Shown here piece by piece: positions 1-64,000 of a stretch of 64,000 nt of DNA; position 1 is the stretch's first letter, and the number at the start of each line of letters is the position of its first letter. A program made the position numbers and the translations under genes. The notes beneath the pieces are model-generated. The model searched no databases, was not told the origin of the DNA, and worked only from the letters and a program-made list of their open reading frames with translations. The stretch comes from Nitrosomonas sp. (GTDB taxonomy: Bacteria; Pseudomonadota; Gammaproteobacteria; Burkholderiales; Nitrosomonadaceae). The DNA lies in assembly GCA_019635215.1 (NCBI GenBank), contig JAHBZZ010000002.1, forward strand, positions 186,001 to 250,000, given 5' to 3'.

Positions 1-1393
1 CGGCAGCGAACAGTAATTAAGGAGAGAAATTATGTTTAGCAACTTTCTAAGCTGCCTGTGCGGCAGCGAACATCAGTTCTGCTTAGATACTGAAATTCTG
101 TAATTTCTAAGCTGCCTGTGCGGCAGCGAACAAGCGCTAAGTCATGTATCCGCACTTAATTTATTTCTAAGCTGCCTGTGCGGCAGCGAACCTGCCATTG
201 TTAGTAACATATTGCATTGTACCTTTCTAAGCTGCCTGTGCGGCAGCGAACCACTTCTGCTATTGCAGGAGGTGTGTATTCAGTTTCTAAGCTGCCTGTG
301 CGGCAGCGAACTAACTAATGTACTGCGTGCAGCGGATGTGGAGGTTTCTAAGCTGCCTGTGCGGCAGCGAACCGCATCGTAGATAGCGATCCGGCGCTTA
401 AACCTTTCTAAGCTGCCTGTGCGGCAGCGAACAAATAATAGAACCGCATAAATAAAAGCTTTAATTTCTAAGCTGCCTGTGCGGCAGCGAACGTCAATGC
501 GGTTCGATCCTCAAGATTTCACACTTTCTAAGCTGCCTGTGCGGCAGCGAACGAGTAACACACTCAAAATTCCTTTCTTTATAATTTCTAAGCTGCCTGT
601 GCGGCAGCGAACGCTATAGTGGATATAGTGACTATAGCGATTTATTTCTAAGCTGCCTGTGCGGCAGCGAACGTAACGACGCGCCACGGTCCAGATTTTG
701 CTCGTTTCTAAGCTGCCTGTGCGGCAGCGAACTTGTGTTATACATGATATACAGCGCTGCGTCATTTCTAAGCTGCCTGTGCGGCAGCGAACAAATTACA
801 AATATGAGCGGGGTTTGTCATAATTTTCTAAGCTGCCTGTGCGGCAGCGAACTTGGATTTCCTGAAATTTGGACTAGAGATGGATTTCTAAGCTGCCTGT
901 GCGGCAGCGAACCTGCTGATTGGCGTGCTGGTGTTATCGCTAATTTTCTAAGCTGCCTGTGCGGCAGCGAACGGTAACCGCTTGATTACAGACAATTTAA
1001 CTAACTTTCTAAGCTGCCTGTGCGGCAGCGAACCCAAACCCTCTCAAACGCCCTAAAATTTTATCTTTCTAAGCTGCCTGTGCGGCAGCGAACATGCCGC
1101 TGATTTATGGCAAGTCCAATCAGCTTTTCTAAGCTGCCTGTGCGGCAGCGAACGCCCACGTCGAGCGTAAAATCATGTGTGTGCCTTTCTAAGCTGCCTG
1201 TGCGGCAGCGAACGTGGTAGCGGTCAGGTATACCGATTTATCGATTTTCTAAGCTGCCTGTGCGGCAGCGAACGTGTTATAGATTCCTGAAAATTATTTG
1301 TCGCTTTTCTAAGCTGCCTGTGCGGCAGCGAACTTATTTAGGAGGAAAAAGATGACGGAATTTTTTTTCTAAGCTGCCTGTGCGGCAGCGAAC
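1..1393 (-). CRISPR. Type I-F CRISPR array, 23 full repeats plus one partial
   Basis: The 28-nt repeat is exact in every copy I read. Full repeats start at 44 and recur every 60 nt to 1366, with two 33-nt spacers (312-344 and 973-1005); all other spacers are 32 nt. The first 11 nt of the window are the tail of another repeat, so the array continues off the left edge. Read on the minus strand the repeat begins GTTCGCTGCC and ends GCTTAGAAA; CTGCC-GCACA-GGCAG forms the 5-bp stem that Cas6f cuts behind, which would leave the 8-nt handle CUUAGAAA. Length, spacer size and stem are those of subtype I-F. The leader, and so the newest spacers, are at the 1393 end. Confidence 0.98.
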
Positions 1394-1397
1394 CTGA

Positions 1398-1425
1398 AGT
1401 ATAACATTCAAAAAACTATAAACAA
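1398..1425 (-). promoter_or_regulatory. Possible array promoter
   Basis: On the minus strand a TTGTTT hexamer (1420-1425) and a TATACT hexamer (1398-1403) are 16 nt apart. The -10 is good, the -35 matches only the TTG. Transcription would begin at the edge of the first repeat, so a start further upstream in the leader is equally possible. Confidence 0.35.
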
Positions 1426-1477
1426 CAGTCGTTTAATGTGAAATGAGCAAAATACCCAATAATTTTTCATGAATTAG

Positions 1478-1490
1478 CAAGCGATTGATT
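1478..1490 (-). promoter_or_regulatory. IHF binding site in CRISPR leader
   Basis: On the minus strand this reads AATCAATCGCTTG, a full match to the IHF consensus WATCAANNNNTTR. It lies 85-97 bp upstream of the leader-proximal repeat. In type I-F (and I-E) systems IHF bends the leader so that Cas1-Cas2/3 can integrate spacers at the first repeat, so the site fits its context. A chance match in AT-rich DNA cannot be excluded. Confidence 0.6.
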
Positions 1491-1532
1491 TTTTGTTTAT
1501 TATTAAAGAGTGGAGAAAAATAGGTATAAAAA

Positions 1533-2077
1533 TCACAGACAATCAGACAGTAACTCCTCACACCATGTTGGAATAGATACTCGTTTTAACTCAAGATATC
1601 CGTTGCGTATCACTGCTATTTGCTGAAACGGACTATCTGCCCAAGAGTTGTCCAGGATGTGGCTTGATCACATAATGACAAAATCTGTCCAACCAATTGC
1701 AATGCTCTGTGTTTAACTTTTTCATCCGGCACAGCGTAGTTGCTTTCGCTCATCCGCTGCACAATGCACACGAGATTGAGTTGTGTCTGTTCAAGGTAAA
1801 TAAAAACAAGCCAATTTCATAATCCAGCGCTTTTACATTGACAACAAAATCGATGAATGTACGCCCACCCTGTAAAAGCCGCAAACGAATGTCTCGGCAA
1901 TTTTAGCCGCTTTATAGCTAATTGATCGGGGTGATCAGGATGCAATTGTTTCGCCAGTATATCCGTATTTACAAAAGATATACCAAGCGGATCAAGCTGA
2001 TAAAACGTGGTTATTCCGGCACTGTTGCCGCCCACAAGCAACCAGAGTTGTTTTTCTTTTTTTAAATAGCACTTCAT
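1533..2077 (-). pseudogene. Zeta-toxin family gene, decayed
   Basis: The opening frame gives a P-loop region GGNSAGITTFY followed by FVNTDILAKQLHPDHPDQ, typical of chromosomal zeta-type kinases (P-loop normally GxNGAGKTT). The P-loop Lys is replaced by Ile (codon ATA). Family sequence then continues in other frames: RLRLLQGGRTFI, KALDYEIGLFLF, TQLNLV, VPDEKV, LQLVGQILSLCDQA, and after another shift DNSWADSPFQQIAVIRNG, stopping at 1533. So there are at least three frameshifts, an internal loss and a dead P-loop. The first ATG touches the stop of the upstream frame (TGAATG), as in a two-gene toxin-antitoxin operon. No active kinase can be made. Confidence 0.8.
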
Positions 2078-2481
2078 TCAGGAAGATAAACTGGCTGCTC
2101 TGAAACCGACCGGTTGTGATGTTGCCTTGCTGCTCGATCGCTCCAGATACCCCGGATGTTTTGATAAAGCCTTATAGTGGGTCGCTGCGGATGTAACATA
2201 CCCGGACAGCGTCTCGTTTTTCCGGTCATTCTCAAGCGTTCCAAAAACTTCGTCTGGGTCGACCGGAATACCATAAATAGGTTCCACCTTTGTTCTTGAA
2301 AACCCCGACTTGACGGATAACATCACATCAGAATCAAACATAACAACCAAAGAACGTCCAAGCTCCAAAACTCTATCTGTTCGGCGGTGCTGTAATGAAA
2401 ACGGTTAGTTCTGTCAACTCTGCCGCTTTCATCAGTTCTTCTGGCAACCGAATGGGGGATGCCGATTTTTGCCATAGCCAT
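2078..2481 (-). pseudogene. ParD-like antitoxin gene of the zeta module, decayed
   Basis: From an ATG at 2481 the frame starts MAMAKIGI. It then moves to a second frame reading RLPEELMKAAELT, returns to the first for HYSTAEQIEFW, then again shifts for ELGRSLVVMFDSDV and a long tail ending FRAASLSS. RLPEEL...AAELT followed by STAEQIEFW is the look of ParD-like ribbon-helix-helix antitoxins. The open stretch 2078-2368 alone is therefore not the gene but its 3' two thirds. It was presumably the antitoxin of the adjacent zeta toxin. The family call rests on motif memory. Confidence 0.6.
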
Positions 2482-2590
2482 GCCTCACATATCGTTACAA
2501 AACCGCCATATTGCAGTAGTCTGCTACAGATTATTCGTGATTGTTTTAAATCAATATTTCCGAGAATCCGGCAGCAGATACGGTAATGAC

Positions 2591-3235
2591 CTAAAATTCA
2601 GGCACGGTTGCCGTGGAACTCAGGCCATAAGTCGTAAAAGTTCCGTCATTATAATTTTCAACATCTGTTTTCTTAATCCACAAGCAAAATGTATTACCGT
2701 TACTCAAACTTTTCAGCCGGATAAACGGTGTAGTGATGATTTTATGTGGCATTGCACTGTAGCTCATCAACAATCTTTCACACTCGGCTGCATTATCATA
2801 CTTTGCGCTCAATTCAACCTTGCCATTGAACGCAGTTTCGTAATCCAGGTTGTGCCGCCTGGCATAACGCCGCGCCAAACGCTCTCTGCCGGTTTTGGGT
2901 TGTTCACGCTGATAAACCGCATAACCTTTGACTGTACTTGGCACCGAGCGGATACCGGTGCAATGCACGTAATCGCTCAGGCGACTTAATCGTCTGGTGA
3001 CATCAAACCGTGTCAATGCAGCTTCGTCCGCAGCAAACAAACGAAGCTTGCTACCTAAGACACCGAATTTCTCACCCATCGTGTATTCGGGAAACGATAG
3101 GCCAATCGGCACGCGCTTTTGCCCATCCTGTATTTCGACCAGCCCAAGGTGGATTTGCTGGAAGGTTTTGGACCAGAGGAAATGCCGATTGATATCTGCA
3201 TTGGGAATCAAAGTAATTTCCTGATAGCACCTCAT
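2591..3235 (-). CDS. cas6f: CRISPR endoribonuclease Cas6f (Csy4)
   Basis: Processes pre-crRNA by cutting at the 3' base of the repeat hairpin and stays bound to the 3' end of the crRNA in the Csy complex. The key residues of Pseudomonas Csy4 can be lined up: His29 in FQQIHLGL, Ser176 in RLKSLSNG (Ser148 equivalent), Phe183, Tyr203 in TTYGLS, and an arginine-rich helix RRYARRH at 122-128 that reads the hairpin groove. At 214 residues it is somewhat longer than the family's roughly 185. It starts 3 bp after cas7f ends and is the last gene of the operon. A stretch of about 1.2 kb containing the dead toxin module separates it from the array. Confidence 0.95.
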   Translation of the reverse strand: MRCYQEITLIPNADINRHFLWSKTFQQIHLGLVEIQDGQKRVPIGLSFPEYTMGEKFGVLGSKLRLFAADEAALTRFDVTRRLSRLSDYVHCTGIRSVPSTVKGYAVYQREQPKTGRERLARRYARRHNLDYETAFNGKVELSAKYDNAAECERLLMSYSAMPHKIITTPFIRLKSLSNGNTFCLWIKKTDVENYNDGTFTTYGLSSTATVPEF

Positions 3236-3238
3236 GAT

Positions 3239-4264
3239 CTATTCCTTGCCACTCTGGCCAAAAACCCCGCCGCGTACCAGGACAGCCATGACGTAATGCT
3301 GCTGAATTTTATCGGCAAGCGATTCACCCAATGCGAAGCTGTCGAATAAAGTATAGAAATCAGCTTTATCTTTAGGCGTTCGGAAAGCTTTTCCAAGGTT
3401 TGTCACTGCTCCGTAAGGTTCAATCGCGATTGGCCCAATACCGATTTCCAAATTGTCATGACCGGGATACCAGGTATCGATTGTACGCAAAGCATTGCCT
3501 ATTTTCTGTGAATGCATTGCCGCTACGCCATTAACTTCATACAGGATTTTGCTTTTGTTACCCTTGCCCTTGTCTAATACCAGTTCTTCGCTGGGATAAA
3601 CTTCCTGCGCTTTTCCCACCAATGCAAAAGCCTCGATGCTGATGAGCAAATAAGGCAAGCGACCGCATAATGCTTCAGCAATTTTATTTGCGAGTACCTG
3701 TAAATCGGGATTATTTGAATCGAAGCGATTTAACGCAAAATCTTTGGCGTTAAAGGTGAATGTCTGATCGTCTCCAGTATCGACAATCACTTCGATTTTT
3801 TCCGCGCCTACCCGATTTCGCCATAAATACCGTCCATTAGCAATGTTAGTGGCATAACGCCTGGATAATTCTTTAAAACCTTCATGCTCAATGTAGGTTT
3901 GCGCAACTTTCGGATAGGATTCGTTGAACTTAGGGCCGTTACTGGCTGAAGGTTTTTCTACTCCAGCAAGAATTTTTAGCGTGAAATGAAGCTTCAAGGT
4001 GTCTTGATTTTCACCCAAAGCACAGGCATCAACGGTTTGCAAATTAGGTTTTTCCACTTCTGCATTCAATTTTAATGGATCACTTTGCAGTGCTGGCTTT
4101 AATCGATTGGAAATCGTACCGCGCACGGATTTTTCATTTAGCCTCAATGCAATCGCTTTATCCTTCTGATGGCGTTCATTCCATGTTGTGCCATACAGAT
4201 AGCCATCCGAAGATACCAGTTTCTTTTCAAAAGCCAATACAGTTGCGTCGTTTTTAACAGCCAT
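3239..4264 (-). CDS. cas7f: Cas7f (Csy3), backbone subunit of the type I-F Cascade
   Basis: Cas7f polymerises along the crRNA spacer (six copies in the Csy complex) and forms the helical backbone that grips guide and target. The protein starts MAVKNDATVLAFEKKLV at 4264, which gives 341 residues, the usual Csy3 length; a longer in-frame start at 4300 would overlap cas5f and lacks family resemblance. The region LSRRYATNIANGRYLWRNR and the C-terminal block with AFRTPKDKADFYTLFD are typical of the family. It lies 2 bp after cas5f and 3 bp before cas6f, so the genes are surely co-translated. Confidence 0.93.
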   Translation of the reverse strand: MAVKNDATVLAFEKKLVSSDGYLYGTTWNERHQKDKAIALRLNEKSVRGTISNRLKPALQSDPLKLNAEVEKPNLQTVDACALGENQDTLKLHFTLKILAGVEKPSASNGPKFNESYPKVAQTYIEHEGFKELSRRYATNIANGRYLWRNRVGAEKIEVIVDTGDDQTFTFNAKDFALNRFDSNNPDLQVLANKIAEALCGRLPYLLISIEAFALVGKAQEVYPSEELVLDKGKGNKSKILYEVNGVAAMHSQKIGNALRTIDTWYPGHDNLEIGIGPIAIEPYGAVTNLGKAFRTPKDKADFYTLFDSFALGESLADKIQQHYVMAVLVRGGVFGQSGKE

Positions 4265-4266
4265 GT

Positions 4267-5166
4267 TCAGTCTCCATAGGTTGATGATAAGGTTTGGCAA
4301 AGATACAAATTTTGTTCAGGTACAACACGGTATTGCCAAAGCATGTCGTCCAGTTTGGTAACGCGATAAGGCATCTTGAATTCACCCAATGTGATTACGC
4401 TTTCGGCAAAGCGATGGGGTGTATCTCGGTCACGTTGATTTTTGGCTATGCCGAGTTCGGAAATACCTTGAAAGCCGACGGCAATTGGTACTAGCCAACC
4501 CGGTATTTTGCGTTGACTGCTCCAGGTGACTTTGTCGTTCTCGTCTTGAGTACTGCGATGCATCACTTTTAGATGATCGAGTAATGCATCCAGAGCATCT
4601 TTGTTTTCTTCCTGCATAGTTTTCCGCATCAAATCGCGGCGTTCAATCAGCACATGCCCCAGCATCAAGCGATTGAGCACTTTCTTTATTTCGCACTCGT
4701 TATCTTCATCCACCGGCAGGACTTCAACCGGTTTGACGGTCAATACATCGCCGCTGGCCCATTTCATACGATGCAGTTGTATATTTATTAGGTTCTTAAA
4801 ACAATCATGATCATCACTATCCAGTCCGCGAAATTCGACCAACAAAGAAACTTCCAGATGACAACGCGCTTCTTCGACGAAAGCCGGGCGACTGCCGTCT
4901 TTATCCAATGGATTAGCCGTGCCAATAATCGAATGTACGAAATCACCTACCCCTTTGTAAGTTTGCAAATCGAATCGATGGCAACTCACTGCGGCACCGA
5001 TCAACTCAATCTCATTCAAGCCTTCCCGGTGAAGATGTCGCTGCAAGGCATGCACCGCTCCTAACCACGCTGTCACTGCCGGAAAGCCAATGGTATACGG
5101 GCTGCTCATGGCATTGGCGTTATGGATTTTAAGGTGCGGGATTAATAAAAAACGCCTCATGGTCAT
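4267..5166 (-). CDS. cas5f: Cas5f (Csy2), crRNA 5'-handle subunit
   Basis: With Cas8f it caps the 5' handle of the crRNA in the Csy complex. The N-terminus LLIPHLKIHNANAMSS followed by GFPAVTAWLGAVHALQRHL is the diagnostic Csy2 signature (compare LLLPRLSIQNANAISS in Pseudomonas). At 299 residues it is a little short of the Pseudomonas protein (about 327). The ATG overlaps the cas8f stop as ATGA; a second ATG two codons on is equally usable. The C-terminus, ending TLSSTYGD, lies just before cas7f. Confidence 0.92.
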   Translation of the reverse strand: MTMRRFLLIPHLKIHNANAMSSPYTIGFPAVTAWLGAVHALQRHLHREGLNEIELIGAAVSCHRFDLQTYKGVGDFVHSIIGTANPLDKDGSRPAFVEEARCHLEVSLLVEFRGLDSDDHDCFKNLINIQLHRMKWASGDVLTVKPVEVLPVDEDNECEIKKVLNRLMLGHVLIERRDLMRKTMQEENKDALDALLDHLKVMHRSTQDENDKVTWSSQRKIPGWLVPIAVGFQGISELGIAKNQRDRDTPHRFAESVITLGEFKMPYRVTKLDDMLWQYRVVPEQNLYLCQTLSSTYGD

Positions 5167-6413
5167 TTGAAAAACTCCTTGTCGCTATCCAGTGCTTCCA
5201 TTACGAGTTTTTTCACTTCAAGCAACTCGTCATCACTCAATTTCACTTGAGTGTCTTTGTGCAGATACTCATAGCTATCCAATAGCCATTTGGCAAAAGC
5301 TGCCGCAACTTCCTTCAACCAATCGTCTTGATTCTGCCGCTGTTCCAGCTTGGCATCATCTAGCCATATGCGCTGAGCAAGCGGTAAATTCCGGTAATGC
5401 TCCGCCTCCGACCAACCTGAACCGGCCGTCCGAATCTGGAAAGCCCGTTGCATAACCTGATCAATCAAAAATTTAAGCATGTTGTGAATGCCGTCTCGAA
5501 TCGGTTTGTTATTGATACCGCTTTTGATGAGACGATCCAGAGTCTGGAAGCTTTCCTGGAACTGCCGCAGCCGCAAACTATTCCTGAAAAAGTTGGTTGT
5601 GGGGAATCGAATCTGGCGTTGATGCAATGTAGGCGGAATGCTTGCCAGTAAATAGGCCAATCCGGCATTTTGATTATTGAGAACGCTGATGTTTTGCGGT
5701 TTAGTGCCACCATACGCCGTAACGGTCAGCTCCAGCAAATCGTCATAACCATGTTCGTGATACTCATTTTTCTTGCGAAATTCTCTGGCTTGCTGGGTTA
5801 CTTCGGAAAAGCGCATAACATCAATCCGCGCTTTCAATTTTGTTAACAAACCGGATGGTGTTAGCAAAGAAAGCAAGTGATACTTTTCGTCAACTGGAAA
5901 ATAGACCTGTTTGACCAATTGATCAGTTTTGTTTTCATTATCTATTTGTTTAACTGCAATAAAGCCTTCTTTCAAATTTTCATAGCTGGCAGTTGATACA
6001 GACAATAAAACTTGGATCTCTGCGCTATCGCGTTCAAGGTGTTGTAAAACTGTTTGTCCATCTCCCATTGGTAAAGTGAGAAATTTGTATACGTCCATTG
6101 CCGCCGCGTTACCGAACACATCAAGCTCATATTCGACATTACCACTTCGCAAATAGCCGTCGTATCCTGGTTTACCTATTGCGATAATTGAAGTTGTTTT
6201 TGCGCTTGGATGACTAAATTTTCCCGGATGACTGACTATCGATAACCAAACAGCACGTTTGGCTGCATCCGGCAGCCAAGTAGTCAGAGAAAATTTCTCA
6301 TTTGCTTGCGCAATAAAACTTCCTTGCTCTTCATCACTCATTGATATTTTTACTCGCGCTTTCAACCAGTTCGCCTTTCGTTCTTCAAGAAAGGATTTAA
6401 TATTTTGATTCAT
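5163..6413 (-). CDS. cas8f: Cas8f (Csy1), large subunit of the type I-F Cascade
   Basis: Cas8f recognises the PAM, begins target unwinding and recruits Cas2/3. I place the start at the ATG at 6413 (MNQNIKSFLEERKANWLK), preceded by AGGAATC on the minus strand; the frame is open upstream to 6485 but that would overlap cas2-3 without family sequence. This gives 416 residues, close to the usual 430 or so. Recognisable family segments are WLPDAAKRA, HPSAKTTSI and, near the C-terminus, NLPLAQRIWLDDAK. It follows cas2-3 by 32 bp and overlaps cas5f by 4 bp. Confidence 0.9.
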   Translation of the reverse strand: MNQNIKSFLEERKANWLKARVKISMSDEEQGSFIAQANEKFSLTTWLPDAAKRAVWLSIVSHPGKFSHPSAKTTSIIAIGKPGYDGYLRSGNVEYELDVFGNAAAMDVYKFLTLPMGDGQTVLQHLERDSAEIQVLLSVSTASYENLKEGFIAVKQIDNENKTDQLVKQVYFPVDEKYHLLSLLTPSGLLTKLKARIDVMRFSEVTQQAREFRKKNEYHEHGYDDLLELTVTAYGGTKPQNISVLNNQNAGLAYLLASIPPTLHQRQIRFPTTNFFRNSLRLRQFQESFQTLDRLIKSGINNKPIRDGIHNMLKFLIDQVMQRAFQIRTAGSGWSEAEHYRNLPLAQRIWLDDAKLEQRQNQDDWLKEVAAAFAKWLLDSYEYLHKDTQVKLSDDELLEVKKLVMEALDSDKEFFK

Positions 6414-6445
6414 AAAAAGATTCCTGTGTAATTGTGTTGTACTTC

Positions 6446-9400
6446 TTACAATTGAAACAAACCCAGTTGATCCGAATAAAACCACTTTCGATCGTTGCTA
6501 TCACGTTTGGGAAACGTAATTTCTCCGTAGCGCTCCGATTTTTTTGTGATTAACTGCTCAATGTCATTATCGAATTGATTTTCGGTATCAATTTGTTCAA
6601 GCAATGCTTGCCGGTAATCTCTTTCCAGCCACAATCTGCCGAGCATTGTTTCCGTCATTGCATCGGCTCTGGCAATGTTATTACTTGATTGACGAGAAAT
6701 GAATTCGCCGCGTTCGTCCTTTTCACACAACACCGCTTTCCCGTCTCGCCAAACCAGATACAAATTCATGTCCGGTTCGCTCTCACGAAACCGGTTCAGT
6801 TGTTGCGGTACCGCAGTTAACCACCAGCATTCGCTAAGCCACGCTTGCAAGCATTGCGGGCCTTTCTGGTCATATCGCGTTAATACCAGATGCATCGCCT
6901 GGTGCTCCAGATCGGCCAGACGCTGTTTGGGTTGCATGGATTCCGGTTGCTGGATGCGAGGAACGGCATTGACCACATGGTTTAAAACAGTTTCATCGAC
7001 TAACTGGCAAAGATCGGGCGTAGTCAGCCGTAACGTTTTCGCCGTTTCGTAACCGGGGTGGCAATAAGCCGGTTTGTCATCCTGGCGTAGTGCCCTCAGG
7101 TTATATTGCATCACAGCGATATTGGCTTGCTCGACGCCGCCTTGCCGGTGCCGCCGCACGCGCCCGGCTAATTGAATGATGGAGCGGAATGACGATGGTT
7201 CGATGATTGCCCAATCGAAATCGTGGTCCCGTCCAACTTCTTCGACCGGTGTAGCTACCAAGATAAACATGACATGCTCGGCATGTGTATTATCAAGGTG
7301 ATACCGGATAAGTGGATCCTTCAATCCTTCCGGTATTTCTCCGGATTTCTCCTTGCGCTTTAATACCTTATCCAAGTGCTTTTCCTGTTCATGACGCAAA
7401 AGCAAAACCTGTCGGCTGTGATAAGCCATGATTCTGGGTGCGCAACCTGCTTCCCATTCGGCTTGCAGTAAAAATTGGGTTAGCGCCACACAAGGTGAGA
7501 TATTCGCTGTGCGGATGACGCCAAAAGACACCTTTTTACCGGTTCTCGCATCAATCGTATGGTGACTGCCATGAAGGTGATAAATAGTCTGGTGGATTTT
7601 TTCAAAATGGCGCTGTTGCCGGGACAACTCATCATTTTTTTCCACAAGCAAGTCGTCGCAACGTACGATAAAAGCTTTGCGCTTAACCACTTGTTGCTGC
7701 AAATTGGCTACCCGTTTATCGATAAATTGCCGGTGCAGGCTCTGATACTGGCTGCAACGCTTCTCTGGATCACTCTGATCGACTCGTTCCACACGGGTAG
7801 TGAATTCATCAACCCATCCACAAGCAATTACGGGACTTGCTTGCTTGAAATGAACGTGCACCTGCCATCCAGCCTGATAGGCATTAAAAAAACCTTCCGC
7901 CAATGCTGGGGGAATAGTGGCCGATGAGATCATAACTTTCCGTCCGAGCATACCGGCAAGATGAATTAAACGACCGATGGCGACTAAATCGGCGCCGTCA
8001 AAATCATCAACCTCATCAATCACTAAATCCGATGACAACAACCGCAGGCAAGGCAGAATATACTTCCCTCCACGCAAAGTCTCGGTGGCAGCGATGATAT
8101 GGTCGATAGTGCAAACCAATACCGGTTTATATAAAAACGCTTTATGTTTTTCAGCACGTTTCGGCTGATGTTTAGGAAACAGCACGTCGAGAAATGCCGC
8201 GGTGGGTGCGCCGCCACAATCCAAATCCTCTTCTAACAATTGTTCCAACGATTCCGCACCCAGTTCCTCGAAAACCGGTTTTTCATCCTGCTCCCTTTGC
8301 GCTTGTTCGTGCAATTCTTTGATCGCTGCCGATCCGATCAGAACGGCCAATTCGTCGTTTTTTAACCCAATTCGACCCCGATATTCGTTACCAGTTTGCA
8401 ATGTCAATGTACGCAATCCTAAGGCCAGAATGTAACGCAAGCTTTCACCAGTATCGGACAAGGCACGCATGATCTTGGCATTGGCAATGGTTTTACCACA
8501 TCCGGTGCTGGCCATGTTCACAATAAACCAGCCATAGCCTTGCTCCTGCAAAGCTTCGTGTTGAATCTTGAACTGCTTGATATTCTCAACAGCTTTATCC
8601 TGCCATTCAAACCCGGCAGGGCTTTTTTGTTTTAGGGCTTTAATATCGTAGGCGGATTCCATTTCCAATGAAAAACGCGACAGAGTCTGACTGATTTTCA
8701 GCGCGTGTTCACAGACACCTACCAGATGTTCGTCGAGTTTTTGTTTGTAATTACGTTTTTCATCGGTATTGGCGAACAATGTTACAGAACTTTGCCAAGC
8801 ATTATCCGCCGGGCAAGAAGAGTAATAATGATCGCCCAGCATCAGGCACAAGCGCGCATGATGCAATAGCAACCGGTAGCCGCCATTGTCGAGTAACTGC
8901 TGAATTTGCGGCTGTGCCTGCAATAAACGGGTTGACCATTTTTTCAATTGCTTAAGCCACGCTACAGACTGAGAAAGCAAGCCATCGGGAAATTCAAAAC
9001 AATCGGCTACGCGGCTTTTATACTCCGTTCCATCGAATTTGTTTTGATAGCCCCACACTGCTGCGATACTTTTCATCAAAGCGCTTAATGTGTTTTTTTC
9101 TTCGCCTTGGCGCAAGTTACGTTCCGTTCTGTCCAAAAGCTGCGGCAAACGGTGATGCGAAATCACCAGCCAAGCAACCATTTGTGCCATCGGTGGCAAA
9201 TCCGCCAAGGGTTTGGTAGCACTCTGCATGACAATTGTTTTTAAAGCTTGCTCATCCAATTCACCCGACTGCAATAAGCTTAACCAAGCTTCATCGCTAT
9301 CACCCGCATGTCGAACCAAAGCATTTAATAACAAGCATGAAATCCATTCATGACGTAAAGGATCACCTTTAACAGTTCCGGATTTGAGTTTGGCTTGAAA

Positions 9401-9793
9401 CAAAGCTGTTGCCTTCCCCCAATCATGCAACAAAGCAGAGACGGCTACCGACGCCTTGATAGCGGGTAAATAAGTCCAGTTATTTTCCCATTGACTGTTA
9501 AGCAGGTTTTTGGCCGTGGAATTCACGGGAACAATCCCTTGTGCATTGAATCGCCTGCGATTCCCCACAATCCAAACCAACTCGCTCCGGCTCCTGGAGC
9601 GTATCCAATGACAGGCCACGGCGGTATTTTTCGTCGCCGTTTTACGTAGCAGGATTTTGACGGCGATCAATCCTTCTTCCGTGATCACCGTCTGCCAGGT
9701 TCGGCTGCCGATACGGTTGGCGAAGGCGTCGAGTACGCGCCGGGTTCTGTTGAGCGCTTTTTTCTCGCATTCAGATACAAAAGTGACCATCAT
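6446..9793 (-). CDS. cas3: Cas2-Cas3 fusion nuclease-helicase
   Basis: In type I-F Cas2 is fused to Cas3, so one protein serves adaptation (with Cas1) and target degradation. The 1115 residues fall in order: Cas2-like ferredoxin domain at 1-90, HD nuclease with LLHDWGKA (His123-Asp124), superfamily 2 helicase with Walker A ASTGCGKTI near 428-436, DEVDD at 593-597, SSATIPP near 637 and the arginine-finger motif QLAGRVRRHR, then a C-terminal domain. Length matches the family (about 1080-1100). It starts inside the cas1 stop (ATGA). All catalytic motifs are present, so it should be active. Confidence 0.96.
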   Translation of the reverse strand: MMVTFVSECEKKALNRTRRVLDAFANRIGSRTWQTVITEEGLIAVKILLRKTATKNTAVACHWIRSRSRSELVWIVGNRRRFNAQGIVPVNSTAKNLLNSQWENNWTYLPAIKASVAVSALLHDWGKATALFQAKLKSGTVKGDPLRHEWISCLLLNALVRHAGDSDEAWLSLLQSGELDEQALKTIVMQSATKPLADLPPMAQMVAWLVISHHRLPQLLDRTERNLRQGEEKNTLSALMKSIAAVWGYQNKFDGTEYKSRVADCFEFPDGLLSQSVAWLKQLKKWSTRLLQAQPQIQQLLDNGGYRLLLHHARLCLMLGDHYYSSCPADNAWQSSVTLFANTDEKRNYKQKLDEHLVGVCEHALKISQTLSRFSLEMESAYDIKALKQKSPAGFEWQDKAVENIKQFKIQHEALQEQGYGWFIVNMASTGCGKTIANAKIMRALSDTGESLRYILALGLRTLTLQTGNEYRGRIGLKNDELAVLIGSAAIKELHEQAQREQDEKPVFEELGAESLEQLLEEDLDCGGAPTAAFLDVLFPKHQPKRAEKHKAFLYKPVLVCTIDHIIAATETLRGGKYILPCLRLLSSDLVIDEVDDFDGADLVAIGRLIHLAGMLGRKVMISSATIPPALAEGFFNAYQAGWQVHVHFKQASPVIACGWVDEFTTRVERVDQSDPEKRCSQYQSLHRQFIDKRVANLQQQVVKRKAFIVRCDDLLVEKNDELSRQQRHFEKIHQTIYHLHGSHHTIDARTGKKVSFGVIRTANISPCVALTQFLLQAEWEAGCAPRIMAYHSRQVLLLRHEQEKHLDKVLKRKEKSGEIPEGLKDPLIRYHLDNTHAEHVMFILVATPVEEVGRDHDFDWAIIEPSSFRSIIQLAGRVRRHRQGGVEQANIAVMQYNLRALRQDDKPAYCHPGYETAKTLRLTTPDLCQLVDETVLNHVVNAVPRIQQPESMQPKQRLADLEHQAMHLVLTRYDQKGPQCLQAWLSECWWLTAVPQQLNRFRESEPDMNLYLVWRDGKAVLCEKDERGEFISRQSSNNIARADAMTETMLGRLWLERDYRQALLEQIDTENQFDNDIEQLITKKSERYGEITFPKRDSNDRKWFYSDQLGLFQL

Positions 9794-10737
9794 GGCAGGC
9801 CACCCTGCAGGCTGATTTGTTTGACGGTATCAAACATAAAATCCAATGCCTTATGTTCGGTAAATTTTTGCAGGATCTGCTGGCGGAATTCCTGTTCGGA
9901 TGTTTTTTCCTTGGCGCAGATAAACGCCCACGGCAGGATTAATGCATCCTTGACAAGATCCGCTACGTCGAACACCAATGCACCACGGCGGGTTTTGCCG
10001 TGCATGACGGCGAAGCCATGCGGTATCCCCAACACCCAGAGTGTGCTTGCGGCAAGGCCATAGGCCAGGTAATTGCCGTGATTCAGAAAGGCATTCGCAC
10101 TGTCGGTGCTGTTGTAATCACGGACAAAATCTTTTTGTCCGGTTCGGCTGATAGCGGATTTATAGAGGTTTTTAGTGAGTTGCGCTTCGATCAGTAATAA
10201 TTCTGTTACGTTACCGGCTTGCTCTATCTTGCTTGAATAGCCTGAGAATGCTTGCTGAATATCGCGGTCGTCGATAAAGAAACCTTCATTTTTCAAATCC
10301 CTATCTTTGGTCCAAACCTTTTGCAGATATTCGATGCGCAGCAACTGGAAACGCCTGGCGACTTTCAAGCGCTGCACTTCATCGAACCAGAACGATAGCC
10401 ATCCTTGAACATATTCTGTGGGGCGGTACTCGCTTTGTGGTGTAAGCCACTCAATTTCAGTCCCCGCCAGCAAAGGCGTGCCGCCGCCCCCGCTAAAACC
10501 GATCAGCACGCCCGCCGAGGCCAACATGCGCACGGCGGCTTGGGTGATTGATGTACCTGTTCCGAGCAGAATAACCGTGGTGTTGGCTATCGGTATATTC
10601 CAATAGCGATTCTCATCTTTGTCTTCCGTCAGATAAAGCACTCGCCCGTCTTTCTGCATAACGCGGCATTTTTCGAGATAGTAAATATTGGCACGCTTGG
10701 AATGTAATATTGCTTTCAGGTCTGTCAGTTGTTCCAT
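9790..10737 (-). CDS. cas1: CRISPR integrase Cas1 (I-F)
   Basis: Cas1 inserts new spacers at the leader end of the array as a complex with Cas2-3. The catalytic set is visible: Glu184 in LLIEAQLTKN, His246 in AVMHGKTRRG, Asp257 and Asp260 in FDVADLVKD, with the same spacings as in Pseudomonas Cas1. 315 residues, normal length. It is the first gene of the operon; its upstream region (10738-11163) must carry the operon promoter. No second array is seen upstream of it, although many I-F loci have one there. Confidence 0.96.
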   Translation of the reverse strand: MEQLTDLKAILHSKRANIYYLEKCRVMQKDGRVLYLTEDKDENRYWNIPIANTTVILLGTGTSITQAAVRMLASAGVLIGFSGGGGTPLLAGTEIEWLTPQSEYRPTEYVQGWLSFWFDEVQRLKVARRFQLLRIEYLQKVWTKDRDLKNEGFFIDDRDIQQAFSGYSSKIEQAGNVTELLLIEAQLTKNLYKSAISRTGQKDFVRDYNSTDSANAFLNHGNYLAYGLAASTLWVLGIPHGFAVMHGKTRRGALVFDVADLVKDALILPWAFICAKEKTSEQEFRQQILQKFTEHKALDFMFDTVKQISLQGGLP

Positions 10738-11163
10738 TTTTTCCGCAGCCTTTTATTTTGATTTTCCATCTGCATTATCACAACAATACATCCGCCAATA
10801 TTGTCATCAGCGATTGCAAAAATACGTGACGTGTACATCATTTCTCCTTTTAAAAACCTGATTCAATTATCCATAGCCACAGGCTCAAAAGCTGATACTA
10901 CCGGTTTATTTTTTGTTGTTTTCCCTGACGTATAAGGGATGCACAGTTTGCAGCACTGGATTATTGAGATATCAGTGCATCAATACATTAAGTCCGGCAG
11001 GATTCCAGGCAGGTATTCCATCCACGAATTGCTGTCCATACACACAAAGGTATCGGCATATCAATGCAATTTCGGAATAATTATTGGCAGAAGAATGGTT
11101 ACCGTACCTTTAACCGCACGCACAGTAATGCAATCATGCAAGCGTTCAAATGACTGTTTTGAT
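10738..11163. other. Intergenic region upstream of cas1
   Basis: About 425 bp between cas1 and the end of the Wzz-like gene, both on the minus strand. I see no gene, CRISPR repeat or convincing IS end. The cas promoter should be in the cas1-proximal, AT-rich part (about 10740-10930), but no clear -35/-10 pair stands out. Confidence 0.5.
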
Positions 11164-13134
11164 TTAAATATCCAGTAATCCTGGGTAAAGCAGATTAATA
11201 TCTTTAAAGGCGCGTTTCTGACCTGAAGGTGTATAAATGCTATATGCTGAAAGTTCGGTCGGCGGCAGATATCCTATGATGATTTCGAGTTCAGCGAGGC
11301 GGATGCCCTGTTTCACCAGATAAATGATATAAGTCTGGCGCAATGTATCGGCGGTAATTGCGTCAGCATCAGAAAATCCGGCGTCGCTGACGGCACAGGC
11401 AAGTAAAGCGCCCAGATCCTCAACGGATAAGGATTTTCCCGATGGATTGACCAACTGGCAGGCCGGATTGGTCAACAGAGATTGTAATGGCGGGTTGAGT
11501 GGTATGGTTCTGGGGGATATTCCGTGGATAAGCAGTTTTCCGTTCACGGTATCGATATCGTCTTTGTTGATGGCGGCAATTTCTTCCAGAGACGGACCAC
11601 TCAACAATAGTGCGATTAGTAATCTCTCTCTGTTGCCGGCATTACTGAACAGGGCACCGATCTGCTCAACCGGCAGTTCACGACGCAACGGACTGTCCAA
11701 AACGGGATTCTGATGCGGCAATGTATTGACAGGCGATAATGCACTGCTATGCGCAGTGGGTAAAAAATCCTGCACATAGGGTGGAATACCCGGGAAGTTG
11801 GCTGTTGGTTCGGGCTGCTCTTTACGGGTCAGGAATTCGCTTAACCAGACACAGAACAAGCCGAACAGGATTGAACCTGCAACAGCAATCAAAGCGTCGC
11901 GCGAATAATTCGGACCCACGGGTGAGCCGGGGAAAAAAGCGCGTTCGATGATATCAACCTGCGGGTATTTCCCGGAATATCGAGCTTCAATTTGAAATAG
12001 CCTTTCCTGTGTTTCCCGATGGAGCGATTCCAGTCCTTCCAGATCGTTCCGCAATGCCTCATGCTCGGCAAACCGTGATGAAAATTCTGATGCCTTTTCT
12101 TTGTGCGCGTCGAGCTGTCGACGTATTTCACGGGCTGCCTGCTGTGCCGCGGCATATTCCTGCTCGGCATCGGACCGCACGACTGTCTGACCTTGTTGCC
12201 GCATACGCTTGATCTCGTCCTCCAGTAATGCCAGTTGCTCCGGAATCACTCTTAGTGTGGGCGATAAGTTGAGAAATTCCTGCGTATAGCGCCGATTCAG
12301 ATCATTCAGCTCTTCACGCAACGCCTGCGCCCGGCTTTCAAGCAGGCTGAGCGTCCGCGTATCTTCCTGCGGCACCACCGCCTGTCCGCGCACGATTGCT
12401 GTATTGATCGCATCCAGCCGGGCTTTTGCCTTGACTTCCTCTTTGCTAGCGGTATTGAGTGATTCGTTCAAGCCTTTCAGGCGCGCCAAGGCATCGTTTT
12501 CTTCCCGTTCGATAGATGAAATATCATTATTTCTTCTAAACTGCTCGAGTTCTGTCCGCTTGGCACTGATTTTGGCTGACAAATTCCGGAGCTCAGTGTG
12601 CAGAATCTGAGTGGTATCACCCATCAGGCGCGACACTTCCCGAGCTCTGGCGTCGAGATAAACATCGATCCAGGTATTGATCAGCACGGGCAATATTTCT
12701 GGATCCGGTCCTTCGGCGACCATTTCAACCAAATTCGTTTCCGCAACGGCTCTGACATCGAGCATTTGACGAATATCGCCCGAACTCATGTCTATGGAAA
12801 CACCGGAACGGATGCCCGACTTTAATCGCACGGAAGTCTCAGCAAGCAGCTCCGATCCCAACAGAATCTGCTTCTGGATAGCGACATGCTGAATATCCGC
12901 ATCGCCACTCGGCAAATCAATTGCCGTTTTGGCGACTGTTAATAGTGTAGCGTAACTCAGATATACTGCCGGCCGGATAAACACATAACTCAGCGCCAGC
13001 AACGCACAAATCATAAACGTAACGCTGAAAACAATCAGTCTGCGCGATTTATACCATGGTTTTGGTTCATGCACAGGCGGTAACCCATGTGTATGTACTG
13101 TCGAAACGATTTCCCGCGAAGATTGATTAAACAT
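11164..13134 (-). CDS. Wzz-type polysaccharide co-polymerase with C-terminal tyrosine-recombinase-like domain
   Basis: Residues 1-435 are a chain-length-determinant protein: cytoplasmic N-terminus, membrane helix at about 33-54, long periplasmic coiled coil (about 180-390), the usual FPGSPVGPN proline-rich stretch at 401-409 and a second membrane helix at 414-435. A linker leads to a domain at about 486-640 with no BY-kinase motifs. Its layout copies a phage-integrase catalytic domain: LLLSGPSLEEIAAINKDDID where integrases have LLxTGLRxxEl, DTLRQT (Arg599) for HxLRHT, IGYLPP for LGH, and YSIYTP (Tyr634) for the nucleophile box. Arg-I and both His positions are lost, so DNA cleavage is unlikely. 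It probably controls an exopolysaccharide; no polymerase or flippase is nearby. Confidence 0.75.
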   Translation of the reverse strand: MFNQSSREIVSTVHTHGLPPVHEPKPWYKSRRLIVFSVTFMICALLALSYVFIRPAVYLSYATLLTVAKTAIDLPSGDADIQHVAIQKQILLGSELLAETSVRLKSGIRSGVSIDMSSGDIRQMLDVRAVAETNLVEMVAEGPDPEILPVLINTWIDVYLDARAREVSRLMGDTTQILHTELRNLSAKISAKRTELEQFRRNNDISSIEREENDALARLKGLNESLNTASKEEVKAKARLDAINTAIVRGQAVVPQEDTRTLSLLESRAQALREELNDLNRRYTQEFLNLSPTLRVIPEQLALLEDEIKRMRQQGQTVVRSDAEQEYAAAQQAAREIRRQLDAHKEKASEFSSRFAEHEALRNDLEGLESLHRETQERLFQIEARYSGKYPQVDIIERAFFPGSPVGPNYSRDALIAVAGSILFGLFCVWLSEFLTRKEQPEPTANFPGIPPYVQDFLPTAHSSALSPVNTLPHQNPVLDSPLRRELPVEQIGALFSNAGNRERLLIALLLSGPSLEEIAAINKDDIDTVNGKLLIHGISPRTIPLNPPLQSLLTNPACQLVNPSGKSLSVEDLGALLACAVSDAGFSDADAITADTLRQTYIIYLVKQGIRLAELEIIIGYLPPTELSAYSIYTPSGQKRAFKDINLLYPGLLDI

Positions 13135-13551
13135 ACTCGGCGAAGTTCAAAGAAACAAAGGAATGCGTTATTTTTCCGGTACAGGATACACGAAGACTGT
13201 TCTAAATCAAACGGCCTGATCCAGGCCTGGAAAAATGCCACACGACCAGCATATCACACATACCTGTTCATTTCGGAACCCAGCCGGGCGATTTGTATTT
13301 TTATCGTCGGGTTGTGTAATAGCTTATCCAAAACCTACGGTATCCGACTGAAAACCTTATCAGACTGAATTAAACAGTGCTATTGAATTATTGAATACCT
13401 ATGGAGTACAGGAAATAACTTGTTATAAAAATGAGGTTATTTTCCAGACTTGTTTTAAGCTTGAGACATGAAAATATGTCATTAAAATTTAAACTATCCC
13501 AAGTTGTCATCGTATCGATATTCAATCGAGTCAAGAACAAGGCAGAAAATA
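13135..13551. other. Divergent intergenic region
   Basis: About 420 bp between the divergent Wzz-like and diguanylate cyclase genes, where both promoters must lie. The stretch 13330-13500 is AT-rich. I see no gene or strong repeat here. A GGCCTGATCCAGGCC hairpin near 13214 is the only notable structure. Confidence 0.45.
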
Positions 13552-15405
13552 ATGATGAGTAAATTGAATGATTCCTCTCCTTCAGCAATAGCGCGTGAAG
13601 CCCTACAACGTTTGGCCACACTGAAAATCCCGCCGACACCTGACAATTACCAGAAAATATACGATCAGATAGCCGGAAATGTTCATGATCAAATGAACAC
13701 AAATACCAAACACCTGCTTTCTGAGCTTGCCACCGAAATTCCCCGGGCCAATCATGAATTGATCAATTTCTCCAATACGCTGACGCGAGCCATTCGGGAT
13801 AACGATTGGGAAAAATATAAATTAACTTTGCTGAGCAAGATTATTCCCGTAAAAACACCCGCGACATTTTCAATCAAGAAAGAAGCGCAAGGCACTGCTC
13901 CCTCTTGGAACAAAACAATTGAATTGCTCTTAAAACAACTGGAAACCAATCACGGCAAACTTACAATAGCCAAAAAACGAGAAGACCTGCAGCACATTTT
14001 AATGCAGCGTAGTGACCCCAGCCAACTGCATGAAAAAATCCATGCATTGATTGAGTCCTGGAAAGTATCGGTAGCAGATACAAGTGAAAAAATTGATGTA
14101 TTGAAGTCGGAAAATACAAATCAGCCTACACCTGCTGCCGGTTCCATTGCACAGAAAACAGAATCCGGTCAGGCGCGGTTAGTACGGGATCCTGTTCTGC
14201 AAACTCATTATACCAATCAGTTGCCGGAGCTGCTGGCGCATATTCTGGAACATGTCGCAACCATTCCGCTTACCAATCCGGCGTTTACCAAAGAAACCAA
14301 TGATCTGGCGCAGACAATCCGCCATATTCAGAATAGCGAGGAAATGGAACAATTTATTAATCATTACTCGCAGTACCTGGAAAAATTTGATTGCAGCATC
14401 GAAGATGGCGCAAAGTTGCAACATGGTCTGCTTCGTCTGCTCCATAAGCTTATCAACAGTGCCCGAGAATTATTGATTGAAGATGAATGGGTTAGAAACC
14501 AGATTGCAAAATTGCAGGAAACCATATCCCGACCTTTAAGTCAGCGGTCAATTGCTCAAGCCGAATACCAACTGGAAGAAATCACTCAAAGGCAAAGCAT
14601 CATTAAACGCAGTCTGAGTGATTCCAGGGAAACGCTGATAAAAATGATCGCCAGTCTTATCAGCAATATTGAAGATTTATCTGAAGAAACAGGGGAATTT
14701 AGCGACAAGATCATAGATTGCGCCAATCAGATCAAACATGCCGACGACTTGGAAGTGTTTAATCGATTACTCGTGGAAATTATGAGCGAAACCCGAAAAA
14801 TGCAGGAAAAAACGCAACATTACCGTACCGACTTCATCGCCGCCCGTGCGGAAGTAGAAGCTGCACAGACAAAAATTAATCAGCTTGAAGCAGAATTGCA
14901 GCATATCAGTGAAAAAATTCACGAAGATCATTTAACCGGGGTTTTGAATCGCCGTGGCCTGGATCTTGCATTTGAACGCGAAATCTCGCGCACAAAACGG
15001 CAACAGCAACCTTTGTGTTATGCTTTGCTGGATATCGATAACTTCAAAAAACTCAACGATACCCATGGTCACCAGGCAGGTGATGAGGCCATCGTATTTC
15101 TGATTGACTCCATAAAAGCCACAACACGGACTGATGATATCGTGGCACGGTATGGCGGTGAAGAATTTATAGTATTATTACCCAATACAAAACTCACTGA
15201 TGCCGTCGAGATACTATCCAGGATAAGACGCAACTTGATGAAACGTTTTTTTCTTTATCAGAACAACAGAGTACTCATTACGTTTAGCGCAGGTATTGCC
15301 GAGTGCAACCCGGATGAAACGCAGGAAGATGTTTTCAAGCGCGCCGATGAAGCATTGTATCGCGCCAAAAAGAATGGCAAGAATTTGATTCTTGAAGCTG
15401 TTTAA
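13552..15405 (+). CDS. Diguanylate cyclase (GGEEF) with long coiled-coil N-terminus
   Basis: Makes cyclic di-GMP from two GTP. The catalytic loop RYGGEEF is at about 533-539 and an inhibitory I-site RTDD lies five residues before it (526-529), so product inhibition is expected. The first 430 residues have no membrane helix or PAS/GAF signature that I recognise; they start with AIAREALQRLATLKIPPTPDNY, a block also seen in other betaproteobacterial GGDEF proteins, and later are largely helical. The start is set at the ATG ATG pair at 13552, after AAGG; 617 residues. It is transcribed away from the Wzz-like gene, and a link between c-di-GMP and that polysaccharide system is plausible but unproven. 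Confidence 0.9.
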   Translation: MMSKLNDSSPSAIAREALQRLATLKIPPTPDNYQKIYDQIAGNVHDQMNTNTKHLLSELATEIPRANHELINFSNTLTRAIRDNDWEKYKLTLLSKIIPVKTPATFSIKKEAQGTAPSWNKTIELLLKQLETNHGKLTIAKKREDLQHILMQRSDPSQLHEKIHALIESWKVSVADTSEKIDVLKSENTNQPTPAAGSIAQKTESGQARLVRDPVLQTHYTNQLPELLAHILEHVATIPLTNPAFTKETNDLAQTIRHIQNSEEMEQFINHYSQYLEKFDCSIEDGAKLQHGLLRLLHKLINSARELLIEDEWVRNQIAKLQETISRPLSQRSIAQAEYQLEEITQRQSIIKRSLSDSRETLIKMIASLISNIEDLSEETGEFSDKIIDCANQIKHADDLEVFNRLLVEIMSETRKMQEKTQHYRTDFIAARAEVEAAQTKINQLEAELQHISEKIHEDHLTGVLNRRGLDLAFEREISRTKRQQQPLCYALLDIDNFKKLNDTHGHQAGDEAIVFLIDSIKATTRTDDIVARYGGEEFIVLLPNTKLTDAVEILSRIRRNLMKRFFLYQNNRVLITFSAGIAECNPDETQEDVFKRADEALYRAKKNGKNLILEAV

Positions 15406-15457
15406 AGATAGGTAATAGCGCTTTTGGAATGATTGTATGCAAGATTTTTTAGCATTA

Positions 15458-15486
15458 CGGCGGGATACATTTTATGCATCCCGCCG
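15458..15486. terminator. Stem-loop between convergent genes
   Basis: CGGCGGGAT pairs with ATCCCGCCG, with a short inner CAT/ATG stem and a TTT loop. It sits between the cyclase stop (15405) and the convergent lipoprotein stop (15524). The flanking T-tract is weak on both strands, so efficiency is uncertain. Confidence 0.5.
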
Positions 15487-15523
15487 CTCTCTATTTTACT
15501 TATCTGACACCTGTCCTGATTTT

Positions 15524-15889
15524 TCAATGACGGTGCCCTCCGCCATGTCCGCCTCTGCGTCCACCGCCAAAATGGCCATGTGCACCACCGCCACCATGAT
15601 GTCCCCGTCCGGCATGCCCGTGTCCGCCATGGGAATGTTTGTGCCCGCCATGAAAATGATTATGTCCGCCGTGGTGATGCCTTTGTCCGCCGGAGAAAAT
15701 TATACTGCTGCGAATTGAAGGTTGATAACCATATCCGTAGTATCCTGTTCTGCCATAATATCCCGCCGAACTACTGTAATAACCGCCGCCATAATAGCCG
15801 GTGCTGCCATAGTAAGGTGTTGCCACACACCCGCCAAGAAAAAGCATGACGATCATGGCAAACAACGTCAAAACTTTTTTCGTATCCAT
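15524..15889 (-). CDS. Small His/Gly-rich lipoprotein
   Basis: 121 residues. A signal peptide ends in the lipobox LFLGGC (Cys21), followed by a Tyr/Gly/Ser-rich segment (about 25-60) and then a C-terminal half made almost wholly of His and Gly in HGGH and HHGG units. Such a tail suggests binding of divalent metal (Ni, Cu, Zn) at the cell envelope, but composition is the only evidence. No domain is recognisable and low complexity makes homology calls unsafe. It is a monocistron; the next gene (DUF2959 lipoprotein) is 109 bp upstream. Confidence 0.7.
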   Translation of the reverse strand: MDTKKVLTLFAMIVMLFLGGCVATPYYGSTGYYGGGYYSSSAGYYGRTGYYGYGYQPSIRSSIIFSGGQRHHHGGHNHFHGGHKHSHGGHGHAGRGHHGGGGAHGHFGGGRRGGHGGGHRH

Positions 15890-15998
15890 GTTATTTCTCC
15901 TGAATTGTACTCCAATAACGATGATTGGATTGTAGGCCGGTCAAGATGAATAACAACTGAATACAAAAACACAAAGGCGGTTCAAAAGAACCGTGGGA

Positions 15999-16646
15999 TC
16001 AGTTTTTCTCCATGGATTTAATAAAGGCATTGGCCTCATTGATTGATTTTTCCATGGAAGTGATCAAAACGGCAACATCGGATTCGATGTTACCCAGCTC
16101 GCCTTTCAGGGAAGTAATCGCCTGTGCATTCAGATTATGCTTCAGAAACATGACCTGATCTTTGAAAACGGTCAATATCGGTGCGATTTTGGCTTCAGCA
16201 TTTTTCATCGAAGTTACCAGCTGATGATAATGCTTTTTTGTCGCATTCAATTTATCCTGACTGCTGCGCTTAAAACTGGCATTACTATACTGGGTAATTT
16301 CCTGTTCCCATTCTGCAAATAATGCCTGGGATACATCTTCAATATCTTCGATACGGCTGCGAACCTCTTCCGCTTTACGGACGCTGCCTTCATACGCGTC
16401 GTTCAATTTGGTGTAAACAGCTTCGAGATCACCACCGCGAAAATTGGTAACGGCGGTGAACTGCGCCAGTGCCGATTTGAATTGTTCCTTAGTTTCTTCC
16501 TGTGTGTCCCGCGCCTTTTCCACACGATGCACCATAACATCCCGCTTAGGAATGCCTATTTTTTCAAGACCTTCATAATACAAGGTGGAACATGCGCCGA
16601 GCACCAGCAGTAATATCAATGCAGAAAATAAGTATGTTCTGTTCAC
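15999..16646 (-). CDS. DUF2959 family lipoprotein
   Basis: 215 residues with a lipoprotein signal ending VLGAC (Cys19), followed by the family's opening STLYYEGLEKIGIPKRDVMV. The rest is a predicted helical, coiled-coil-like protein rich in Glu, Lys and Ala (about 45-210). Proteins of this family occur singly in proteobacteria and have no established function; an envelope-associated structural role is a guess. It stands after the lipid gene cluster, but the 54-bp gap and unlike content do not tie it to that cluster. Confidence 0.8.
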   Translation of the reverse strand: MNRTYLFSALILLLVLGACSTLYYEGLEKIGIPKRDVMVHRVEKARDTQEETKEQFKSALAQFTAVTNFRGGDLEAVYTKLNDAYEGSVRKAEEVRSRIEDIEDVSQALFAEWEQEITQYSNASFKRSSQDKLNATKKHYHQLVTSMKNAEAKIAPILTVFKDQVMFLKHNLNAQAITSLKGELGNIESDVAVLITSMEKSINEANAFIKSMEKN

Positions 16647-16699
16647 AGTTCACTCCATTATTGTTGTTGAATTGAATAATACGCGATTTAACAATCGAA

Positions 16700-17680
16700 T
16701 CACCGCGTGGTACGGCGGCGCAGCAAATACCACAGGGCCTTTATCCCCCAGATAATCGGAAAGCGGCGTGCCGCCGGTGTGATTTCAATACGGATACCCG
16801 TATGCCGTTCTATCTTCCAGGCCGCATATTCCAGACTGTCCCGGAAAGTCAACGAAGCCTTGATCAAGCGCAGAATCGAAAGCACAAGACCCTGCCAGCG
16901 CCTGAGACGCCAATGCCATAAAGCCAGACGGCGCGTTACGGTACGGTTGTGGCATAAATAGGTTTCATTATCGGACTGCCGGGTGAAAATGGCATTCAAT
17001 GCAGGATAAGCCGCATACATCAGTTGCGCAAAATCGGCATGGTTATATTCAGCCAGATGCCGTGCGCGTGTTTCACTTTCAGGACGCAATTCTGCCGCAT
17101 AGCTGAGCATCAAACACCGCGTCCAGATATCATCAACTGTGAAAACAGCATTCTCCAGCGCCTTACCGCCCGATGTCAGAAACGTCATCACTGAATGGGC
17201 CAGCGCACGATATACCCTTTCCCGGCTTGTCTGATCACGCGCAAATAACAAACGGGAAGGTTGCGCGAATCGCGCCCAGATATACGAGTGAAACCAGTAA
17301 CGCGCGCCCTTTTCAAAATCCGACGTGGATATGACCGCATATTTGGCACGCAACACCCTCCCCTGATGCGGTACTTCAATATAAAACACATTCGGCGCCA
17401 ACCAGGCATTCAGGATACCCAAATAGCGCCGGGTATATGCGCTGCGGTAATCACTAACCAACACATACAGATCGCCAATACCTTCATCCAGTTCTCCGGA
17501 CCGCAGACATGAGCCATACAGAATCACTGCATCGGCGGCCGTTTTATAGTGCTCAAGCAAAGCCTGAACAAGCACCTGAAAATCCGGTGATACGCTGCGT
17601 GTACTGTACCCGGCGACGACAGCAAGCAATGCTTCGGGTGGTGATTCGTTTGAAACGGATGCAAAGGGTGTCATTGTCAT
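16700..17680 (-). CDS. Tam41-like nucleotidyltransferase (possible CDP-lipid synthase)
   Basis: 326 residues. An N-terminal nucleotidyltransferase motif AVILYGSCLRSGEL (about 54-67) is followed by GIGDLYVLV, where DxD polymerase-beta-like enzymes have the second Asp; here it is Tyr. The following pattern, VFYIEVPHQGRVLRAKYAVIST, then a stretch with a YIWARFAQPSRLLFA core, then HADFAQLMYAAYP, follows the layout of mitochondrial Tam41 (YGSGVF, LIKYGVIST, LYIAGRLQKPV, FRELYGSIL), which makes CDP-diacylglycerol from phosphatidic acid. I infer a cytidylyltransferase for a phosphorylated lipid. It is the last gene of a seven-gene run, 6 bp after the lipid-kinase gene. The altered metal-site residue leaves activity open. 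Confidence 0.6.
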   Translation of the reverse strand: MTMTPFASVSNESPPEALLAVVAGYSTRSVSPDFQVLVQALLEHYKTAADAVILYGSCLRSGELDEGIGDLYVLVSDYRSAYTRRYLGILNAWLAPNVFYIEVPHQGRVLRAKYAVISTSDFEKGARYWFHSYIWARFAQPSRLLFARDQTSRERVYRALAHSVMTFLTSGGKALENAVFTVDDIWTRCLMLSYAAELRPESETRARHLAEYNHADFAQLMYAAYPALNAIFTRQSDNETYLCHNRTVTRRLALWHWRLRRWQGLVLSILRLIKASLTFRDSLEYAAWKIERHTGIRIEITPAARRFPIIWGIKALWYLLRRRTTR

Positions 17681-17686
17681 CCCAGC

Positions 17687-18685
17687 CTAAAGTACTAAAA
17701 ATGAGACAGGCCGAGTTGCCGTAATGCGCAGCGGTCCGTCAGAACCGGCGGAATGATAGAGTTCACCATCAACGATATATTCGTCATCCAATTGCAACTC
17801 CATCATACGGGCATTATGACTGTGATAACCATCCTGCGCTTTGAGCACATGGCCGCGGCCAGCCAGCAGCGGCCAAATAGAACACCATAGTTTCTTGCGG
17901 TGCTGATCAACCCAGGTGATGTGCAACGGCGCAGCTTCCTTCCCCCAGTAAGGGCGCAGATTCAACAACAGGTGATCCAGTGCGCTGATCAGTGCAAAAA
18001 GATACGTGCCTTGGGACTTTTCACCGTTTTCCAGCGTTATAGCCATGGAGACCGGCGCCCATTCACTTTGGTTGCTGCCCAGAATCATTCCGGCCAATGA
18101 GCGCATCATGATCATAAATGTAAAAATACTTCCTGTGATCCCGAGTTGTTTGACACTGCTGCGTGAAAATTTAACACCGCGTGCGACCAGTCCTACCGCA
18201 AAAAACATGCCATGGATTGTGTGCTGTCCATTCTGTTCAATACGCAATACCGGGCGATGCACCAACCCGGCAGCTGATGTCTCCGTCCCCTGCAAATACG
18301 CTGCCAGCCGATGCAGAATTTTCTCCGGTTTTCCACGCATACCCAGATCGAGTGGCGTCATATTGGTCGTACCGCCCGGTATGATCATCAATACAGGCCA
18401 CTCTGTTTCCGGCAATGTCACAAACAAGTGGCTAAGTATCGCGTGCGATGTGCCGTCTCCGGCGATAATCACCAACAAATCAACACCGGATTGAATCAAA
18501 TGATCTGCAGCCGTGACAAAACCCGCTGCATCACTGGCCTGACAGACCGTTCCATTAGGAATCTGTTCCGCCACTTGAAGAATAACATCCTTGCGCTTCT
18601 TCACCTGACCGCTCATCGGGTTCAGCAAAAAGCCAATCCGGGCGGAACCGGATTTTAATCGGTCAATGTTTGATACCATAGTCAC
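17687..18685 (-). CDS. Diacylglycerol/ceramide-kinase family protein
   Basis: 332 residues of the DAGK/sphingosine-kinase/YegS fold. Near the N-terminus is GFLLNPMSGQVKKRK (phosphate-binding loop, normally NPxSG) and then VIIAGDGTSHAIL at about 92-104, the GGDGT nucleotide motif with Ala in place of the first Gly. A C-terminal half with DGELYH fits the family's DGE motif. It would phosphorylate a lipid hydroxyl (diacylglycerol, ceramide or long-chain base). Its place beside a CDP-lipid synthase candidate and a CDP-alcohol transferase suggests it supplies the phosphorylated lipid. The substrate cannot be read from sequence. Confidence 0.8.
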   Translation of the reverse strand: MTMVSNIDRLKSGSARIGFLLNPMSGQVKKRKDVILQVAEQIPNGTVCQASDAAGFVTAADHLIQSGVDLLVIIAGDGTSHAILSHLFVTLPETEWPVLMIIPGGTTNMTPLDLGMRGKPEKILHRLAAYLQGTETSAAGLVHRPVLRIEQNGQHTIHGMFFAVGLVARGVKFSRSSVKQLGITGSIFTFMIMMRSLAGMILGSNQSEWAPVSMAITLENGEKSQGTYLFALISALDHLLLNLRPYWGKEAAPLHITWVDQHRKKLWCSIWPLLAGRGHVLKAQDGYHSHNARMMELQLDDEYIVDGELYHSAGSDGPLRITATRPVSFLVL

Positions 18686-18735
18686 GGGTCGATTAATCCG
18701 GCGTAATCACACAATCTCCTGCCAGCTGTAACATA

Positions 18736-19950
18736 CTAGATCTTCCCCGGATCAATCGGTGCGCGTGTAAACAATTTTACCGCCAGTATGTCACGATCAC
18801 GCGCCGGGTCTATGTCTTGCAGCCATGAACGCAACCGGCCCTCTTTCCGCCATACCTGCCATCCGGCGATAAGACGACCGGTCAATATCGCAGTCGAAAC
18901 CAAATGCCAGCCAACAACCAGTAACAGACCCAGGTCCGGCTGCCCGATATACCATCCATACGTCAGTAATATCAAATTCGGGTTGCGCCGTGCGGTAATC
19001 AGACGATTGAACGAATCGAATTTTCGCCAGATAAACATATCGAACTTTGACAACCAAAGCTGAAAAGCACCCTCACACAGGCGTCCGCCGATATAGCCAA
19101 AAAACATCATCCAGATCAGCAGTTCCAGACTGCCGATGGGTGTCTGCGTACCTGCCAGGCCAATACCCCAGGCCATGTACCAGAGCGGGGGATGGATAAT
19201 ATCGAGGCCGTGATCGAGCACATCACCCAAGCGGCTCGAGGTAACCGTCACCCGGGCCAGTTTACCGTCCACAGTATCCAGAAAAGTCATGAACCATCCC
19301 ATGATCAATCCGGTAGCAAAAAAACCATACCAGAAAGCAACACCCGCCAAAATGGCAAACAGCACGCTGAGCCATGTCACATGGTTCGGCTTCCAGCTAT
19401 AGCGGACACACAGACGCGTACACCAGTACGCAGGCAACGGCCAAACCCATTTGGTCACCAGATCGGTAACGCCTTTATACGACCCCGAAAATAATTCCTT
19501 CTCCAGCAGTTTATAATTGTTTTCAGTAATCGGCAGAATATAAGGCGGATCCTTTTTCTTCAGATTTTGCTGAAAATCGATTTTAAGATCATCCAATGTG
19601 TAGCCTGGCAGCGCCGATACCAGGATGTTGTCCTTATTTTGCCGTTCAAACAGTTGCAGATAACGCGTGCCCTGTTCGCGCAAAACCCGCATAGCGACCA
19701 GCTGTTTGTCATGGCTGTACAGTGCCATTTGATTTTTGATCACCAGCAAGGCGTTCAATACTCTGGCATCAAATAAATAATCGGCATTCACGATCAATAA
19801 AGATGCATTCTCGGGCAGCGTATCGATTCTTTCGGTCAATCTGGCATGTTCAATGGGTCTGATCATACGCTGTAAACGTTCGCGCCCATTCAATCCCCAG
19901 ATTTTGATATCGCTTTTGCCGGTAAGATAAATATAGGTCGGTTTTTGCAT
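18736..19950 (-). CDS. CDP-alcohol phosphotransferase with extra N-terminal domain
   Basis: 404 residues. The C-terminal half is an integral membrane CDP-alcohol phosphotransferase: DGKLARVTVTSSRLGDVLD then HGLD satisfies the DGxxAR-x8-GxxxDxxxD signature at about 224-246, and all four Asp are kept. Several membrane helices follow. Residues 1-185 are soluble and resemble a degenerate NTP-transferase-like domain (LPENASLLIVNADYLFDARVLNAL), comparable in layout to fused nucleotidyltransferase-CDP-alcohol enzymes of inositol lipid synthesis. The product would be a phospholipid with an alcohol headgroup. It is 50 bp upstream of the lipid-kinase gene and likely in the same operon. Confidence 0.85.
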   Translation of the reverse strand: MQKPTYIYLTGKSDIKIWGLNGRERLQRMIRPIEHARLTERIDTLPENASLLIVNADYLFDARVLNALLVIKNQMALYSHDKQLVAMRVLREQGTRYLQLFERQNKDNILVSALPGYTLDDLKIDFQQNLKKKDPPYILPITENNYKLLEKELFSGSYKGVTDLVTKWVWPLPAYWCTRLCVRYSWKPNHVTWLSVLFAILAGVAFWYGFFATGLIMGWFMTFLDTVDGKLARVTVTSSRLGDVLDHGLDIIHPPLWYMAWGIGLAGTQTPIGSLELLIWMMFFGYIGGRLCEGAFQLWLSKFDMFIWRKFDSFNRLITARRNPNLILLTYGWYIGQPDLGLLLVVGWHLVSTAILTGRLIAGWQVWRKEGRLRSWLQDIDPARDRDILAVKLFTRAPIDPGKI

Positions 19951-20056
19951 GTGTTATCCATCTATTGGAATGATATTTCTTATTTTAAGGTAATGCGTAT
20001 CAAACATCCGTATCGTGTGATATATGCTACTACAATACGGAAGGTTCAACAGCCTG

Positions 20057-21118
20057 TTAAAAAATTCTTCTCAGCCAAACAATGGCCAGTGAAATAAGGA
20101 TTGTACTGGGTGCAAGCGCGACAAATGCGGGATCCAGGCGTAACAACAGACCTGCATTGGCCAGAATCTGATCGAGCAAATAAACAGCAACACCGATCAA
20201 TGCCGCCAAAACAAGCTTGTTGCCCAACCCGGAACGGGCTGAGCCGAAAACAAACGGAATTGAAAGCAACAGCATAGCAATCGTCAATAAACCGCTGCCC
20301 GCTTTACGCCATAAAGCGAGCGCATAGGCATCGGCATCCTGGCCGGTATTACGCAGAAAATCGACATGACGCACCAATTCATACGGCGATAAACTCTCTG
20401 GCGGCTTGGTCAATGTCGCGATATCTTCCGGATCAAGAAACGAATCCCAGTTCAGTTTTTTGAAGCGGGTAATCTTAATGTCATTTTTATAAAATCTACG
20501 GATCACGACATTGCGAAGAATCCAGGGTTCATTACTGCGGACATCAGCAAATTCCGCCTGAATATGCGCCTGTAAAAAACCCGATGCATCCAGACGCAAA
20601 ATTTCGATATCTGCAGCTTCTTTCGCATGCACCATGTAACCGATTCGAAGAATATCCCGTTCATTGCGCGTCCAGATACCCAATCCCTGACCGAGTTCGG
20701 CCGTTAGATTCAATGCCACCGCCCGGTTTGAAATGGCTTTTTGCTGAAGCTGGGGCGCAAAGGATTGTTCGAGCACAGCGAGAAACACAATCAACATAAT
20801 GCCGACAGCCACCGGCGCAAGGCTGATTTGCACCGGTGAAAAACCCGCCGCACGCATCGCGGTTAATTCGGAACTCACTGCCAGCGCCCCCAATGCGGCA
20901 ACCGTACCGAGCAGCGCAATAAATGGTGCGATCTGGACAAAACGTCGTGGCAATAACATCGCGGTATACATAAAAGCATCAGCAGTACGGTAAGTACCTT
21001 TCCCAACATCATCCAGCTGATCGAGCAAATCAAAGAAACTGAATAACGGCAGAAGAACGGCGGTTGCGATCACCAGACCAGTCAATACCTGAATAGCGAT
21101 ATAGCGATAAATAATCAT
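20057..21118 (-). CDS. lptG: LptG-like permease
   Basis: 353 residues of the LptF/LptG family: membrane helices at the N-terminus (RYIAIQVLTGLVIATAVLL), two around 60-125, a periplasmic beta-jellyroll of about 140 residues and three C-terminal helices. FFDLLDQLDDVGKGTYRTADA and SELTAMRAAGFSPVQ match the LptG pattern (coupling-helix region). LptG with LptF forms the membrane part of the LptB2FG transporter that lifts lipopolysaccharide out of the inner membrane. It follows the LptF-like gene by 3 bp. The usual neighbour pepA is absent; instead lipid-modifying genes surround the pair, so it may be the housekeeping pair or a specialised copy. Confidence 0.85.
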   Translation of the reverse strand: MIIYRYIAIQVLTGLVIATAVLLPLFSFFDLLDQLDDVGKGTYRTADAFMYTAMLLPRRFVQIAPFIALLGTVAALGALAVSSELTAMRAAGFSPVQISLAPVAVGIMLIVFLAVLEQSFAPQLQQKAISNRAVALNLTAELGQGLGIWTRNERDILRIGYMVHAKEAADIEILRLDASGFLQAHIQAEFADVRSNEPWILRNVVIRRFYKNDIKITRFKKLNWDSFLDPEDIATLTKPPESLSPYELVRHVDFLRNTGQDADAYALALWRKAGSGLLTIAMLLLSIPFVFGSARSGLGNKLVLAALIGVAVYLLDQILANAGLLLRLDPAFVALAPSTILISLAIVWLRRIF

Positions 21119-21121
21119 TAA

Positions 21122-22201
21122 TTATCGGAGCGATAGCAATTTTTGCCCGGGCTTTAACGCATACAGCAGCAGAGCGGCAAACATCGCCGCATAGAGCCAC
21201 CAGACGCCTATTGTCGTATTGACAACGCCTTGTTCAACCCAGTTTTTTGCCAAGCCGCTCAAATTGTAATACACGGCAAACACGATAGCGGCGAGCAGAT
21301 AAGTTCGGGTCGCCTTATCCTGCCGCGGTACGGTCTGAATAAAAGTCACCGCGATTAACGCCAAAAGCAGGGTTGCCACCGGACGGGAAATTCGCCATTG
21401 CAATTCCGCGATTTCCCAAGGTTCTTCGGATTCCCAGAGCATCCGGGTCGGCGCGGCCTTACGGCGATAACGCAGCGCAAGCTCGCTGTCGGTAAAATAC
21501 GTTAATTGTTGAAATTGAATCATGTCATCTCTGGAAGCGGCGCGCGATAACTGATACAGATAACCTTCTGATAATACGATAGTCGGGCGTTCCTCCCGCG
21601 TTGGCTGTATCTGCACCGCCTCTTTAGCCAAGATGATTTCACTGGCTTCCGGTGTCTTGATATAGTGGAAAACATTGCTCATCTGTTTGTTGACGTCATC
21701 TTTGCTTTGCACGTAAACAACCCGGCCGCTGCGTTCGCTGCCATAAAAACGTCCGGCCTGAAAACGATTCGTATTCAATTCCGCTTCGGCTTGTGCGTCC
21801 AGAACATAATTTTCAGCGTAAGCCCAAGGCCGTACATAAGATGACAATATGCCGCTGATGATTGCAACAGGCACCGACATCATCAGCACGACAAAGACGA
21901 TGCGCCTTCCGCTGATCCCCGAGGCACGCAGCACGTTTAGTTCCTGATCTTTATTTAATCTGCTCAAACCGCTGATAATCGCGATATAGAGTGCCACAGG
22001 TATTAACACTTCCATCGCGATCAATGTTTTCAGCATGACCAGTTTGAAGAGCGCCGCCAGACCGAGTGTTTCCGTAACTGCACCAGCAAGAAAACGCGCG
22101 CTGCTGAAACTGGCAAACAAGCCAACCAGAATCAAAATCACGACGATAAACGGCAATGTCAGTTCGCGTGTGATATATCGCTCGATGATTCTCATAGCCA
22201 A
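21122..22201 (-). CDS. lptF: LptF-like permease
   Basis: 359 residues, LptF type: N-terminal RYITRELTLPFIVV helix, LIPVALYIAIISGLSRLNKDQELNVLRASG (helix plus coupling segment, quoted here as positions about 66-95), periplasmic domain about 125-260 and three C-terminal helices from about 270. It would pair with the adjacent LptG-like protein and an LptB ATPase encoded elsewhere; no ATPase gene is in this cluster. The ATG ATG-type start (MAMR) lies 27 bp after the nucleotidyltransferase gene. Whether the cargo is LPS or the lipid made by the neighbouring enzymes is open. Confidence 0.85.
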   Translation of the reverse strand: MAMRIIERYITRELTLPFIVVILILVGLFASFSSARFLAGAVTETLGLAALFKLVMLKTLIAMEVLIPVALYIAIISGLSRLNKDQELNVLRASGISGRRIVFVVLMMSVPVAIISGILSSYVRPWAYAENYVLDAQAEAELNTNRFQAGRFYGSERSGRVVYVQSKDDVNKQMSNVFHYIKTPEASEIILAKEAVQIQPTREERPTIVLSEGYLYQLSRAASRDDMIQFQQLTYFTDSELALRYRRKAAPTRMLWESEEPWEIAELQWRISRPVATLLLALIAVTFIQTVPRQDKATRTYLLAAIVFAVYYNLSGLAKNWVEQGVVNTTIGVWWLYAAMFAALLLYALKPGQKLLSLR

Positions 22202-22228
22202 ATACTCGTCATCATCCTCGGAAATTTG

Positions 22229-23071
22229 TCACAACATGGTGTCGCGCTGAAAAAATGAAACAGGCGCTTTGTTGACAATGGACTCAGCCAGCAACAGATC
22301 TTCAACTTTATCGACATCAATGCCCGCACGCGGGTCCGGCAATACGATTGTTTTCACACGCACCCCCGACTTGGTGGCCAGGATATCAAGCGCGTGTTCC
22401 AGCGATAAGCGCCCGAACACATAAGATAACACTACGGCAGGGCTAACGATCTGAGCGATCAACTGCCAGGGTTTTTTACGCAAATCTTCGACCTGACGCC
22501 AAAAATGCACCAACTCGCGTCCCTGCGGTTTGAAGGTAAACAGATTACAGCCGCAAAACCCGCCATCCCTGAGCCGGAAAACGGTGCGCTTTGCATCGGG
22601 AAACGCCGTCGACATTTGGACATCGGTAACCACGCCCACTGTTGCGTCAGCATCGGTTTTCAGCGATTCAGTCAAAAAATGATGCACAATCTGGGGCGTC
22701 AGCAATGCATGATCTGCAGTCGTCAAAAGCACCGGTATATCGCCGGACAGATGATTCAGACCGCACTCGGCGCTGCGGCTGGGCGATTCCCCATTCGGCA
22801 ACCAGACTACTTCCCCGGCATCGATACGTTGTTTTAATGGCGGACAATCCTCAAGCCGCGCCTCCGGCGGACCGCACAACACGACACCACTAATCTGATC
22901 GCACGCAGCCAGCGTATCCAGTACACGGATAATCATCGGTTCGCCACCCACCTTGGCAAAAGCTTTGCATGCGGCACCTGTGTGCAGGGTAATGGGATCG
23001 GATGCCGTACGATCTGCGGCGAGTACCAATGCTGCAAATTTTAATTGTTGTTTTTCCTTGTGCAAACTCAA
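22229..23071 (-). CDS. MobA-like NTP transferase
   Basis: 280 residues with the glycosyltransferase-A-like nucleotidyltransferase opening FAALVLAADR, then ACKAFAKVGGEPMIIRVLDTL (about 33-53), where MobA-like enzymes have LAGG...K...GxPLL, and a metal-binding aspartate in LLTTADHALL near 117. Such enzymes join a nucleotide (often CMP) to a phosphorylated sugar or polyol. Here that could be the activated headgroup alcohol or a sugar phosphate for the lipid pathway. Its start overlaps the stop of the GNAT gene as ATGA, which argues for translational coupling. The C-terminal 90 residues are less typical. Confidence 0.7.
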   Translation of the reverse strand: MSLHKEKQQLKFAALVLAADRTASDPITLHTGAACKAFAKVGGEPMIIRVLDTLAACDQISGVVLCGPPEARLEDCPPLKQRIDAGEVVWLPNGESPSRSAECGLNHLSGDIPVLLTTADHALLTPQIVHHFLTESLKTDADATVGVVTDVQMSTAFPDAKRTVFRLRDGGFCGCNLFTFKPQGRELVHFWRQVEDLRKKPWQLIAQIVSPAVVLSYVFGRLSLEHALDILATKSGVRVKTIVLPDPRAGIDVDKVEDLLLAESIVNKAPVSFFQRDTML

Positions 23072-24222
23072 AGTGTTTTTCCAAATATACGATAGCGTTT
23101 ATAGACCTTACTACCCAGATGATCGAGAATTCCACGCATCGGTTTGTTATCTTCCAGAATCCATGATAATTCCACGCCTTCAATACCGTGTTCCAGCCCT
23201 ATTTGCCTCGGCGCATTGATCACCATGCAGGCCAGCGCCATTCCCAAAGATGTATTATGCAATCGCTTCCGGACACCCATTAAAGGTATACGTGCCGTGC
23301 GTATCTCATACTTCCTCAGCCGGCTGATCAGTTTATACCAGCCCAAGGGAAACAGGCTACCGTTCAGTTCAGCAAAAACTTCATTCAGATTGGGCAATGC
23401 GGCCATGAAAGCAACAGGATAACCGTCGACTTCTGCAATCTGGATATATTCATCAGCAACAAAAAATTTCAGACTGTTACCGAGTTCGGCAAACTCCTCC
23501 TGAGTGAAAGGCACAAACCCCCAGTTTTCTGACCAGGCATCATTAAAAATGTCCCGTAGAATCTCCATCTCCGCAGCAAACTGTTTCCGGTTGATCGCTC
23601 TGACATGAATCCGGCCGGCATGGCGCTTGATCAATCGCTGCATGACCTGAGGCAGTTCAAAGTCGGTTCTGATCCAGTAAGCCAGCATATCTTTAACCAG
23701 ATAATAACCCTGTTCCTCCAGCAACTGCGGATACCAGCGTGCAGAATGCGGCATCATGATCACCGGCGGGGTATCAAAGCCATCGACCAGAATGCCGCAT
23801 TCCTGATTAATCGACAAATTAAACGGACCGGTAATCTGACGTATATGCCTGGCCGCGAGCCATGATTCCGCATGCAGAATCAGCGCATTAAAGACTTCGG
23901 TATCATCAACGCATTCCAGCAAACCAAAATGACCGGTATCGACGCCATAACGTTCCCGGTGCAATTCATCAATCTGTGCGCTGATTCTTCCCACCGGTTG
24001 ACCGTTCTGATAGGCAACCCAGGCTTGCCATTCAGCATGTCGCAGGAATGGATTGTATTTTGAAAAATGAAAGCGGCGTTCAAGACGCAGCGGCGGAACC
24101 CACAGCGGATCGTCAGCATAGATATACCAAGGTACCTCAATAAAATCGCCCATATCCCGGAATGACATCACCGGCCGCACCGTTAAAGCAACAGGGTGGG
24201 ATTGTTTGTTGCTACGACTCAT
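23068..24222 (-). CDS. YghO-type GNAT family acyltransferase
   Basis: 384 residues. After a short leader comes DFIEVPWYIYADDPLWVPPLR, the hallmark opening of the YghO-like GNAT family, then GRISAQID and the block TGPFNLSINQECGILVDGFD, ending with a second GNAT-like half (PVAFMAALPNLNEVF, VELSWILEDNKPMRGILDHLG). Distant relatives of this family have been put forward as bacterial ceramide synthases, i.e. N-acyltransferases, so a lipid N-acylation role fits the neighbours; this rests on memory of the family. It is the first gene of the seven-gene run; the terminator of the efflux operon lies just upstream. Confidence 0.7.
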   Translation of the reverse strand: MSRSNKQSHPVALTVRPVMSFRDMGDFIEVPWYIYADDPLWVPPLRLERRFHFSKYNPFLRHAEWQAWVAYQNGQPVGRISAQIDELHRERYGVDTGHFGLLECVDDTEVFNALILHAESWLAARHIRQITGPFNLSINQECGILVDGFDTPPVIMMPHSARWYPQLLEEQGYYLVKDMLAYWIRTDFELPQVMQRLIKRHAGRIHVRAINRKQFAAEMEILRDIFNDAWSENWGFVPFTQEEFAELGNSLKFFVADEYIQIAEVDGYPVAFMAALPNLNEVFAELNGSLFPLGWYKLISRLRKYEIRTARIPLMGVRKRLHNTSLGMALACMVINAPRQIGLEHGIEGVELSWILEDNKPMRGILDHLGSKVYKRYRIFGKTL

Positions 24223-24315
24223 AGCTTATTTTGCGTAAACTCTGATGAATTATTAGATATGGGGGAATAGTATGAAGAATCGCTTCCGGAAGCAATGACT
24301 TTCACAAAAAACATA

Positions 24316-24345
24316 TGCCTGAATCCTGTTAATGGAGTTCAGGCA
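24316..24345 (-). terminator. Rho-independent terminator of the metal-efflux operon
   Basis: TGCCTGAA and TTCAGGCA form an 8-bp stem extended by TCC/GGA. On the minus strand it is followed by TGTTTTTTG. It lies 80 bp after the RND pump stop codon and before the lipid cluster, so it separates the two operons. Confidence 0.75.
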
Positions 24346-24424
24346 CATCAATCACCACACGCGCTTGTTTGATTACAAAAGAAAACAGATTGTATCCTTA
24401 CACAGAATCTGTTACAGCATCATG

Positions 24425-27400
24425 TTAATTTACGGGCTTCGTATCAACCGGCGCTGCTCTCGTATGGCCCGGAACGGATGCAACTTCATCGGTATCAAGT
24501 CTATCGCTGTGTTCAGATACAGGCTTCACGCCATCATGATCACTTTCCTCAGCCTCTTTTGCCGACTTAACGTCAAACCAACGGTAAAGTGTTGGTAACA
24601 CAACCAGTGTCAGCAGTGTCGACGTAATTAGTCCGCCAATAACTACAACCGCCAGAGGACGCTGAACTTCGGAGCCTGGGCCGGTCGCGAACAGAAACGG
24701 CACCAGTGCGAGCATCGCCACTGTCGCGGTCATGAGCACCGGCCTGAAACGCTGCTCGCAGCCGCGAATTACCGATGTAGGTACATCCACACCCGCTTCG
24801 CGCTGGCCACGCACATAAGAAATCAATACGACACCGTTCAGTACGGCAATACCCCATAACGCAATAAAGCCTACCGAAGCCGGGACAGACAAATATTCTC
24901 CGGTAATGAAAAGCCCCATAACACCGCCGATTGAGGCAAACGGCAGTACCATAATGATCAGCGCCGCCAGCTTGAGCGAATTAAATAACATGAACAGCAG
25001 GAAATAGATCGCCGCAATGGTGATCGGCACGATCACGGACAATGTCGCCATTGCACGTTCCATGTTTTCAAACTGCCCGCCCCATTCAAAATAATAGCCA
25101 TGCGGCAATTGAATTTCCTTGTCCACCAGTTGTTGTAATTCCTCAACAAACCCACCCAGATCACGATCATGCACATTAGCACCAACAACAACGCGCCGCT
25201 TGGCAAATTCCCGGGAAATCTGAGCGGGCCCGTCAACAACCTGAACCTTGGCAACGGAATGCAATGGAATCAATGCCCCCCCCAGGACGGGATTGCCTTC
25301 GCCCATCGCTGCTTTTGTCGGTGTCCGCAACAAAAGATCATGGATAGCCTCGACATTATCACGATATTCAAAAGGTAAACGCAACACCAATGAGAAACGG
25401 CGCTCACCTTCAAAAACATTGGTAATATCCTTGCCACCAACCGCAGTGCTGATCAGTTCATTAACATCGGCGACATTCAAGCCATGGCGTGCAATCGCCG
25501 CACGATCAATATCCACCACCAACGACTGCTGTCCCGACAAACGTTCGATACGGATATCACGTGCACCTTTTACCGACTTGATGATGCGCGCCAATTTTTC
25601 CGACAGAACACGCAACTCTTCCAGATCATCGCCAAAAATCTTGACGGCAACTTCAGAGCGGACGCCGGTTACCATTTCATCGACCCGTTGTGCAATCGGC
25701 TGCGATATGACTATGCTGACCCCCGGCAATACGGATAATACCTTGCGAATATCGGCGTCCACTTCTTCCTGCGTCCGGCCGGAATCGGGATCCAGCGTGA
25801 TGATTGGATCCGACTCATTCGGTCCGGCCGGATCGGCAGGCGATTCACCACGCCCCAGTCTTGAGACAACACTTTGCACACCCGGAACGGCTGCAATCAG
25901 TTTCATGGCTTCTGTTTCAACTTTAACCGAATTTTCCAGCGAAATCGAAGGCGCACGTATGATAACCGGTGTCAAAGCACCTTCTTTCATTGTTGGGATA
26001 AATGACGTACCGAGAAACGGAAACAATATAAATGACGTGCTCAACAATCCCACAGCAACCATGATCGTGGTTTTTTCGTTCGTCAGCGCTTTGTCCAGTA
26101 GCTTGCGGTATTTTGCCTTGAGATAAGCGATAACCGGCGTATCATGATCGGCGCCGCCCTTCAAACCATAAGCACACAACACCGGTGACAATGTCAACGA
26201 TACGATGAGCGATATAGCCAGTGCGATCGCGATCGTGTAAGCCAATGGACTGAATGTTTTGCCTTCCATGCCCTCAAGCGTCATCAACGGCAGAAAGACC
26301 AGGATAATAATCGAAATACCGAAAATAAGCGGCGTACCGATTTCTACTACGGCATCAGCTATAACCTGCAGCCTCTCTTTTAAGGTATTACCCGCATGCC
26401 CCAGTCGGTGATAAACATTTTCCACGACTACGACAGTCGAATCGACCATCAACCCGATGGCGATTGCCAGCCCTCCCAGAGACATCAGATTGGCTGAAAT
26501 ACCCTGCTGATTCATCACCATGAAGGTAATCAATGGCGCAATAATCAAGGTCGCCACGACAATCAGACTGGAGCGCACATCTCCGAGAAAAATGAACAGC
26601 ACGACAATGACAAGGATAATACCTTCAATCAATACCTTGGTGACTGTCCACAATGCGGCGTCGACAAGATCGGTACGGTCATAAAAAGAAACAATCTGCA
26701 GCCCGCCTGGCAAGAGGTTACGTTCATTGATATCGGCAACTCTTTCCTTGATCCGGGTCACTATTTCCTTGGCATTTCCACCGCGCAGCATCATCACGAT
26801 GCCACCGGCAGATTCGGTATACCCGCCTTTGATCATTGCACCCTGACGCACCTGCGCTCCGAATTTCACCTCAGCGACATCGCGCACAAAAACCGGCACA
26901 CCATCGATTTCCTTAAGGACGATATTTTCAATGTCTTTCAGTGTTATGATCAATCCCTGAGTACGGATAAGATACTGCTCCGCATGAAGCGCAAGAATAT
27001 TACCGCTGGCATTGGCATTATTAAGCGCTAGTGCATGATCGACCTGGGATAGTGTCAGATCATAATGCCGCAGTCTTTCCGGATTAATTAAAACATGATA
27101 CTGCTTTTGATACCCCCCCAGCGAATTGATCTCGGCGACCCCCGGTATCGAACGCAGCATAGGTCGTACAACCCAGTCCTGTATAGTGCGCCGTTCGGTC
27201 AATTCTTCCACGGAAAGCTCGCGCTCGCCATCGTCAGGATGATCCAGTGTGTATTGATAAACCTCCCCCAATCCCGTTGACACCGGACCAAGCTCCGGAG
27301 AAACACCGACCGGGAGCCGTTCTCTGACACCGATAAGCCGTTCCAGAACCAGCTGACGAGCAAAATAAACATCAGTCTCGTCTGTAAAAACCAGCGTAAT

Positions 27401-27679
27401 CAGCGACAGTCCGCTTTTGTTCAGGGAACGCATTTCAACCAGACCGGGCAGGCCGGTCATGGCAATTTCAACAGGCACAGTGATCAAACGCTCGATTTCT
27501 TCCGGGCTGCGGCCCAGCGATAAAGTTGCGACCTGAACCTGAATGTTAGTGACATCCGGGAATGCATCTACGGCGAGCTTTGTGGTCGCTCTTAAACCGA
27601 AACCGATCAAAACCAGCGAAATCACCACGACCAGCAATCGCTGCCGCAACATGACGTTGATAAATGAATAAAGCATCAC
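24425..27679 (-). CDS. Heavy-metal efflux RND pump (CzcA/CusA family)
   Basis: 1084 residues, normal for HME-RND pumps. The N-terminus ATTKLAVDAFPDVTNIQVQV is diagnostic of the CzcA/CusA branch. Twelve membrane helices and two large periplasmic loops are expected. In helix 4 the sequence is AIGLMVDSTVVVVEN (Asp at about 410); CzcA-type divalent pumps have DFG at the start of this motif, while CusA-type pumps have AIG, so a monovalent (Cu/Ag) substrate is favoured but not settled. A Glu/Asp-rich C-terminal tail follows the last helix. It is the third gene after OMF and MFP, 2 bp behind the MFP gene. Confidence 0.93.
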   Translation of the reverse strand: MMLYSFINVMLRQRLLVVVISLVLIGFGLRATTKLAVDAFPDVTNIQVQVATLSLGRSPEEIERLITVPVEIAMTGLPGLVEMRSLNKSGLSLITLVFTDETDVYFARQLVLERLIGVRERLPVGVSPELGPVSTGLGEVYQYTLDHPDDGERELSVEELTERRTIQDWVVRPMLRSIPGVAEINSLGGYQKQYHVLINPERLRHYDLTLSQVDHALALNNANASGNILALHAEQYLIRTQGLIITLKDIENIVLKEIDGVPVFVRDVAEVKFGAQVRQGAMIKGGYTESAGGIVMMLRGGNAKEIVTRIKERVADINERNLLPGGLQIVSFYDRTDLVDAALWTVTKVLIEGIILVIVVLFIFLGDVRSSLIVVATLIIAPLITFMVMNQQGISANLMSLGGLAIAIGLMVDSTVVVVENVYHRLGHAGNTLKERLQVIADAVVEIGTPLIFGISIIILVFLPLMTLEGMEGKTFSPLAYTIAIALAISLIVSLTLSPVLCAYGLKGGADHDTPVIAYLKAKYRKLLDKALTNEKTTIMVAVGLLSTSFILFPFLGTSFIPTMKEGALTPVIIRAPSISLENSVKVETEAMKLIAAVPGVQSVVSRLGRGESPADPAGPNESDPIITLDPDSGRTQEEVDADIRKVLSVLPGVSIVISQPIAQRVDEMVTGVRSEVAVKIFGDDLEELRVLSEKLARIIKSVKGARDIRIERLSGQQSLVVDIDRAAIARHGLNVADVNELISTAVGGKDITNVFEGERRFSLVLRLPFEYRDNVEAIHDLLLRTPTKAAMGEGNPVLGGALIPLHSVAKVQVVDGPAQISREFAKRRVVVGANVHDRDLGGFVEELQQLVDKEIQLPHGYYFEWGGQFENMERAMATLSVIVPITIAAIYFLLFMLFNSLKLAALIIMVLPFASIGGVMGLFITGEYLSVPASVGFIALWGIAVLNGVVLISYVRGQREAGVDVPTSVIRGCEQRFRPVLMTATVAMLALVPFLFATGPGSEVQRPLAVVVIGGLITSTLLTLVVLPTLYRWFDVKSAKEAEESDHDGVKPVSEHSDRLDTDEVASVPGHTRAAPVDTKPVN

Positions 27680-27681
27680 GA

Positions 27682-28845
27682 TTATTCCAGTTCAGAAAGC
27701 TTGCGCTCGTTGTCGAGATCGTAAGCACCACTCACTACAATATTCTGGCCGGCGGAAACTCCCGCAAGCACCGGACGCACATTGCCCATTTCCGGTCCCA
27801 ACTCTACCGGCACTCGTAGAAAATGATTGTCTGCTTCAGCAAGATAGACATAATCCCGATTAGCTTCACGAACAACGGCCTCTTCCGGAAGAACAAGCAT
27901 TTCTCGCGGACTCTCAATGATACGCATACTAGCCAGCATGGAAGGCTTGAGCTTACGCTCAGGATTTTCAACTACCGTCCTGACCATTACCGTACGCGTT
28001 ACTGGATTGATTGTATCCGCTACGAATACAATCAATCCATCAAGAATAATATCTTCCAAAGCAGGAACTTGGATCTCCACATGCTGCCCCACCATCACGT
28101 TCCGTGCAATCTGTTCCGGTACATCGCCCACGGCCCAGACTGTCGACAAATCAGCCACATTAAATAATGGATCAGACGGCTGAACGACCTGACCGGCAAC
28201 GACATTACGCTTAATCACCGTTCCGTTTTTTGAAACGGTAATCGGCACGGAAGAAAGAATATTTCCGCGCATTACCAGTTCTTTGAGTGCAGCGTCATTT
28301 ATACCCAGCAGTCGCAACTGGTCTTTGGCTGCACTCAGTTCGGCGCGCGAAACCTGAAACTCTGTCTCACGGCGCTGCAGTTCCGCTGCAGGGATAACAT
28401 CCGATTCGAATAAAAGTTTTGCGCGGTGGACGGCGCGCTCGTTGAGCTGCAGTACAGAATAATCACGCAGGTAATCGAGCTGCGCGCGGTTTAATTCAGG
28501 ACTGGCAATACGTGCCAATGCAGTACCCGCATTAACGTTATCCCCCAGATCCACAAATACTTCAACGATACGGCCGGTGACATTTGCGCCGACACGAATG
28601 AGTTTTTGTTCATCGACTCTGATCTGGCTCGGCACATGAATTTTGTCAGTCAGCTTGACCAATTTCAACTGATCGACGGTGATACGCTGCATCATACCTT
28701 CACTCAGCGTGATCCTGTTAATGTCAACAGGTTCTTCGGTTTCAGTTATTTTAGGCTGATCAATTGCACTATCACCATTGCTGCATGCCGCAACAAAAAA
28801 AACAGCGATCAGAACAAAAACGTGAGTACGAAATAAAAATTTCAT
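27682..28845 (-). CDS. Metal-efflux periplasmic adaptor (MFP, CzcB/CusB-like)
   Basis: 387 residues. The lipobox is VAAC (Cys21), so it is a lipoprotein anchored in the inner membrane. A barrel-sandwich (lipoyl-like) domain contains GANVTGRIVEVFVDLGDNV at about 86-104; a helical hairpin covers roughly 115-170 (RAQLDYLRDYSVLQLNERAV) and beta-barrel domains follow. It links the RND pump to the outer-membrane channel. Its ATG overlaps the stop of the outer-membrane factor gene by 4 bp. No extra Met- or His-rich N-terminal metal-binding segment is seen. Confidence 0.92.
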   Translation of the reverse strand: MKFLFRTHVFVLIAVFFVAACSNGDSAIDQPKITETEEPVDINRITLSEGMMQRITVDQLKLVKLTDKIHVPSQIRVDEQKLIRVGANVTGRIVEVFVDLGDNVNAGTALARIASPELNRAQLDYLRDYSVLQLNERAVHRAKLLFESDVIPAAELQRRETEFQVSRAELSAAKDQLRLLGINDAALKELVMRGNILSSVPITVSKNGTVIKRNVVAGQVVQPSDPLFNVADLSTVWAVGDVPEQIARNVMVGQHVEIQVPALEDIILDGLIVFVADTINPVTRTVMVRTVVENPERKLKPSMLASMRIIESPREMLVLPEEAVVREANRDYVYLAEADNHFLRVPVELGPEMGNVRPVLAGVSAGQNIVVSGAYDLDNERKLSELE

Positions 28846-30116
28846 TCGATGATATACTCCTTGGGATAATGAGCGCGCAGACGATCGATTTCAGCCGCTG
28901 CTGACTGGAGTTCAAAACGTGCTTGCAGTAATTCAGCCAGTACGCCGCGCAGCACACGCTGCGTATCCAGCACTTCAATAAAGCCACGTTCTCCGAGGCG
29001 ATAAGCGGTTTGTGCGATATCGAGTGCGAGTTGCGCTTGCTTGACAATTCCGCCTTCAAACATTTCAATCCTGCGGCGGGCAATTTCTTTAGCCTGCCAT
29101 GCCAATTCAAGTAACTGACCAATTTCAAAGCGGCGGTATTCCAATGTTTCACGAATGCGGGCCGAATCATAAACTGCGGTATCGATTTCGCCACGGCGTC
29201 TGTAAAATATAGGAATTTCCAGATTTAAACCTGCCACGTTAGTGGAAAACTGGGCATCGGTATAATTTTCATACAAAATATTCACACGCGGCAGAACAGA
29301 AGCTTTTTCCTGATCAATGCGCTGGCTGGCGCTGTTTTGTTCCGCTTCCAATCTCTGAATGTCCGGATTCTGGCGGCTTATTTCCTCGCGCAATGCTTCC
29401 AGTGGCGGAAACTCAACCGGATCGCTGAGCGAAGCATTAATTTCAAATCCGCTTTGCAAAGCACCTGCTGCCAGTTGCATCAATGCAACACGCGCACGTT
29501 CTGCACTTAAACGCGCTGCCTCCATGCGATTCTCCGCACCCAGCACTTCAGCATCCGCTCTGACTAACTCGAAACGCGCAGTCTCGCCGACCTCCACACT
29601 GACTTTAATACGACGCTGAATTTCCTTCATCAGATCGAAAATGCTTGCCTCCATTTGCGCCTGTTCCTGACGCAGGAGTAATTCATAAGCACGCACACGC
29701 AGCTGTGCTGCAAGGTCTGCTCGAACCTGATCCAGGTTGGCCTGTCTCGCGCCTACAATTGCTTCAGCCGAACTGATACGAGCCGACCGGAAAAAAGGAT
29801 TCTCAATAGGCTGACTAACGTTTACTTCGCGATAATCGTTGGCCGGACCAGTTATAGACGCAGGCATTCGCTTGCTTTGTGGTCCTACCTTTATCGCAAC
29901 GTTCGGATTGGGATAGGCTCTGGCTGCCACTACACCCGCCTCAGCCATATGAACCTGCGAACGAGCCGCCTGCACCAGTCCATTGGCTTGCAGGCCGATT
30001 TTCTGCAATTCATTGATGGTCAGTTTGGCAGTTCCCTGCGCTGAAAGTAGTGATGAATAAAGAATAAACAGACTAAAAAGAATGTACCGTAAATTGAAAA
30101 GCTGCATCATCTGCAA
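28842..30116 (-). CDS. Outer-membrane efflux factor (TolC/CzcC-like)
   Basis: 424 residues with a signal peptide (cleavage likely after LLSAQG-type end near residue 27) and two OEP repeats, each with long coiled-coil helices (about 60-200 and 250-410). ANPNVAIKVGPQ-type sequence near ARAYPNPNVAIKVGP and PRVNILYENYTDAQF at the start of repeat 2 are typical of CzcC-like channels. It is the first gene of the efflux operon. No metal-responsive regulator gene is next to it; the 250 bp upstream are AT-rich and should hold the promoter. Confidence 0.9.
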   Translation of the reverse strand: MQMMQLFNLRYILFSLFILYSSLLSAQGTAKLTINELQKIGLQANGLVQAARSQVHMAEAGVVAARAYPNPNVAIKVGPQSKRMPASITGPANDYREVNVSQPIENPFFRSARISSAEAIVGARQANLDQVRADLAAQLRVRAYELLLRQEQAQMEASIFDLMKEIQRRIKVSVEVGETARFELVRADAEVLGAENRMEAARLSAERARVALMQLAAGALQSGFEINASLSDPVEFPPLEALREEISRQNPDIQRLEAEQNSASQRIDQEKASVLPRVNILYENYTDAQFSTNVAGLNLEIPIFYRRRGEIDTAVYDSARIRETLEYRRFEIGQLLELAWQAKEIARRRIEMFEGGIVKQAQLALDIAQTAYRLGERGFIEVLDTQRVLRGVLAELLQARFELQSAAAEIDRLRAHYPKEYIIE

Positions 30117-30369
30117 AAGGGTTTTTAGAATTTTCGAAAATGGAATTTAATAAAAATAGCGACTCAAAAATATTTCAGTGCAACATAATATAGGAATATC
30201 CGTTTTGATCAATATTTAATAAATAGTTATTTTAACTCCTATTTAAAAGCTAAAAATCTGGGAATCTGGAAATTCCTTTTATGTATAGCGTATTTTAAAC
30301 GAGCGATTGTAATCAAAGAACCTGAATGATACCTGAATGCCGAATACATTCTTTTTAAGACCTTATAGC

Positions 30370-30733
30370 CTACGTCACATAAAATGATTCGACTTTAAAG
30401 AATTGCTCCACGGTATGGTTTAGTTGTTTTCTGATTGCTTTAGCTTGAGCCCATATATGTTCGATGAGATTAAGATCTGGTGAATAGACTGGCAGATATG
30501 CAAGTAGTATGTCCGGCTTGTGTAATTGCATTCTGAATATCCTGCCTTTTGTGAAAGGTCGCGTTATCCATAATCACAACTGATGCTGGCGGGAATTTTG
30601 GCAACAGATCGCGTACCGTCCAGCCGAAAAAAGTATCTGCATCAATATTGCTTTTGAACAATCTCACTATATGAATAAAAAAGTTGCAACGCTTTAACGT
30701 TGATCCATTCCAGCGCACTGTGGGACCAAACAA
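30370..30733 (-). mobile_element. IS630-family transposase remnant
   Basis: The 3' half of an IS630-type DDE transposase. From about 30733 the frame gives FFGWTVRDLLPKFPPASVV and MDNATFHKRQDI (second catalytic Asp). After a frameshift near 30505 it continues as VYSPDLNLIEHIWAQAKAIR (catalytic Glu) and ends SFYVT at 30370. The 5' half is missing and the frame is broken, so it is dead. It lies next to a truncated AAA ATPase gene in a 1.9-kb stretch of gene debris. Confidence 0.85.
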
Positions 30734-30854
30734 TTGACGATACCCTCATGACCTGAAAACCAGGTTTCCGGCCCCTACGCTCCAGCATGATTCAATGCGA
30801 CACATTTTGTCGCAGTAACCTGGATGATGGCTTCTGTCGAAAGGAGAAACCATC

Positions 30855-31571
30855 ATGAAAACACACCACACAAAAAATCCCGCTATTGATCCCATCGTTC
30901 ACCTCTGGCTGTTGCGTATCCTGATGAAACTGGGTGGACGCCGCAAATTCATCGGTTCTCATGGATTTAACAACGATACCCTGGCAGAAATCCTCGGGCT
31001 GGGACAATGGATCAATTCATCATGGGACGAGCATGATCGGAAAACCGTTCAGACAAAGCTGCACCAATCACTCCAACAAGCTGAAAAGAAATGGTCACGC
31101 TTCCTGCCACCAGCTTGCCTGCGTACCAACGTCGGTCAACTGTCCAGACTGGTAGGCCTCAGCGAAACCGATTGCAGAATTCTGGAATTTACCATACTGC
31201 TCCACACCGAGCGTTTGCTGGATGACGTTGCAGACTGGATTGGCGAGCTTTCATCTGCCAAAGTCTTCCATGCGTTATCAGTTATTCTCAATTTACCTGA
31301 AGCGGAAATCCGTACCTCATTGGGTGCACACGGTATCCTTGCTCGCTCCGGTTTGATCTCTATCAGTCGCAGCAACACCGGTTATCTGCGCAGCAAACTG
31401 GAACTGCTCTCTGACGGATTTGCTGATTTGATGGTTTCCACGGAATCTGATCCAGTCAGCCTGTTGCGCGGCACTGTATCGGCTGCAAGCCCAAGACAGT
31501 TACGCCTTGCTGATTACAGTCACATCCAGAATAAAGCATATCGCGTATCAAATGAAATTCTTGCTGCATAG
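30855..31571 (+). pseudogene. N-terminal fragment of an AAA-family ATPase
   Basis: 238 residues after a good ribosome site (AAGGAG, 8 nt upstream of the ATG). The sequence MKLGGRRKFIGSHGFNNDTL and the helical middle SRLVGLSETDCRILEFTILL look like the N-terminal part of large single-protein AAA ATPases that continue after LADYSHIQ with a P-loop domain. Here the frame stops about 15 residues after that point, with no Walker motif. I read it as a gene cut off by rearrangement. The function of the full-length family is unknown to me; the fragment may still be translated. Confidence 0.6.
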
Positions 31572-32008
31572 GGTGATATTGGGGTCAAGGACGGATTCAT
31601 TCAAAGGAGTGTTTGCCCACCTTGGTTCACTAAACCGGAGCAGTTCCTGAAATGGCTCGACCTCCAGCAAGTCAAGCTTATCAATAACAATTGGGAATAG
31701 GGGTTCTTTTCAATATCTAGCAACTCCTTACTTAAAACTATACAACACAAGGAAGTCTGTATGATTGGACTCAGGAATATTTCAGGTGAGAATCAGGGTA
31801 CGAAACGCTTTTGTTGGCATCTAGCTGCCTGAGAAACAAGGTTTCTTGATCTCGCGTTACAAGATGCATACGAAACCATTCCTATTTGTTGAATATCGTT
31901 GGGACACCGGCAAACCGTTCGGTACGGCCAAGTCGTTACATCCGATTAAATCTTATCCGCTGCCGTTACTGTCGGATAACTTCGTATGATGACGAAATGT
32001 AAATATCG
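31572..32008. other. Gene debris between the AAA fragment and queC
   Basis: About 440 bp without an intact gene. A + strand frame near 31860-31990 reads VEYRWDTGKPFGTAKSLHP and continues to a stop at 31989, and a short minus-strand open stretch covers about 31580-31700; I recognise neither. With the IS630 remnant and the truncated ATPase it marks an old insertion/deletion site. Confidence 0.4.
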
Positions 32009-32710
32009 CTATGTACCTGGCTCGCTGCGGTAGCGTGTCTGATCCGCGACACCGGCGTCTGTAAATCCTTTCCGCCGGATATGGCAGGCATCGCAGACAC
32101 CGCATGCGCGTCCGGCTGCATCGGCCTGATAGCAGGATACGGTCAGGTTGTAGTCGACACCGAGCGCCAGGCCGGTGAGGATGATGTCTTTCTTCGGCAG
32201 ATCGATGAGTGGTGCATGGATAGTGAGTGTATCGCCTTCAATGGCGGCTTTGGTGGCGAGGTTCGCCATGGCTTCGAACGCTCGGATGAATTCAGGACGG
32301 CAGTCGGGGTAGCCGGAATAATCGACGGCGTTAACGCCGGTGAAGAGATCTCGGCACTGCAATGTTTCCGACCATGCCAGCGCGAGTGACAGCATGATAG
32401 TGTTGCGTGCAGGAACGTAAGTAATCGGAATACCGGTATTTTCGCTTGCCGTTGGCACGGCGATGGATGCGTCGGTCAGCGCGGATCCGCCGAATGCGGT
32501 CAGGTCGACGGTGATGATTTTGTGGCCGGCAGCGTTCATCGCATCGGCGATTCTTCGTGCAGCGTCAAGTTCGGCGGTATGTCGCTGGCCGTAATCGATA
32601 CTGAGCGCATAGCAGTCAAATTGCCGGTCTTTAGCGATCGCCAGCGTCGTAGCGGAATCAAGTCCGCCGGATAACAGCACAACGGCTTTGGCTTTTGTGG
32701 AATCGGTCAT
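32009..32710 (-). CDS. queC: 7-cyano-7-deazaguanine synthase QueC
   Basis: Converts 7-carboxy-7-deazaguanine to preQ0 with ATP and ammonia, a step of queuosine synthesis. The start is the ATG at 32710 ([22 protein letters not shown]); the frame is open further upstream but runs into queE. 233 residues. The PP-loop LLSGGLDS is at 12-19 and the zinc-binding cysteines are in [18 protein letters not shown] near 195-212. It lies 4 bp after queE, last in the tol-pal-cpoB-queE-queC run. Confidence 0.97.
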
Positions 32711-32714
32711 GCGG

Positions 32715-33371
32715 TCAGTGTCCCGGGCCGTCTTCCCAGAGCAGCTTATGCAGTTGAATCTGCATGCGCACGGGCAACCGGTCGCACAAAATCCAGTCTG
32801 CCAGCAGGGTTGGATTGAGTTGGCCGTGCACCGGTGACAGCAGTACCGGACAGCGTTTATCGAGGTCATGTTCAGCGATGATCCGACATGCCCATTGATA
32901 GTCCGCGGCGTCGCACAGCACGAATTTGATTTCGTCGCGCTGAGTCAAACAATCCAGGTTGGCCCACAGGTTTTTCTCAACCTCGCCCGATCCGGGGGTT
33001 TTAATGTCCATGATTTTGCTGACGCGTGGATCAACACCGGAAATATCTCGTGCGCCGCTGGTTTCCAGCGAAACCGAATAACCCGCATCGCACAGCGCAG
33101 TCAACAATGTGAGACAGGCTTTCTGCGCCAGCGGCTCGCCCCCCGTGACGGTGACATACGGTGTCCGGTAAGCGGCGGTCTGCTGCAGAATTGCGGCGAT
33201 GGTCATGTTCTGGCCGCCGGTGAATGCGTAAGCGGTATCGCAATAACCGCAGCGCAGCGGACAACCGGTGAGCCGGATAAAGATGGTCGGCAATCCGACG
33301 CGGCTGGTTTCGCCCTGCAGTGAATGGAAAATCTCGCTGATACGCAAAACCTGGGATGAATCAATGGGCAT
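32715..33371 (-). CDS. queE: 7-carboxy-7-deazaguanine synthase QueE
   Basis: Radical SAM enzyme that contracts the ring of 6-carboxytetrahydropterin to CDG. 218 residues. The N-terminus has [20 protein letters not shown] and the Fe-S motif [10 protein letters not shown] (CX3CX2C, about 36-44), then [11 protein letters not shown] (SAM-binding GGEP) near 74. It comes 96 bp after cpoB and 4 bp before queC, an order widespread in proteobacteria. Confidence 0.97.
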
Positions 33372-33467
33372 GGTTAAAACGGTGTGTCGGGCGCGGTTCT
33401 GTGAAGCGTATCTCAGAAACGGCAGAAAGGCAATTGCGGCTATGACGCCAGGGTTATGGCGATAATA

Positions 33468-34433
33468 TTAATTCAGACGACTCAGGCGTTGTTTGGCTTT
33501 TTCAGCCGCGGCGCTGGTGGGGTATTTGGCGATCAGTTCTTCCAGTGTTTTGCGCGCAGCGCTTCTGTCAGCCAGTTCAGTCTGACTACTGGCAATATTC
33601 AGCAATGCGTCGGGTACTTTCGCGCTGTCCGGGTAACGACTGACCAGATTACGCTGCGCGGCAATGGCCTGTTGGAAATCGCGCAGCGCATAATGAGCAT
33701 TGCCGATCCAGTACGCTGCGCTGGGTGCAAGGTTCGATTGCGGATAATGTTCCAGGAATGTCTGAAACTGCGATTTGGCACCGGCATAATCGCCGTTGAC
33801 GAACTGCCGGTAGGCCGCATCGTAGAACTGTTTTTCCGTCGCCCCGGCGGGTTGCAGATTTTGACCGGGTATAGCGGCGACCACTGTTTCTACAGCGGTG
33901 GAATTGTCCGGTGTTATAGACGCTTGAGCAGATGGTGGGGCCGTTGCTCCGGCATGCGCGGCAGGATTATCGGGTAATTCCTCCGCATGAGGAGCTATCC
34001 GGGTTCCATGCGGTGCGGCGATAATTTCCTCGGCAGGCGCGGCTGCGCCGCTGCTACTTTCGGAAGTACCGGCGTCGGGATCGGTGTATGTCGGCAACGG
34101 CGCGCCGGGTTGTTCGATCTGCCGCAAGCGGTTATCGAGATCGATATAAAAATCCCTTTGCCGTTTTTGCAGTGAAGCGTTGTCATTGTTCAGCACTTCA
34201 ATCTGGCCACGCAGTCTACCGAGCTCCAGACCCAGGGTTTCAACCTGTGAATACAATTCCAGTAACGCCTGTCCCTGCAAGGCTGCTTCCATCTGGACAA
34301 TACGCGCTTCCAGTTCTGCAACCTGCTGACGCAAGGCTTCAATTTGCTCTCGCGCCTTGTCATCGCCAAATAATCCTGCGTAGGCAGTGTTGCTGCCGAT
34401 CAGCAGCAGTAAACAGAAAACGCGTATCAACAT
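33468..34433 (-). CDS. cpoB: Cell division coordinator CpoB (YbgF)
   Basis: Periplasmic partner of TolA that couples the Tol system to peptidoglycan synthesis during division. The start is the ATG at 34433 (MLIRVFCLLLLIGSNTAYA), which gives a clear signal peptide; the upstream open frame runs into pal. 321 residues: an N-terminal trimerising coiled coil (about 25-105), a Pro/Ala-rich linker and C-terminal TPR repeats from about 200 (AYRQFVNGDYAGAKSQFQTF). It is 4 bp after pal. Confidence 0.93.
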   Translation of the reverse strand: MLIRVFCLLLLIGSNTAYAGLFGDDKAREQIEALRQQVAELEARIVQMEAALQGQALLELYSQVETLGLELGRLRGQIEVLNNDNASLQKRQRDFYIDLDNRLRQIEQPGAPLPTYTDPDAGTSESSSGAAAPAEEIIAAPHGTRIAPHAEELPDNPAAHAGATAPPSAQASITPDNSTAVETVVAAIPGQNLQPAGATEKQFYDAAYRQFVNGDYAGAKSQFQTFLEHYPQSNLAPSAAYWIGNAHYALRDFQQAIAAQRNLVSRYPDSAKVPDALLNIASSQTELADRSAARKTLEELIAKYPTSAAAEKAKQRLSRLN

Positions 34434-34437
34434 TTTT

Positions 34438-34965
34438 TTATTCACCTCGATAAACAATATCTGTGCGGCGATTCTGGCTCCAAGCCGATTCACCGCTGCC
34501 ATAGGCACGCGGTTTTTCCTCGCCGAAGCTGACAGCCTCGATCTGTGCATTCCGGGCACCGGACAATGTCATGATGTTTTTAACACTGTCAGCACGGCGC
34601 TGACCCAATGCCAGATTGTATTCACGGCTGCCGCGATCATCGGTATTGCCCTGCAGAATGACCTGGGCGTTGGGATTGTCGCGCAGAAAGTTTGCATGCG
34701 CAATCACTATGTCGCGGTACTCGCCTTTTACGGAAAAGCTGTCATAGTCGAAATAGACACTGCGTTGCGACAAGATACTGCTGGGGTCATTCAGGGGATA
34801 AAAACCCGAACCGCTTGAACCATAGGCACTGCTGTCTGCACCGCTACCGCTGCTGCTGCCGTTATAGCCGCTTGTGGAGTAATCGTCCACTTCAGTGGGC
34901 TGCGTCGTCTGACTGGCGCAGGCCGATAATAAACTTATAACCAATACACCCGCTATTTTCTTCAT
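34438..34965 (-). CDS. pal: Peptidoglycan-associated lipoprotein Pal
   Basis: Outer-membrane lipoprotein that binds diaminopimelate in peptidoglycan and interacts with TolB. 175 residues with lipobox LLSAC (Cys16), a low-complexity Ser/Gly linker at about 30-55 and an OmpA-like domain: SVYFDYDSFSV, NTDDRGSREYNLALGQRRA (peptidoglycan-binding Asp and Arg), and QNRRTDIVY. Standard length and place between tolB and cpoB. Confidence 0.96.
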   Translation of the reverse strand: MKKIAGVLVISLLSACASQTTQPTEVDDYSTSGYNGSSSGSGADSSAYGSSGSGFYPLNDPSSILSQRSVYFDYDSFSVKGEYRDIVIAHANFLRDNPNAQVILQGNTDDRGSREYNLALGQRRADSVKNIMTLSGARNAQIEAVSFGEEKPRAYGSGESAWSQNRRTDIVYRGE

Positions 34966-35065
34966 TTACCGCTCCTTTCGTAAAAAAACCTATCCATCGT
35001 TTTCTGTTTAGGGGATTATCGGATTGTCGATCTTCAGACTGCGCTTCTTTTATGCACGGTTGAAA

Positions 35066-36376
35066 TCAGCGTTTCCTTAGTAGCGGCCCCCATGCCGGTT
35101 CTCGGATATCGCCTGTCTGTACGGACAGATTCTGCCGTGTCTGACCATCCCTCGAAACTGCCGATAATATACCACGCTCCCCGATTTCTGTGGCGTACAA
35201 GATCATTCTGCCATTCGGTGCGAAGCTCGGGGATTCGTCAAATTGCGAATTGGTCAGGATCTGCATCTGGCGTGTGACGATGTCCTGCACGGCGACATTA
35301 AAGCGTCCGTTATGCCGGTGGATAAACGTAAAACTCCTGCCGTCATGACTGAAGTCCGGGCTGACATTGTAATTGCCTTCGAACGTCAGCCGTTCGGCGG
35401 TGTTTGATTCGGATGCGGTTGCCGGTATACGGTAAATCTGCGGGCTGCCGCCACGATCGGAGGTGAAAATGATGTGACGCCCGTCCGGTGAAAAACTCGG
35501 TTCGGTATCGATACTGGTACTGCGGGTCAGGCGGTGCAGTCCGCTGCCGTCTGCATTGATAAGATAAATTTGCGAACCGCCATGCAGTGATAACACCACA
35601 GCCAGTTTCTTGCCGTCCGGCGACCAGGCCGGTGCGCTGTTGCTGCCGGTAAAATTGGCAATGGCTTTACGCTGCCGTGTCGCCAGTGTCTGTACATAAA
35701 TAATCGGTTTTTTGTTTTCAAAGGAAACATAAGCAATCTGGCTGCCATCGGGCGACCAGGCCGGAGAAATGATCGGCTCGGTATATTCAATGATTGAGTG
35801 TTCGTTGTAGCCGTCCGCATCGGCAATTTGCAGTGCGTATTTATTGCCCTGTTTCAGCACGTAGGCGATACGTGTGCTGAAAACACCGACTTCACCGGTC
35901 AGCGCTTCGTAAATGATATCGGCGATGTGATGTGCGGCAGCGCGCAGTTGTGTGATAGGCACAACGGTGGCATGTGCTGCAAGCTGCGATTGCTTGGCGA
36001 CATCCATCAGGCGGAATTGTATCTCCACTTGTCCGTTGGGCATCGGAATCGTGCGTCCGATCACCAGAGCATTCGCGCCGCGCTCGGACCAGTTGCTGTA
36101 GACAACCTCAGCTGGCGCGTATGGCCTTAAACTACCCGGGTCAACCATGCGAAACAAACCGCTGCGGTACAGATCAGCGGAAACCACTTCGGTAATGCTT
36201 TGTTGAAGGCTGTTTTCGTCGGCAAAAGGAACAATCGCAATCGGTATCCGGTCTGTACCGCCGCCAAAAATTTCAATATTCAACCGGGAGTGTGCCGGCG
36301 TGCAGGCAAGCCAGAGCAGAATCAAGAATACAACATGATAAACGGTGCGTCGAAGCGGATACGGATATGTTGACAT
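35066..36376 (-). CDS. tolB: Tol-Pal system protein TolB
   Basis: Periplasmic beta-propeller that shuttles between Pal and TolA. The ATG at 36376 gives a signal peptide (VVFLILLWLACTPAHS) and 436 residues; the frame is open upstream but without sense. The N-terminal alpha/beta domain (about 30-165, IPIAIVPFADENSLQQ) is followed by six propeller repeats with motifs such as SPAWSPDGSQIAYVSFE and PSFSPDGRHIIFTSDR. It is 47 bp after tolA. Confidence 0.96.
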   Translation of the reverse strand: MSTYPYPLRRTVYHVVFLILLWLACTPAHSRLNIEIFGGGTDRIPIAIVPFADENSLQQSITEVVSADLYRSGLFRMVDPGSLRPYAPAEVVYSNWSERGANALVIGRTIPMPNGQVEIQFRLMDVAKQSQLAAHATVVPITQLRAAAHHIADIIYEALTGEVGVFSTRIAYVLKQGNKYALQIADADGYNEHSIIEYTEPIISPAWSPDGSQIAYVSFENKKPIIYVQTLATRQRKAIANFTGSNSAPAWSPDGKKLAVVLSLHGGSQIYLINADGSGLHRLTRSTSIDTEPSFSPDGRHIIFTSDRGGSPQIYRIPATASESNTAERLTFEGNYNVSPDFSHDGRSFTFIHRHNGRFNVAVQDIVTRQMQILTNSQFDESPSFAPNGRMILYATEIGERGILSAVSRDGQTRQNLSVQTGDIREPAWGPLLRKR

Positions 36377-36423
36377 GGTTGTAAGAACTTTAAAAATGCA
36401 AAAATTATAGCGGATTATAACAA

Positions 36424-37485
36424 TCATTCCAGATAGTGCACGATGACATTCAGGTTACGGAATTCGCTAAACAATGCCGGATCGGGTGGTAGCGGCAAGG
36501 GTTTGGACAGGTGTATTGCGCGCTCCACGGCGCTGTCGAATGTAGGATAACCGCTGCTTTTACGCAGCCGGACCCCCAGGATATCGCCGCCGGGCAATAA
36601 CGTGACGTCGAATTCAACCGCAGGGTTGCCTGGCAGGTCCGGCGGCATAACGATCCGGCTTCTTATTTTGGCTTTAATCATTGCTTGGTATTTGCCGATT
36701 TCACTGGCAACCTGCGCCCGTGCGGCAGCGGCAGCGGCCGCTGCTGCTGCAGCCTGCTGTGCTTCCTGGCGGGCTTTTTCTTCCTGCTCGCGTTTGCGTC
36801 GCGCTTCTTGCTCGCGGCGTTTTTGTTCTTCCTGCTCGCGTTTTTTCTGCGCTTCTTGTTCACGTTTTTTCTGTTCTTCGCGTTCACGCTGCTTTTGTTC
36901 TTCTTCCTGACGTTTTTTTAATGCTTCTTCTTCGCGTCGTTTTTGTTCATTCTGTTCGTGCTTTTTCTGTTCCTCTTGCTCACGCTTTTTTTGCTCTTCC
37001 GCTTGGCGCTTGCGTTGCGCTTCTTGCTCACGTTTTTTCTGTTCTTCAATTTCGCGTTTTTTCTGTTCTTCCCGTTCGCGTTGTACCCGCTCCGCTTCAG
37101 CTTTTACTTTGGCTTCTTTTTCCTTGATTTCGATATCCGGCCGTTTGGGTGGCGCAGGTTGTGGTTTGACCGGTTCCGGTTTGGGTGCGGTTTGGGGTTC
37201 TGTCTTGGGTTCTACCTTAGGCTCTGGTGCCGGTTTTGGGGGTTGCTTTGGCGGTGGCGGCGCAGGCGGCGGCGTGCTTTTAACGGGTGGTTGCGGTTGC
37301 GCGATGGGTTGTGTAGGCAGATCCTGCCATAGTTCAACCATCATGCCTTCAGGGGGCTTTTCCTTCCAGTGGAAACCGAAAATCAGCAGACCAATGAACA
37401 CAAGGTGCACCAGAACGGCGAGTGCGGCCGCCGGCAGTGAACCCGGTTCTTTTTCAGATGTGTTGCGTGATTTACCTGCTTTCAT
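36424..37485 (-). CDS. tolA: TolA, energy-transducing spanner of the Tol system
   Basis: 353 residues. One membrane helix (about 20-42, LAVLVHLVFIGLLIFGF), a proline-rich stretch (60-115), a very regular Glu/Lys/Arg helix (about 120-250) built on repeats of EEQKKREQE, an Ala run, and a small C-terminal domain ending VIVHYLE. TolA reaches from the inner membrane through the periplasm to TolB, Pal and CpoB. The antisense strand carries long open frames here only because of the biased codons. 24 bp after tolR. Confidence 0.94.
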   Translation of the reverse strand: MKAGKSRNTSEKEPGSLPAAALAVLVHLVFIGLLIFGFHWKEKPPEGMMVELWQDLPTQPIAQPQPPVKSTPPPAPPPPKQPPKPAPEPKVEPKTEPQTAPKPEPVKPQPAPPKRPDIEIKEKEAKVKAEAERVQREREEQKKREIEEQKKREQEAQRKRQAEEQKKREQEEQKKHEQNEQKRREEEALKKRQEEEQKQREREEQKKREQEAQKKREQEEQKRREQEARRKREQEEKARQEAQQAAAAAAAAAAARAQVASEIGKYQAMIKAKIRSRIVMPPDLPGNPAVEFDVTLLPGGDILGVRLRKSSGYPTFDSAVERAIHLSKPLPLPPDPALFSEFRNLNVIVHYLE

Positions 37486-37509
37486 TACCGTTCAATCTAT
37501 CCGGCCTGA

Positions 37510-37923
37510 TCATTTCGGCTGGGCCAGCAGGCCGATTTTCTGCACTTGATGTTGTTGCAGGATATCCATGACTTTGATGACTTCTTCATAGCGCACGCTT
37601 TTGTCGGCGGCAATGACCACCGGTTGATCTGCATTGTGTGATTGCTTGCGCTTAACAGCGTCGACGAGCTGCTGGTGCGTGATAAATGACTCGGTGCCCG
37701 TCTGCGCACGGTCGCGCAGAGCGAGACTGTTGTCTGCTTTGATGATGACTTCAAGCGGTGCTGCGGGTGCTGTTGAGGATTTTCCAATCTGCGGCAGTTC
37801 AATTTGCGCAGGGTTGATCATCGGCGCAGTGATCATGAAAATAATCAGCAATACCAGCATGACATCGATGTAAGGCACCACATTCATTTCATTCTTAAGT
37901 TGGCGTTTGATACGACGGGCCAT
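37510..37923 (-). CDS. tolR: TolR, ExbD-type proton-channel subunit
   Basis: 137 residues with one membrane helix near the N-terminus containing the proton-path Asp in YIDVMLVLLIIFMIT (about 18-32), then a periplasmic domain with VVIAADKSVRYEEVIKVMDI, the usual C-terminal signature. TolQ and TolR use the proton gradient to drive TolA. It follows tolQ by 28 bp. Confidence 0.96.
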   Translation of the reverse strand: MARRIKRQLKNEMNVVPYIDVMLVLLIIFMITAPMINPAQIELPQIGKSSTAPAAPLEVIIKADNSLALRDRAQTGTESFITHQQLVDAVKRKQSHNADQPVVIAADKSVRYEEVIKVMDILQQHQVQKIGLLAQPK

Positions 37924-37951
37924 TTTTTTCTGATTCCATTATGCGTGTTGA

Positions 37952-38632
37952 TTAGTGCGAAGCTCTGCGTTGAAGAATGTTGGATAATTCTTCCATAAAG
38001 CTTTCGAACCGGGTCGCCAGTTTTTCAGTATCGCTGACATAGCGGTTATAGGCAATCACTGCCGGGATTGCGGCAAACAGACCCATCGCCGTTGCAATCA
38101 ACGCTTCGGCAATACCAGGAGCGACATGTGCGATCGTAGCCTGGGAAATGTTGGACAGGCTGCGGAATGAATTCATGATACCCCATACGGTACCGAGCAA
38201 ACCGACATACGGACTTACCGAACCCACGGTCGCCAGAAAAGACAGGTGTGTTTCCAGTCTGTCCATTTCCCGTTGATACGTGGCCTGCATTGCGCGGCGT
38301 GTGCTTTCCATGATCATGTCGACATCAGTACCCGGCGGATGTTTGCTGAATTCGCCGAAACCCGATATGAAAATGCGTTCCATGCTGCCCGCGGTGTAGC
38401 GCGCAGTGGTTGCGCGTTGATATAAAGTATTTAAATCCACGCCCCGCCAGAAGTAGTCTTCAAATTCATCACTTTGCCGGATGGCATCGCGCAGGACGAA
38501 TAATTTCCGAAATATATACCACCAGGAGAGCAATGAAGCTAACAGGAGCAGGAGCATGACCAGCTGGACAAATAAGCTGGCGCTGCTGATCAGATAAAAA
38601 AGCGATAAATCCTCGGTTACAGTTGTGTTCAT
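37952..38632 (-). CDS. tolQ: TolQ, ExbB-type proton-channel subunit
   Basis: The ATG at 38632 overlaps the ybgC stop (ATGA) and gives 226 residues starting MNTTVTEDLSLFYLIS; an upstream in-frame ATG would extend it into ybgC without family sequence. Three membrane helices: about 15-40, 130-155 (LGTVWGIMNSF region) and 170-190 (PGIAEALIATAMGLFAAIPA). The segment with SPYVGLLGTVWGIMNSF is diagnostic of MotA/TolQ/ExbB proteins. Confidence 0.96.
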   Translation of the reverse strand: MNTTVTEDLSLFYLISSASLFVQLVMLLLLLASLLSWWYIFRKLFVLRDAIRQSDEFEDYFWRGVDLNTLYQRATTARYTAGSMERIFISGFGEFSKHPPGTDVDMIMESTRRAMQATYQREMDRLETHLSFLATVGSVSPYVGLLGTVWGIMNSFRSLSNISQATIAHVAPGIAEALIATAMGLFAAIPAVIAYNRYVSDTEKLATRFESFMEELSNILQRRASH

Positions 38633-39039
38633 GTCGGCGTCTCTATTTTTTCTCGTAGATGGAGTGGAATTCTGATCGGTTTCAGGTTTTCGGTATCCAC
38701 GCATACCACATGAATCGTGGCGTTAACCAAACGTGTCTGGTCGCGCAGAATTTCTTGCGCAATGGATATACGGCTTCTGCCCATGTCAAGCACGTTAACG
38801 GTAATGTGGAGCAAGTCATCCAGTATGGCGGGCTTGAAGTATTCGATTTCAAGAGAGCGCACCATAAACTGCAATTTGTGCGTATTGATCAATTCATGCA
38901 CGTCGTAACCCAGGTTGCGCAACCACTCGTAACGAGCGCGTTCCATGAAGTTCAGGTGTGTCGAGTGATAGACAACGCCACCTGCATCAGTGTCCTGATA
39001 ATATACCCGAATCGGTAATGAAAATTGTTGCGCCTGCAT
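38629..39039 (-). CDS. ybgC: Acyl-CoA thioesterase YbgC
   Basis: Hot-dog fold thioesterase of the tol-pal operon, thought to act on acyl-CoA or acyl-ACP near the membrane. 136 residues with the 4-hydroxybenzoyl-CoA-thioesterase motif YYQDTDAGGVVYHSTHLNFMERAR (Asp16 in QDTDAGG, about 14-37). It is the first gene of the tol operon. The 156-bp gap to the CorC-type gene upstream in coordinates separates it from that unit on the low side only by direction of reading; the operon promoter should lie at about 39040-39190. Confidence 0.95.
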   Translation of the reverse strand: MQAQQFSLPIRVYYQDTDAGGVVYHSTHLNFMERARYEWLRNLGYDVHELINTHKLQFMVRSLEIEYFKPAILDDLLHITVNVLDMGRSRISIAQEILRDQTRLVNATIHVVCVDTENLKPIRIPLHLREKIETPT

Positions 39040-39195
39040 TGCGTAAAAAACCTGAAGCCTGTTGTTAAAAATTTTGGCAATTTTATACTATAAAGCACAT
39101 GAAGATATAACTAAAATTAATTGAAGTTAAACTTAAAATTGATTTATATGTTGACTGTTCATGAGCGAAGGCACGGATCATTCTTAACGTGGATT

Positions 39196-40488
39196 TTATT
39201 CAGATAATGGTTCTGCTGTGGGGGAGCAGGGATGTATTTTTACGGTTTTGACGGCCTGATTTTTGACCTGCAGTATTTCCATGGAATAACCGGCGATATT
39301 CAGTCCGGTACCGCTTTCCGGGATGTCCTTAAGGTATTCGAGAATCAAACCGTTCAGTGTTTTAGGTCCGTTCAGCGGAAACCGCATGTCGAGTTTGCGA
39401 TTCAGGTCTCGCAGCAGCACGCTGCCTTCGACAAGATAACTGCCGTCCTCCTGCCGGGCATAAGTACTCATATGTGTGGGCGCATGTGTGGTGAATTCAC
39501 CGATAATTTCTTCCAGGATATCTTCGAGGGTAACGAGCCCCATCCAATCGCCGTATTCGTCGACAACCATACCAATTCTTTTTCTGTTTTCCTGGAAAAT
39601 CTGGAGCTGTGTAAACAGTGGTGTGCCGGATGGAATGAAATAGGGTTGCTGCATGATTTTTTCCAGTGTGGCCGCGGTAATCGGTCCGCTCCTCATATGA
39701 TTCAATACCTTACGCGTATGGATGACGCCGACGATATTTTCCATGCGTTCGCGGTATACAGGTAGGCGTGTGTGATGGCAGGTCAATAATTGCCGCTGGA
39801 TTGTTTCGTCATCGGCGGTGAGATCTATCGCCTCAATCTGGCTGCGTGGGACGATAACGTCATCCACTGTGACCGTCTCAAGATCAAGCAGGTTCAACAG
39901 CATGCTCTGGTGCTTTTTCTGGATAAAGTGGCTGCCTTCAAGAACAAGTGTTCTGAGTTCTTCAGTACTGATCGTCTGCGTGGCTGCCGTTTCCTGCTGG
40001 GGGTTGAGCCGTAGCAGTAGTAAAAGTCCACTGACAAACAGATTGACAAACCATACGACGGGATAGAGTAGCTTGAGTAATGGCGTCAGGATATAGCTGG
40101 CAGAGAGCGCGATACGCTCGGGATACGCCGCGGCGATGACTTTCGGGGTGATTTCACTGAAGATTAATATGGCGAAGGTGATACAAATCGTACCGATCAG
40201 TAAAGCCAGTTCATTCTGCCCGAACAGCATGGCGATAATGACCGCCACCAATGTGGCCGATGCGGTATTCAGCAGATTATTACCCAGCAGAATCACGCCC
40301 AGCAGCCGGTCTGTTTTGTCGAGTAAACGTACGGTCAGCCGCGCGCCCCGATGCCCCTGCTTTGCCAGATGTTTGAGGCGATAGCGGTTGATCGCCATCA
40401 TGCTGGTTTCAGACAGTGAAAAGAAACCTGAAAGGATTAATAATACGAATAATATTATCAGTAAGATATAAAGCGGTATGTCTTCCAA
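39196..40488 (-). CDS. CNNM/CBS-domain transporter (CorB/HlyC-CorC family)
   Basis: 430 residues. An N-terminal CNNM domain with four membrane helices (about 5-190; SGFFSLSETSMMAINRYRLK and GVILLGNNLLNTASATLVA are typical), a pair of CBS domains (about 205-335, VIVPRSQIEAIDL and GLVTLEDILEEIIGEF), and a small C-terminal CorC_HlyC domain from about 345. The family is tied to Mg2+/Co2+ export and resistance. It reads in the same direction as ybgC-tol and precedes it on the transcript by 156 bp, so read-through is possible. Confidence 0.92.
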   Translation of the reverse strand: MEDIPLYILLIILFVLLILSGFFSLSETSMMAINRYRLKHLAKQGHRGARLTVRLLDKTDRLLGVILLGNNLLNTASATLVAVIIAMLFGQNELALLIGTICITFAILIFSEITPKVIAAAYPERIALSASYILTPLLKLLYPVVWFVNLFVSGLLLLLRLNPQQETAATQTISTEELRTLVLEGSHFIQKKHQSMLLNLLDLETVTVDDVIVPRSQIEAIDLTADDETIQRQLLTCHHTRLPVYRERMENIVGVIHTRKVLNHMRSGPITAATLEKIMQQPYFIPSGTPLFTQLQIFQENRKRIGMVVDEYGDWMGLVTLEDILEEIIGEFTTHAPTHMSTYARQEDGSYLVEGSVLLRDLNRKLDMRFPLNGPKTLNGLILEYLKDIPESGTGLNIAGYSMEILQVKNQAVKTVKIHPCSPTAEPLSE

Positions 40489-40995
40489 AAAACACCTTTG
40501 GGTTAAGGTCGATTGAATATCATTGTACCCATTAACTTTTTCGTGTTGTCAGAATTATCGCCAACCGGGGCGAATTCAGTTGAGATGTTTATCAGTAACC
40601 AATATGTTTTCTGTGGTATCGATCATGGTAAAAAATTCAGGGTGCCGGGGTATCATTCAATAGGACCACTCAAAGCGTAATTTCTTTTATTTTTTTGCCA
40701 GTTTAGCAGAATGATTCCGTACGGGCTATCTGATCCAAGCGTCCGGAATAATTGCTGTGGCATAAAGATTGTTGCTGGACGGGATATAGATATTCGCATG
40801 CCGTGTTTGCTGCACAATATCCGGGCAATCCATTGCTGCTTGATTTAAGAAAAGAAGCCGGTCAATTTCTTTTATATTCAGTTGACCGGCAGTTAAGTTC
40901 CAGTACCGTTAACAGCAGATACCTTGAAAGAGTAGATTGTTTGTGTTGTGATTAACGATGTGTCGTACGAATCAGAATCATTGATTCCTTTACGG
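40489..40995. other. Intergenic region
   Basis: About 500 bp between the DUF2490 gene and the start of the CNNM transporter gene, both minus strand. Contains the transporter promoter and the end of the DUF2490 transcript. A 67-codon + strand open frame at 40752-40955 shows no family resemblance. I see nothing else. Confidence 0.4.
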
Positions 40996-41754
40996 TTAGA
41001 AATTCAGAAATAAATTAACCCCTAAGATATGCTGCATTTGATCGGGGCGGGCGCTATGGGGCCTATTGAGATATTGATTCATATAACCTAGCTCAGCAAC
41101 GGCAAGTTGATTAATTTTATAGCCTAATCCGACAAATCCCCTGTTCTGATCAAAACCGCGACTAATAAAGCCGTCATGCATTGTAGTCATATTTATAAAT
41201 AACTCGTCCTGAATGATAAAACTAAGATCGGGATCAATCTGTGCCAACGGTATGGCTAATTTTATCAACTGACGAAAACGATGCGCTACCGGATTGCTGC
41301 CTGGAACAGGTGCGGTATGCGTAAAAAAGCGCTGCTCAAAACGGGTGCGTATCGTTAATCTTCCCAATGGAGTGTTATCAGACCAGATTGCTTGCTGCCA
41401 GATCCGATGTTCATCAAATTTTCTTCCGGTCTTGAGTGTAAATGGTTCAGCAGTTGGTATAAAAGCATAGCCTCCCCACAAGCTCAGCTTATCGGTAACG
41501 TTATAACCCACACCAGGACGTATGATGCCTTGAGAAAACTGATCGGCATCATTACCGAAACGCCCTTGTCCCTCCATCCACCATCTGAATTTTTTTAAAT
41601 CCGGTTTTTGTGAGTCAATGAAACCAAAATTACCGGTTGCTGTAATATTGCCCCATACTTCAAAATCATCCACTGTTTTTTCAGCGGCAATCGGGGCGCT
41701 AAAAATTAAAGCGAATATCATCCAAGTGATAAAAACGCTTATTTTCTTAAACAT
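40996..41754 (-). CDS. DUF2490 outer-membrane-type protein
   Basis: 252 residues with a signal peptide (WMIFALIFSAPIAA, cleavage about residue 24), then DFEVWGNITATGNFGF and alternating hydrophobic strands to a C-terminal ...LGVNLFLNF with a final Phe, as in outer-membrane barrels. RLTIRTRFEQRFF and RFRQLIKLAIPL belong to the DUF2490 family, whose function is unknown. It stands alone with the divergent asparagine-synthase-like gene 370 bp away. Confidence 0.8.
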   Translation of the reverse strand: MFKKISVFITWMIFALIFSAPIAAEKTVDDFEVWGNITATGNFGFIDSQKPDLKKFRWWMEGQGRFGNDADQFSQGIIRPGVGYNVTDKLSLWGGYAFIPTAEPFTLKTGRKFDEHRIWQQAIWSDNTPLGRLTIRTRFEQRFFTHTAPVPGSNPVAHRFRQLIKLAIPLAQIDPDLSFIIQDELFINMTTMHDGFISRGFDQNRGFVGLGYKINQLAVAELGYMNQYLNRPHSARPDQMQHILGVNLFLNF

Positions 41755-42125
41755 GCAATCTCCTTATTTATTAAAGCAATTTAATGCATATTAAACTGTA
41801 GGTTAATAATATTCATGAATAAAACCAGCCATATAAGCAACGACTCACTTTATGACTACCTGTGATTGGTTGCTTGTCCTTATTCTTCAAAATTGCGTTG
41901 ATTCCTTTACTAAAAATAAAAGAGTCTTACCCTATTCCTCTGCGCTGTCGCGCACGATAGCATAGTAAATGTAAAAAAATTGTTAAGAAAAAAACAGATG
42001 TGTATTTATGGTTAAAGCGATCAACTTCACACAAATCGCAGAATTCCTGCCATAATTTATTACCAATTCACTCGATAAATAAGAAAATTAGGTGTTCGAG
42101 ATTACGTTTTTAGAGATTCCCGCAA
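41755..42125. other. Divergent AT-rich intergenic region
   Basis: 370 bp between divergent DUF2490 and asparagine-synthase-like genes, strongly AT-rich from 41920 on. The last 20 bp before the ATG at 42126 carry TTTTTAGAGATTCCC, which resembles the possible element end at 56795-56810. No clear promoter hexamers can be fixed. Confidence 0.4.
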
Positions 42126-43682
42126 ATGAAATTTGAATTTTTTAGTAATCAAGAACTTCCGACGCTTGCTTGGTGTGCTCTGATTAAACGTGATATAGAA
42201 GTTGTGTACGTAGAGCATGGCAATGGAGTCGATATTGCGGAAGATTTTTTTGTTGAAGGCGCCTGGAATGGAAAATTTTCTTCAGGTGAATTCTTCAAGA
42301 GTGATGTCTTTCTCGGGTCAGGAGCCATGCTTCAAAAGGATCGCGTGCTGTTCTGTCCAACAACGCATTCCATGGATCGGTTGTACAGTCTGCGCACGAA
42401 CGATAGTTTGTTTGTTTCAAACTCCCTGATTTACTTATTAGAAGCTTCGGGAAAGTGGTTTGATTATTCTGAATGGCGGTACGAATATTGGTTTATGTCA
42501 TTTTTATATGGCTTGGATTATGCCATGACAGAATTTTTTATTGATTCTGCGTTGTTACGATTCCATTACTGCGCACCATTTACAGTGAGTCGCACACTGG
42601 AGGTACAGACACTGAATCGCCCGGAGCTTCCTAGATTTAAATCATACAATGATTATGTAGAAACTATCCGAAACTGGATATGTGCACTTATTGAAAATGC
42701 AATGGATACGAAACGTTTAATGCAATTCGATCCTCTCACTACTATATCGTCTGGATATGACTCTGTGGCATGTGCGGTTCTAGCAGAGGAGATTGGTTGC
42801 TCAGAAGCAATCAATATCCGTGATTCCCGTCCTGTGTCGGGTAGGAGCCAGAATGACAGTAACGATCAAATTGCGGCGTTTTTGGGACTTAAAGTAAAGC
42901 ATTTTAGCCGCTCGGAAATTTTTGAACTGAATGGATTTCCAGAGGCGGAATTTCTCGCGAGTGGTGCTGGTGGAGATGATGCTGTATTTGCTCTGTTTGG
43001 AACACACTTGACATCTCGGATACTGTTTACGGGTTTCTTGGGCGATACACTATGGGGAACTACCGGACCAGATCCAATTCGAAGCACTCAATTCCAGTAT
43101 ACATACCCACCCGGAGCGACACTTTGCGAATTTAGACTGAAGATCGGTTTCATTCACCTCCCAATTCCACTTTTAACATATCCACGACACCCCGATCTCC
43201 GAGTGATTGCAAATTCTGCTGAAATGGCAAATTGGAGAATTGGCGGCGCTTACGATCGACCCATTCCCCGCAGAATCATTGAGGAAAGAGGAATAGCCAG
43301 AGATATGTTCGCAGCAGAGAAAAGTGCCGTGACATTGCCATTGTGGTCGGTATCTGACGTTGCAAATTATATGAATCCCAAATCAGTCAAAAGCCTTGAA
43401 TCTTATACACACCGTTTGATCACGGAACATTCTCCCAATTTAGGATCCAGGTTGCGCTACTGGCGTGACGCAACGCTCGCTCGGATTGAACCGTATTGCT
43501 CGGAAACAATTTTTTGGAAAATAACAAAGCTTATTCGAATGATCACTGGAGAATTTTATTGCCGTAATTCGGTTTGGTATCGAGCATCGACTATTAACAA
43601 TTTGCTAAAATTTCACTGGGCAGCAGATGAAGTTAGAAAGCGCTACCAAAATACGGTTTTTGTAAAAGAAAAAATTAACTAG
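42126..43682 (+). CDS. Asparagine-synthase-like PP-loop protein
   Basis: 518 residues. A PP-loop-type motif TTISSGYDSVACAVLAEE (SGxDS) lies at about 201-218 and ASGAGGDDAVFALFG near 280, as in the synthetase half of class-II asparagine synthases. The N-terminal 180 residues are related to the glutaminase half only loosely and lack an N-terminal catalytic Cys. Proteins like this occur in polysaccharide and secondary-metabolite gene sets as ATP-dependent amidating or adenylating enzymes; the substrate is unknown. Base composition is AT-richer than the neighbours, the stop codon TAG lies inside an IS-end sequence, and IS debris follows, so the 3' end may be truncated and the gene acquired. Confidence 0.6.
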   Translation: MKFEFFSNQELPTLAWCALIKRDIEVVYVEHGNGVDIAEDFFVEGAWNGKFSSGEFFKSDVFLGSGAMLQKDRVLFCPTTHSMDRLYSLRTNDSLFVSNSLIYLLEASGKWFDYSEWRYEYWFMSFLYGLDYAMTEFFIDSALLRFHYCAPFTVSRTLEVQTLNRPELPRFKSYNDYVETIRNWICALIENAMDTKRLMQFDPLTTISSGYDSVACAVLAEEIGCSEAINIRDSRPVSGRSQNDSNDQIAAFLGLKVKHFSRSEIFELNGFPEAEFLASGAGGDDAVFALFGTHLTSRILFTGFLGDTLWGTTGPDPIRSTQFQYTYPPGATLCEFRLKIGFIHLPIPLLTYPRHPDLRVIANSAEMANWRIGGAYDRPIPRRIIEERGIARDMFAAEKSAVTLPLWSVSDVANYMNPKSVKSLESYTHRLITEHSPNLGSRLRYWRDATLARIEPYCSETIFWKITKLIRMITGEFYCRNSVWYRASTINNLLKFHWAADEVRKRYQNTVFVKEKIN

Positions 43683-44150
43683 GGTCTGTTGACAGCCTGA
43701 GACGTTCGGTTACTCAGGTCAATTGTACTTAAATTCCCCCGATGACGCGGAGTAGATAGTCATTATCCCATTCGGCCTTTAAGCGTTTTGTTTTGACCTC
43801 TACCTTGGATGTTTTCTCAGTCTTGATCAAACTCTCAGGACAATATGCCGGATAACAGCCAGATTGGTAGAATTATGACTTTTGCGAGTCCGGTTACTAT
43901 CTTCATCAAAAGCGACATCAAGTAACATGAAGTGCACAAAGTTTTTACATTATCATGGAGTGTGTCCTGCTTCCCTTTCAGGCTCAGCACACAATCATCG
44001 TCTTGTTATTTGATCTGTGTGGTTATCTGTTTCTGACATCAATCGCGGTTACTTCTCCTCCGGCAATATGAATTCAACCACCCAACGGGAAAAACAATCA
44101 CTGAACTGGTGAGTGTCAATAGCCGCATACGCCTCACTAAATGTATTTTG
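43679..44150 (-). mobile_element. ISAs1-family IS remnant
   Basis: Broken minus-strand transposase. From about 44145 it reads FSEAYAAIDTHQFSDCFSRW, then VTAIDV. After a large deletion it continues QKQITTQIK, stop, then DDCVLSLKGKQDTLHDN, then NLAVIRHIVL, a frameshift, and TSKVEVKTKRLKAEWDNDY ending LLRVIGGI at 43729. Order and motifs are those of ISAs1 transposases, with the catalytic core lost. At 43679-43694 lies CTAGGGTCTGTTGACA, found again exactly at 56531-56546, probably an IS end with a CTAG target; it may belong to a different element. Non-functional. Confidence 0.8.
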
Positions 44151-44225
44151 ACGTAATATATTTGTGTGTTATTTTAGATGTATAGTTTTAAATTGGGCTT
44201 TCGGAGTAAACGGGAAGGAGGAAAT

Positions 44226-45011
44226 ATGTTTGCTAAGTTTAAATCGTTTTTGAAAAAAGTTTTGCCGACCCCTCTATACATTTTTCTTCTTGCTCTTCGT
44301 AATTGGAAAGACCTTTTTCCAGTCATCTCATTCTTATCGGACAATATACCAAACGTATCCCTCAGGCAAAAGCTGCGTATCGTTAAGCAGTTATACATCA
44401 TAAATTTCAATGTTGAAAGCCCGCACACACAAGATGAGATTCTTAATTTTATCCGAACAATACTTACTTTTTCTCCGGAGAAAAAAGGCGTTATTGTTGA
44501 GGCAGGGTGTTTCAAGGGAAGTAGTACAGCCAAATTTAGTTTAGCCGCGGATATTGCTGGAAGAACCCTTGTGGTTTTTGATTCCTTTGAAGGCATTCCT
44601 GAAAATGATGAGCCGCATGATAAGAACATATTTGGTGGAGATGCTAGTTTCAAAAAAGGTGATTATTGCGGTGCTTTGGAGGAAGTAAAATCAAATGTAG
44701 CGAGATTTGGGAATATTGGTTGTTGCAGATTCATTAAAGGTTGGTTTGATGATACGATGCCTGATTTTAAGGAACCTGTCATAGCAGTATATCTCGATGT
44801 TGATCTCGCTTCGTCCACGCGTACCTGCCTAAAATATTTATATCCGCTTCTTGAGAAGGGCGGTGTTATCTATTCACAAGATGGTCATCTTCCCTTGGTA
44901 CTGGATGTTTTTAACGACGATAAGTTTTGGTTAAATGAAGTTGGTTTTGAGAAACCGTTAATTCACGGTATAGGGAAAGTGAAGCTGATAAGCGCTACCA
45001 AGGAAGTTTAA
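44226..45011 (+). CDS. TylF/MycF-type O-methyltransferase
   Basis: 261 residues from the ATG at 44226, chosen because AAGGAGG lies 5 nt upstream; an earlier in-frame ATG at 44178 has no such site. SAM-binding loop GVIVEAGCFKGSSTAKF (about 89-105), then VVFDSFEGIPEND, and the metal-binding region IAVYLDVDLASSTRTCLKYL near 180-200. Enzymes of this class methylate sugar hydroxyls in macrolides and glycans. With the asparagine-synthase-like gene it forms an AT-rich, apparently transferred insert flanked by IS debris. Confidence 0.85.
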   Translation: MFAKFKSFLKKVLPTPLYIFLLALRNWKDLFPVISFLSDNIPNVSLRQKLRIVKQLYIINFNVESPHTQDEILNFIRTILTFSPEKKGVIVEAGCFKGSSTAKFSLAADIAGRTLVVFDSFEGIPENDEPHDKNIFGGDASFKKGDYCGALEEVKSNVARFGNIGCCRFIKGWFDDTMPDFKEPVIAVYLDVDLASSTRTCLKYLYPLLEKGGVIYSQDGHLPLVLDVFNDDKFWLNEVGFEKPLIHGIGKVKLISATKEV

Positions 45012-45216
45012 GCAATTGTTTGGAAATTCTGAATTAAATTCAAGTTTTCTTCAGCTACGCCTGATTGGGTTTTTCACACCACCACCAACAATTATATATT
45101 ATAGCCACAAAAAACCACTCCTCCTTCCTAAACGAAAGTTGCGTCGATACAAATATTGAAGGATAATAGTGCGTTTTTGATTTGTATTTTTAGCCATACT
45201 GTAACTGAGGATAACA

Positions 45217-45453
45217 ATGAAAGCAGATATACATCCTGATTATCAGGAAATTACCGTCACATGCAGCTGCGGCAATTCATTTCAGACACGTTCGACGTTG
45301 AACAGGCCCTTAAATATTGAAGTCTGTGCCATGTGCCACCCTTTTTACACCGGCAAGCAAAAAATTGTGGATACTGCTGGTCGGGTCGAAAAATTCCGCC
45401 AAAAATATGGCAATCCATTTTCAAAACGAACGGGTACAAACGCGAATTCCTAG
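45217..45453 (+). CDS. rpmE: 50S ribosomal protein L31
   Basis: 78 residues, complete. It starts [20 protein letters not shown] and has the zinc-binding cysteines of the C+ form (CSCG at 16-19 and CAMC at 36-39), so it is the housekeeping type. It is monocistronic, followed by a stem-loop at 45515-45541. Confidence 0.97.
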
Positions 45454-45514
45454 TGCCTCACAAATACAGTCCTATTTATCTAATACAACTTTAAAGTCCT
45501 GATAATCTGATAAG

Positions 45515-45541
45515 TGGCGCTTTACGTTATTAAATGCGCCA
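45515..45541. terminator. Stem-loop between convergent rpmE and cupin genes
   Basis: TGGCGCTTTA pairs with TAAA(T)GCGCCA around a CGTTAT loop. It lies between convergent stops at 45453 and 45570 and could end both transcripts. There is no strong T-tract on either side. Confidence 0.5.
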
Positions 45542-45569
45542 TTGATGAAAATCACACTGTCCACCAGAA

Positions 45570-45887
45570 TTAATAATGCACTGCCAGCCAGTACGTTTCC
45601 AGATCCGGATCGGTCCAACTGACCTTATGTTTCTGATGCGGCGGAATATGCAGGTAATCGCCTTCTCTAAGGCAGATTATCGTGTTGTCTGAAAAGGTTA
45701 TCATGGCACTGCCTTTAAGCAGCAAGACCCACTCATTCTGGCTTTGGTCATACCAGCCGTTTTCCGGTGAGCATTGTCCTTTGGAAATGATTCTTTCGAT
45801 TTTCAGTGCATTGTTTTCAATCAGCGTTTCGAAAAATTCTTTTTCACAATTGCTGGAAATAGGCGAATAAACATTGTCCGGCTTCAT
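45570..45887 (-). CDS. Small cupin-domain protein
   Basis: 105 residues, a single-domain cupin. ISKGQCSPENGWYDQSQNEWVLLLKG (about 34-59) and HIPPHQKHKV (80-89) correspond to cupin motifs 1 and 2. The first motif has Glu/Gln in place of the usual HxH pair (QSQNEW), and motif 2 keeps two His. It may bind a metal or act as a small regulatory or isomerase-like protein. No substrate can be assigned; cytochrome P460 follows upstream on the same strand after 167 bp. Confidence 0.8.
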   Translation of the reverse strand: MKPDNVYSPISSNCEKEFFETLIENNALKIERIISKGQCSPENGWYDQSQNEWVLLLKGSAMITFSDNTIICLREGDYLHIPPHQKHKVSWTDPDLETYWLAVHY

Positions 45888-46054
45888 GGCACCTTTTTGT
45901 CTGCCACCCTGGCTGACACGACAGACGGGTATTTTATTTCATTGGGAATAGCAGACAGCAAAGCCGTCATCTGGTCTGTACTCAAATGCCGAAGCTGCGT
46001 CAGCCGTTTCACGCCAACGCAACTTCGATCTGGTTTGCACCAGTTTCCAGTCAC

Positions 46055-46579
46055 TTAATGATTCTTGACAAAATCGACCAGTCTCTGGAAGGTAAACAGA
46101 TAATCCTGTGCGACCAATGGGGTGTGGCATTGCACGCAATTCAGTTCATTGCTTTTTTCCGAACCATCGGGATTATACAAAGCAAACCCCCAGTTCCCGG
46201 TACGGTCATCTGCCGAAAAGCCTTCCCTCCAATCATCGCGCTTTTCCATCACCGCGACCCCTGCAAGTGAATCAATTTCGAAAAGCCCGTCACCGCCCTG
46301 CACCGGCTTACCATCTTCCCCAGTCTTAGTGGCGTAAATCTCCATGACCACTACGGATCCGGAAGCCGCTTTTTGCTCTGCCTTGTAACTGGCAACCGCC
46401 GTATCATTCGCATATAACTTGGCAACCTGTGTCTGATTCGCACGATTCGCCATTGAATACAGGGTAAATGTGTTCTCATAGCCCTCCGGGAATTTGACAT
46501 GCTCCGGATTCCCACCGCCATGCACATACAATGGTGAAATGATCAGCACTGCTGCTACTGTTTTTAACACACCTTTCAT
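46055..46579 (-). CDS. cytL: Cytochrome P460
   Basis: Periplasmic c-type heme enzyme of ammonia oxidisers that converts hydroxylamine (and NO) to nitrous oxide or nitrite. 174 residues, with a signal peptide (about 1-20), a single heme motif CVQCH at 148-152 near the C-terminus and the family's FPEGYENTFTLYSM at 30-43. Lysines at 66 and 70 (SYKAEQKAA) lie in the region of the heme-crosslinking lysine of known P460s; I cannot fix which one. The stretch TGNWGFALYNPDG (127-139) is near the heme pocket. It is monocistronic. This gene is the best single marker of the organism's metabolism here. Confidence 0.9.
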   Translation of the reverse strand: MKGVLKTVAAVLIISPLYVHGGGNPEHVKFPEGYENTFTLYSMANRANQTQVAKLYANDTAVASYKAEQKAASGSVVVMEIYATKTGEDGKPVQGGDGLFEIDSLAGVAVMEKRDDWREGFSADDRTGNWGFALYNPDGSEKSNELNCVQCHTPLVAQDYLFTFQRLVDFVKNH

Positions 46580-46654
46580 AATCGCTCCTTATCTATAGTC
46601 AGTTTTAAAGTCATTGAAATTTGCGTATTGTCAGTCATGCACGGCTTAAATACT

Positions 46655-47038
46655 TCAGCTGTTGCTCATATCGCCAATGTCGATCACCAAACGCACGGAT
46701 AAATAAACCACCAGCGCTGTGGCAAGAAAATATATCAGGAACAACAAAGGTTTTTCCCTAATCACGTCAGTCCATGTTTTATTTTTCCCTTCCTGTCTGA
46801 GACGCTCATATTCGGAACGCATTCGCACTGTTCTGTTTTTTTGATAATCATCGAGCAAAGAACGTGCTCTTGCATAATCATCCGCATCCTTTAACCAGAT
46901 AGCCGGCATGGACACACCCCAGTTTCCCGCTGACGTTTCATAATAATCAATATCGTTATCAGTCAACAGCATACGCACATCTTCTGCCTCATCATCCGGC
47001 ACATTATTGAGTCTGAATAATATTTTCGATTTCGACAT
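46655..47038 (-). CDS. DUF6164-type small membrane protein
   Basis: 127 residues. The soluble N-terminus has KILFRLNNVPDDEAEDVRMLL and NDIDYYETSAGNWGVSMPAIW, followed by a basic helix and one C-terminal membrane helix (about 98-120, FLIYFLATALVVYLSV). It resembles small proteobacterial proteins catalogued as DUF6164; function unknown. The N-terminal part looks like a ferredoxin-like (DUF2007-type) putative signal-transducing domain. It is upstream of P460 on the same strand but with a 75-bp gap. Confidence 0.7.
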   Translation of the reverse strand: MSKSKILFRLNNVPDDEAEDVRMLLTDNDIDYYETSAGNWGVSMPAIWLKDADDYARARSLLDDYQKNRTVRMRSEYERLRQEGKNKTWTDVIREKPLLFLIYFLATALVVYLSVRLVIDIGDMSNS

Positions 47039-47162
47039 GGATCCACCTGTTCATTAAGCCGCCTTCATCAAACAGAGATTTTCTGTCCAATTGATGCTAT
47101 CTTTGCAGTCATCCGATTGTCAAGCGGATGCCAGAAATATATTCAAACGGTCAATCAAGGAA

Positions 47163-47999
47163 ATGAAAAAAACGATCCTAATCACAGGTTGTTCAAGCGG
47201 GATTGGTTTGTGTGTAGCGAAGGCATTGAATGCCAGGGGTTATCGCGTTTTCGCCACGGCACGCAGACATGACAGTGTCAACATGCTTCTGAACGAGGGG
47301 CTGGAAAGTTTCCGCCTGGATCTCATGGATTCAAACTCCATTCATTTTGCATTTGAAGAAGTCATGCGGCGAACCGGTGGCGAATTATACGCCCTGTTCA
47401 ATAACGGTGCTTACGGGTTACCGGGCGCCATCGAAGACCTCAGTCGCGACGCCCTACGGAACCAGTTCGAAACCAATGTTCTCGGCTGGCAGGAACTCAC
47501 CAATCGGGCGCTCCCTATAATGCGCAAACAAAATTATGGCCGTATCATCCAGAACAGTTCAGTGCTCGGTTTCATATCCTTACCGTTTCGCGGCGCATAC
47601 AATGCCACAAAATACGCCATTGAAGGACTGAGTGACACCATGCGGCTCGAACTCGCAGACACCAATATTCACGTCTGTCTGATCGAACCCGGCCCGATAG
47701 CCAGCAAATTCCGGCAAAACGCACTTCTCATGCTGAATAAATATGTTGATATTGAAAACAGCATACATCGCGAACGTTACCAGGCCGTTTTACAGCGTCT
47801 GAATAAAGAAGGCCCGGCAGTACCTTTCACTCTCCCCCCCGAAGCCGTTCTCAAACGCGTCATTCACGCGCTTGAAGCAAAAAAACCGCAGCCGCGGTAT
47901 TACGTCACTTTTCCAACATACCTCTTCGGCATTCTGAAACGCATTCTCAGCACGCGCACGCTCGACAGGCTGCTGATCAGAGCAGGGAACAACAACTAA
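47163..47999 (+). CDS. Short-chain dehydrogenase/reductase
   Basis: Start at the ATG at 47163 after AAGGAA; 278 residues. Rossmann motif TGCSSGIG (8-15), NNG at about 80, catalytic Ser in IQNSSVLGF and YNATKYA (YxxxK), all present, so an active NAD(P)-dependent oxidoreductase is expected. The C-terminal 80 residues are longer than in minimal SDRs and resemble those of short-chain reductases acting on lipids or steroids. The substrate is unknown. Confidence 0.9.
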   Translation: MKKTILITGCSSGIGLCVAKALNARGYRVFATARRHDSVNMLLNEGLESFRLDLMDSNSIHFAFEEVMRRTGGELYALFNNGAYGLPGAIEDLSRDALRNQFETNVLGWQELTNRALPIMRKQNYGRIIQNSSVLGFISLPFRGAYNATKYAIEGLSDTMRLELADTNIHVCLIEPGPIASKFRQNALLMLNKYVDIENSIHRERYQAVLQRLNKEGPAVPFTLPPEAVLKRVIHALEAKKPQPRYYVTFPTYLFGILKRILSTRTLDRLLIRAGNNN

Positions 48000-48054
48000 A
48001 TTAACTAAACCGGCTTGCTAAGACTGCTTTTCATGGACAGCAATCTCAAAAAAA

Positions 48055-48077
48055 CACCTCACTGAAACAGTGAGGTG
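48055..48077 (-). terminator. Rho-independent terminator of the outer-membrane protein gene
   Basis: CACCTCACTG-AAA-CAGTGAGGTG makes a perfect 10-bp hairpin. On the minus strand it is followed by a run of seven T. It lies about 118 bp beyond the stop of the gene at 48195-49103. Confidence 0.85.
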
Positions 48078-48194
48078 CAATGGCTTCGTCACGAACTTAT
48101 GCGCCCTATGAACTACGCATCAACAAACAACAAGGAAAAAACACTACGTAAAAAACGCTATTGCACAAATCCAAGTTTCAGACTTCATTTCACC

Positions 48195-49103
48195 CTAAAA
48201 ACCGATACCCATGTAACCGCCGACTGTCATACCATCAACCTTGACACCATCCGACTTGCCCGCTGTCAGCTGATAACGGCCATCAATACCGACGAAGAAA
48301 TCTTTCCAGATGTTATAGTCAATACCGGCACCGAACATTACACCGGGCACTAAATATGTAATAGATTCGGTTGTCGGACTCACGACATGCATTGCAAGAC
48401 CCATTGGAATAAGCCACGGCCTGATCTTGGATCCCTCCATGAATTTGATTTTAGGCGCGGCTGTCAACGTGAATTGGCTCACTGTTACTGTACGCGGATT
48501 AAACGCACCACCTGCCAGAATCGTCGGGTTATTGGCCAGCGCATTGCCTAACACACGATCAGAAAAATTCTTATACTCAAACATCAATTCAGCAAACACC
48601 TGCGCCCCTGGCAACATTCCCCATGCATCCCTGGTCAGACTCCAATCAAAGCCCGCACCCACGTACCAGCCGTCCTTGTCGGCCTGATCCTGTGCGCCAA
48701 CAGGCGCAACATCGCTACGGATACTGGAACCGTCACGCCTTTCCATAGCATGTGTAAAACCACCACGGAAGAACAGCATACGATTCTTACGTTCCACCCG
48801 GTCCGCAACCAATCCAACTGATTCTGTTGCCGCCACTGCCTGATCTTTTGCCTGAATAGCCGTATCTCTTGCATGAATGGCCGTATCTTTCGCCTGGATA
48901 ACACGTTCTGCATCGGCTCTTGATTCGGCTTTAACCTGCTGCAATTCACTCTGCACCGCTCTTAACATACTCTCCAGTTCCTGGACTTTTCTCTCCAAGG
49001 CTTGGGCTCTGTCACGTGCTGCCGCCTGCGGTGCATATAACACTACGCTCACAATCAGCAGACCGGTTAAAATATGGCTGCTCCGCCGGATTTGATTAAA
49101 CAT
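48195..49103 (-). CDS. Outer-membrane beta-barrel protein with N-terminal coiled coil
   Basis: 302 residues. Signal peptide (about 1-29, LYAPQAAA), a coiled coil at 30-100 (ALERKVQELESMLRAVQSELQQ and repeats of AIQAKD), then a barrel-like domain from about 105 (MLFFRGGFTHAMERRDGSS), ending VGGYMGIGF with the final Phe of outer-membrane proteins. The coiled coil could trimerise or bridge to peptidoglycan. No family name is certain. Divergent from aat; the FNR-type box at 49273-49286 lies between the two. Confidence 0.75.
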   Translation of the reverse strand: MFNQIRRSSHILTGLLIVSVVLYAPQAAARDRAQALERKVQELESMLRAVQSELQQVKAESRADAERVIQAKDTAIHARDTAIQAKDQAVAATESVGLVADRVERKNRMLFFRGGFTHAMERRDGSSIRSDVAPVGAQDQADKDGWYVGAGFDWSLTRDAWGMLPGAQVFAELMFEYKNFSDRVLGNALANNPTILAGGAFNPRTVTVSQFTLTAAPKIKFMEGSKIRPWLIPMGLAMHVVSPTTESITYLVPGVMFGAGIDYNIWKDFFVGIDGRYQLTAGKSDGVKVDGMTVGGYMGIGF

Positions 49104-49272
49104 TTACCTCTCCTTGAATTATTATTCTGATTACCCAGCCTTCAGTGAAATCTTTTTTGTCACTCATAAAAATTTAGACTTCCATTTATTTGAATATAAT
49201 TGTCTATTCTGTGAATCTTTTTTCGTTTGATTGCCTGGTTTTGGATAATAAGGAAACCTGATGCTGTCCATC

Positions 49273-49286
49273 TTGATCTTTATCAA
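49273..49286. promoter_or_regulatory. FNR/ANR-type box
   Basis: TTGATCTTTATCAA matches the FNR consensus TTGATNNNNATCAA at all ten defined positions and is palindromic. It ends 27 bp before the aat start and 170 bp from the divergent outer-membrane protein start. The distance fits activation of the minus-strand gene (site about -40 of a promoter) or repression of aat. Confidence 0.6.
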
Positions 49287-49312
49287 GTTAATGCCAATTA
49301 ATTGCAGATGTC

Positions 49313-50026
49313 ATGATTCCAATACTTACCGCAAATTCACTTTTCCCGCCGCTGGATAACGCGCTGGCATCGCCCAATGGATTACTGGCAGCTGGCGGCG
49401 ATTTATCCGTATCACGTCTGCTGAGTGCCTATCGCAACGGCATATTTCCCTGGTTTAACGAAGATGAACCAATATTGTGGTGGAGCCCGGATCCACGCAT
49501 GGTATTGTTTCCCGGTGAATTAAAAATTTCCCGCTCCTTAGAGAAACTGCTCCGGAAAAATAACTACACGATACAGACTGACACCCATTTCACCGAAGTC
49601 ATGCAGGCATGCGCGGCACCACGTAAAGATCAGCAAGGCACCTGGATTCATCCGCAAATGATCGATGCCTATCACAAGCTGTATCAGCTTGGTCTGGCAC
49701 ATTCTGTGGAAACCTGGATCAACGGCGAATTGGCCGGTGGACTCTACGGCATCGCGCTGGGTAAAGTTTTTTTTGGTGAATCAATGTTCTCCCGCTCACC
49801 CAATGCTTCTAAAATTGCATTTGCACATCTGGTCAGACAACTGTCAGAATGGGAATTTGTATTGATTGATTGTCAAGTTAAAACAGCGCATTTGGCTTCG
49901 CTGGGCGCACGCGAAATTTCCAGAACAGCTTTCCACCAGTTATTGGAACAGCATATTCCAGATGCTACGCGCAGCGAAAAATGGGATTTTGGCAACTCGA
50001 TAGGATCAATAGATGAGAACGCTTAA
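49313..50026 (+). CDS. aat: Leucyl/phenylalanyl-tRNA-protein transferase
   Basis: N-end-rule enzyme that adds Leu or Phe from tRNA to proteins with N-terminal Lys or Arg, marking them for ClpAP. 237 residues with FPPLDNALASPNGLLAAGGDLS, YRNGIFPWFNEDEPILWWSPDPR (about 43-65) and GESMFSR(S)PNASKIAF, all family hallmarks. The bpt ATG lies 14 bp inside its end, so the two N-end-rule enzymes are co-translated. Confidence 0.97.
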   Translation: MIPILTANSLFPPLDNALASPNGLLAAGGDLSVSRLLSAYRNGIFPWFNEDEPILWWSPDPRMVLFPGELKISRSLEKLLRKNNYTIQTDTHFTEVMQACAAPRKDQQGTWIHPQMIDAYHKLYQLGLAHSVETWINGELAGGLYGIALGKVFFGESMFSRSPNASKIAFAHLVRQLSEWEFVLIDCQVKTAHLASLGAREISRTAFHQLLEQHIPDATRSEKWDFGNSIGSIDENA

Positions 50027-50729
50027 ATATCACACAACACATCCGTATCCGTGCGGTTATTTGTCTGACCGTATGGCGCGTTCCGAAGTGGTTGCATCGG
50101 AACACGTCATCGATACCCAAACATACGCAGAACTGATGCATCAGGGCTATCGCCGCAGCGGCCGGTTTGTTTACCGGCCGCAATGCGAGCAGTGCCGCGC
50201 CTGTCTATCAGTACGCATCAAAGTTGATACGTTTGATCCCAACCGTACGCAGCGCAGATGCTGGGAAAAGCACCGCCATTTGACCGCCCGTCAAAACAGG
50301 TTATATTTTGACTGGAAGCATTTCGAACTTTATCAGCGTTATCAGACCAAACGTCACGCTGATGGTGTCATGGCGCAAGACAATCGTGAGCAGTACCAGA
50401 ATTTTTTGCTGCAAAGCCATATCGACACTGGTCTGATCACTTTTCATGAATCGAAAGATCTGCGCATGGTCAGCATCATCGACCTGTTACCAGAAGGAAT
50501 ATCCTCTGTTTATACTTTCTATGATCCGGATATCGGTCAGGCCAGTTTCGGTACTTATAATATCCTCTGGCAAATTCAACTCTGTCGCGCCCTTAAACTG
50601 AAATACCTCTACCTGGGTTACTGGATAAAGGAACATCACAAAATGCATTACAAAGCTAACTTCCAACCACAGGAAATCCTGATTAACGGTCAATGGCTTC
50701 CTTTTGAACAGGCTACCGCCAGTCTCTGA
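50013..50729 (+). CDS. bpt: Aspartate/glutamate leucyltransferase
   Basis: Bacterial ATE1-type transferase that adds Leu to proteins with N-terminal Asp or Glu. 238 residues. N-terminal [18 protein letters not shown] and the Cys cluster [12 protein letters not shown] (about 61-72), then [10 protein letters not shown] and [20 protein letters not shown] near the C-terminus. Overlaps aat by 14 bp. The aat-bpt pair is common in beta- and gammaproteobacteria. Confidence 0.96.
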
Positions 50730-50763
50730 TCGATTTGAGAACATCACACCATTAAAACAACTC

Positions 50764-51795
50764 ATGGCTTACACGCTACTGCGCCCGCTGCTTTTCAAGC
50801 TTGATCCTGAAACCGCACATCGCATCACTTTCAGTGCTTTGGAAAAAGCATTCAAACTCGGTTTGCTGAAACGCCGTACTTTTGCATGTCCTGCACGCCG
50901 TGTCATGGGAATCACATTCCCCAATCCCATCGGACTGGCCGCAGGACTCGACAAAAATGGAGAACATCTGGATGCCTTGTCTGCACTGGGATTCGGCTTT
51001 CTTGAAATTGGCACAGTCACACCGCGTCCCCAGCCGGGAAATCCTGCGCCGCGCATTTTCCGTATTCCGCAAGCACGAGCTGTCATTAATCGCCTGGGGT
51101 TTAACAATCACGGCGTCGATCAGCTCATCGCGAATGTCAATGCCGCAAATTATCAGGGCATACTGGGCATCAATATCGGCAAGAATTTTGACACGCCCAT
51201 TGAAAAAGCAGTAGATGATTACCGGTTGTGTCTGAAAAAAGTCTATGCATTAGCCAGCTATATCACAATCAACATCTCATCGCCCAATACGCAGAATCTG
51301 CGGCAATTACAAGGTGCGGATGCGCTTGACCATTTGCTGTCCGCATTGAAATCAGAGCAGCTGCATCTCTCACAACAACATGGTGAATATAAACCTTTGG
51401 CGGTAAAAATCGCGCCCGATCTTGATGCGTCTCAGATTAAAGCGATCGCCTCACTCTTGCTGAAACACAATATAGACGGTGTTATCGCGACCAATACCAC
51501 ACTTGCCCGAATCGGAATCGAACATCTGCCGGTTTCTCTGGAAGCAGGTGGCCTAAGCGGCGCACCCTTGACACAACAATCAACTTCCGTGATCCGGAAA
51601 CTACACCAATTACTGCAAGGTAGCATTCCTATCATCGGTGTTGGTGGCATTATGTCGGCACAGGACGCAAAAGATAAAATGGATGCAGGCGCAGACCTGA
51701 TACAGGTATATACCGGATTGATTTATCAGGGACCTGATTTGTTACCGAAGATTGCAGAAGCGATCTGTCAGCATTCGGAAACCATCACCCCATAG
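50764..51795 (+). CDS. pyrD: Dihydroorotate dehydrogenase, class 2
   Basis: Membrane-associated quinone-linked enzyme of pyrimidine synthesis. The start is the ATG at 50764 ([20 protein letters not shown]); an upstream in-frame ATG lies inside bpt. 343 residues, normal. FMN-barrel motifs: [45 protein letters not shown] (catalytic Ser in SSPNT), and IIGVGGI near the end. Last of the aat-bpt-pyrD run, followed by a strong terminator. Confidence 0.97.
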
Positions 51796-51840
51796 AAACC
51801 GGGAATCCAGCTTTGATACTTAAAACAGCAATAACATGAT

Positions 51841-51870
51841 GAGAAAGCCCAGCATTTGCTGGGCTTTCTC
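51841..51870. terminator. Bidirectional terminator between pyrD and the oxidase operon
   Basis: GAGAAAGCCCAGC pairs perfectly with GCTGGGCTTTCTC around ATTT: a 13-bp stem with TTTCTC at the + end and, read on the minus strand, the same. It lies between convergent stops at 51795 and 51905. Confidence 0.85.
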
Positions 51871-51904
51871 ATCGCTTTCCGCTCAGAAGAGACGAATCAG
51901 TTTT

Positions 51905-54703
51905 CTACTGCACCGGATTCAATTGCGCCGGTGTTAAGCCTCCCCGCCATTCCGCAGGCAAGTGCTGCACCCAGCCATTGTACACATTAGGTACGGCCAG
52001 AATGCCTTGTCCACCGGTTCCCGCCAGGCTGGCAATCTTATCATCGGTCGGCACATCGCCACCTGCGACCAAAGAAATACGCCCGGCTATCGCTGCGTCA
52101 CTGAAATTACCATCTCCATTCGGATCCGGATCAACCACAATCAGTTGATTGGAAAATTTACTCGTGACATACGCGTAATAACCACCACCTGATTTTGCAC
52201 CAAAGTTCGCACCATGGCATCCCGGATCACACGGCAGCATGGCAACAACCTTATCGATCGAAGTATCGACGATAGTAATGGTCCCTCCCGTATTCGCAGT
52301 GACGACAACCCGACCGGTCGGATCCACCGGTGTCTGAATCGGTAAAACTCCGACCGTCACCAGACCATCACCATCACGGTCTTGCAACGTTGTATCACCT
52401 GTTGGACTGATAGGATCATAATCCGCCAGAAGATTGATAGTGGACAGGGGATTGCCATTGAGATCGTAAACGCTCAGGGAATGATCCAGCAGGTTTGCCG
52501 TATAGACCTTATCGATACCCATTCCGATTGCGATCGGATGTGGACCGGCAGGGAAGTTACCACCGGCCGCCGGCCGCGCAATAATTTCACCGGTGTTGCT
52601 ATCGTAGAAACCGGTATCCGAGGTATTGATGTTCGGCGTAATGATTGTTCCCTCCGGTGAAATCCAGTGACCATGCGGATTCGCAGGAATCTGGCCCGGG
52701 CCCTGTGTCGGCATCATGACAAATGGCTCCGTTTCACCGGGTTTGATCCCAATAACGCCATTTTCACCGTTGATAGCAACGGTAATCACATCGCTTTGCG
52801 GAATGGTCATCACATGCGATGGGGTATCGCCCACATGAACATTATGCAGCAAAGCCCCCGTTGCACGATCGATAAATGTCAGCTTGGTATCAAACCACTG
52901 AGTCTGGAAAATGATTGACTGATCCCTATTGGTCCACATGTTATGCGGATGATTCATGTTAATCTGCGGCAAAGCAATCTTGCGCTTGATTTTCCATGTT
53001 GCCGCATCCAATACGGTAATCGTACCTGGTTTGGTTTTACCGGCCGTTTTCTCGAACTGCGTATTGATCCAGACTTCGCCAACGCCCGGCGTCACAGGGT
53101 TAAACAACGCCGCCAGCGTTATATCCTGGCCATAACGTGATTCGAGCACATCTTTCAGCGGCAGATTATCGACTAAATTACCCTGGAGATCCCCGATAGC
53201 CACGTTTACATTAGGATACTTGACATGCCAGGGTTGTGATGAAGTTACGTCCTGCCAGTTTTCCTGAACGGTTGCCACAAAGAACGTACGCAACAGTCTG
53301 GTCGCCAAATCACTGATAGTCGGCAGATTATTGATACCTGTCACAATATCGATCGCCTTACCCAGGTCGAGGCCTGCAGTATTGGGATCGTCGACGATGA
53401 CAGCACCGAACATATAGGGATGAATTTTACAGGTAAACACATACAGCCCCGGGGTTTCCAGCTTGACAATCCCGCCGCCTCGATACGCTTTGGTCTGGTC
53501 CATCGGGATCTGGCGATGATCACCGTGCATTGGATCATTCGCATCGCTCGGCCATAGCAAAGACGTAATCGTATGCACGCCTTTGGTTTCCGACATAATG
53601 AAATGTACGCTGCTGCCCGGTGGAACGATCTCCAGCGAAGGTGAAATCGTGGCGCCCTTGATAGTATCGCTGCGGATACTTCTAAAAAAACTACCCGGTT
53701 CATCCGTGACTTCAAACGTGACCAGACCGGGCTCGCCACCCAGTGAATTCGGCCATATCTTTCCGTTTGGCGATGCGCCGGCTATGCTCTCTCCCGTACC
53801 GCCTGCGGCAGGATCGACCACATGAAACTTGCCGGCCATGCCGGATTCCATATGTGAAACAAGGTGGCAATGATATTGCCAGAAACCTGTTCCGACACCG
53901 CTACCCGCTCTCACTGTGAAAGTATGTGAATCAAATGGAAGATCCAATATCTTGGCGTCGATAATATGAGGCTCTACGCCCAGGGCTTCAAAATTGGTTT
54001 CATCGGGCCAGCGATGTGCATGCAGATGAAACGTATGGGCATGACCAATCGCCAGAATATGAAAACGAACCGTATCATTGAGTAACGCGCCCAGCGTAGG
54101 ATTAGTCCACAGCGGCCTCTGTTTGCCGTTGACAATCTCGGCACCCCAGAACGTTGAACCGATCATGAACATTACATATTCTTTTTTCAAATCGGACTGA
54201 TTCACCGGTATGAGCGTTCCATCGCCTTCAATCAGGCTTTGGACTCTTCCATCCTGCCTGTCAACAATCAATGCACCAAACAAGCCGGTCAGATGGGATC
54301 CCTCATCGCCATAAACATGGGTACCAACTTTGGTTGCATTAAACTGGAAATTGCCGGACTGCCCGGGTGCCAGTTGATTGCCGCTCAATCCGGACAATGC
54401 GGGAACCAGAAAACCCACGCGTGTCTGGGTATTGTTAGTCAATTCGATATTGATGACATCGCCTTCCTTAACAAACAACGTCGGCCCCGGAATAACCGCT
54501 TCCACCGGATAATCAGGCGTCGCCCCTTCGCTGCTGGTATGACTAATCATTTTATAGGCGGGCTGGCCATTGGCGACATACTCTGCCGTCATCACAATAT
54601 TATGGGTTGCAGAAAATGCGAAACCCGACAGCAGCATAGTCACAGTAAAGAACTTCACTGCCGCAAAAGCTTTTATTCTTGATCTTAATCTATTGATATT
54701 CAT
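51905..54703 (-). CDS. Multicopper-oxidase-like protein with plastocyanin-like domain and beta-propeller
   Basis: Start set at 54703 (MNINRLRSRIKAF) because AAGGGAG precedes it; 932 residues with a signal peptide. Cupredoxin domain 1 (about 35-150) has lost both usual HxH motifs: FLVPALSG and HVYGDEGSH stand where HxHG and YHSH should be. Domain 2 keeps motif 3 (HAHTFHLHAH, 221-230) and motif 4 (HCHLVSHMESGM, 278-289), which give type-1 Cu and half a trinuclear site. A third, plastocyanin-like domain has His377 and CKIHPYM (Cys425, His428, Met431). From about 490 a YncE-like beta-propeller follows. It is 30 bp after the complementary oxidase gene. Periplasmic redox role; the substrate is unknown. 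Confidence 0.75.
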   Translation of the reverse strand: MNINRLRSRIKAFAAVKFFTVTMLLSGFAFSATHNIVMTAEYVANGQPAYKMISHTSSEGATPDYPVEAVIPGPTLFVKEGDVINIELTNNTQTRVGFLVPALSGLSGNQLAPGQSGNFQFNATKVGTHVYGDEGSHLTGLFGALIVDRQDGRVQSLIEGDGTLIPVNQSDLKKEYVMFMIGSTFWGAEIVNGKQRPLWTNPTLGALLNDTVRFHILAIGHAHTFHLHAHRWPDETNFEALGVEPHIIDAKILDLPFDSHTFTVRAGSGVGTGFWQYHCHLVSHMESGMAGKFHVVDPAAGGTGESIAGASPNGKIWPNSLGGEPGLVTFEVTDEPGSFFRSIRSDTIKGATISPSLEIVPPGSSVHFIMSETKGVHTITSLLWPSDANDPMHGDHRQIPMDQTKAYRGGGIVKLETPGLYVFTCKIHPYMFGAVIVDDPNTAGLDLGKAIDIVTGINNLPTISDLATRLLRTFFVATVQENWQDVTSSQPWHVKYPNVNVAIGDLQGNLVDNLPLKDVLESRYGQDITLAALFNPVTPGVGEVWINTQFEKTAGKTKPGTITVLDAATWKIKRKIALPQINMNHPHNMWTNRDQSIIFQTQWFDTKLTFIDRATGALLHNVHVGDTPSHVMTIPQSDVITVAINGENGVIGIKPGETEPFVMMPTQGPGQIPANPHGHWISPEGTIITPNINTSDTGFYDSNTGEIIARPAAGGNFPAGPHPIAIGMGIDKVYTANLLDHSLSVYDLNGNPLSTINLLADYDPISPTGDTTLQDRDGDGLVTVGVLPIQTPVDPTGRVVVTANTGGTITIVDTSIDKVVAMLPCDPGCHGANFGAKSGGGYYAYVTSKFSNQLIVVDPDPNGDGNFSDAAIAGRISLVAGGDVPTDDKIASLAGTGGQGILAVPNVYNGWVQHLPAEWRGGLTPAQLNPVQ

Positions 54704-54733
54704 ATTTTCTCCCTTTTTACCCATGCTTTTGAT

Positions 54734-55762
54734 CTATTCACTAACCAGAAATGCGCCACGCATTCCCAGCAGTAGATTATTCAAAGCAGTATCCAGGTAA
54801 ATTGAATTTTGTGTTGCATGGACTGTAAACACATATTTTTCTATTGGCCCCAATGTCTTGGCACTGACCAGTTGATCTGTTCCCGGTTCCGGCCAGTTGT
54901 AACCCGGTAATTCAAACCGGTGGAAATTAGTACCCAGCGCGATGAGATGAAATCTCACATTAGTATTTTTTTGCGCCGTCAGCGCAGGATTGGCGCCGCC
55001 ATAACTTTGCTGACCTGTCGCACGATCGATTTCCGTTCCTGCGAAAGCATCGTCAAACAAATACAACACATAGTCTTTCGCCACCGTATCCAGCGATATC
55101 GTCTGCCGCGAATTGCCACTGCTCATCACGGTCATATTCGAAGCCGGATTGACAATGACGGCGCCATACAACCCTCTGTCTTCCGCGCCGTTATGCGTCA
55201 GCATATTGTGATCGTGATAAGGCCAGGTACCCGCCGTACCGGGCGCCGCTATCCAGCGGTATTTATAGGACATGACAGGAATAGCGCTTTCGTCCTTGAA
55301 ATGATTGATATATTCAAGCGTACCGTCGCTTTCTATGTCGTAATGAACGCCATGTACATGAACGCTGACATGCTCATGCGCCGGCGTTGCGGGATCGAAC
55401 TGATGATAAAGCGTCAGCTCGACTTCGTCGCCTTCTTTAATGACAATGGTTGGACCCGGTATTGTCGGTCCATCGGGATAACGGGCAGTGACGTCTATAG
55501 CGTTACCGCCGTTCAAATCCGAAACAAGATGCTGCCGCATGCGATAAGCATAATAACCGCCATCTATCTTCTCGGCGGCGAACTCTATCTTGTGTAATTC
55601 CTGTGCCTGTACAGGACTGCCTAACAGAAATAACAGTGCACAGGACAGAATCCCAGCAAAACCGCATTTCAATCGCTTCTGCCTGATTAATGAATTATTT
55701 GACCGCTCCCGCAGCAAATAGGTATTGCTTAAAAAAAACGCCTGGCTGATTTTTCTTGCCAT
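54734..55762 (-). CDS. Two-domain multicopper-oxidase-like protein lacking motifs 3 and 4
   Basis: 342 residues. AGGAGGT sits just upstream of the ATG at 55762. Signal peptide with cleavage near residue 53 (SPVQAQ). Domain 1 keeps trinuclear motif 1, HVHGVH (His135, 137, 140), and motif 2, WPYHDHN (His183, 185). Domain 2 has only TNFHRFELPG at 278-287 for motif 3, and at the motif 4 position YLDTALNNLLLGM (322-334): the type-1 Cys and all His are gone, only Met remains. Alone it cannot be a normal oxidase. The missing half is present in the next gene, so a joint copper site is likely. First gene of the pair. Confidence 0.75.
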   Translation of the reverse strand: MARKISQAFFLSNTYLLRERSNNSLIRQKRLKCGFAGILSCALLFLLGSPVQAQELHKIEFAAEKIDGGYYAYRMRQHLVSDLNGGNAIDVTARYPDGPTIPGPTIVIKEGDEVELTLYHQFDPATPAHEHVSVHVHGVHYDIESDGTLEYINHFKDESAIPVMSYKYRWIAAPGTAGTWPYHDHNMLTHNGAEDRGLYGAVIVNPASNMTVMSSGNSRQTISLDTVAKDYVLYLFDDAFAGTEIDRATGQQSYGGANPALTAQKNTNVRFHLIALGTNFHRFELPGYNWPEPGTDQLVSAKTLGPIEKYVFTVHATQNSIYLDTALNNLLLGMRGAFLVSE

Positions 55763-56128
55763 TTGTTACCTCCTATCATGAGTTGCTCACATCGAATCGA
55801 AAAATGTATTGATGACATGGAAAAATTGAACAAGCATTAAAAAATAATGCTGATATCAAATAACACGATCACCACACTTATGTTGATAACCTAAATCAAT
55901 AACTTACTTCTTTGCCCATCATCTTCCGCTTGACAAAAGATTGCTCAGCATCGAGTCCTTACTGATACCGCGATGCATAACGTCAACCTATTCTTCGGTT
56001 GTAAGCCGTCTTCACGGCAGCATATGCATCGATACCATGCTCCGGCCACTGATTAATCACATTGCCATCATTCCCGAATCCTTCATCTAAATCGGGAATG
56101 GCATTGCCGGCATACGCCATGCGATTGC

Positions 56129-56149
56129 CTATGCACCAATGGTGCATAG
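56129..56149. promoter_or_regulatory. Perfect palindrome downstream of the predicted oxidase promoter
   Basis: CTATGCACCA-A-TGGTGCATAG has two perfect 10-bp arms. It begins 10 bp downstream of the -10-like hexamer at 56159-56164, i.e. at about the predicted start of transcription. That is a classic operator position, or it may form a hairpin at the 5' end of the mRNA. The cognate protein is unknown. Confidence 0.5.
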
Positions 56150-56158
56150 AACATAATT

Positions 56159-56190
56159 ACCATAATCAAACTTACAAATCGCATACAGAT
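56159..56190 (-). promoter_or_regulatory. SARP-type activator site and promoter of the oxidase operon (site A)
   Basis: On the minus strand: ATCTGTA (56184-56190), 4 nt, ATTTGTA (56173-56179), 8 nt, then TATGGT (56159-56164). Heptamers on one face with an 11-bp period and an 8-bp distance to the -10 are the layout known for SARP-family activators. It points toward the oxidase pair, whose first ATG is about 390 bp on. The same pattern is upstream of the regulator gene (60594-60625). Confidence 0.5.
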
Positions 56191-56530
56191 TGAATAAAAT
56201 ACACATTTGGTCCAACAAGACGCCAGGATCTGTACTTGTGCAGTCTCCGTAACGACGTTTCCAACGGTGCATCGGGCAAACAGTAAATGAAATTCCGCCA
56301 ACGCCGATTTTCTATCTGTCCGGGAAAAAACAGTGCTTATTGGCAGTTTTGTTTTATAAGCATGCTGAATCAGCCCCTTCTAAACTCCCTTTAAGCACCG
56401 CCTGAAACGAGAAGTAATAAAGCACAACCTTGTTCTTCAGCTTGCAAGACAAGAACGCATACAAGAAAAAAAGTGATTTGGTGTAATGACTCTGGACATT
56501 CCAACTCCGTCCAGTTACGCGTAAATACCT

Positions 56531-56546
56531 CTAGGGTCTGTTGACA
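56531..56546 (+). repeat. Putative IS end
   Basis: CTAGGGTCTGTTGACA is identical to 43679-43694. CTAG is a frequent target duplication of IS5-like elements and GGTCTGTTGACA would be the terminal repeat. No transposase frame is attached here, so this is a relic. Confidence 0.45.
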
Positions 56547-56562
56547 TTTTGAGATAAGGATG

Positions 56563-56805
56563 TCTCTAAAAATATTTTTCAAGAAAAAATTTTAAGCCAA
56601 TGATTATATTCGGTATATAAAATATCCATTTCACTGACTTTATCAAGTTTCTTTCAAATGCCTTGCGGTCGAGGACCAATTACTACGCTAAAAAAGCAAA
56701 TCTTTCCAAGCCGGAAAACGATTAGTTCGATCTTCAACCATTTTTCTGGTCAAAAATAATATTTTTTCCTGACCTACCTTATTTTGTAACTTCAATTTTT
56801 AGAGA
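56563..56805. repeat. Possible MITE-like element with inverted ends
   Basis: TCTCTAAAAAT (56563-56573) and its exact reverse complement ATTTTTAGAGA (56795-56805) bound about 240 bp of AT-rich, non-coding DNA. A related sequence lies at 42108-42121. It could be a non-autonomous element or a coincidence of AT-rich sequence; no target duplication is clear. Confidence 0.3.
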
Positions 56806-56869
56806 TGCCCCGTAGATTACAATCCACACTTTATTTTCGCAGTACGGAATAAGTCTACTTGGGCGTGCG

Positions 56870-56889
56870 TTACAGATCAGTTACAGATT
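56870..56889 (-). promoter_or_regulatory. Heptamer direct repeat (site B)
   Basis: On the minus strand ATCTGTA, ACTG, ATCTGTA: the same heptamer twice with an 11-bp period. Unlike sites A and C, no -10-like hexamer lies 8 bp downstream. It lies about 100 bp after the regulator gene's stop and 1.1 kb from the oxidase start. Confidence 0.4.
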
Positions 56890-56992
56890 GGAAAAATAGG
56901 CGATATGTACCAGTCTGCCAGCAAAAGCACTGGCTTACGATCAATCCCATAGGGATCAAGGTACATTCAGATGATCAGGTGATCGTACTTCA

Positions 56993-59900
56993 TCAGATTG
57001 TTGTTAGGGATTGGTAAATGCGCTGAATTTCCTGACCGGGACTGATACCCAAACGGGAAAGCAGTATATGACGGCAGCGCTGATAAACGGTTATTGCCTC
57101 ACTATGCCTGCCAAGCTGAATGTAGCAATTCATGAGGTGCTGATAGAATATTTCTACGAGAGGTTCGACCTCAATGGCGCCAAGATAGCATGCCGCAGCA
57201 TCTGACCAGTTGTTGTTTTGTTCAAGCATGGCGCCCGATCGTTTGACCAAACCGACATAGCTTGCACGTAACCGGTCACGGGAAGCTACTGCCCAGTACG
57301 ATGTTTCGCCATCTAAAAAACGACCGTGATACCAGTTAAGTGTTCGCTTGAGCAAGACGCTGTCGGTTAAATCTGGCAAATGCGCGATACGATCAAATGC
57401 AATACAATCCACCCATATATAATTTGAGTCAAAGAATAAATGACGGTCTTCCAATCGAATCGCTTGTTCATACTTTAACAATTTGCGCAAACGATGCAGT
57501 GTAGTTCTGAACGCCTGTTCCGCTGCATCACCTCCTGAATCCGGCCACAAGGCGTCAGTCAGCAGATTTTGATTCACTGCACGTCCTCTATAAGCGCATA
57601 AGCATTTTAATAATTCCAGTGGTTTATGCTGAGCTTTCCTCGAGAAGTGAAGCGGCGCATCATTGCAAAGTAAGTCAAAACGGCCAAGTGTATAGACCTT
57701 GATCGGCCAAGGCCAATTCTCGATATCGTACGACTCAGGTTTAATGTCATGATGTTTAATCAAGTTTCGTACATGCTCTATTTCAATTCCAAACTGGAAC
57801 GCGCATGTAAAAATACGTGTCATCACGTGCGGACGCCACCAGTTATTAAGAAAGAGGAAATTGTTTTTGCGACCGATAATCAATCCTTCTTGTAATGAAA
57901 CAAGCGCTCTGCGTTCGTCTCCCTCCTTAAGCCAGGAAAAGGCCTTGACCAGCAGACACTGATGTTCAAGCATCGGATTATTCATTGCATGCGCATACTG
58001 AATCGCAACGTCAAGATGATTTCTCGCCATTTCTGTTTTGCCCATTTCTATCAGTATCTGCGCCAAACCAAACCGGCAGGTCTCACGTAGAAACGGCCTA
58101 CCCGTTTCCTCATGCAGTTTGAGTGCTGTAGATGCATTATCAAACGCTCTGGAATAGTCTGCCCGCAAGAATTCAATCCCGGCTCTTATGTAGTGAGATT
58201 CCGTCAGATCATGTTTGCGTTGCATGCCTAAATTTGACTCAAGTTGATCAAGATAGTCCTGTGCAGCAACAATATTGCCTGCTGACAGCGCACTGTAAGC
58301 GCCGTGCGCCCATAACATACCGTTTAGTATAGAAATACCAGATTCCTGTGCAATCTGGATCGCATCACCAAGCTTTTGTTCGGCAACATGGGGAGATGCT
58401 GCTATGTGCCAGGCGTAACCACACTCTATGTTTTTCCAAAGAATGCGTAGCAGCGGCGGCATTGTGGCCTTATTAACGAGAGGCCCAACTTCATTGATGA
58501 TTCGACGCATTTTGCCGGTGTCACCGCGCCACAAAGGAAGAAATATGAACGTACAAACCGCGGCCACCCGCAGAGATGGATCAGCAATTGATCGCAATAC
58601 ACTTTCGAAACGTGCTTCAAGTATTTCTAATAGTGGATGATGAGGGGCCGCGAATATTAAACCCAGCAGGTTGGTAAATACTCTAACTTCAACATCAAAA
58701 GAAGGGAAATCGCCATAATGTTCCAGCAGTTCTTGTAGTCGTTCTCCCCATTTAATAATTGGCGTTATATTATCTTCAGCGTAAAGATAAGCTTCCATCA
58801 TGGCACCACACACCAGGAATAAACCGGCACTGTCATCCGCTGCCAGGAATCCCGTGTAGGCGTGCTCCAAATCCGATCTGGCCGCATGGATATTGAACAG
58901 TATGCAGCTAACACCACGCCAATAAAATAACCATGAGGTACTCTTAATCATTACCTCGGGTAACAGGCCGATCCACCGCTGTAGCAATTGATGACGCCCC
59001 TGCACAAGCAGAATCGGCGCATAACTGTTGATCAGCCGAATCAAGTCACTCCACGCCTGTGCTTTCGCATATAGTTCCGCAGCGGTCTCGGAGTCGCCAT
59101 TGCTCTCCATCAGGATTGCCCCTAACCGTTGCATATCATGCAGTTCTCTCGTAGAAAAATGACTGTTAGTCTGCTCAAGCAGGAATTCGCGAAACAACGC
59201 ATGGTATCGATAACTCATTTCTCCACTCGTGCGTCGGTCAATAAATAACTGCTGACGATAAAGATAATCAAGCAGCTCTTTTGCCCGTGGAACCCCGCTT
59301 ATTTCGGCAGCCATTTTCAGCGTCATATATGGAAGATTAGCGGTGCGCATCAGAAAAATGCGCATATCCTCTTGTAAGTGCTGAAAGATTTGACCGGCAA
59401 AATAACCAAAAATTAATTCCATTGATGCGGGTTTGGAAGCAGAATCTAATATGCCGGTGCGCATATAATAATCCATCGTCAGAACGACTCCCGCAGCCCA
59501 TCCATTGGTTCTGTCTTGCAACGATTGTATGATCATCTCGTCGCACATCTGATGGTTTACCGCAACCAGTGCCCTTGTTTCCTCGAGTGTCAGGCGTAGA
59601 TATTCCCAGTCTATTTTTCCAATCAGGTTATTGGCTACTGCTCTCGCAAAACAGGGCGGCGGATCAGTGCGGCTGATTATAAGTAAAGCAATGTCGACAG
59701 GAAGCTCCTGTAGCGCCGCCAGAACAATAGCGTGAAGAGTCGACTCTGCAATAACCTCCTGGTAGTTATCCATTATTATGATTATATTTTCTGGCAAGGA
59801 AGCAAAAAGCTTGCGAAAAAAACGACGTGCGAATCCTGACAAATCAGTCAGATATTCAGGTGTTAACAGAGGCAATTCAAGCTGTTTCCGGCCAGCAGCT

Positions 59901-60175
59901 TTTCGTCCGGCCAATCCAAGATAGTAAAAAAAAGACGCGGCATCATTATCATCGCTATCTACTTGATACCATATAGCCGGTATGCCGCGGGCTTTAATAT
60001 AACTAGCCACAAGAGCTGTTTTTCCTGCGCCTGGCGGACTTGCGATCCAGACAACCGAGCGATTGGCCCGCTCTTCATCCAGCAATGCAAACAAGCGATG
60101 ACGATCAATGACATTGAAAAGCCTTGGTTGACTCAACTTGGCCGGTATGCGCGGTTTATTGGTAATGTTACTCAT
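56993..60175 (-). CDS. STAND ATPase transcription activator with C-terminal wHTH-BTAD (SARP-type)
   Basis: 1060 residues. N-terminal MalT-like NTPase: Walker A ASPPGAGKT (45-53), Walker B NIIIIMDNYQEV near 135, and TNGWAAGVVL, the usual sensor region. A long TPR-like helical middle covers about 340-800. The C-terminus carries an OmpR-type winged helix (KVYTLGRFDLLCNDAPL, then LLKCLCAYRGRAVNQNLL, about 810-900) and a bacterial transcriptional activation domain ending HSEAITVYQRCRHILLSRLG. SARPs usually have this pair at the N-terminus; here it is C-terminal, replacing the LuxR HTH of MalT. It likely senses a small molecule and activates the neighbouring oxidase genes and itself (see the heptamer repeats). 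Confidence 0.88.
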   Translation of the reverse strand: MSNITNKPRIPAKLSQPRLFNVIDRHRLFALLDEERANRSVVWIASPPGAGKTALVASYIKARGIPAIWYQVDSDDNDAASFFYYLGLAGRKAAGRKQLELPLLTPEYLTDLSGFARRFFRKLFASLPENIIIIMDNYQEVIAESTLHAIVLAALQELPVDIALLIISRTDPPPCFARAVANNLIGKIDWEYLRLTLEETRALVAVNHQMCDEMIIQSLQDRTNGWAAGVVLTMDYYMRTGILDSASKPASMELIFGYFAGQIFQHLQEDMRIFLMRTANLPYMTLKMAAEISGVPRAKELLDYLYRQQLFIDRRTSGEMSYRYHALFREFLLEQTNSHFSTRELHDMQRLGAILMESNGDSETAAELYAKAQAWSDLIRLINSYAPILLVQGRHQLLQRWIGLLPEVMIKSTSWLFYWRGVSCILFNIHAARSDLEHAYTGFLAADDSAGLFLVCGAMMEAYLYAEDNITPIIKWGERLQELLEHYGDFPSFDVEVRVFTNLLGLIFAAPHHPLLEILEARFESVLRSIADPSLRVAAVCTFIFLPLWRGDTGKMRRIINEVGPLVNKATMPPLLRILWKNIECGYAWHIAASPHVAEQKLGDAIQIAQESGISILNGMLWAHGAYSALSAGNIVAAQDYLDQLESNLGMQRKHDLTESHYIRAGIEFLRADYSRAFDNASTALKLHEETGRPFLRETCRFGLAQILIEMGKTEMARNHLDVAIQYAHAMNNPMLEHQCLLVKAFSWLKEGDERRALVSLQEGLIIGRKNNFLFLNNWWRPHVMTRIFTCAFQFGIEIEHVRNLIKHHDIKPESYDIENWPWPIKVYTLGRFDLLCNDAPLHFSRKAQHKPLELLKCLCAYRGRAVNQNLLTDALWPDSGGDAAEQAFRTTLHRLRKLLKYEQAIRLEDRHLFFDSNYIWVDCIAFDRIAHLPDLTDSVLLKRTLNWYHGRFLDGETSYWAVASRDRLRASYVGLVKRSGAMLEQNNNWSDAAACYLGAIEVEPLVEIFYQHLMNCYIQLGRHSEAITVYQRCRHILLSRLGISPGQEIQRIYQSLTTI

Positions 60176-60210
60176 GTTCTACATAAATCAGTAATGGGAT
60201 AAATATAGGT

Positions 60211-60246
60211 TATGTAACAATTAATTTTTAAATTGATTGTTACATA
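60211..60246. promoter_or_regulatory. Inverted repeat upstream of the regulator start
   Basis: TATGTAACAAT and ATTGTTACATA are perfect 11-bp arms separated by 14 bp, located 36-71 bp before the regulator's ATG. It could be an operator for a dimeric repressor or a 5'-UTR stem-loop. The T/A-rich loop itself is nearly self-complementary. Confidence 0.45.
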
Positions 60247-60593
60247 GATTTTCCTTACATATCAATCAAATGTGGCATCAGTATTTTTGTTCGCGCCGCG
60301 TTTTGTTTAAAACTTTAAATTTTTGGTGACGCTTGATCATTAAATATTCAAAGCCTCCGGTCTCTGATAAGTCCTTAAATATCTACCCAACAACCTTTTT
60401 CACACCATTGGAGATCTTTGCACGGCAAGATGATTAACCAATAGGAAGAAATGTTATAATATTATTTTCAATCAGTCGGTTACCAAACAGCAGCCGGCTA
60501 AAGTTGATGGGCTTGAGTTACGATCTTTTTCACGAAAGAATCGCCGTTCTATGCGATGATGGCCTTAATATGTACATCGGCGGTGATCATAAT

Positions 60594-60625
60594 CACATAA
60601 ACCAACTTACAGATTGCATACAGAT
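60594..60625 (-). promoter_or_regulatory. SARP-type activator site and promoter of the regulator gene (site C)
   Basis: On the minus strand: ATCTGTA (60619-60625), 4 nt, ATCTGTA (60608-60614), 8 nt, then TATGTG (60594-60599). Same spacing as site A, and about 40 bp around the two sites are similar in sequence. It points toward the regulator gene, whose ATG is about 420 bp on, which suggests autoregulation. Confidence 0.5.
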
Positions 60626-60829
60626 TTAGCCTGAGAGGTACTCATTTGATTTAAATATTTGCGTTTATTTGATAAGTTCCGTTCCTCTTCACGGGAAAGG
60701 CAGATTAATTTCCTGAAACTCTAACAAATACTGAGCATTAACAAAACAACCTACCTTTGCAATGAAACAACAATTATCGGAATAATCAGAACATACTATG
60801 AACGAATTTTTCGCAAAACTGAGCGCTTT

Positions 60830-62875
60830 ATGACCGATACTATGACCACCTCAAAAAAAGATTTGAATCGACCCAGCATTGATAATAAGCAATGGATTCC
60901 GGGCATTTTGTCCATCATGATGATAGTTTTCCTGTTATTCGCGCTCGCATTCCATCTGCAACAGACCCGGCAAAGCACAACCCGGACCGAATTAGCGGTT
61001 CGTATGCAGGAACACAGCCAGCGCCTGCCGGTCATCGTCCAGCAGATTTTCGCAGGGCACGAGCATGCTTTCGAGCAGTTGGAAAACAGCCGGAAAACCA
61101 TTGATCGGTTGATCACGCTGTTATCTCAAGGCGGTTATTTCCGTCAGCAATATATCTCCCCGATCACTGAACAATCCCAGCTTAATCTTCTTCAGACAAT
61201 CATCAATAACTGGCGGATAGAAGAAGAAAAAATCCAATTCATTTTCAGCGGCCATCAAACATTTATCAATCTTGGCCAGGCCATCAGTACCATAAACGCA
61301 ACCGGCAGCTCGATCGACAAAAATCTCGATCAATTGATTACTCACATGACACGCGCAGGCCATTCACCCGATCAACTCAGTGTAATATCGACCATGCGGA
61401 CATTGGTTCAGAATGTCTTCAGAAGCATCAATGTCATCGTATCGAGCCAGCTGCCGGTTACCGAAATACAGCATCAGCTGGCACACGACCGCAAGCAGTT
61501 TGCTGCAATTATCAGTGCGCTGGATGAAGGACATGATGTACTGCAGTTTTCGGTTCTGGACGATCCTGCGGTACAGGAAGCATTGCAACAAATCAGATCA
61601 TCATTCATCACACTCGATAACAGCATTCAAACCATCCAATCCGGAATCACCGCAGTTTCATCAGCCAAGACTGCCGCCAACCAACTCATTCAAAGCAATG
61701 AAATCATGCGTAACAGCATTACGGTACTGGACCATGCTTTGAAGACTCAGGATGCACAGACCAGCGATCTGATGAAAAAAATTATTTATGCCTTAACCGC
61801 CTGCACCCTCATTTCACTAGGCTGGCTTTTTTACGCATGGCGCAAAAACAGCGCAGACCGGCCACACGCACCCGCACATGAAATGGACAAAACACAGAAA
61901 GCCATGCTGCGACTGCTGGATGATATGAAAAAAATGGCTGAAGGTGACCTGACTGTCCGCACCGCCGTCACCGAAGATATCACCGGTGCGATTGCCGACG
62001 CAGTCAATTTCACCATAGAAGAACTGCATACACTTGTCGAACAGGTCAATATCGCCGGCTTCAATGTCGTCGAAGCATCCGGTCAGGCACAGCAGATTTC
62101 GGCAAAGCTGCTGGAGGCTGCGCAACAACAGTCGTTGAAAATCAAAGAAACAACGCTAGCCATGGTCGGCATGGTCGAAGCGATAGGTAAGGTTTCCGAT
62201 ACCGCCGGGAAATCCACCCGGGTTGCCCAACAATCGCTGGAAACCGCCGAAAAAGGCGGTATCGCGGTACGTCAGGCGATCACAGGCATGGAAGAAATCC
62301 GCACACATATCCAGGATACTGCAAAAAGGATTAAACGGCTCGGGGAAAGCGCTCAGGAAATCAGTGAAATTGTCGCACTGGTTTCGGATATTACCGAACA
62401 GACCAACGTACTTGCTTTAAATGCTGCGCTGCAAGCCTCCGCCGCCGGTGAAGCGGGACGCGGTTTCAATATCATTGCTCAGGATGTTCAACGGCTCGCA
62501 GAACGATCCGCTGAAGCCAGCAAGCAAATCAGCCGGCTTATCCAGATGATTCAGAATGACACTTACGACGCCATCGCCGCCATGGAAAAAAGCACACTCG
62601 GTGTGGCTAAAGGCACGCAACGGTCTCACGCTGCCGGCAAAGCGCTGGAAGAGATCGAATCGGTATCAAAGCAACTGGCACAGCACGTCACGAATATTTA
62701 TGACACAACCCATGCGCAGACACAAGCTGCGAACACTGTCATTGAAAATATGGAGGAAATACTGCTGATTACACAGCAAACAACCGACGGAAGCCAGGAA
62801 ACAACCACAGCAATCAGACAGATTACGGGATACGCTGCCGAGCTCCAATCCTCTGTATCCAGCTTTAAAGTTTAA
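60830..62875 (+). CDS. pilJ: Type IV pilus-type chemoreceptor (PilJ-like)
   Basis: 681 residues. Membrane helices at about 27-45 and 322-340 enclose a helical periplasmic sensor of about 275 residues, as in PilJ. A HAMP-like segment (MAEGDLTVRTAVTEDITGAI, about 365-385) leads to the signalling coiled coil with tip EQTNVLALNAALQASAAGEAGRGF (about 522-545); ALQASAAGEAG rather than AVEAARAGE is the PilJ style. No C-terminal receptor methylation pentapeptide. The start overlaps a tiny upstream frame as ATGA. The next gene is chpA-like; pilG, pilH and pilI are not upstream in this window. Confidence 0.85.
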   Translation: MTDTMTTSKKDLNRPSIDNKQWIPGILSIMMIVFLLFALAFHLQQTRQSTTRTELAVRMQEHSQRLPVIVQQIFAGHEHAFEQLENSRKTIDRLITLLSQGGYFRQQYISPITEQSQLNLLQTIINNWRIEEEKIQFIFSGHQTFINLGQAISTINATGSSIDKNLDQLITHMTRAGHSPDQLSVISTMRTLVQNVFRSINVIVSSQLPVTEIQHQLAHDRKQFAAIISALDEGHDVLQFSVLDDPAVQEALQQIRSSFITLDNSIQTIQSGITAVSSAKTAANQLIQSNEIMRNSITVLDHALKTQDAQTSDLMKKIIYALTACTLISLGWLFYAWRKNSADRPHAPAHEMDKTQKAMLRLLDDMKKMAEGDLTVRTAVTEDITGAIADAVNFTIEELHTLVEQVNIAGFNVVEASGQAQQISAKLLEAAQQQSLKIKETTLAMVGMVEAIGKVSDTAGKSTRVAQQSLETAEKGGIAVRQAITGMEEIRTHIQDTAKRIKRLGESAQEISEIVALVSDITEQTNVLALNAALQASAAGEAGRGFNIIAQDVQRLAERSAEASKQISRLIQMIQNDTYDAIAAMEKSTLGVAKGTQRSHAAGKALEEIESVSKQLAQHVTNIYDTTHAQTQAANTVIENMEEILLITQQTTDGSQETTTAIRQITGYAAELQSSVSSFKV

Positions 62876-62917
62876 TTTATCATATCGCCCAATATCCGAT
62901 TCTTATTCAACCGATCA

Positions 62918-64000
62918 ATGAATATGCCTACAAAACTCAATATTTCATCCATTGCCGGCGTCAAGGGAAACATCCATGAATTCTTCTCTTTAATTCAACA
63001 GAATCTGGATGCCTTCAGTCAGAATTTTGAGGATCTCTCGCATATCCATACATGCCGCGCATATATTCATCAGCTGAATGGCTTATTTGAAATGCTTGAG
63101 TTGAGAGACATTGCTATCGTAAACGGAAAGATCGAGCAACTGATCATCGCCATGATCGGAAAACAGGTCAATCCTGATGACGCTGTCATCAACATGATCA
63201 AACAATCCGCCAAAGCCACGCTTGACTACTTGGATGATCTCATTGATGGCGCTGAAGAAAATCCGCTGCACCTGTTTCCCGTTTATCGCAACCTGATGCT
63301 GACTCTGGGGCACGAACAGGCCTCTGTATATGATTTGTTCCATCCCGGTTTGATTGAGGCCCCTCCTCTGAGACCCGCACTTGCGCATCTCACAACCCAG
63401 CAGCACGAAACACGGGTCAAACAGACGCGCGCCGAATACCAATCCGGACTGGCGCAATGGCTGAAAAACACTTCCAGTTCAGCCGGGCTCAATCAAATGC
63501 ATCGTGCTATCGATCAAATCGGGCAATTACCCGGTTCTTCCGAACAGCGCACTTTTTGGTGGATTACAGGCGGTTTCCTGGAAAGCCTGTCGGTACAGCA
63601 ATCCGGCATAGATCTGACGCACCGGAAACTATGCGGCAAAATCGAAAAAATATTACGCCATTATGCCGAGCAGTTACCCCAGAATACGGCTCAGCTGACG
63701 CGTGAACTGCTCTATCAGATCGCCCGCCTGTCGAAGACAAACCGGGAAATCCGGCAAATCGCCGATATATGCAAGACCTACGCTTTACCGTCTTTTACGG
63801 AATCCGATGAAGCGGATCTGATCACCCAGGTTTCACCACGGGACTATCTGCAGGAAATCCAGAAAATCCTGGGCCGGATCAATGAAAACTGGCAGTCATT
63901 CTGCTCAGGCGAACAAACGGCACTGGATGTGTTTGTCAACGATATGGCGCAACTCGGTGAACCTGCATTACAAACACAAAGCAAGCCTCTGCAAAAACTG
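62918..64000 (+). CDS. ChpA/PilL-like hybrid histidine kinase, N-terminal part (cut by window)
   Basis: The frame opens at 62918 (MNMPTKLNISSIAGVKGNIHEF) and runs 361 codons to the window end without a stop. The visible part is helical, with HIHTCRAYIHQLNGLFEMLELRDI (about 47-70), the look of a degenerate Hpt-type domain at the start of ChpA-like proteins, and LFPVYRNLMLTLGHEQAS later. It follows the pilJ-like gene by 42 bp. The expected kinase core, CheW-like and receiver domains would lie beyond 64000, so the identification rests on position and the first domain. Confidence 0.75.
   Translation, partial: MNMPTKLNISSIAGVKGNIHEFFSLIQQNLDAFSQNFEDLSHIHTCRAYIHQLNGLFEMLELRDIAIVNGKIEQLIIAMIGKQVNPDDAVINMIKQSAKATLDYLDDLIDGAEENPLHLFPVYRNLMLTLGHEQASVYDLFHPGLIEAPPLRPALAHLTTQQHETRVKQTRAEYQSGLAQWLKNTSSSAGLNQMHRAIDQIGQLPGSSEQRTFWWITGGFLESLSVQQSGIDLTHRKLCGKIEKILRHYAEQLPQNTAQLTRELLYQIARLSKTNREIRQIADICKTYALPSFTESDEADLITQVSPRDYLQEIQKILGRINENWQSFCSGEQTALDVFVNDMAQLGEPALQTQSKPLQKL

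What the first reader, a model, noticed from the sequence alone, without database searches (positions are those of the whole stretch)
51905..55762. Reciprocal loss of copper motifs in two adjacent oxidases: a split multicopper oxidase
The upstream protein (54734-55762) keeps trinuclear-copper motifs 1 (HVHGVH) and 2 (YHDHN) but has YLD...N...M where motif 4 should be and one His for motif 3. The downstream protein (51905-54703) has lost motifs 1 and 2 but keeps motif 3 (FHLHAH) and motif 4 (HCHLVSHMESGM). Each lacks exactly what the other has. In two-domain laccases the trinuclear site forms between domain 1 of one subunit and domain 2 of the next, so a hetero-oligomer could rebuild a complete site. 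The loss pattern is seen in the sequence; joint function is inference.
Basis: partly seen in the sequence, partly recalled or inferred. Interest (0 to 1): 0.85.

Follow-up and report, generated by a model that had tools for sequence, protein, structure and literature searches.

The report
Copper oxidase split across two paralogues
In Nitrosomonas bacteria a copper enzyme that should reduce oxygen appears to have been duplicated so that each copy kept only half of the copper-binding active site; the two neighbouring genes nearly always occur together, so the enzyme probably works only when both proteins assemble.

Summary
Gene B (54734-55762) keeps the four domain-1 trinuclear-copper His and has lost the domain-2 set; gene A (51905 to 54703/54724) has lost the domain-1 set and keeps all domain-2 ligands plus a type-1 copper site. 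This holds across 56 distinct B and 56 distinct A rows. Of 85 Nitrosomonas genomes, 60 have both genes, 23 neither, one only B, one only a broken A fragment. Beyond the ligands, B resembles unsplit relatives in domain 1 (49% vs 32% in domain 2) and A in domain 2 (47.5% vs 27%). The unsplit form exists: 12 of 12 single-gene relatives, 11 of them from methanotrophs, have all four motifs and lie beside a cupredoxin-propeller gene, which in Nitrosomonas is fused to A. Two-domain oxidases are trimers with the trinuclear site between domain 1 of one subunit and domain 2 of the next (PMC6650940, PMC13151041), so B plus A can restore a site. Most likely: an obligate hetero-oligomeric type-B two-domain multicopper oxidase made by complementary degeneration. 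Assembly, copper content and activity are inferred; the interface of the structure model could not be inspected.

The parts
54734..55762 (-). Gene B, 342 aa: signal peptide (by eye) plus two-domain multicopper oxidase with live domain-1 half-site and lost domain-2 site
55343..55360 (-). B motif 1 HVHGVH (H135, H137)
   Evidence: H in 56/56 rows
55205..55219 (-). B motif 2 YHDHN (H183, H185)
   Evidence: H in 56/56 rows
54893..54928 (-). B remnant of motif 3 (NFHRFELPGYNW): first His kept, two trinuclear His lost
54761..54802 (-). B remnant of motif 4 (IYLDTALNNLLLGM): Cys replaced by Asp, Met kept
   Evidence: Asp 54/56, Met 55/56
51905..54724 (-). Gene A ORF, 939 aa (932 aa from the more likely start at 54703): oxidase domains 1 and 2, third cupredoxin, beta-propeller
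54299..54319 (-). A lost motif 2 (HVYGDEG); lost motif 1 is GFLVPALSG at 54389-54415
54008..54037 (-). A motif 3 HTFHLHAHRW (T1 His 230; trinuclear His 233, 235)
   Evidence: 56/56 rows
53837..53881 (-). A motif 4 WQYHCHLVSHMESGM (trinuclear His 285, 287; T1 Cys286, His291, Met296)
   Evidence: 55/56 rows
53360..53737 (-). A third cupredoxin domain with complete blue-copper set (H384, C432, H435, M438); approximate borders
   Evidence: (61/61 rows)
51905..53359 (-). A beta-propeller with five invariant His (H594, H637, H684, H686, H837) and a CxxxCH motif; approximate start

Best explanation
B and A are the two obligate subunits of one exported type-B two-domain multicopper oxidase. A homotrimeric two-domain oxidase gene was duplicated. 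One copy (B) kept the domain-1 face with its four His and lost the domain-2 site; the other (A) kept domain 2 with its four His and the type-1 copper, lost the domain-1 site, and was fused to the neighbouring cupredoxin-propeller gene. In a mixed ring, domain 1 of B faces domain 2 of A, and together they bind the trinuclear copper cluster that reduces O2 to water. Electrons enter through A: probably from a substrate or redox partner at the propeller, via the third-domain blue copper and the domain-2 type-1 copper, to the shared cluster. Shown: ligand pattern, its conservation, adjacency, co-occurrence, intact single-gene relatives, purifying selection. Inferred: export (by eye), assembly, stoichiometry, copper content, electron path, substrate.
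For: Reciprocal ligand retention in 56 B and 56 A rows. Domain-wise complementarity beyond the ligands. 60 of 85 genomes with both, 23 with neither, 2 exceptions; equal copy number in 58 of 60. Adjacent same-strand pairs in 53 of 56; tandem B-A-B-A on two distinct contigs (L015, which is the same contig as L078, and L029). Distances of B and A correlate, r = 0.92 over 53 pairs. Complete single-gene form beside a separate cupredoxin-propeller gene in 12 of 12 loci. Known two-domain laccases place T2/T3 between domain 1 and domain 2 of neighbouring molecules (PMC6650940 and PMC13151041, passages). dN/dS 0.035-0.097 in every domain.
Against: No direct evidence of a complex. A three-membered mixed ring can hold only one complete site. 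Foldseek of the B-A model matched ceruloplasmin poorly (TMq 0.28, rmsd about 21 A), so the predicted arrangement is not clearly ring-like. Exceptions: G011 keeps B with a truncated A; G028 has an extra truncated B without A. Co-inheritance (r = 0.92) would also arise from shared species history. Branching order of A, B and the unsplit group is unresolved.
Confidence: 0.76

Rival explanations
1. The two proteins share no site. A is an electron-transfer protein (two blue coppers plus propeller), and B is a separate copper-binding protein that uses its four His for a mono- or dinuclear site, for instance in copper handling.
For: A has complete type-1 sets in domain 2 and in the third cupredoxin. 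Adjacency alone does not prove contact. The predicted model could not be inspected.
Against: A would have no reason to keep all four trinuclear His of domain 2 (55-56 of 56 rows), nor B exactly the four of domain 1 together with the neighbouring D1 positions.
Confidence: 0.13
2. B is a structural or chaperone paralogue that stabilises A or loads copper; the cluster is completed by another domain-1 donor or not at all.
For: Fungal laccase-like enzymes have small non-oxidase subunits that raise stability (PMC10741624, passages). Other multicopper oxidase genes exist in the genome.
Against: B's invariant four His are not needed for a purely structural role. No other multicopper oxidase gene is tied to A by neighbourhood in the fetched loci.
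Confidence: 0.09
3. Artefact or decaying gene pair: sequencing error, misassembly or two pseudogenes.
For: A few copies are broken (L077, L074, L111/L112).
Against: Same pattern in 56+56 distinct rows from many assemblies, including named isolates, with dN/dS 0.035-0.097.
Confidence: 0.01

Closest known systems
Type-B two-domain multicopper oxidases (Streptomyces small laccases SLAC/Ssl1/SgfSL; CjMCO)
   Same: Two cupredoxin domains, T1 site in domain 2 (in A), best PDB matches of both proteins; trinuclear site between subunits in the known enzymes (PMC6650940, PMC13151041)
   Different: Known members are homotrimers with all eight trinuclear His in one gene; here the set is divided between two genes, and A carries a third cupredoxin and a propeller
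Unsplit single-gene oxidase plus cupredoxin-propeller of methanotrophs (Methylocystis rosea plasmid, L063; L099-L108) and G130 (L098)
   Same: Nearest complete relatives (about 41-48% identity to B and A); neighbouring gene homologous to the C-terminal part of A
   Different: All four motifs in one protein; propeller is a separate gene. No functional description found in my searches
Six-domain multicopper proteins (ceruloplasmin; MnxG)
   Same: Duplicated domains in which some copper sites were lost, leaving one trinuclear site (PMC3600357, passages)
   Different: Loss happened within one chain; here it is divided between two chains
Heterodimeric fungal laccases (Pleurotus POXA3, NLAC)
   Same: Multicopper oxidase of two different subunits (PMC10741624, PMC3129051, passages)
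   Different: The partner is a small protein of unknown function, not a paralogous half-oxidase; the large subunit is described as the laccase itself
Heteromers of paralogues after duplication of a homomer (yeast survey, PMC6711710, abstract and outline only)
   Same: Same evolutionary route from homomer to heteromer
   Different: Here the interface carries the catalytic site and each copy lost the opposite half

Membership tests
Type-B two-domain multicopper oxidase | Two cupredoxin domains of the multicopper oxidase family | tested here: met
   Cu-oxidase_3 above cutoff in A and B, Cu-oxidase_2 above cutoff in A only; PDB matches to two-domain laccases for both, in A over both domains, in B best over domain 1
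Type-B two-domain multicopper oxidase | T1 copper site in domain 2 | tested here: met
   A: H230, C286, H291, M296 kept in 55-56 of 56 rows; B lacks the Cys and second His, so B alone does not meet it
Type-B two-domain multicopper oxidase | All eight trinuclear His in one polypeptide | tested here: not met
   Four in B, four in A; met only by the pair together, and by 12 of 12 unsplit relatives
Type-B two-domain multicopper oxidase | Trimer with intersubunit trinuclear site | not testable with these tools
   Model pTM 0.83 but no coordinates; Foldseek inconclusive
Type-B two-domain multicopper oxidase | Copper-dependent oxidase activity | not testable with these tools
   Needs protein
Six-domain multicopper oxidase (ceruloplasmin/MnxG) | Six cupredoxin domains in one chain | tested here: not met
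   A has three cupredoxins plus a propeller, B has two
Copper nitrite reductase (NirK) | Score above the curated model cutoff | tested here: not met
   A scores 35.1 and B 15.3 bits against a TIGR02376 cutoff of 296.3
CopA copper-resistance multicopper oxidase | Score above the curated model cutoff | tested here: not met
   A scores 46.9 and B 34.8 bits against a TIGR01480 cutoff of 478.95

The most novel reading that the evidence does not exclude
A natural obligate hetero-oligomeric multicopper oxidase whose trinuclear copper site is assembled from two paralogous gene products, each an otherwise inactive half, produced by complementary degeneration after duplication of a homotrimer with an intersubunit active site, and fed electrons through a fused cupredoxin and a His-rich propeller from an unknown substrate in ammonia oxidisers.
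Probability: 0.7. Interest if true: 0.86.

Novelty: new variant of a known kind. Interest (0 to 1): 0.78.

Why it matters
It would be a clean natural case of one intersubunit active site divided between duplicated genes, each copy locked to the other, with the unsplit form still present in methanotrophs for comparison. That makes complementary degeneration at the level of a single catalytic site directly testable by mixing the proteins and by copper spectroscopy. It also points to an uncharacterised copper oxidase with a cupredoxin-propeller partner in 60 of 85 Nitrosomonas genomes and in pMMO-bearing genomes. Family models recognise both genes as multicopper oxidase domains, although neither protein has a complete site.

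Tried and rejected
Ordinary pseudogene decay: rejected because dN/dS is 0.035-0.097 in every domain.

G075 has only an A fragment with stops. G028 has an extra truncated B. In G003 B and A lie on different contigs, which counts as co-occurrence, not adjacency.

Alignment A1 put the B rows on the A half and was discarded; A3 repaired this. For structure, the pdb_via library was absent, Foldseek gave no aligned ranges, and model coordinates are not given to the Python box, so the interface question stayed open. Class and phylum samples found the unsplit form in 2 genomes outside Nitrosomonas (G130, G357) among 369 and none new among 398; these searches scored at most five candidates per genome, so they are lower bounds.

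Literature: ten searches listed no paper whose title or abstract start describes such a pair; the library holds only open-licence papers and I opened twelve, none whole. PMC13356812 (section 13 read) reports two N. europaea multicopper oxidase genes induced almost equally (log2 6.16 and 6.14) late in phage infection; whether they are B and A could not be checked, because the searched main text gave no locus tags and G062 has at least two close pairs of matching genes (C29 and C52).

The listing was cut in the middle; counts come.
Full report
WHAT IS THERE. The window lies in a Nitrosomonas genome; genus members found by protein search match contigs of named Nitrosomonas records by length. On the minus strand gene B (54734-55762, 342 aa) is followed by gene A (ORF 51905-54724, 939 aa; the start at 54703, preceded by GGGAG, is more likely). 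Both begin with what look by eye like Sec signal peptides. Pfam gives Cu-oxidase_3 in both and Cu-oxidase_2 in A above cutoff, and the best PDB matches of both are two-domain small laccases. After its two oxidase domains A continues into a third, plastocyanin-like cupredoxin and a YVTN-type beta-propeller.

THE LIGAND PATTERN. From fetched loci of the genus plus one Chromatiales and one Pseudomonadales MAG I took 56 distinct B and 56 distinct A rows (11 of 67 A sequences were dropped as contained fragments) and aligned them with an unsplit relative. The four domain-1 His are invariant in B (56/56). Of the four domain-2 trinuclear His columns in B, three have no His in any row and one has His in 1 of 56; the type-1 Cys is Asp in 54, His in one and Asn in one. 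In A neither motif-1 column has His in any row; at motif 2 a His aligns at the first column in 34 of 56 rows and at the second in none. Motif 3 is complete in 56/56 and motif 4 in 55/56; the exception (L076) is a frame-broken copy. B keeps the first motif-3 His in 55/56 and the Met in 55/56, so its domain 2 may hold another metal or none.

COMPLEMENTARITY GOES BEYOND THE LIGANDS. Against 12 unsplit relatives, mean identity in domain 1 is 49.0% (B) and 27.0% (A); in domain 2 it is 31.8% (B) and 47.5% (A). Of 76 invariant positions per domain, B keeps 48 in D1 and 24 in D2, A keeps 16 and 42 (Fisher p = 1e-5; positions are not strictly independent). All domains, including the two that lost their ligands, evolve under purifying selection (dN/dS 0.035-0.097 against L034 and L035).

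CO-OCCURRENCE. Of all 85 held genomes of the genus, 61 have B (E <= 1e-30) and 61 the oxidase part of A (E <= 1e-25). Comparing the lists, 60 have both, 23 neither, G011 only B, and G075 only a broken A fragment. B and A copy numbers are equal in 58 of the 60, including six genomes with two or three copies of each (G002, G023, G061, G070, G078, G091); the two exceptions are G028 (two B, one A) and G063 (A in pieces on two contigs). In the G011 assembly the oxidase part of A is deleted between the signal peptide and motif 4. In G028 the extra B is truncated and has no A beside it, and the main B lacks its N-terminal third. L077 has frame breaks in both genes.

NEIGHBOURHOOD. For 53 of 56 B rows A follows on the same strand at -20 to +47 nt. 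The other three are an overlapping ORF call (L069), the frameshifted pair L077 and G011. Pairwise distances of B and A correlate at r = 0.92 over 53 pairs, with a largest permuted value of 0.20; shared species history alone would also give a high r. Tandem B-A-B-A copies lie on two distinct contigs (L015, the same contig as L078, and L029), and the pair is together in two MAGs filed outside Nitrosomonas (L023, L027).

THE UNSPLIT FORM. The nearest complete relatives are single genes: on a Methylocystis rosea plasmid (L063), in G130, and in 10 of 121 genomes sampled from the family of G357. All 12 distinct loci carry the four motifs, and each is followed by a cupredoxin-propeller reading frame (cut by the end of the locus in most). 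All ten genomes of the G357 family match PF02461 (one of them, G522, only partly), so they are methanotroph-like; G130 and the window's own genome do not. That the Methylocystis strain is a methanotroph is general knowledge. Outside the genus the form turned up in 2 of 369 class-sampled genomes and in none new of 398 phylum-sampled ones.

TREE. In a maximum-likelihood tree of 54 B, 56 A, 12 unsplit and 6 outgroup rows, A, B and the unsplit group each form one side of a branch (SH-aLRT 100, 99, 99), but the order in which the three separate is unresolved (quick method). The duplication could predate or follow the split from the methanotroph form.

HOW IT PROBABLY WORKS. Two-domain laccases are homotrimers with the T2/T3 cluster between domain 2 and domain 1 of neighbouring molecules (PMC6650940, introduction passage; PMC13151041, passages). 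If A and B still assemble this way, an A-domain-2/B-domain-1 interface has all eight trinuclear His with the type-1 site of A beside it; a B-domain-2/A-domain-1 interface keeps none as a conserved set; A-A and B-B interfaces have four. A three-membered mixed ring therefore holds exactly one complete site. The third-domain cupredoxin, complete in 61 of 61 rows, is a plausible electron wire. In the propeller the only His invariant over 47 rows outside the cupredoxin are H594, H637, H684, H686 and H837, at or near the start of strands in successive repeats, and a CxxxCH motif is intact in at least 58 of 60 aligned rows; this suggests a metal or heme centre as the electron entry. These last steps are inference.

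STRUCTURE PREDICTION. Because the two genes are in the same frame in the window and in 14 relatives, a linked B-A chain could be modelled from native sequence with the intervening stops read as Gly (A3, 60 rows). AlphaFold gave mean pLDDT 81.1 and pTM 0.83 for 748 residues, more than I would expect if B and A were placed at random. Foldseek gave TMq 0.28 with rmsd about 21 A to ceruloplasmin, 0.27-0.28 to small-laccase chains and 0.24-0.36 to three-domain laccases. I count this as inconclusive for the shared site; the ceruloplasmin result does not favour a ring arrangement.

VERDICT. It is a new variant of a known kind: a type-B two-domain multicopper oxidase whose active site is divided between paralogous genes. 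No paper describing it was listed in ten searches of an open-licence library.

Noticed in passing
51905-53359 (propeller of A); H at 52934-52957, 52805-52822, 52664-52681, 52211-52234: Five His invariant over 47 rows (H594, H637, H684, H686, H837) at or near strand starts of successive propeller repeats, plus CxxxCH (C832, C836, H837). Foldseek neighbours are YVTN, YncE, NirF and cytochrome cd1 propellers. Possible metal or heme site.
   Followed up: partly
54761-54928 (B domain 2): B replaces the type-1 Cys by Asp in 54 of 56 rows but keeps the first motif-3 His and the Met in 55 of 56 each; conserved enough to suggest a role.
   Followed up: no
L085 7067-8890, L086 7199-9046 and similar places: A stand-alone cupredoxin-propeller paralogue of about 600-640 aa (52-57% identity to the C-terminal part of A) occurs in many Nitrosomonas genomes, including some without the B-A pair (G016, G009, G022, G074).
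   Followed up: no
56993-60175: A MalT-like ATPase/BTAD regulator lies upstream of the pair in the window; regulators 27-28% identical lie next to the pair in L021, L022 and L024, but none was found in L013 and L014, which carry the closest B-A relatives.
   Followed up: partly
L015 (same contig as L078), L029: Tandem B-A-B-A arrays; in L029 and L078 the two B copies are 51-52% and the two A oxidase regions 60-61% identical.
   Followed up: yes
window's own genome G000: No PF02461 (AmoA/PmoA) match in this near-complete Nitrosomonas assembly; perhaps multi-copy operons lost in assembly.
   Followed up: no
   Followed up: partly
L063, L098: The unsplit oxidase plus propeller pair is on a mobilizable Methylocystis plasmid and, about 90% identical, on an 11-kb contig of G130, a genome without a PF02461 match; suggests recent transfer.
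   Followed up: no
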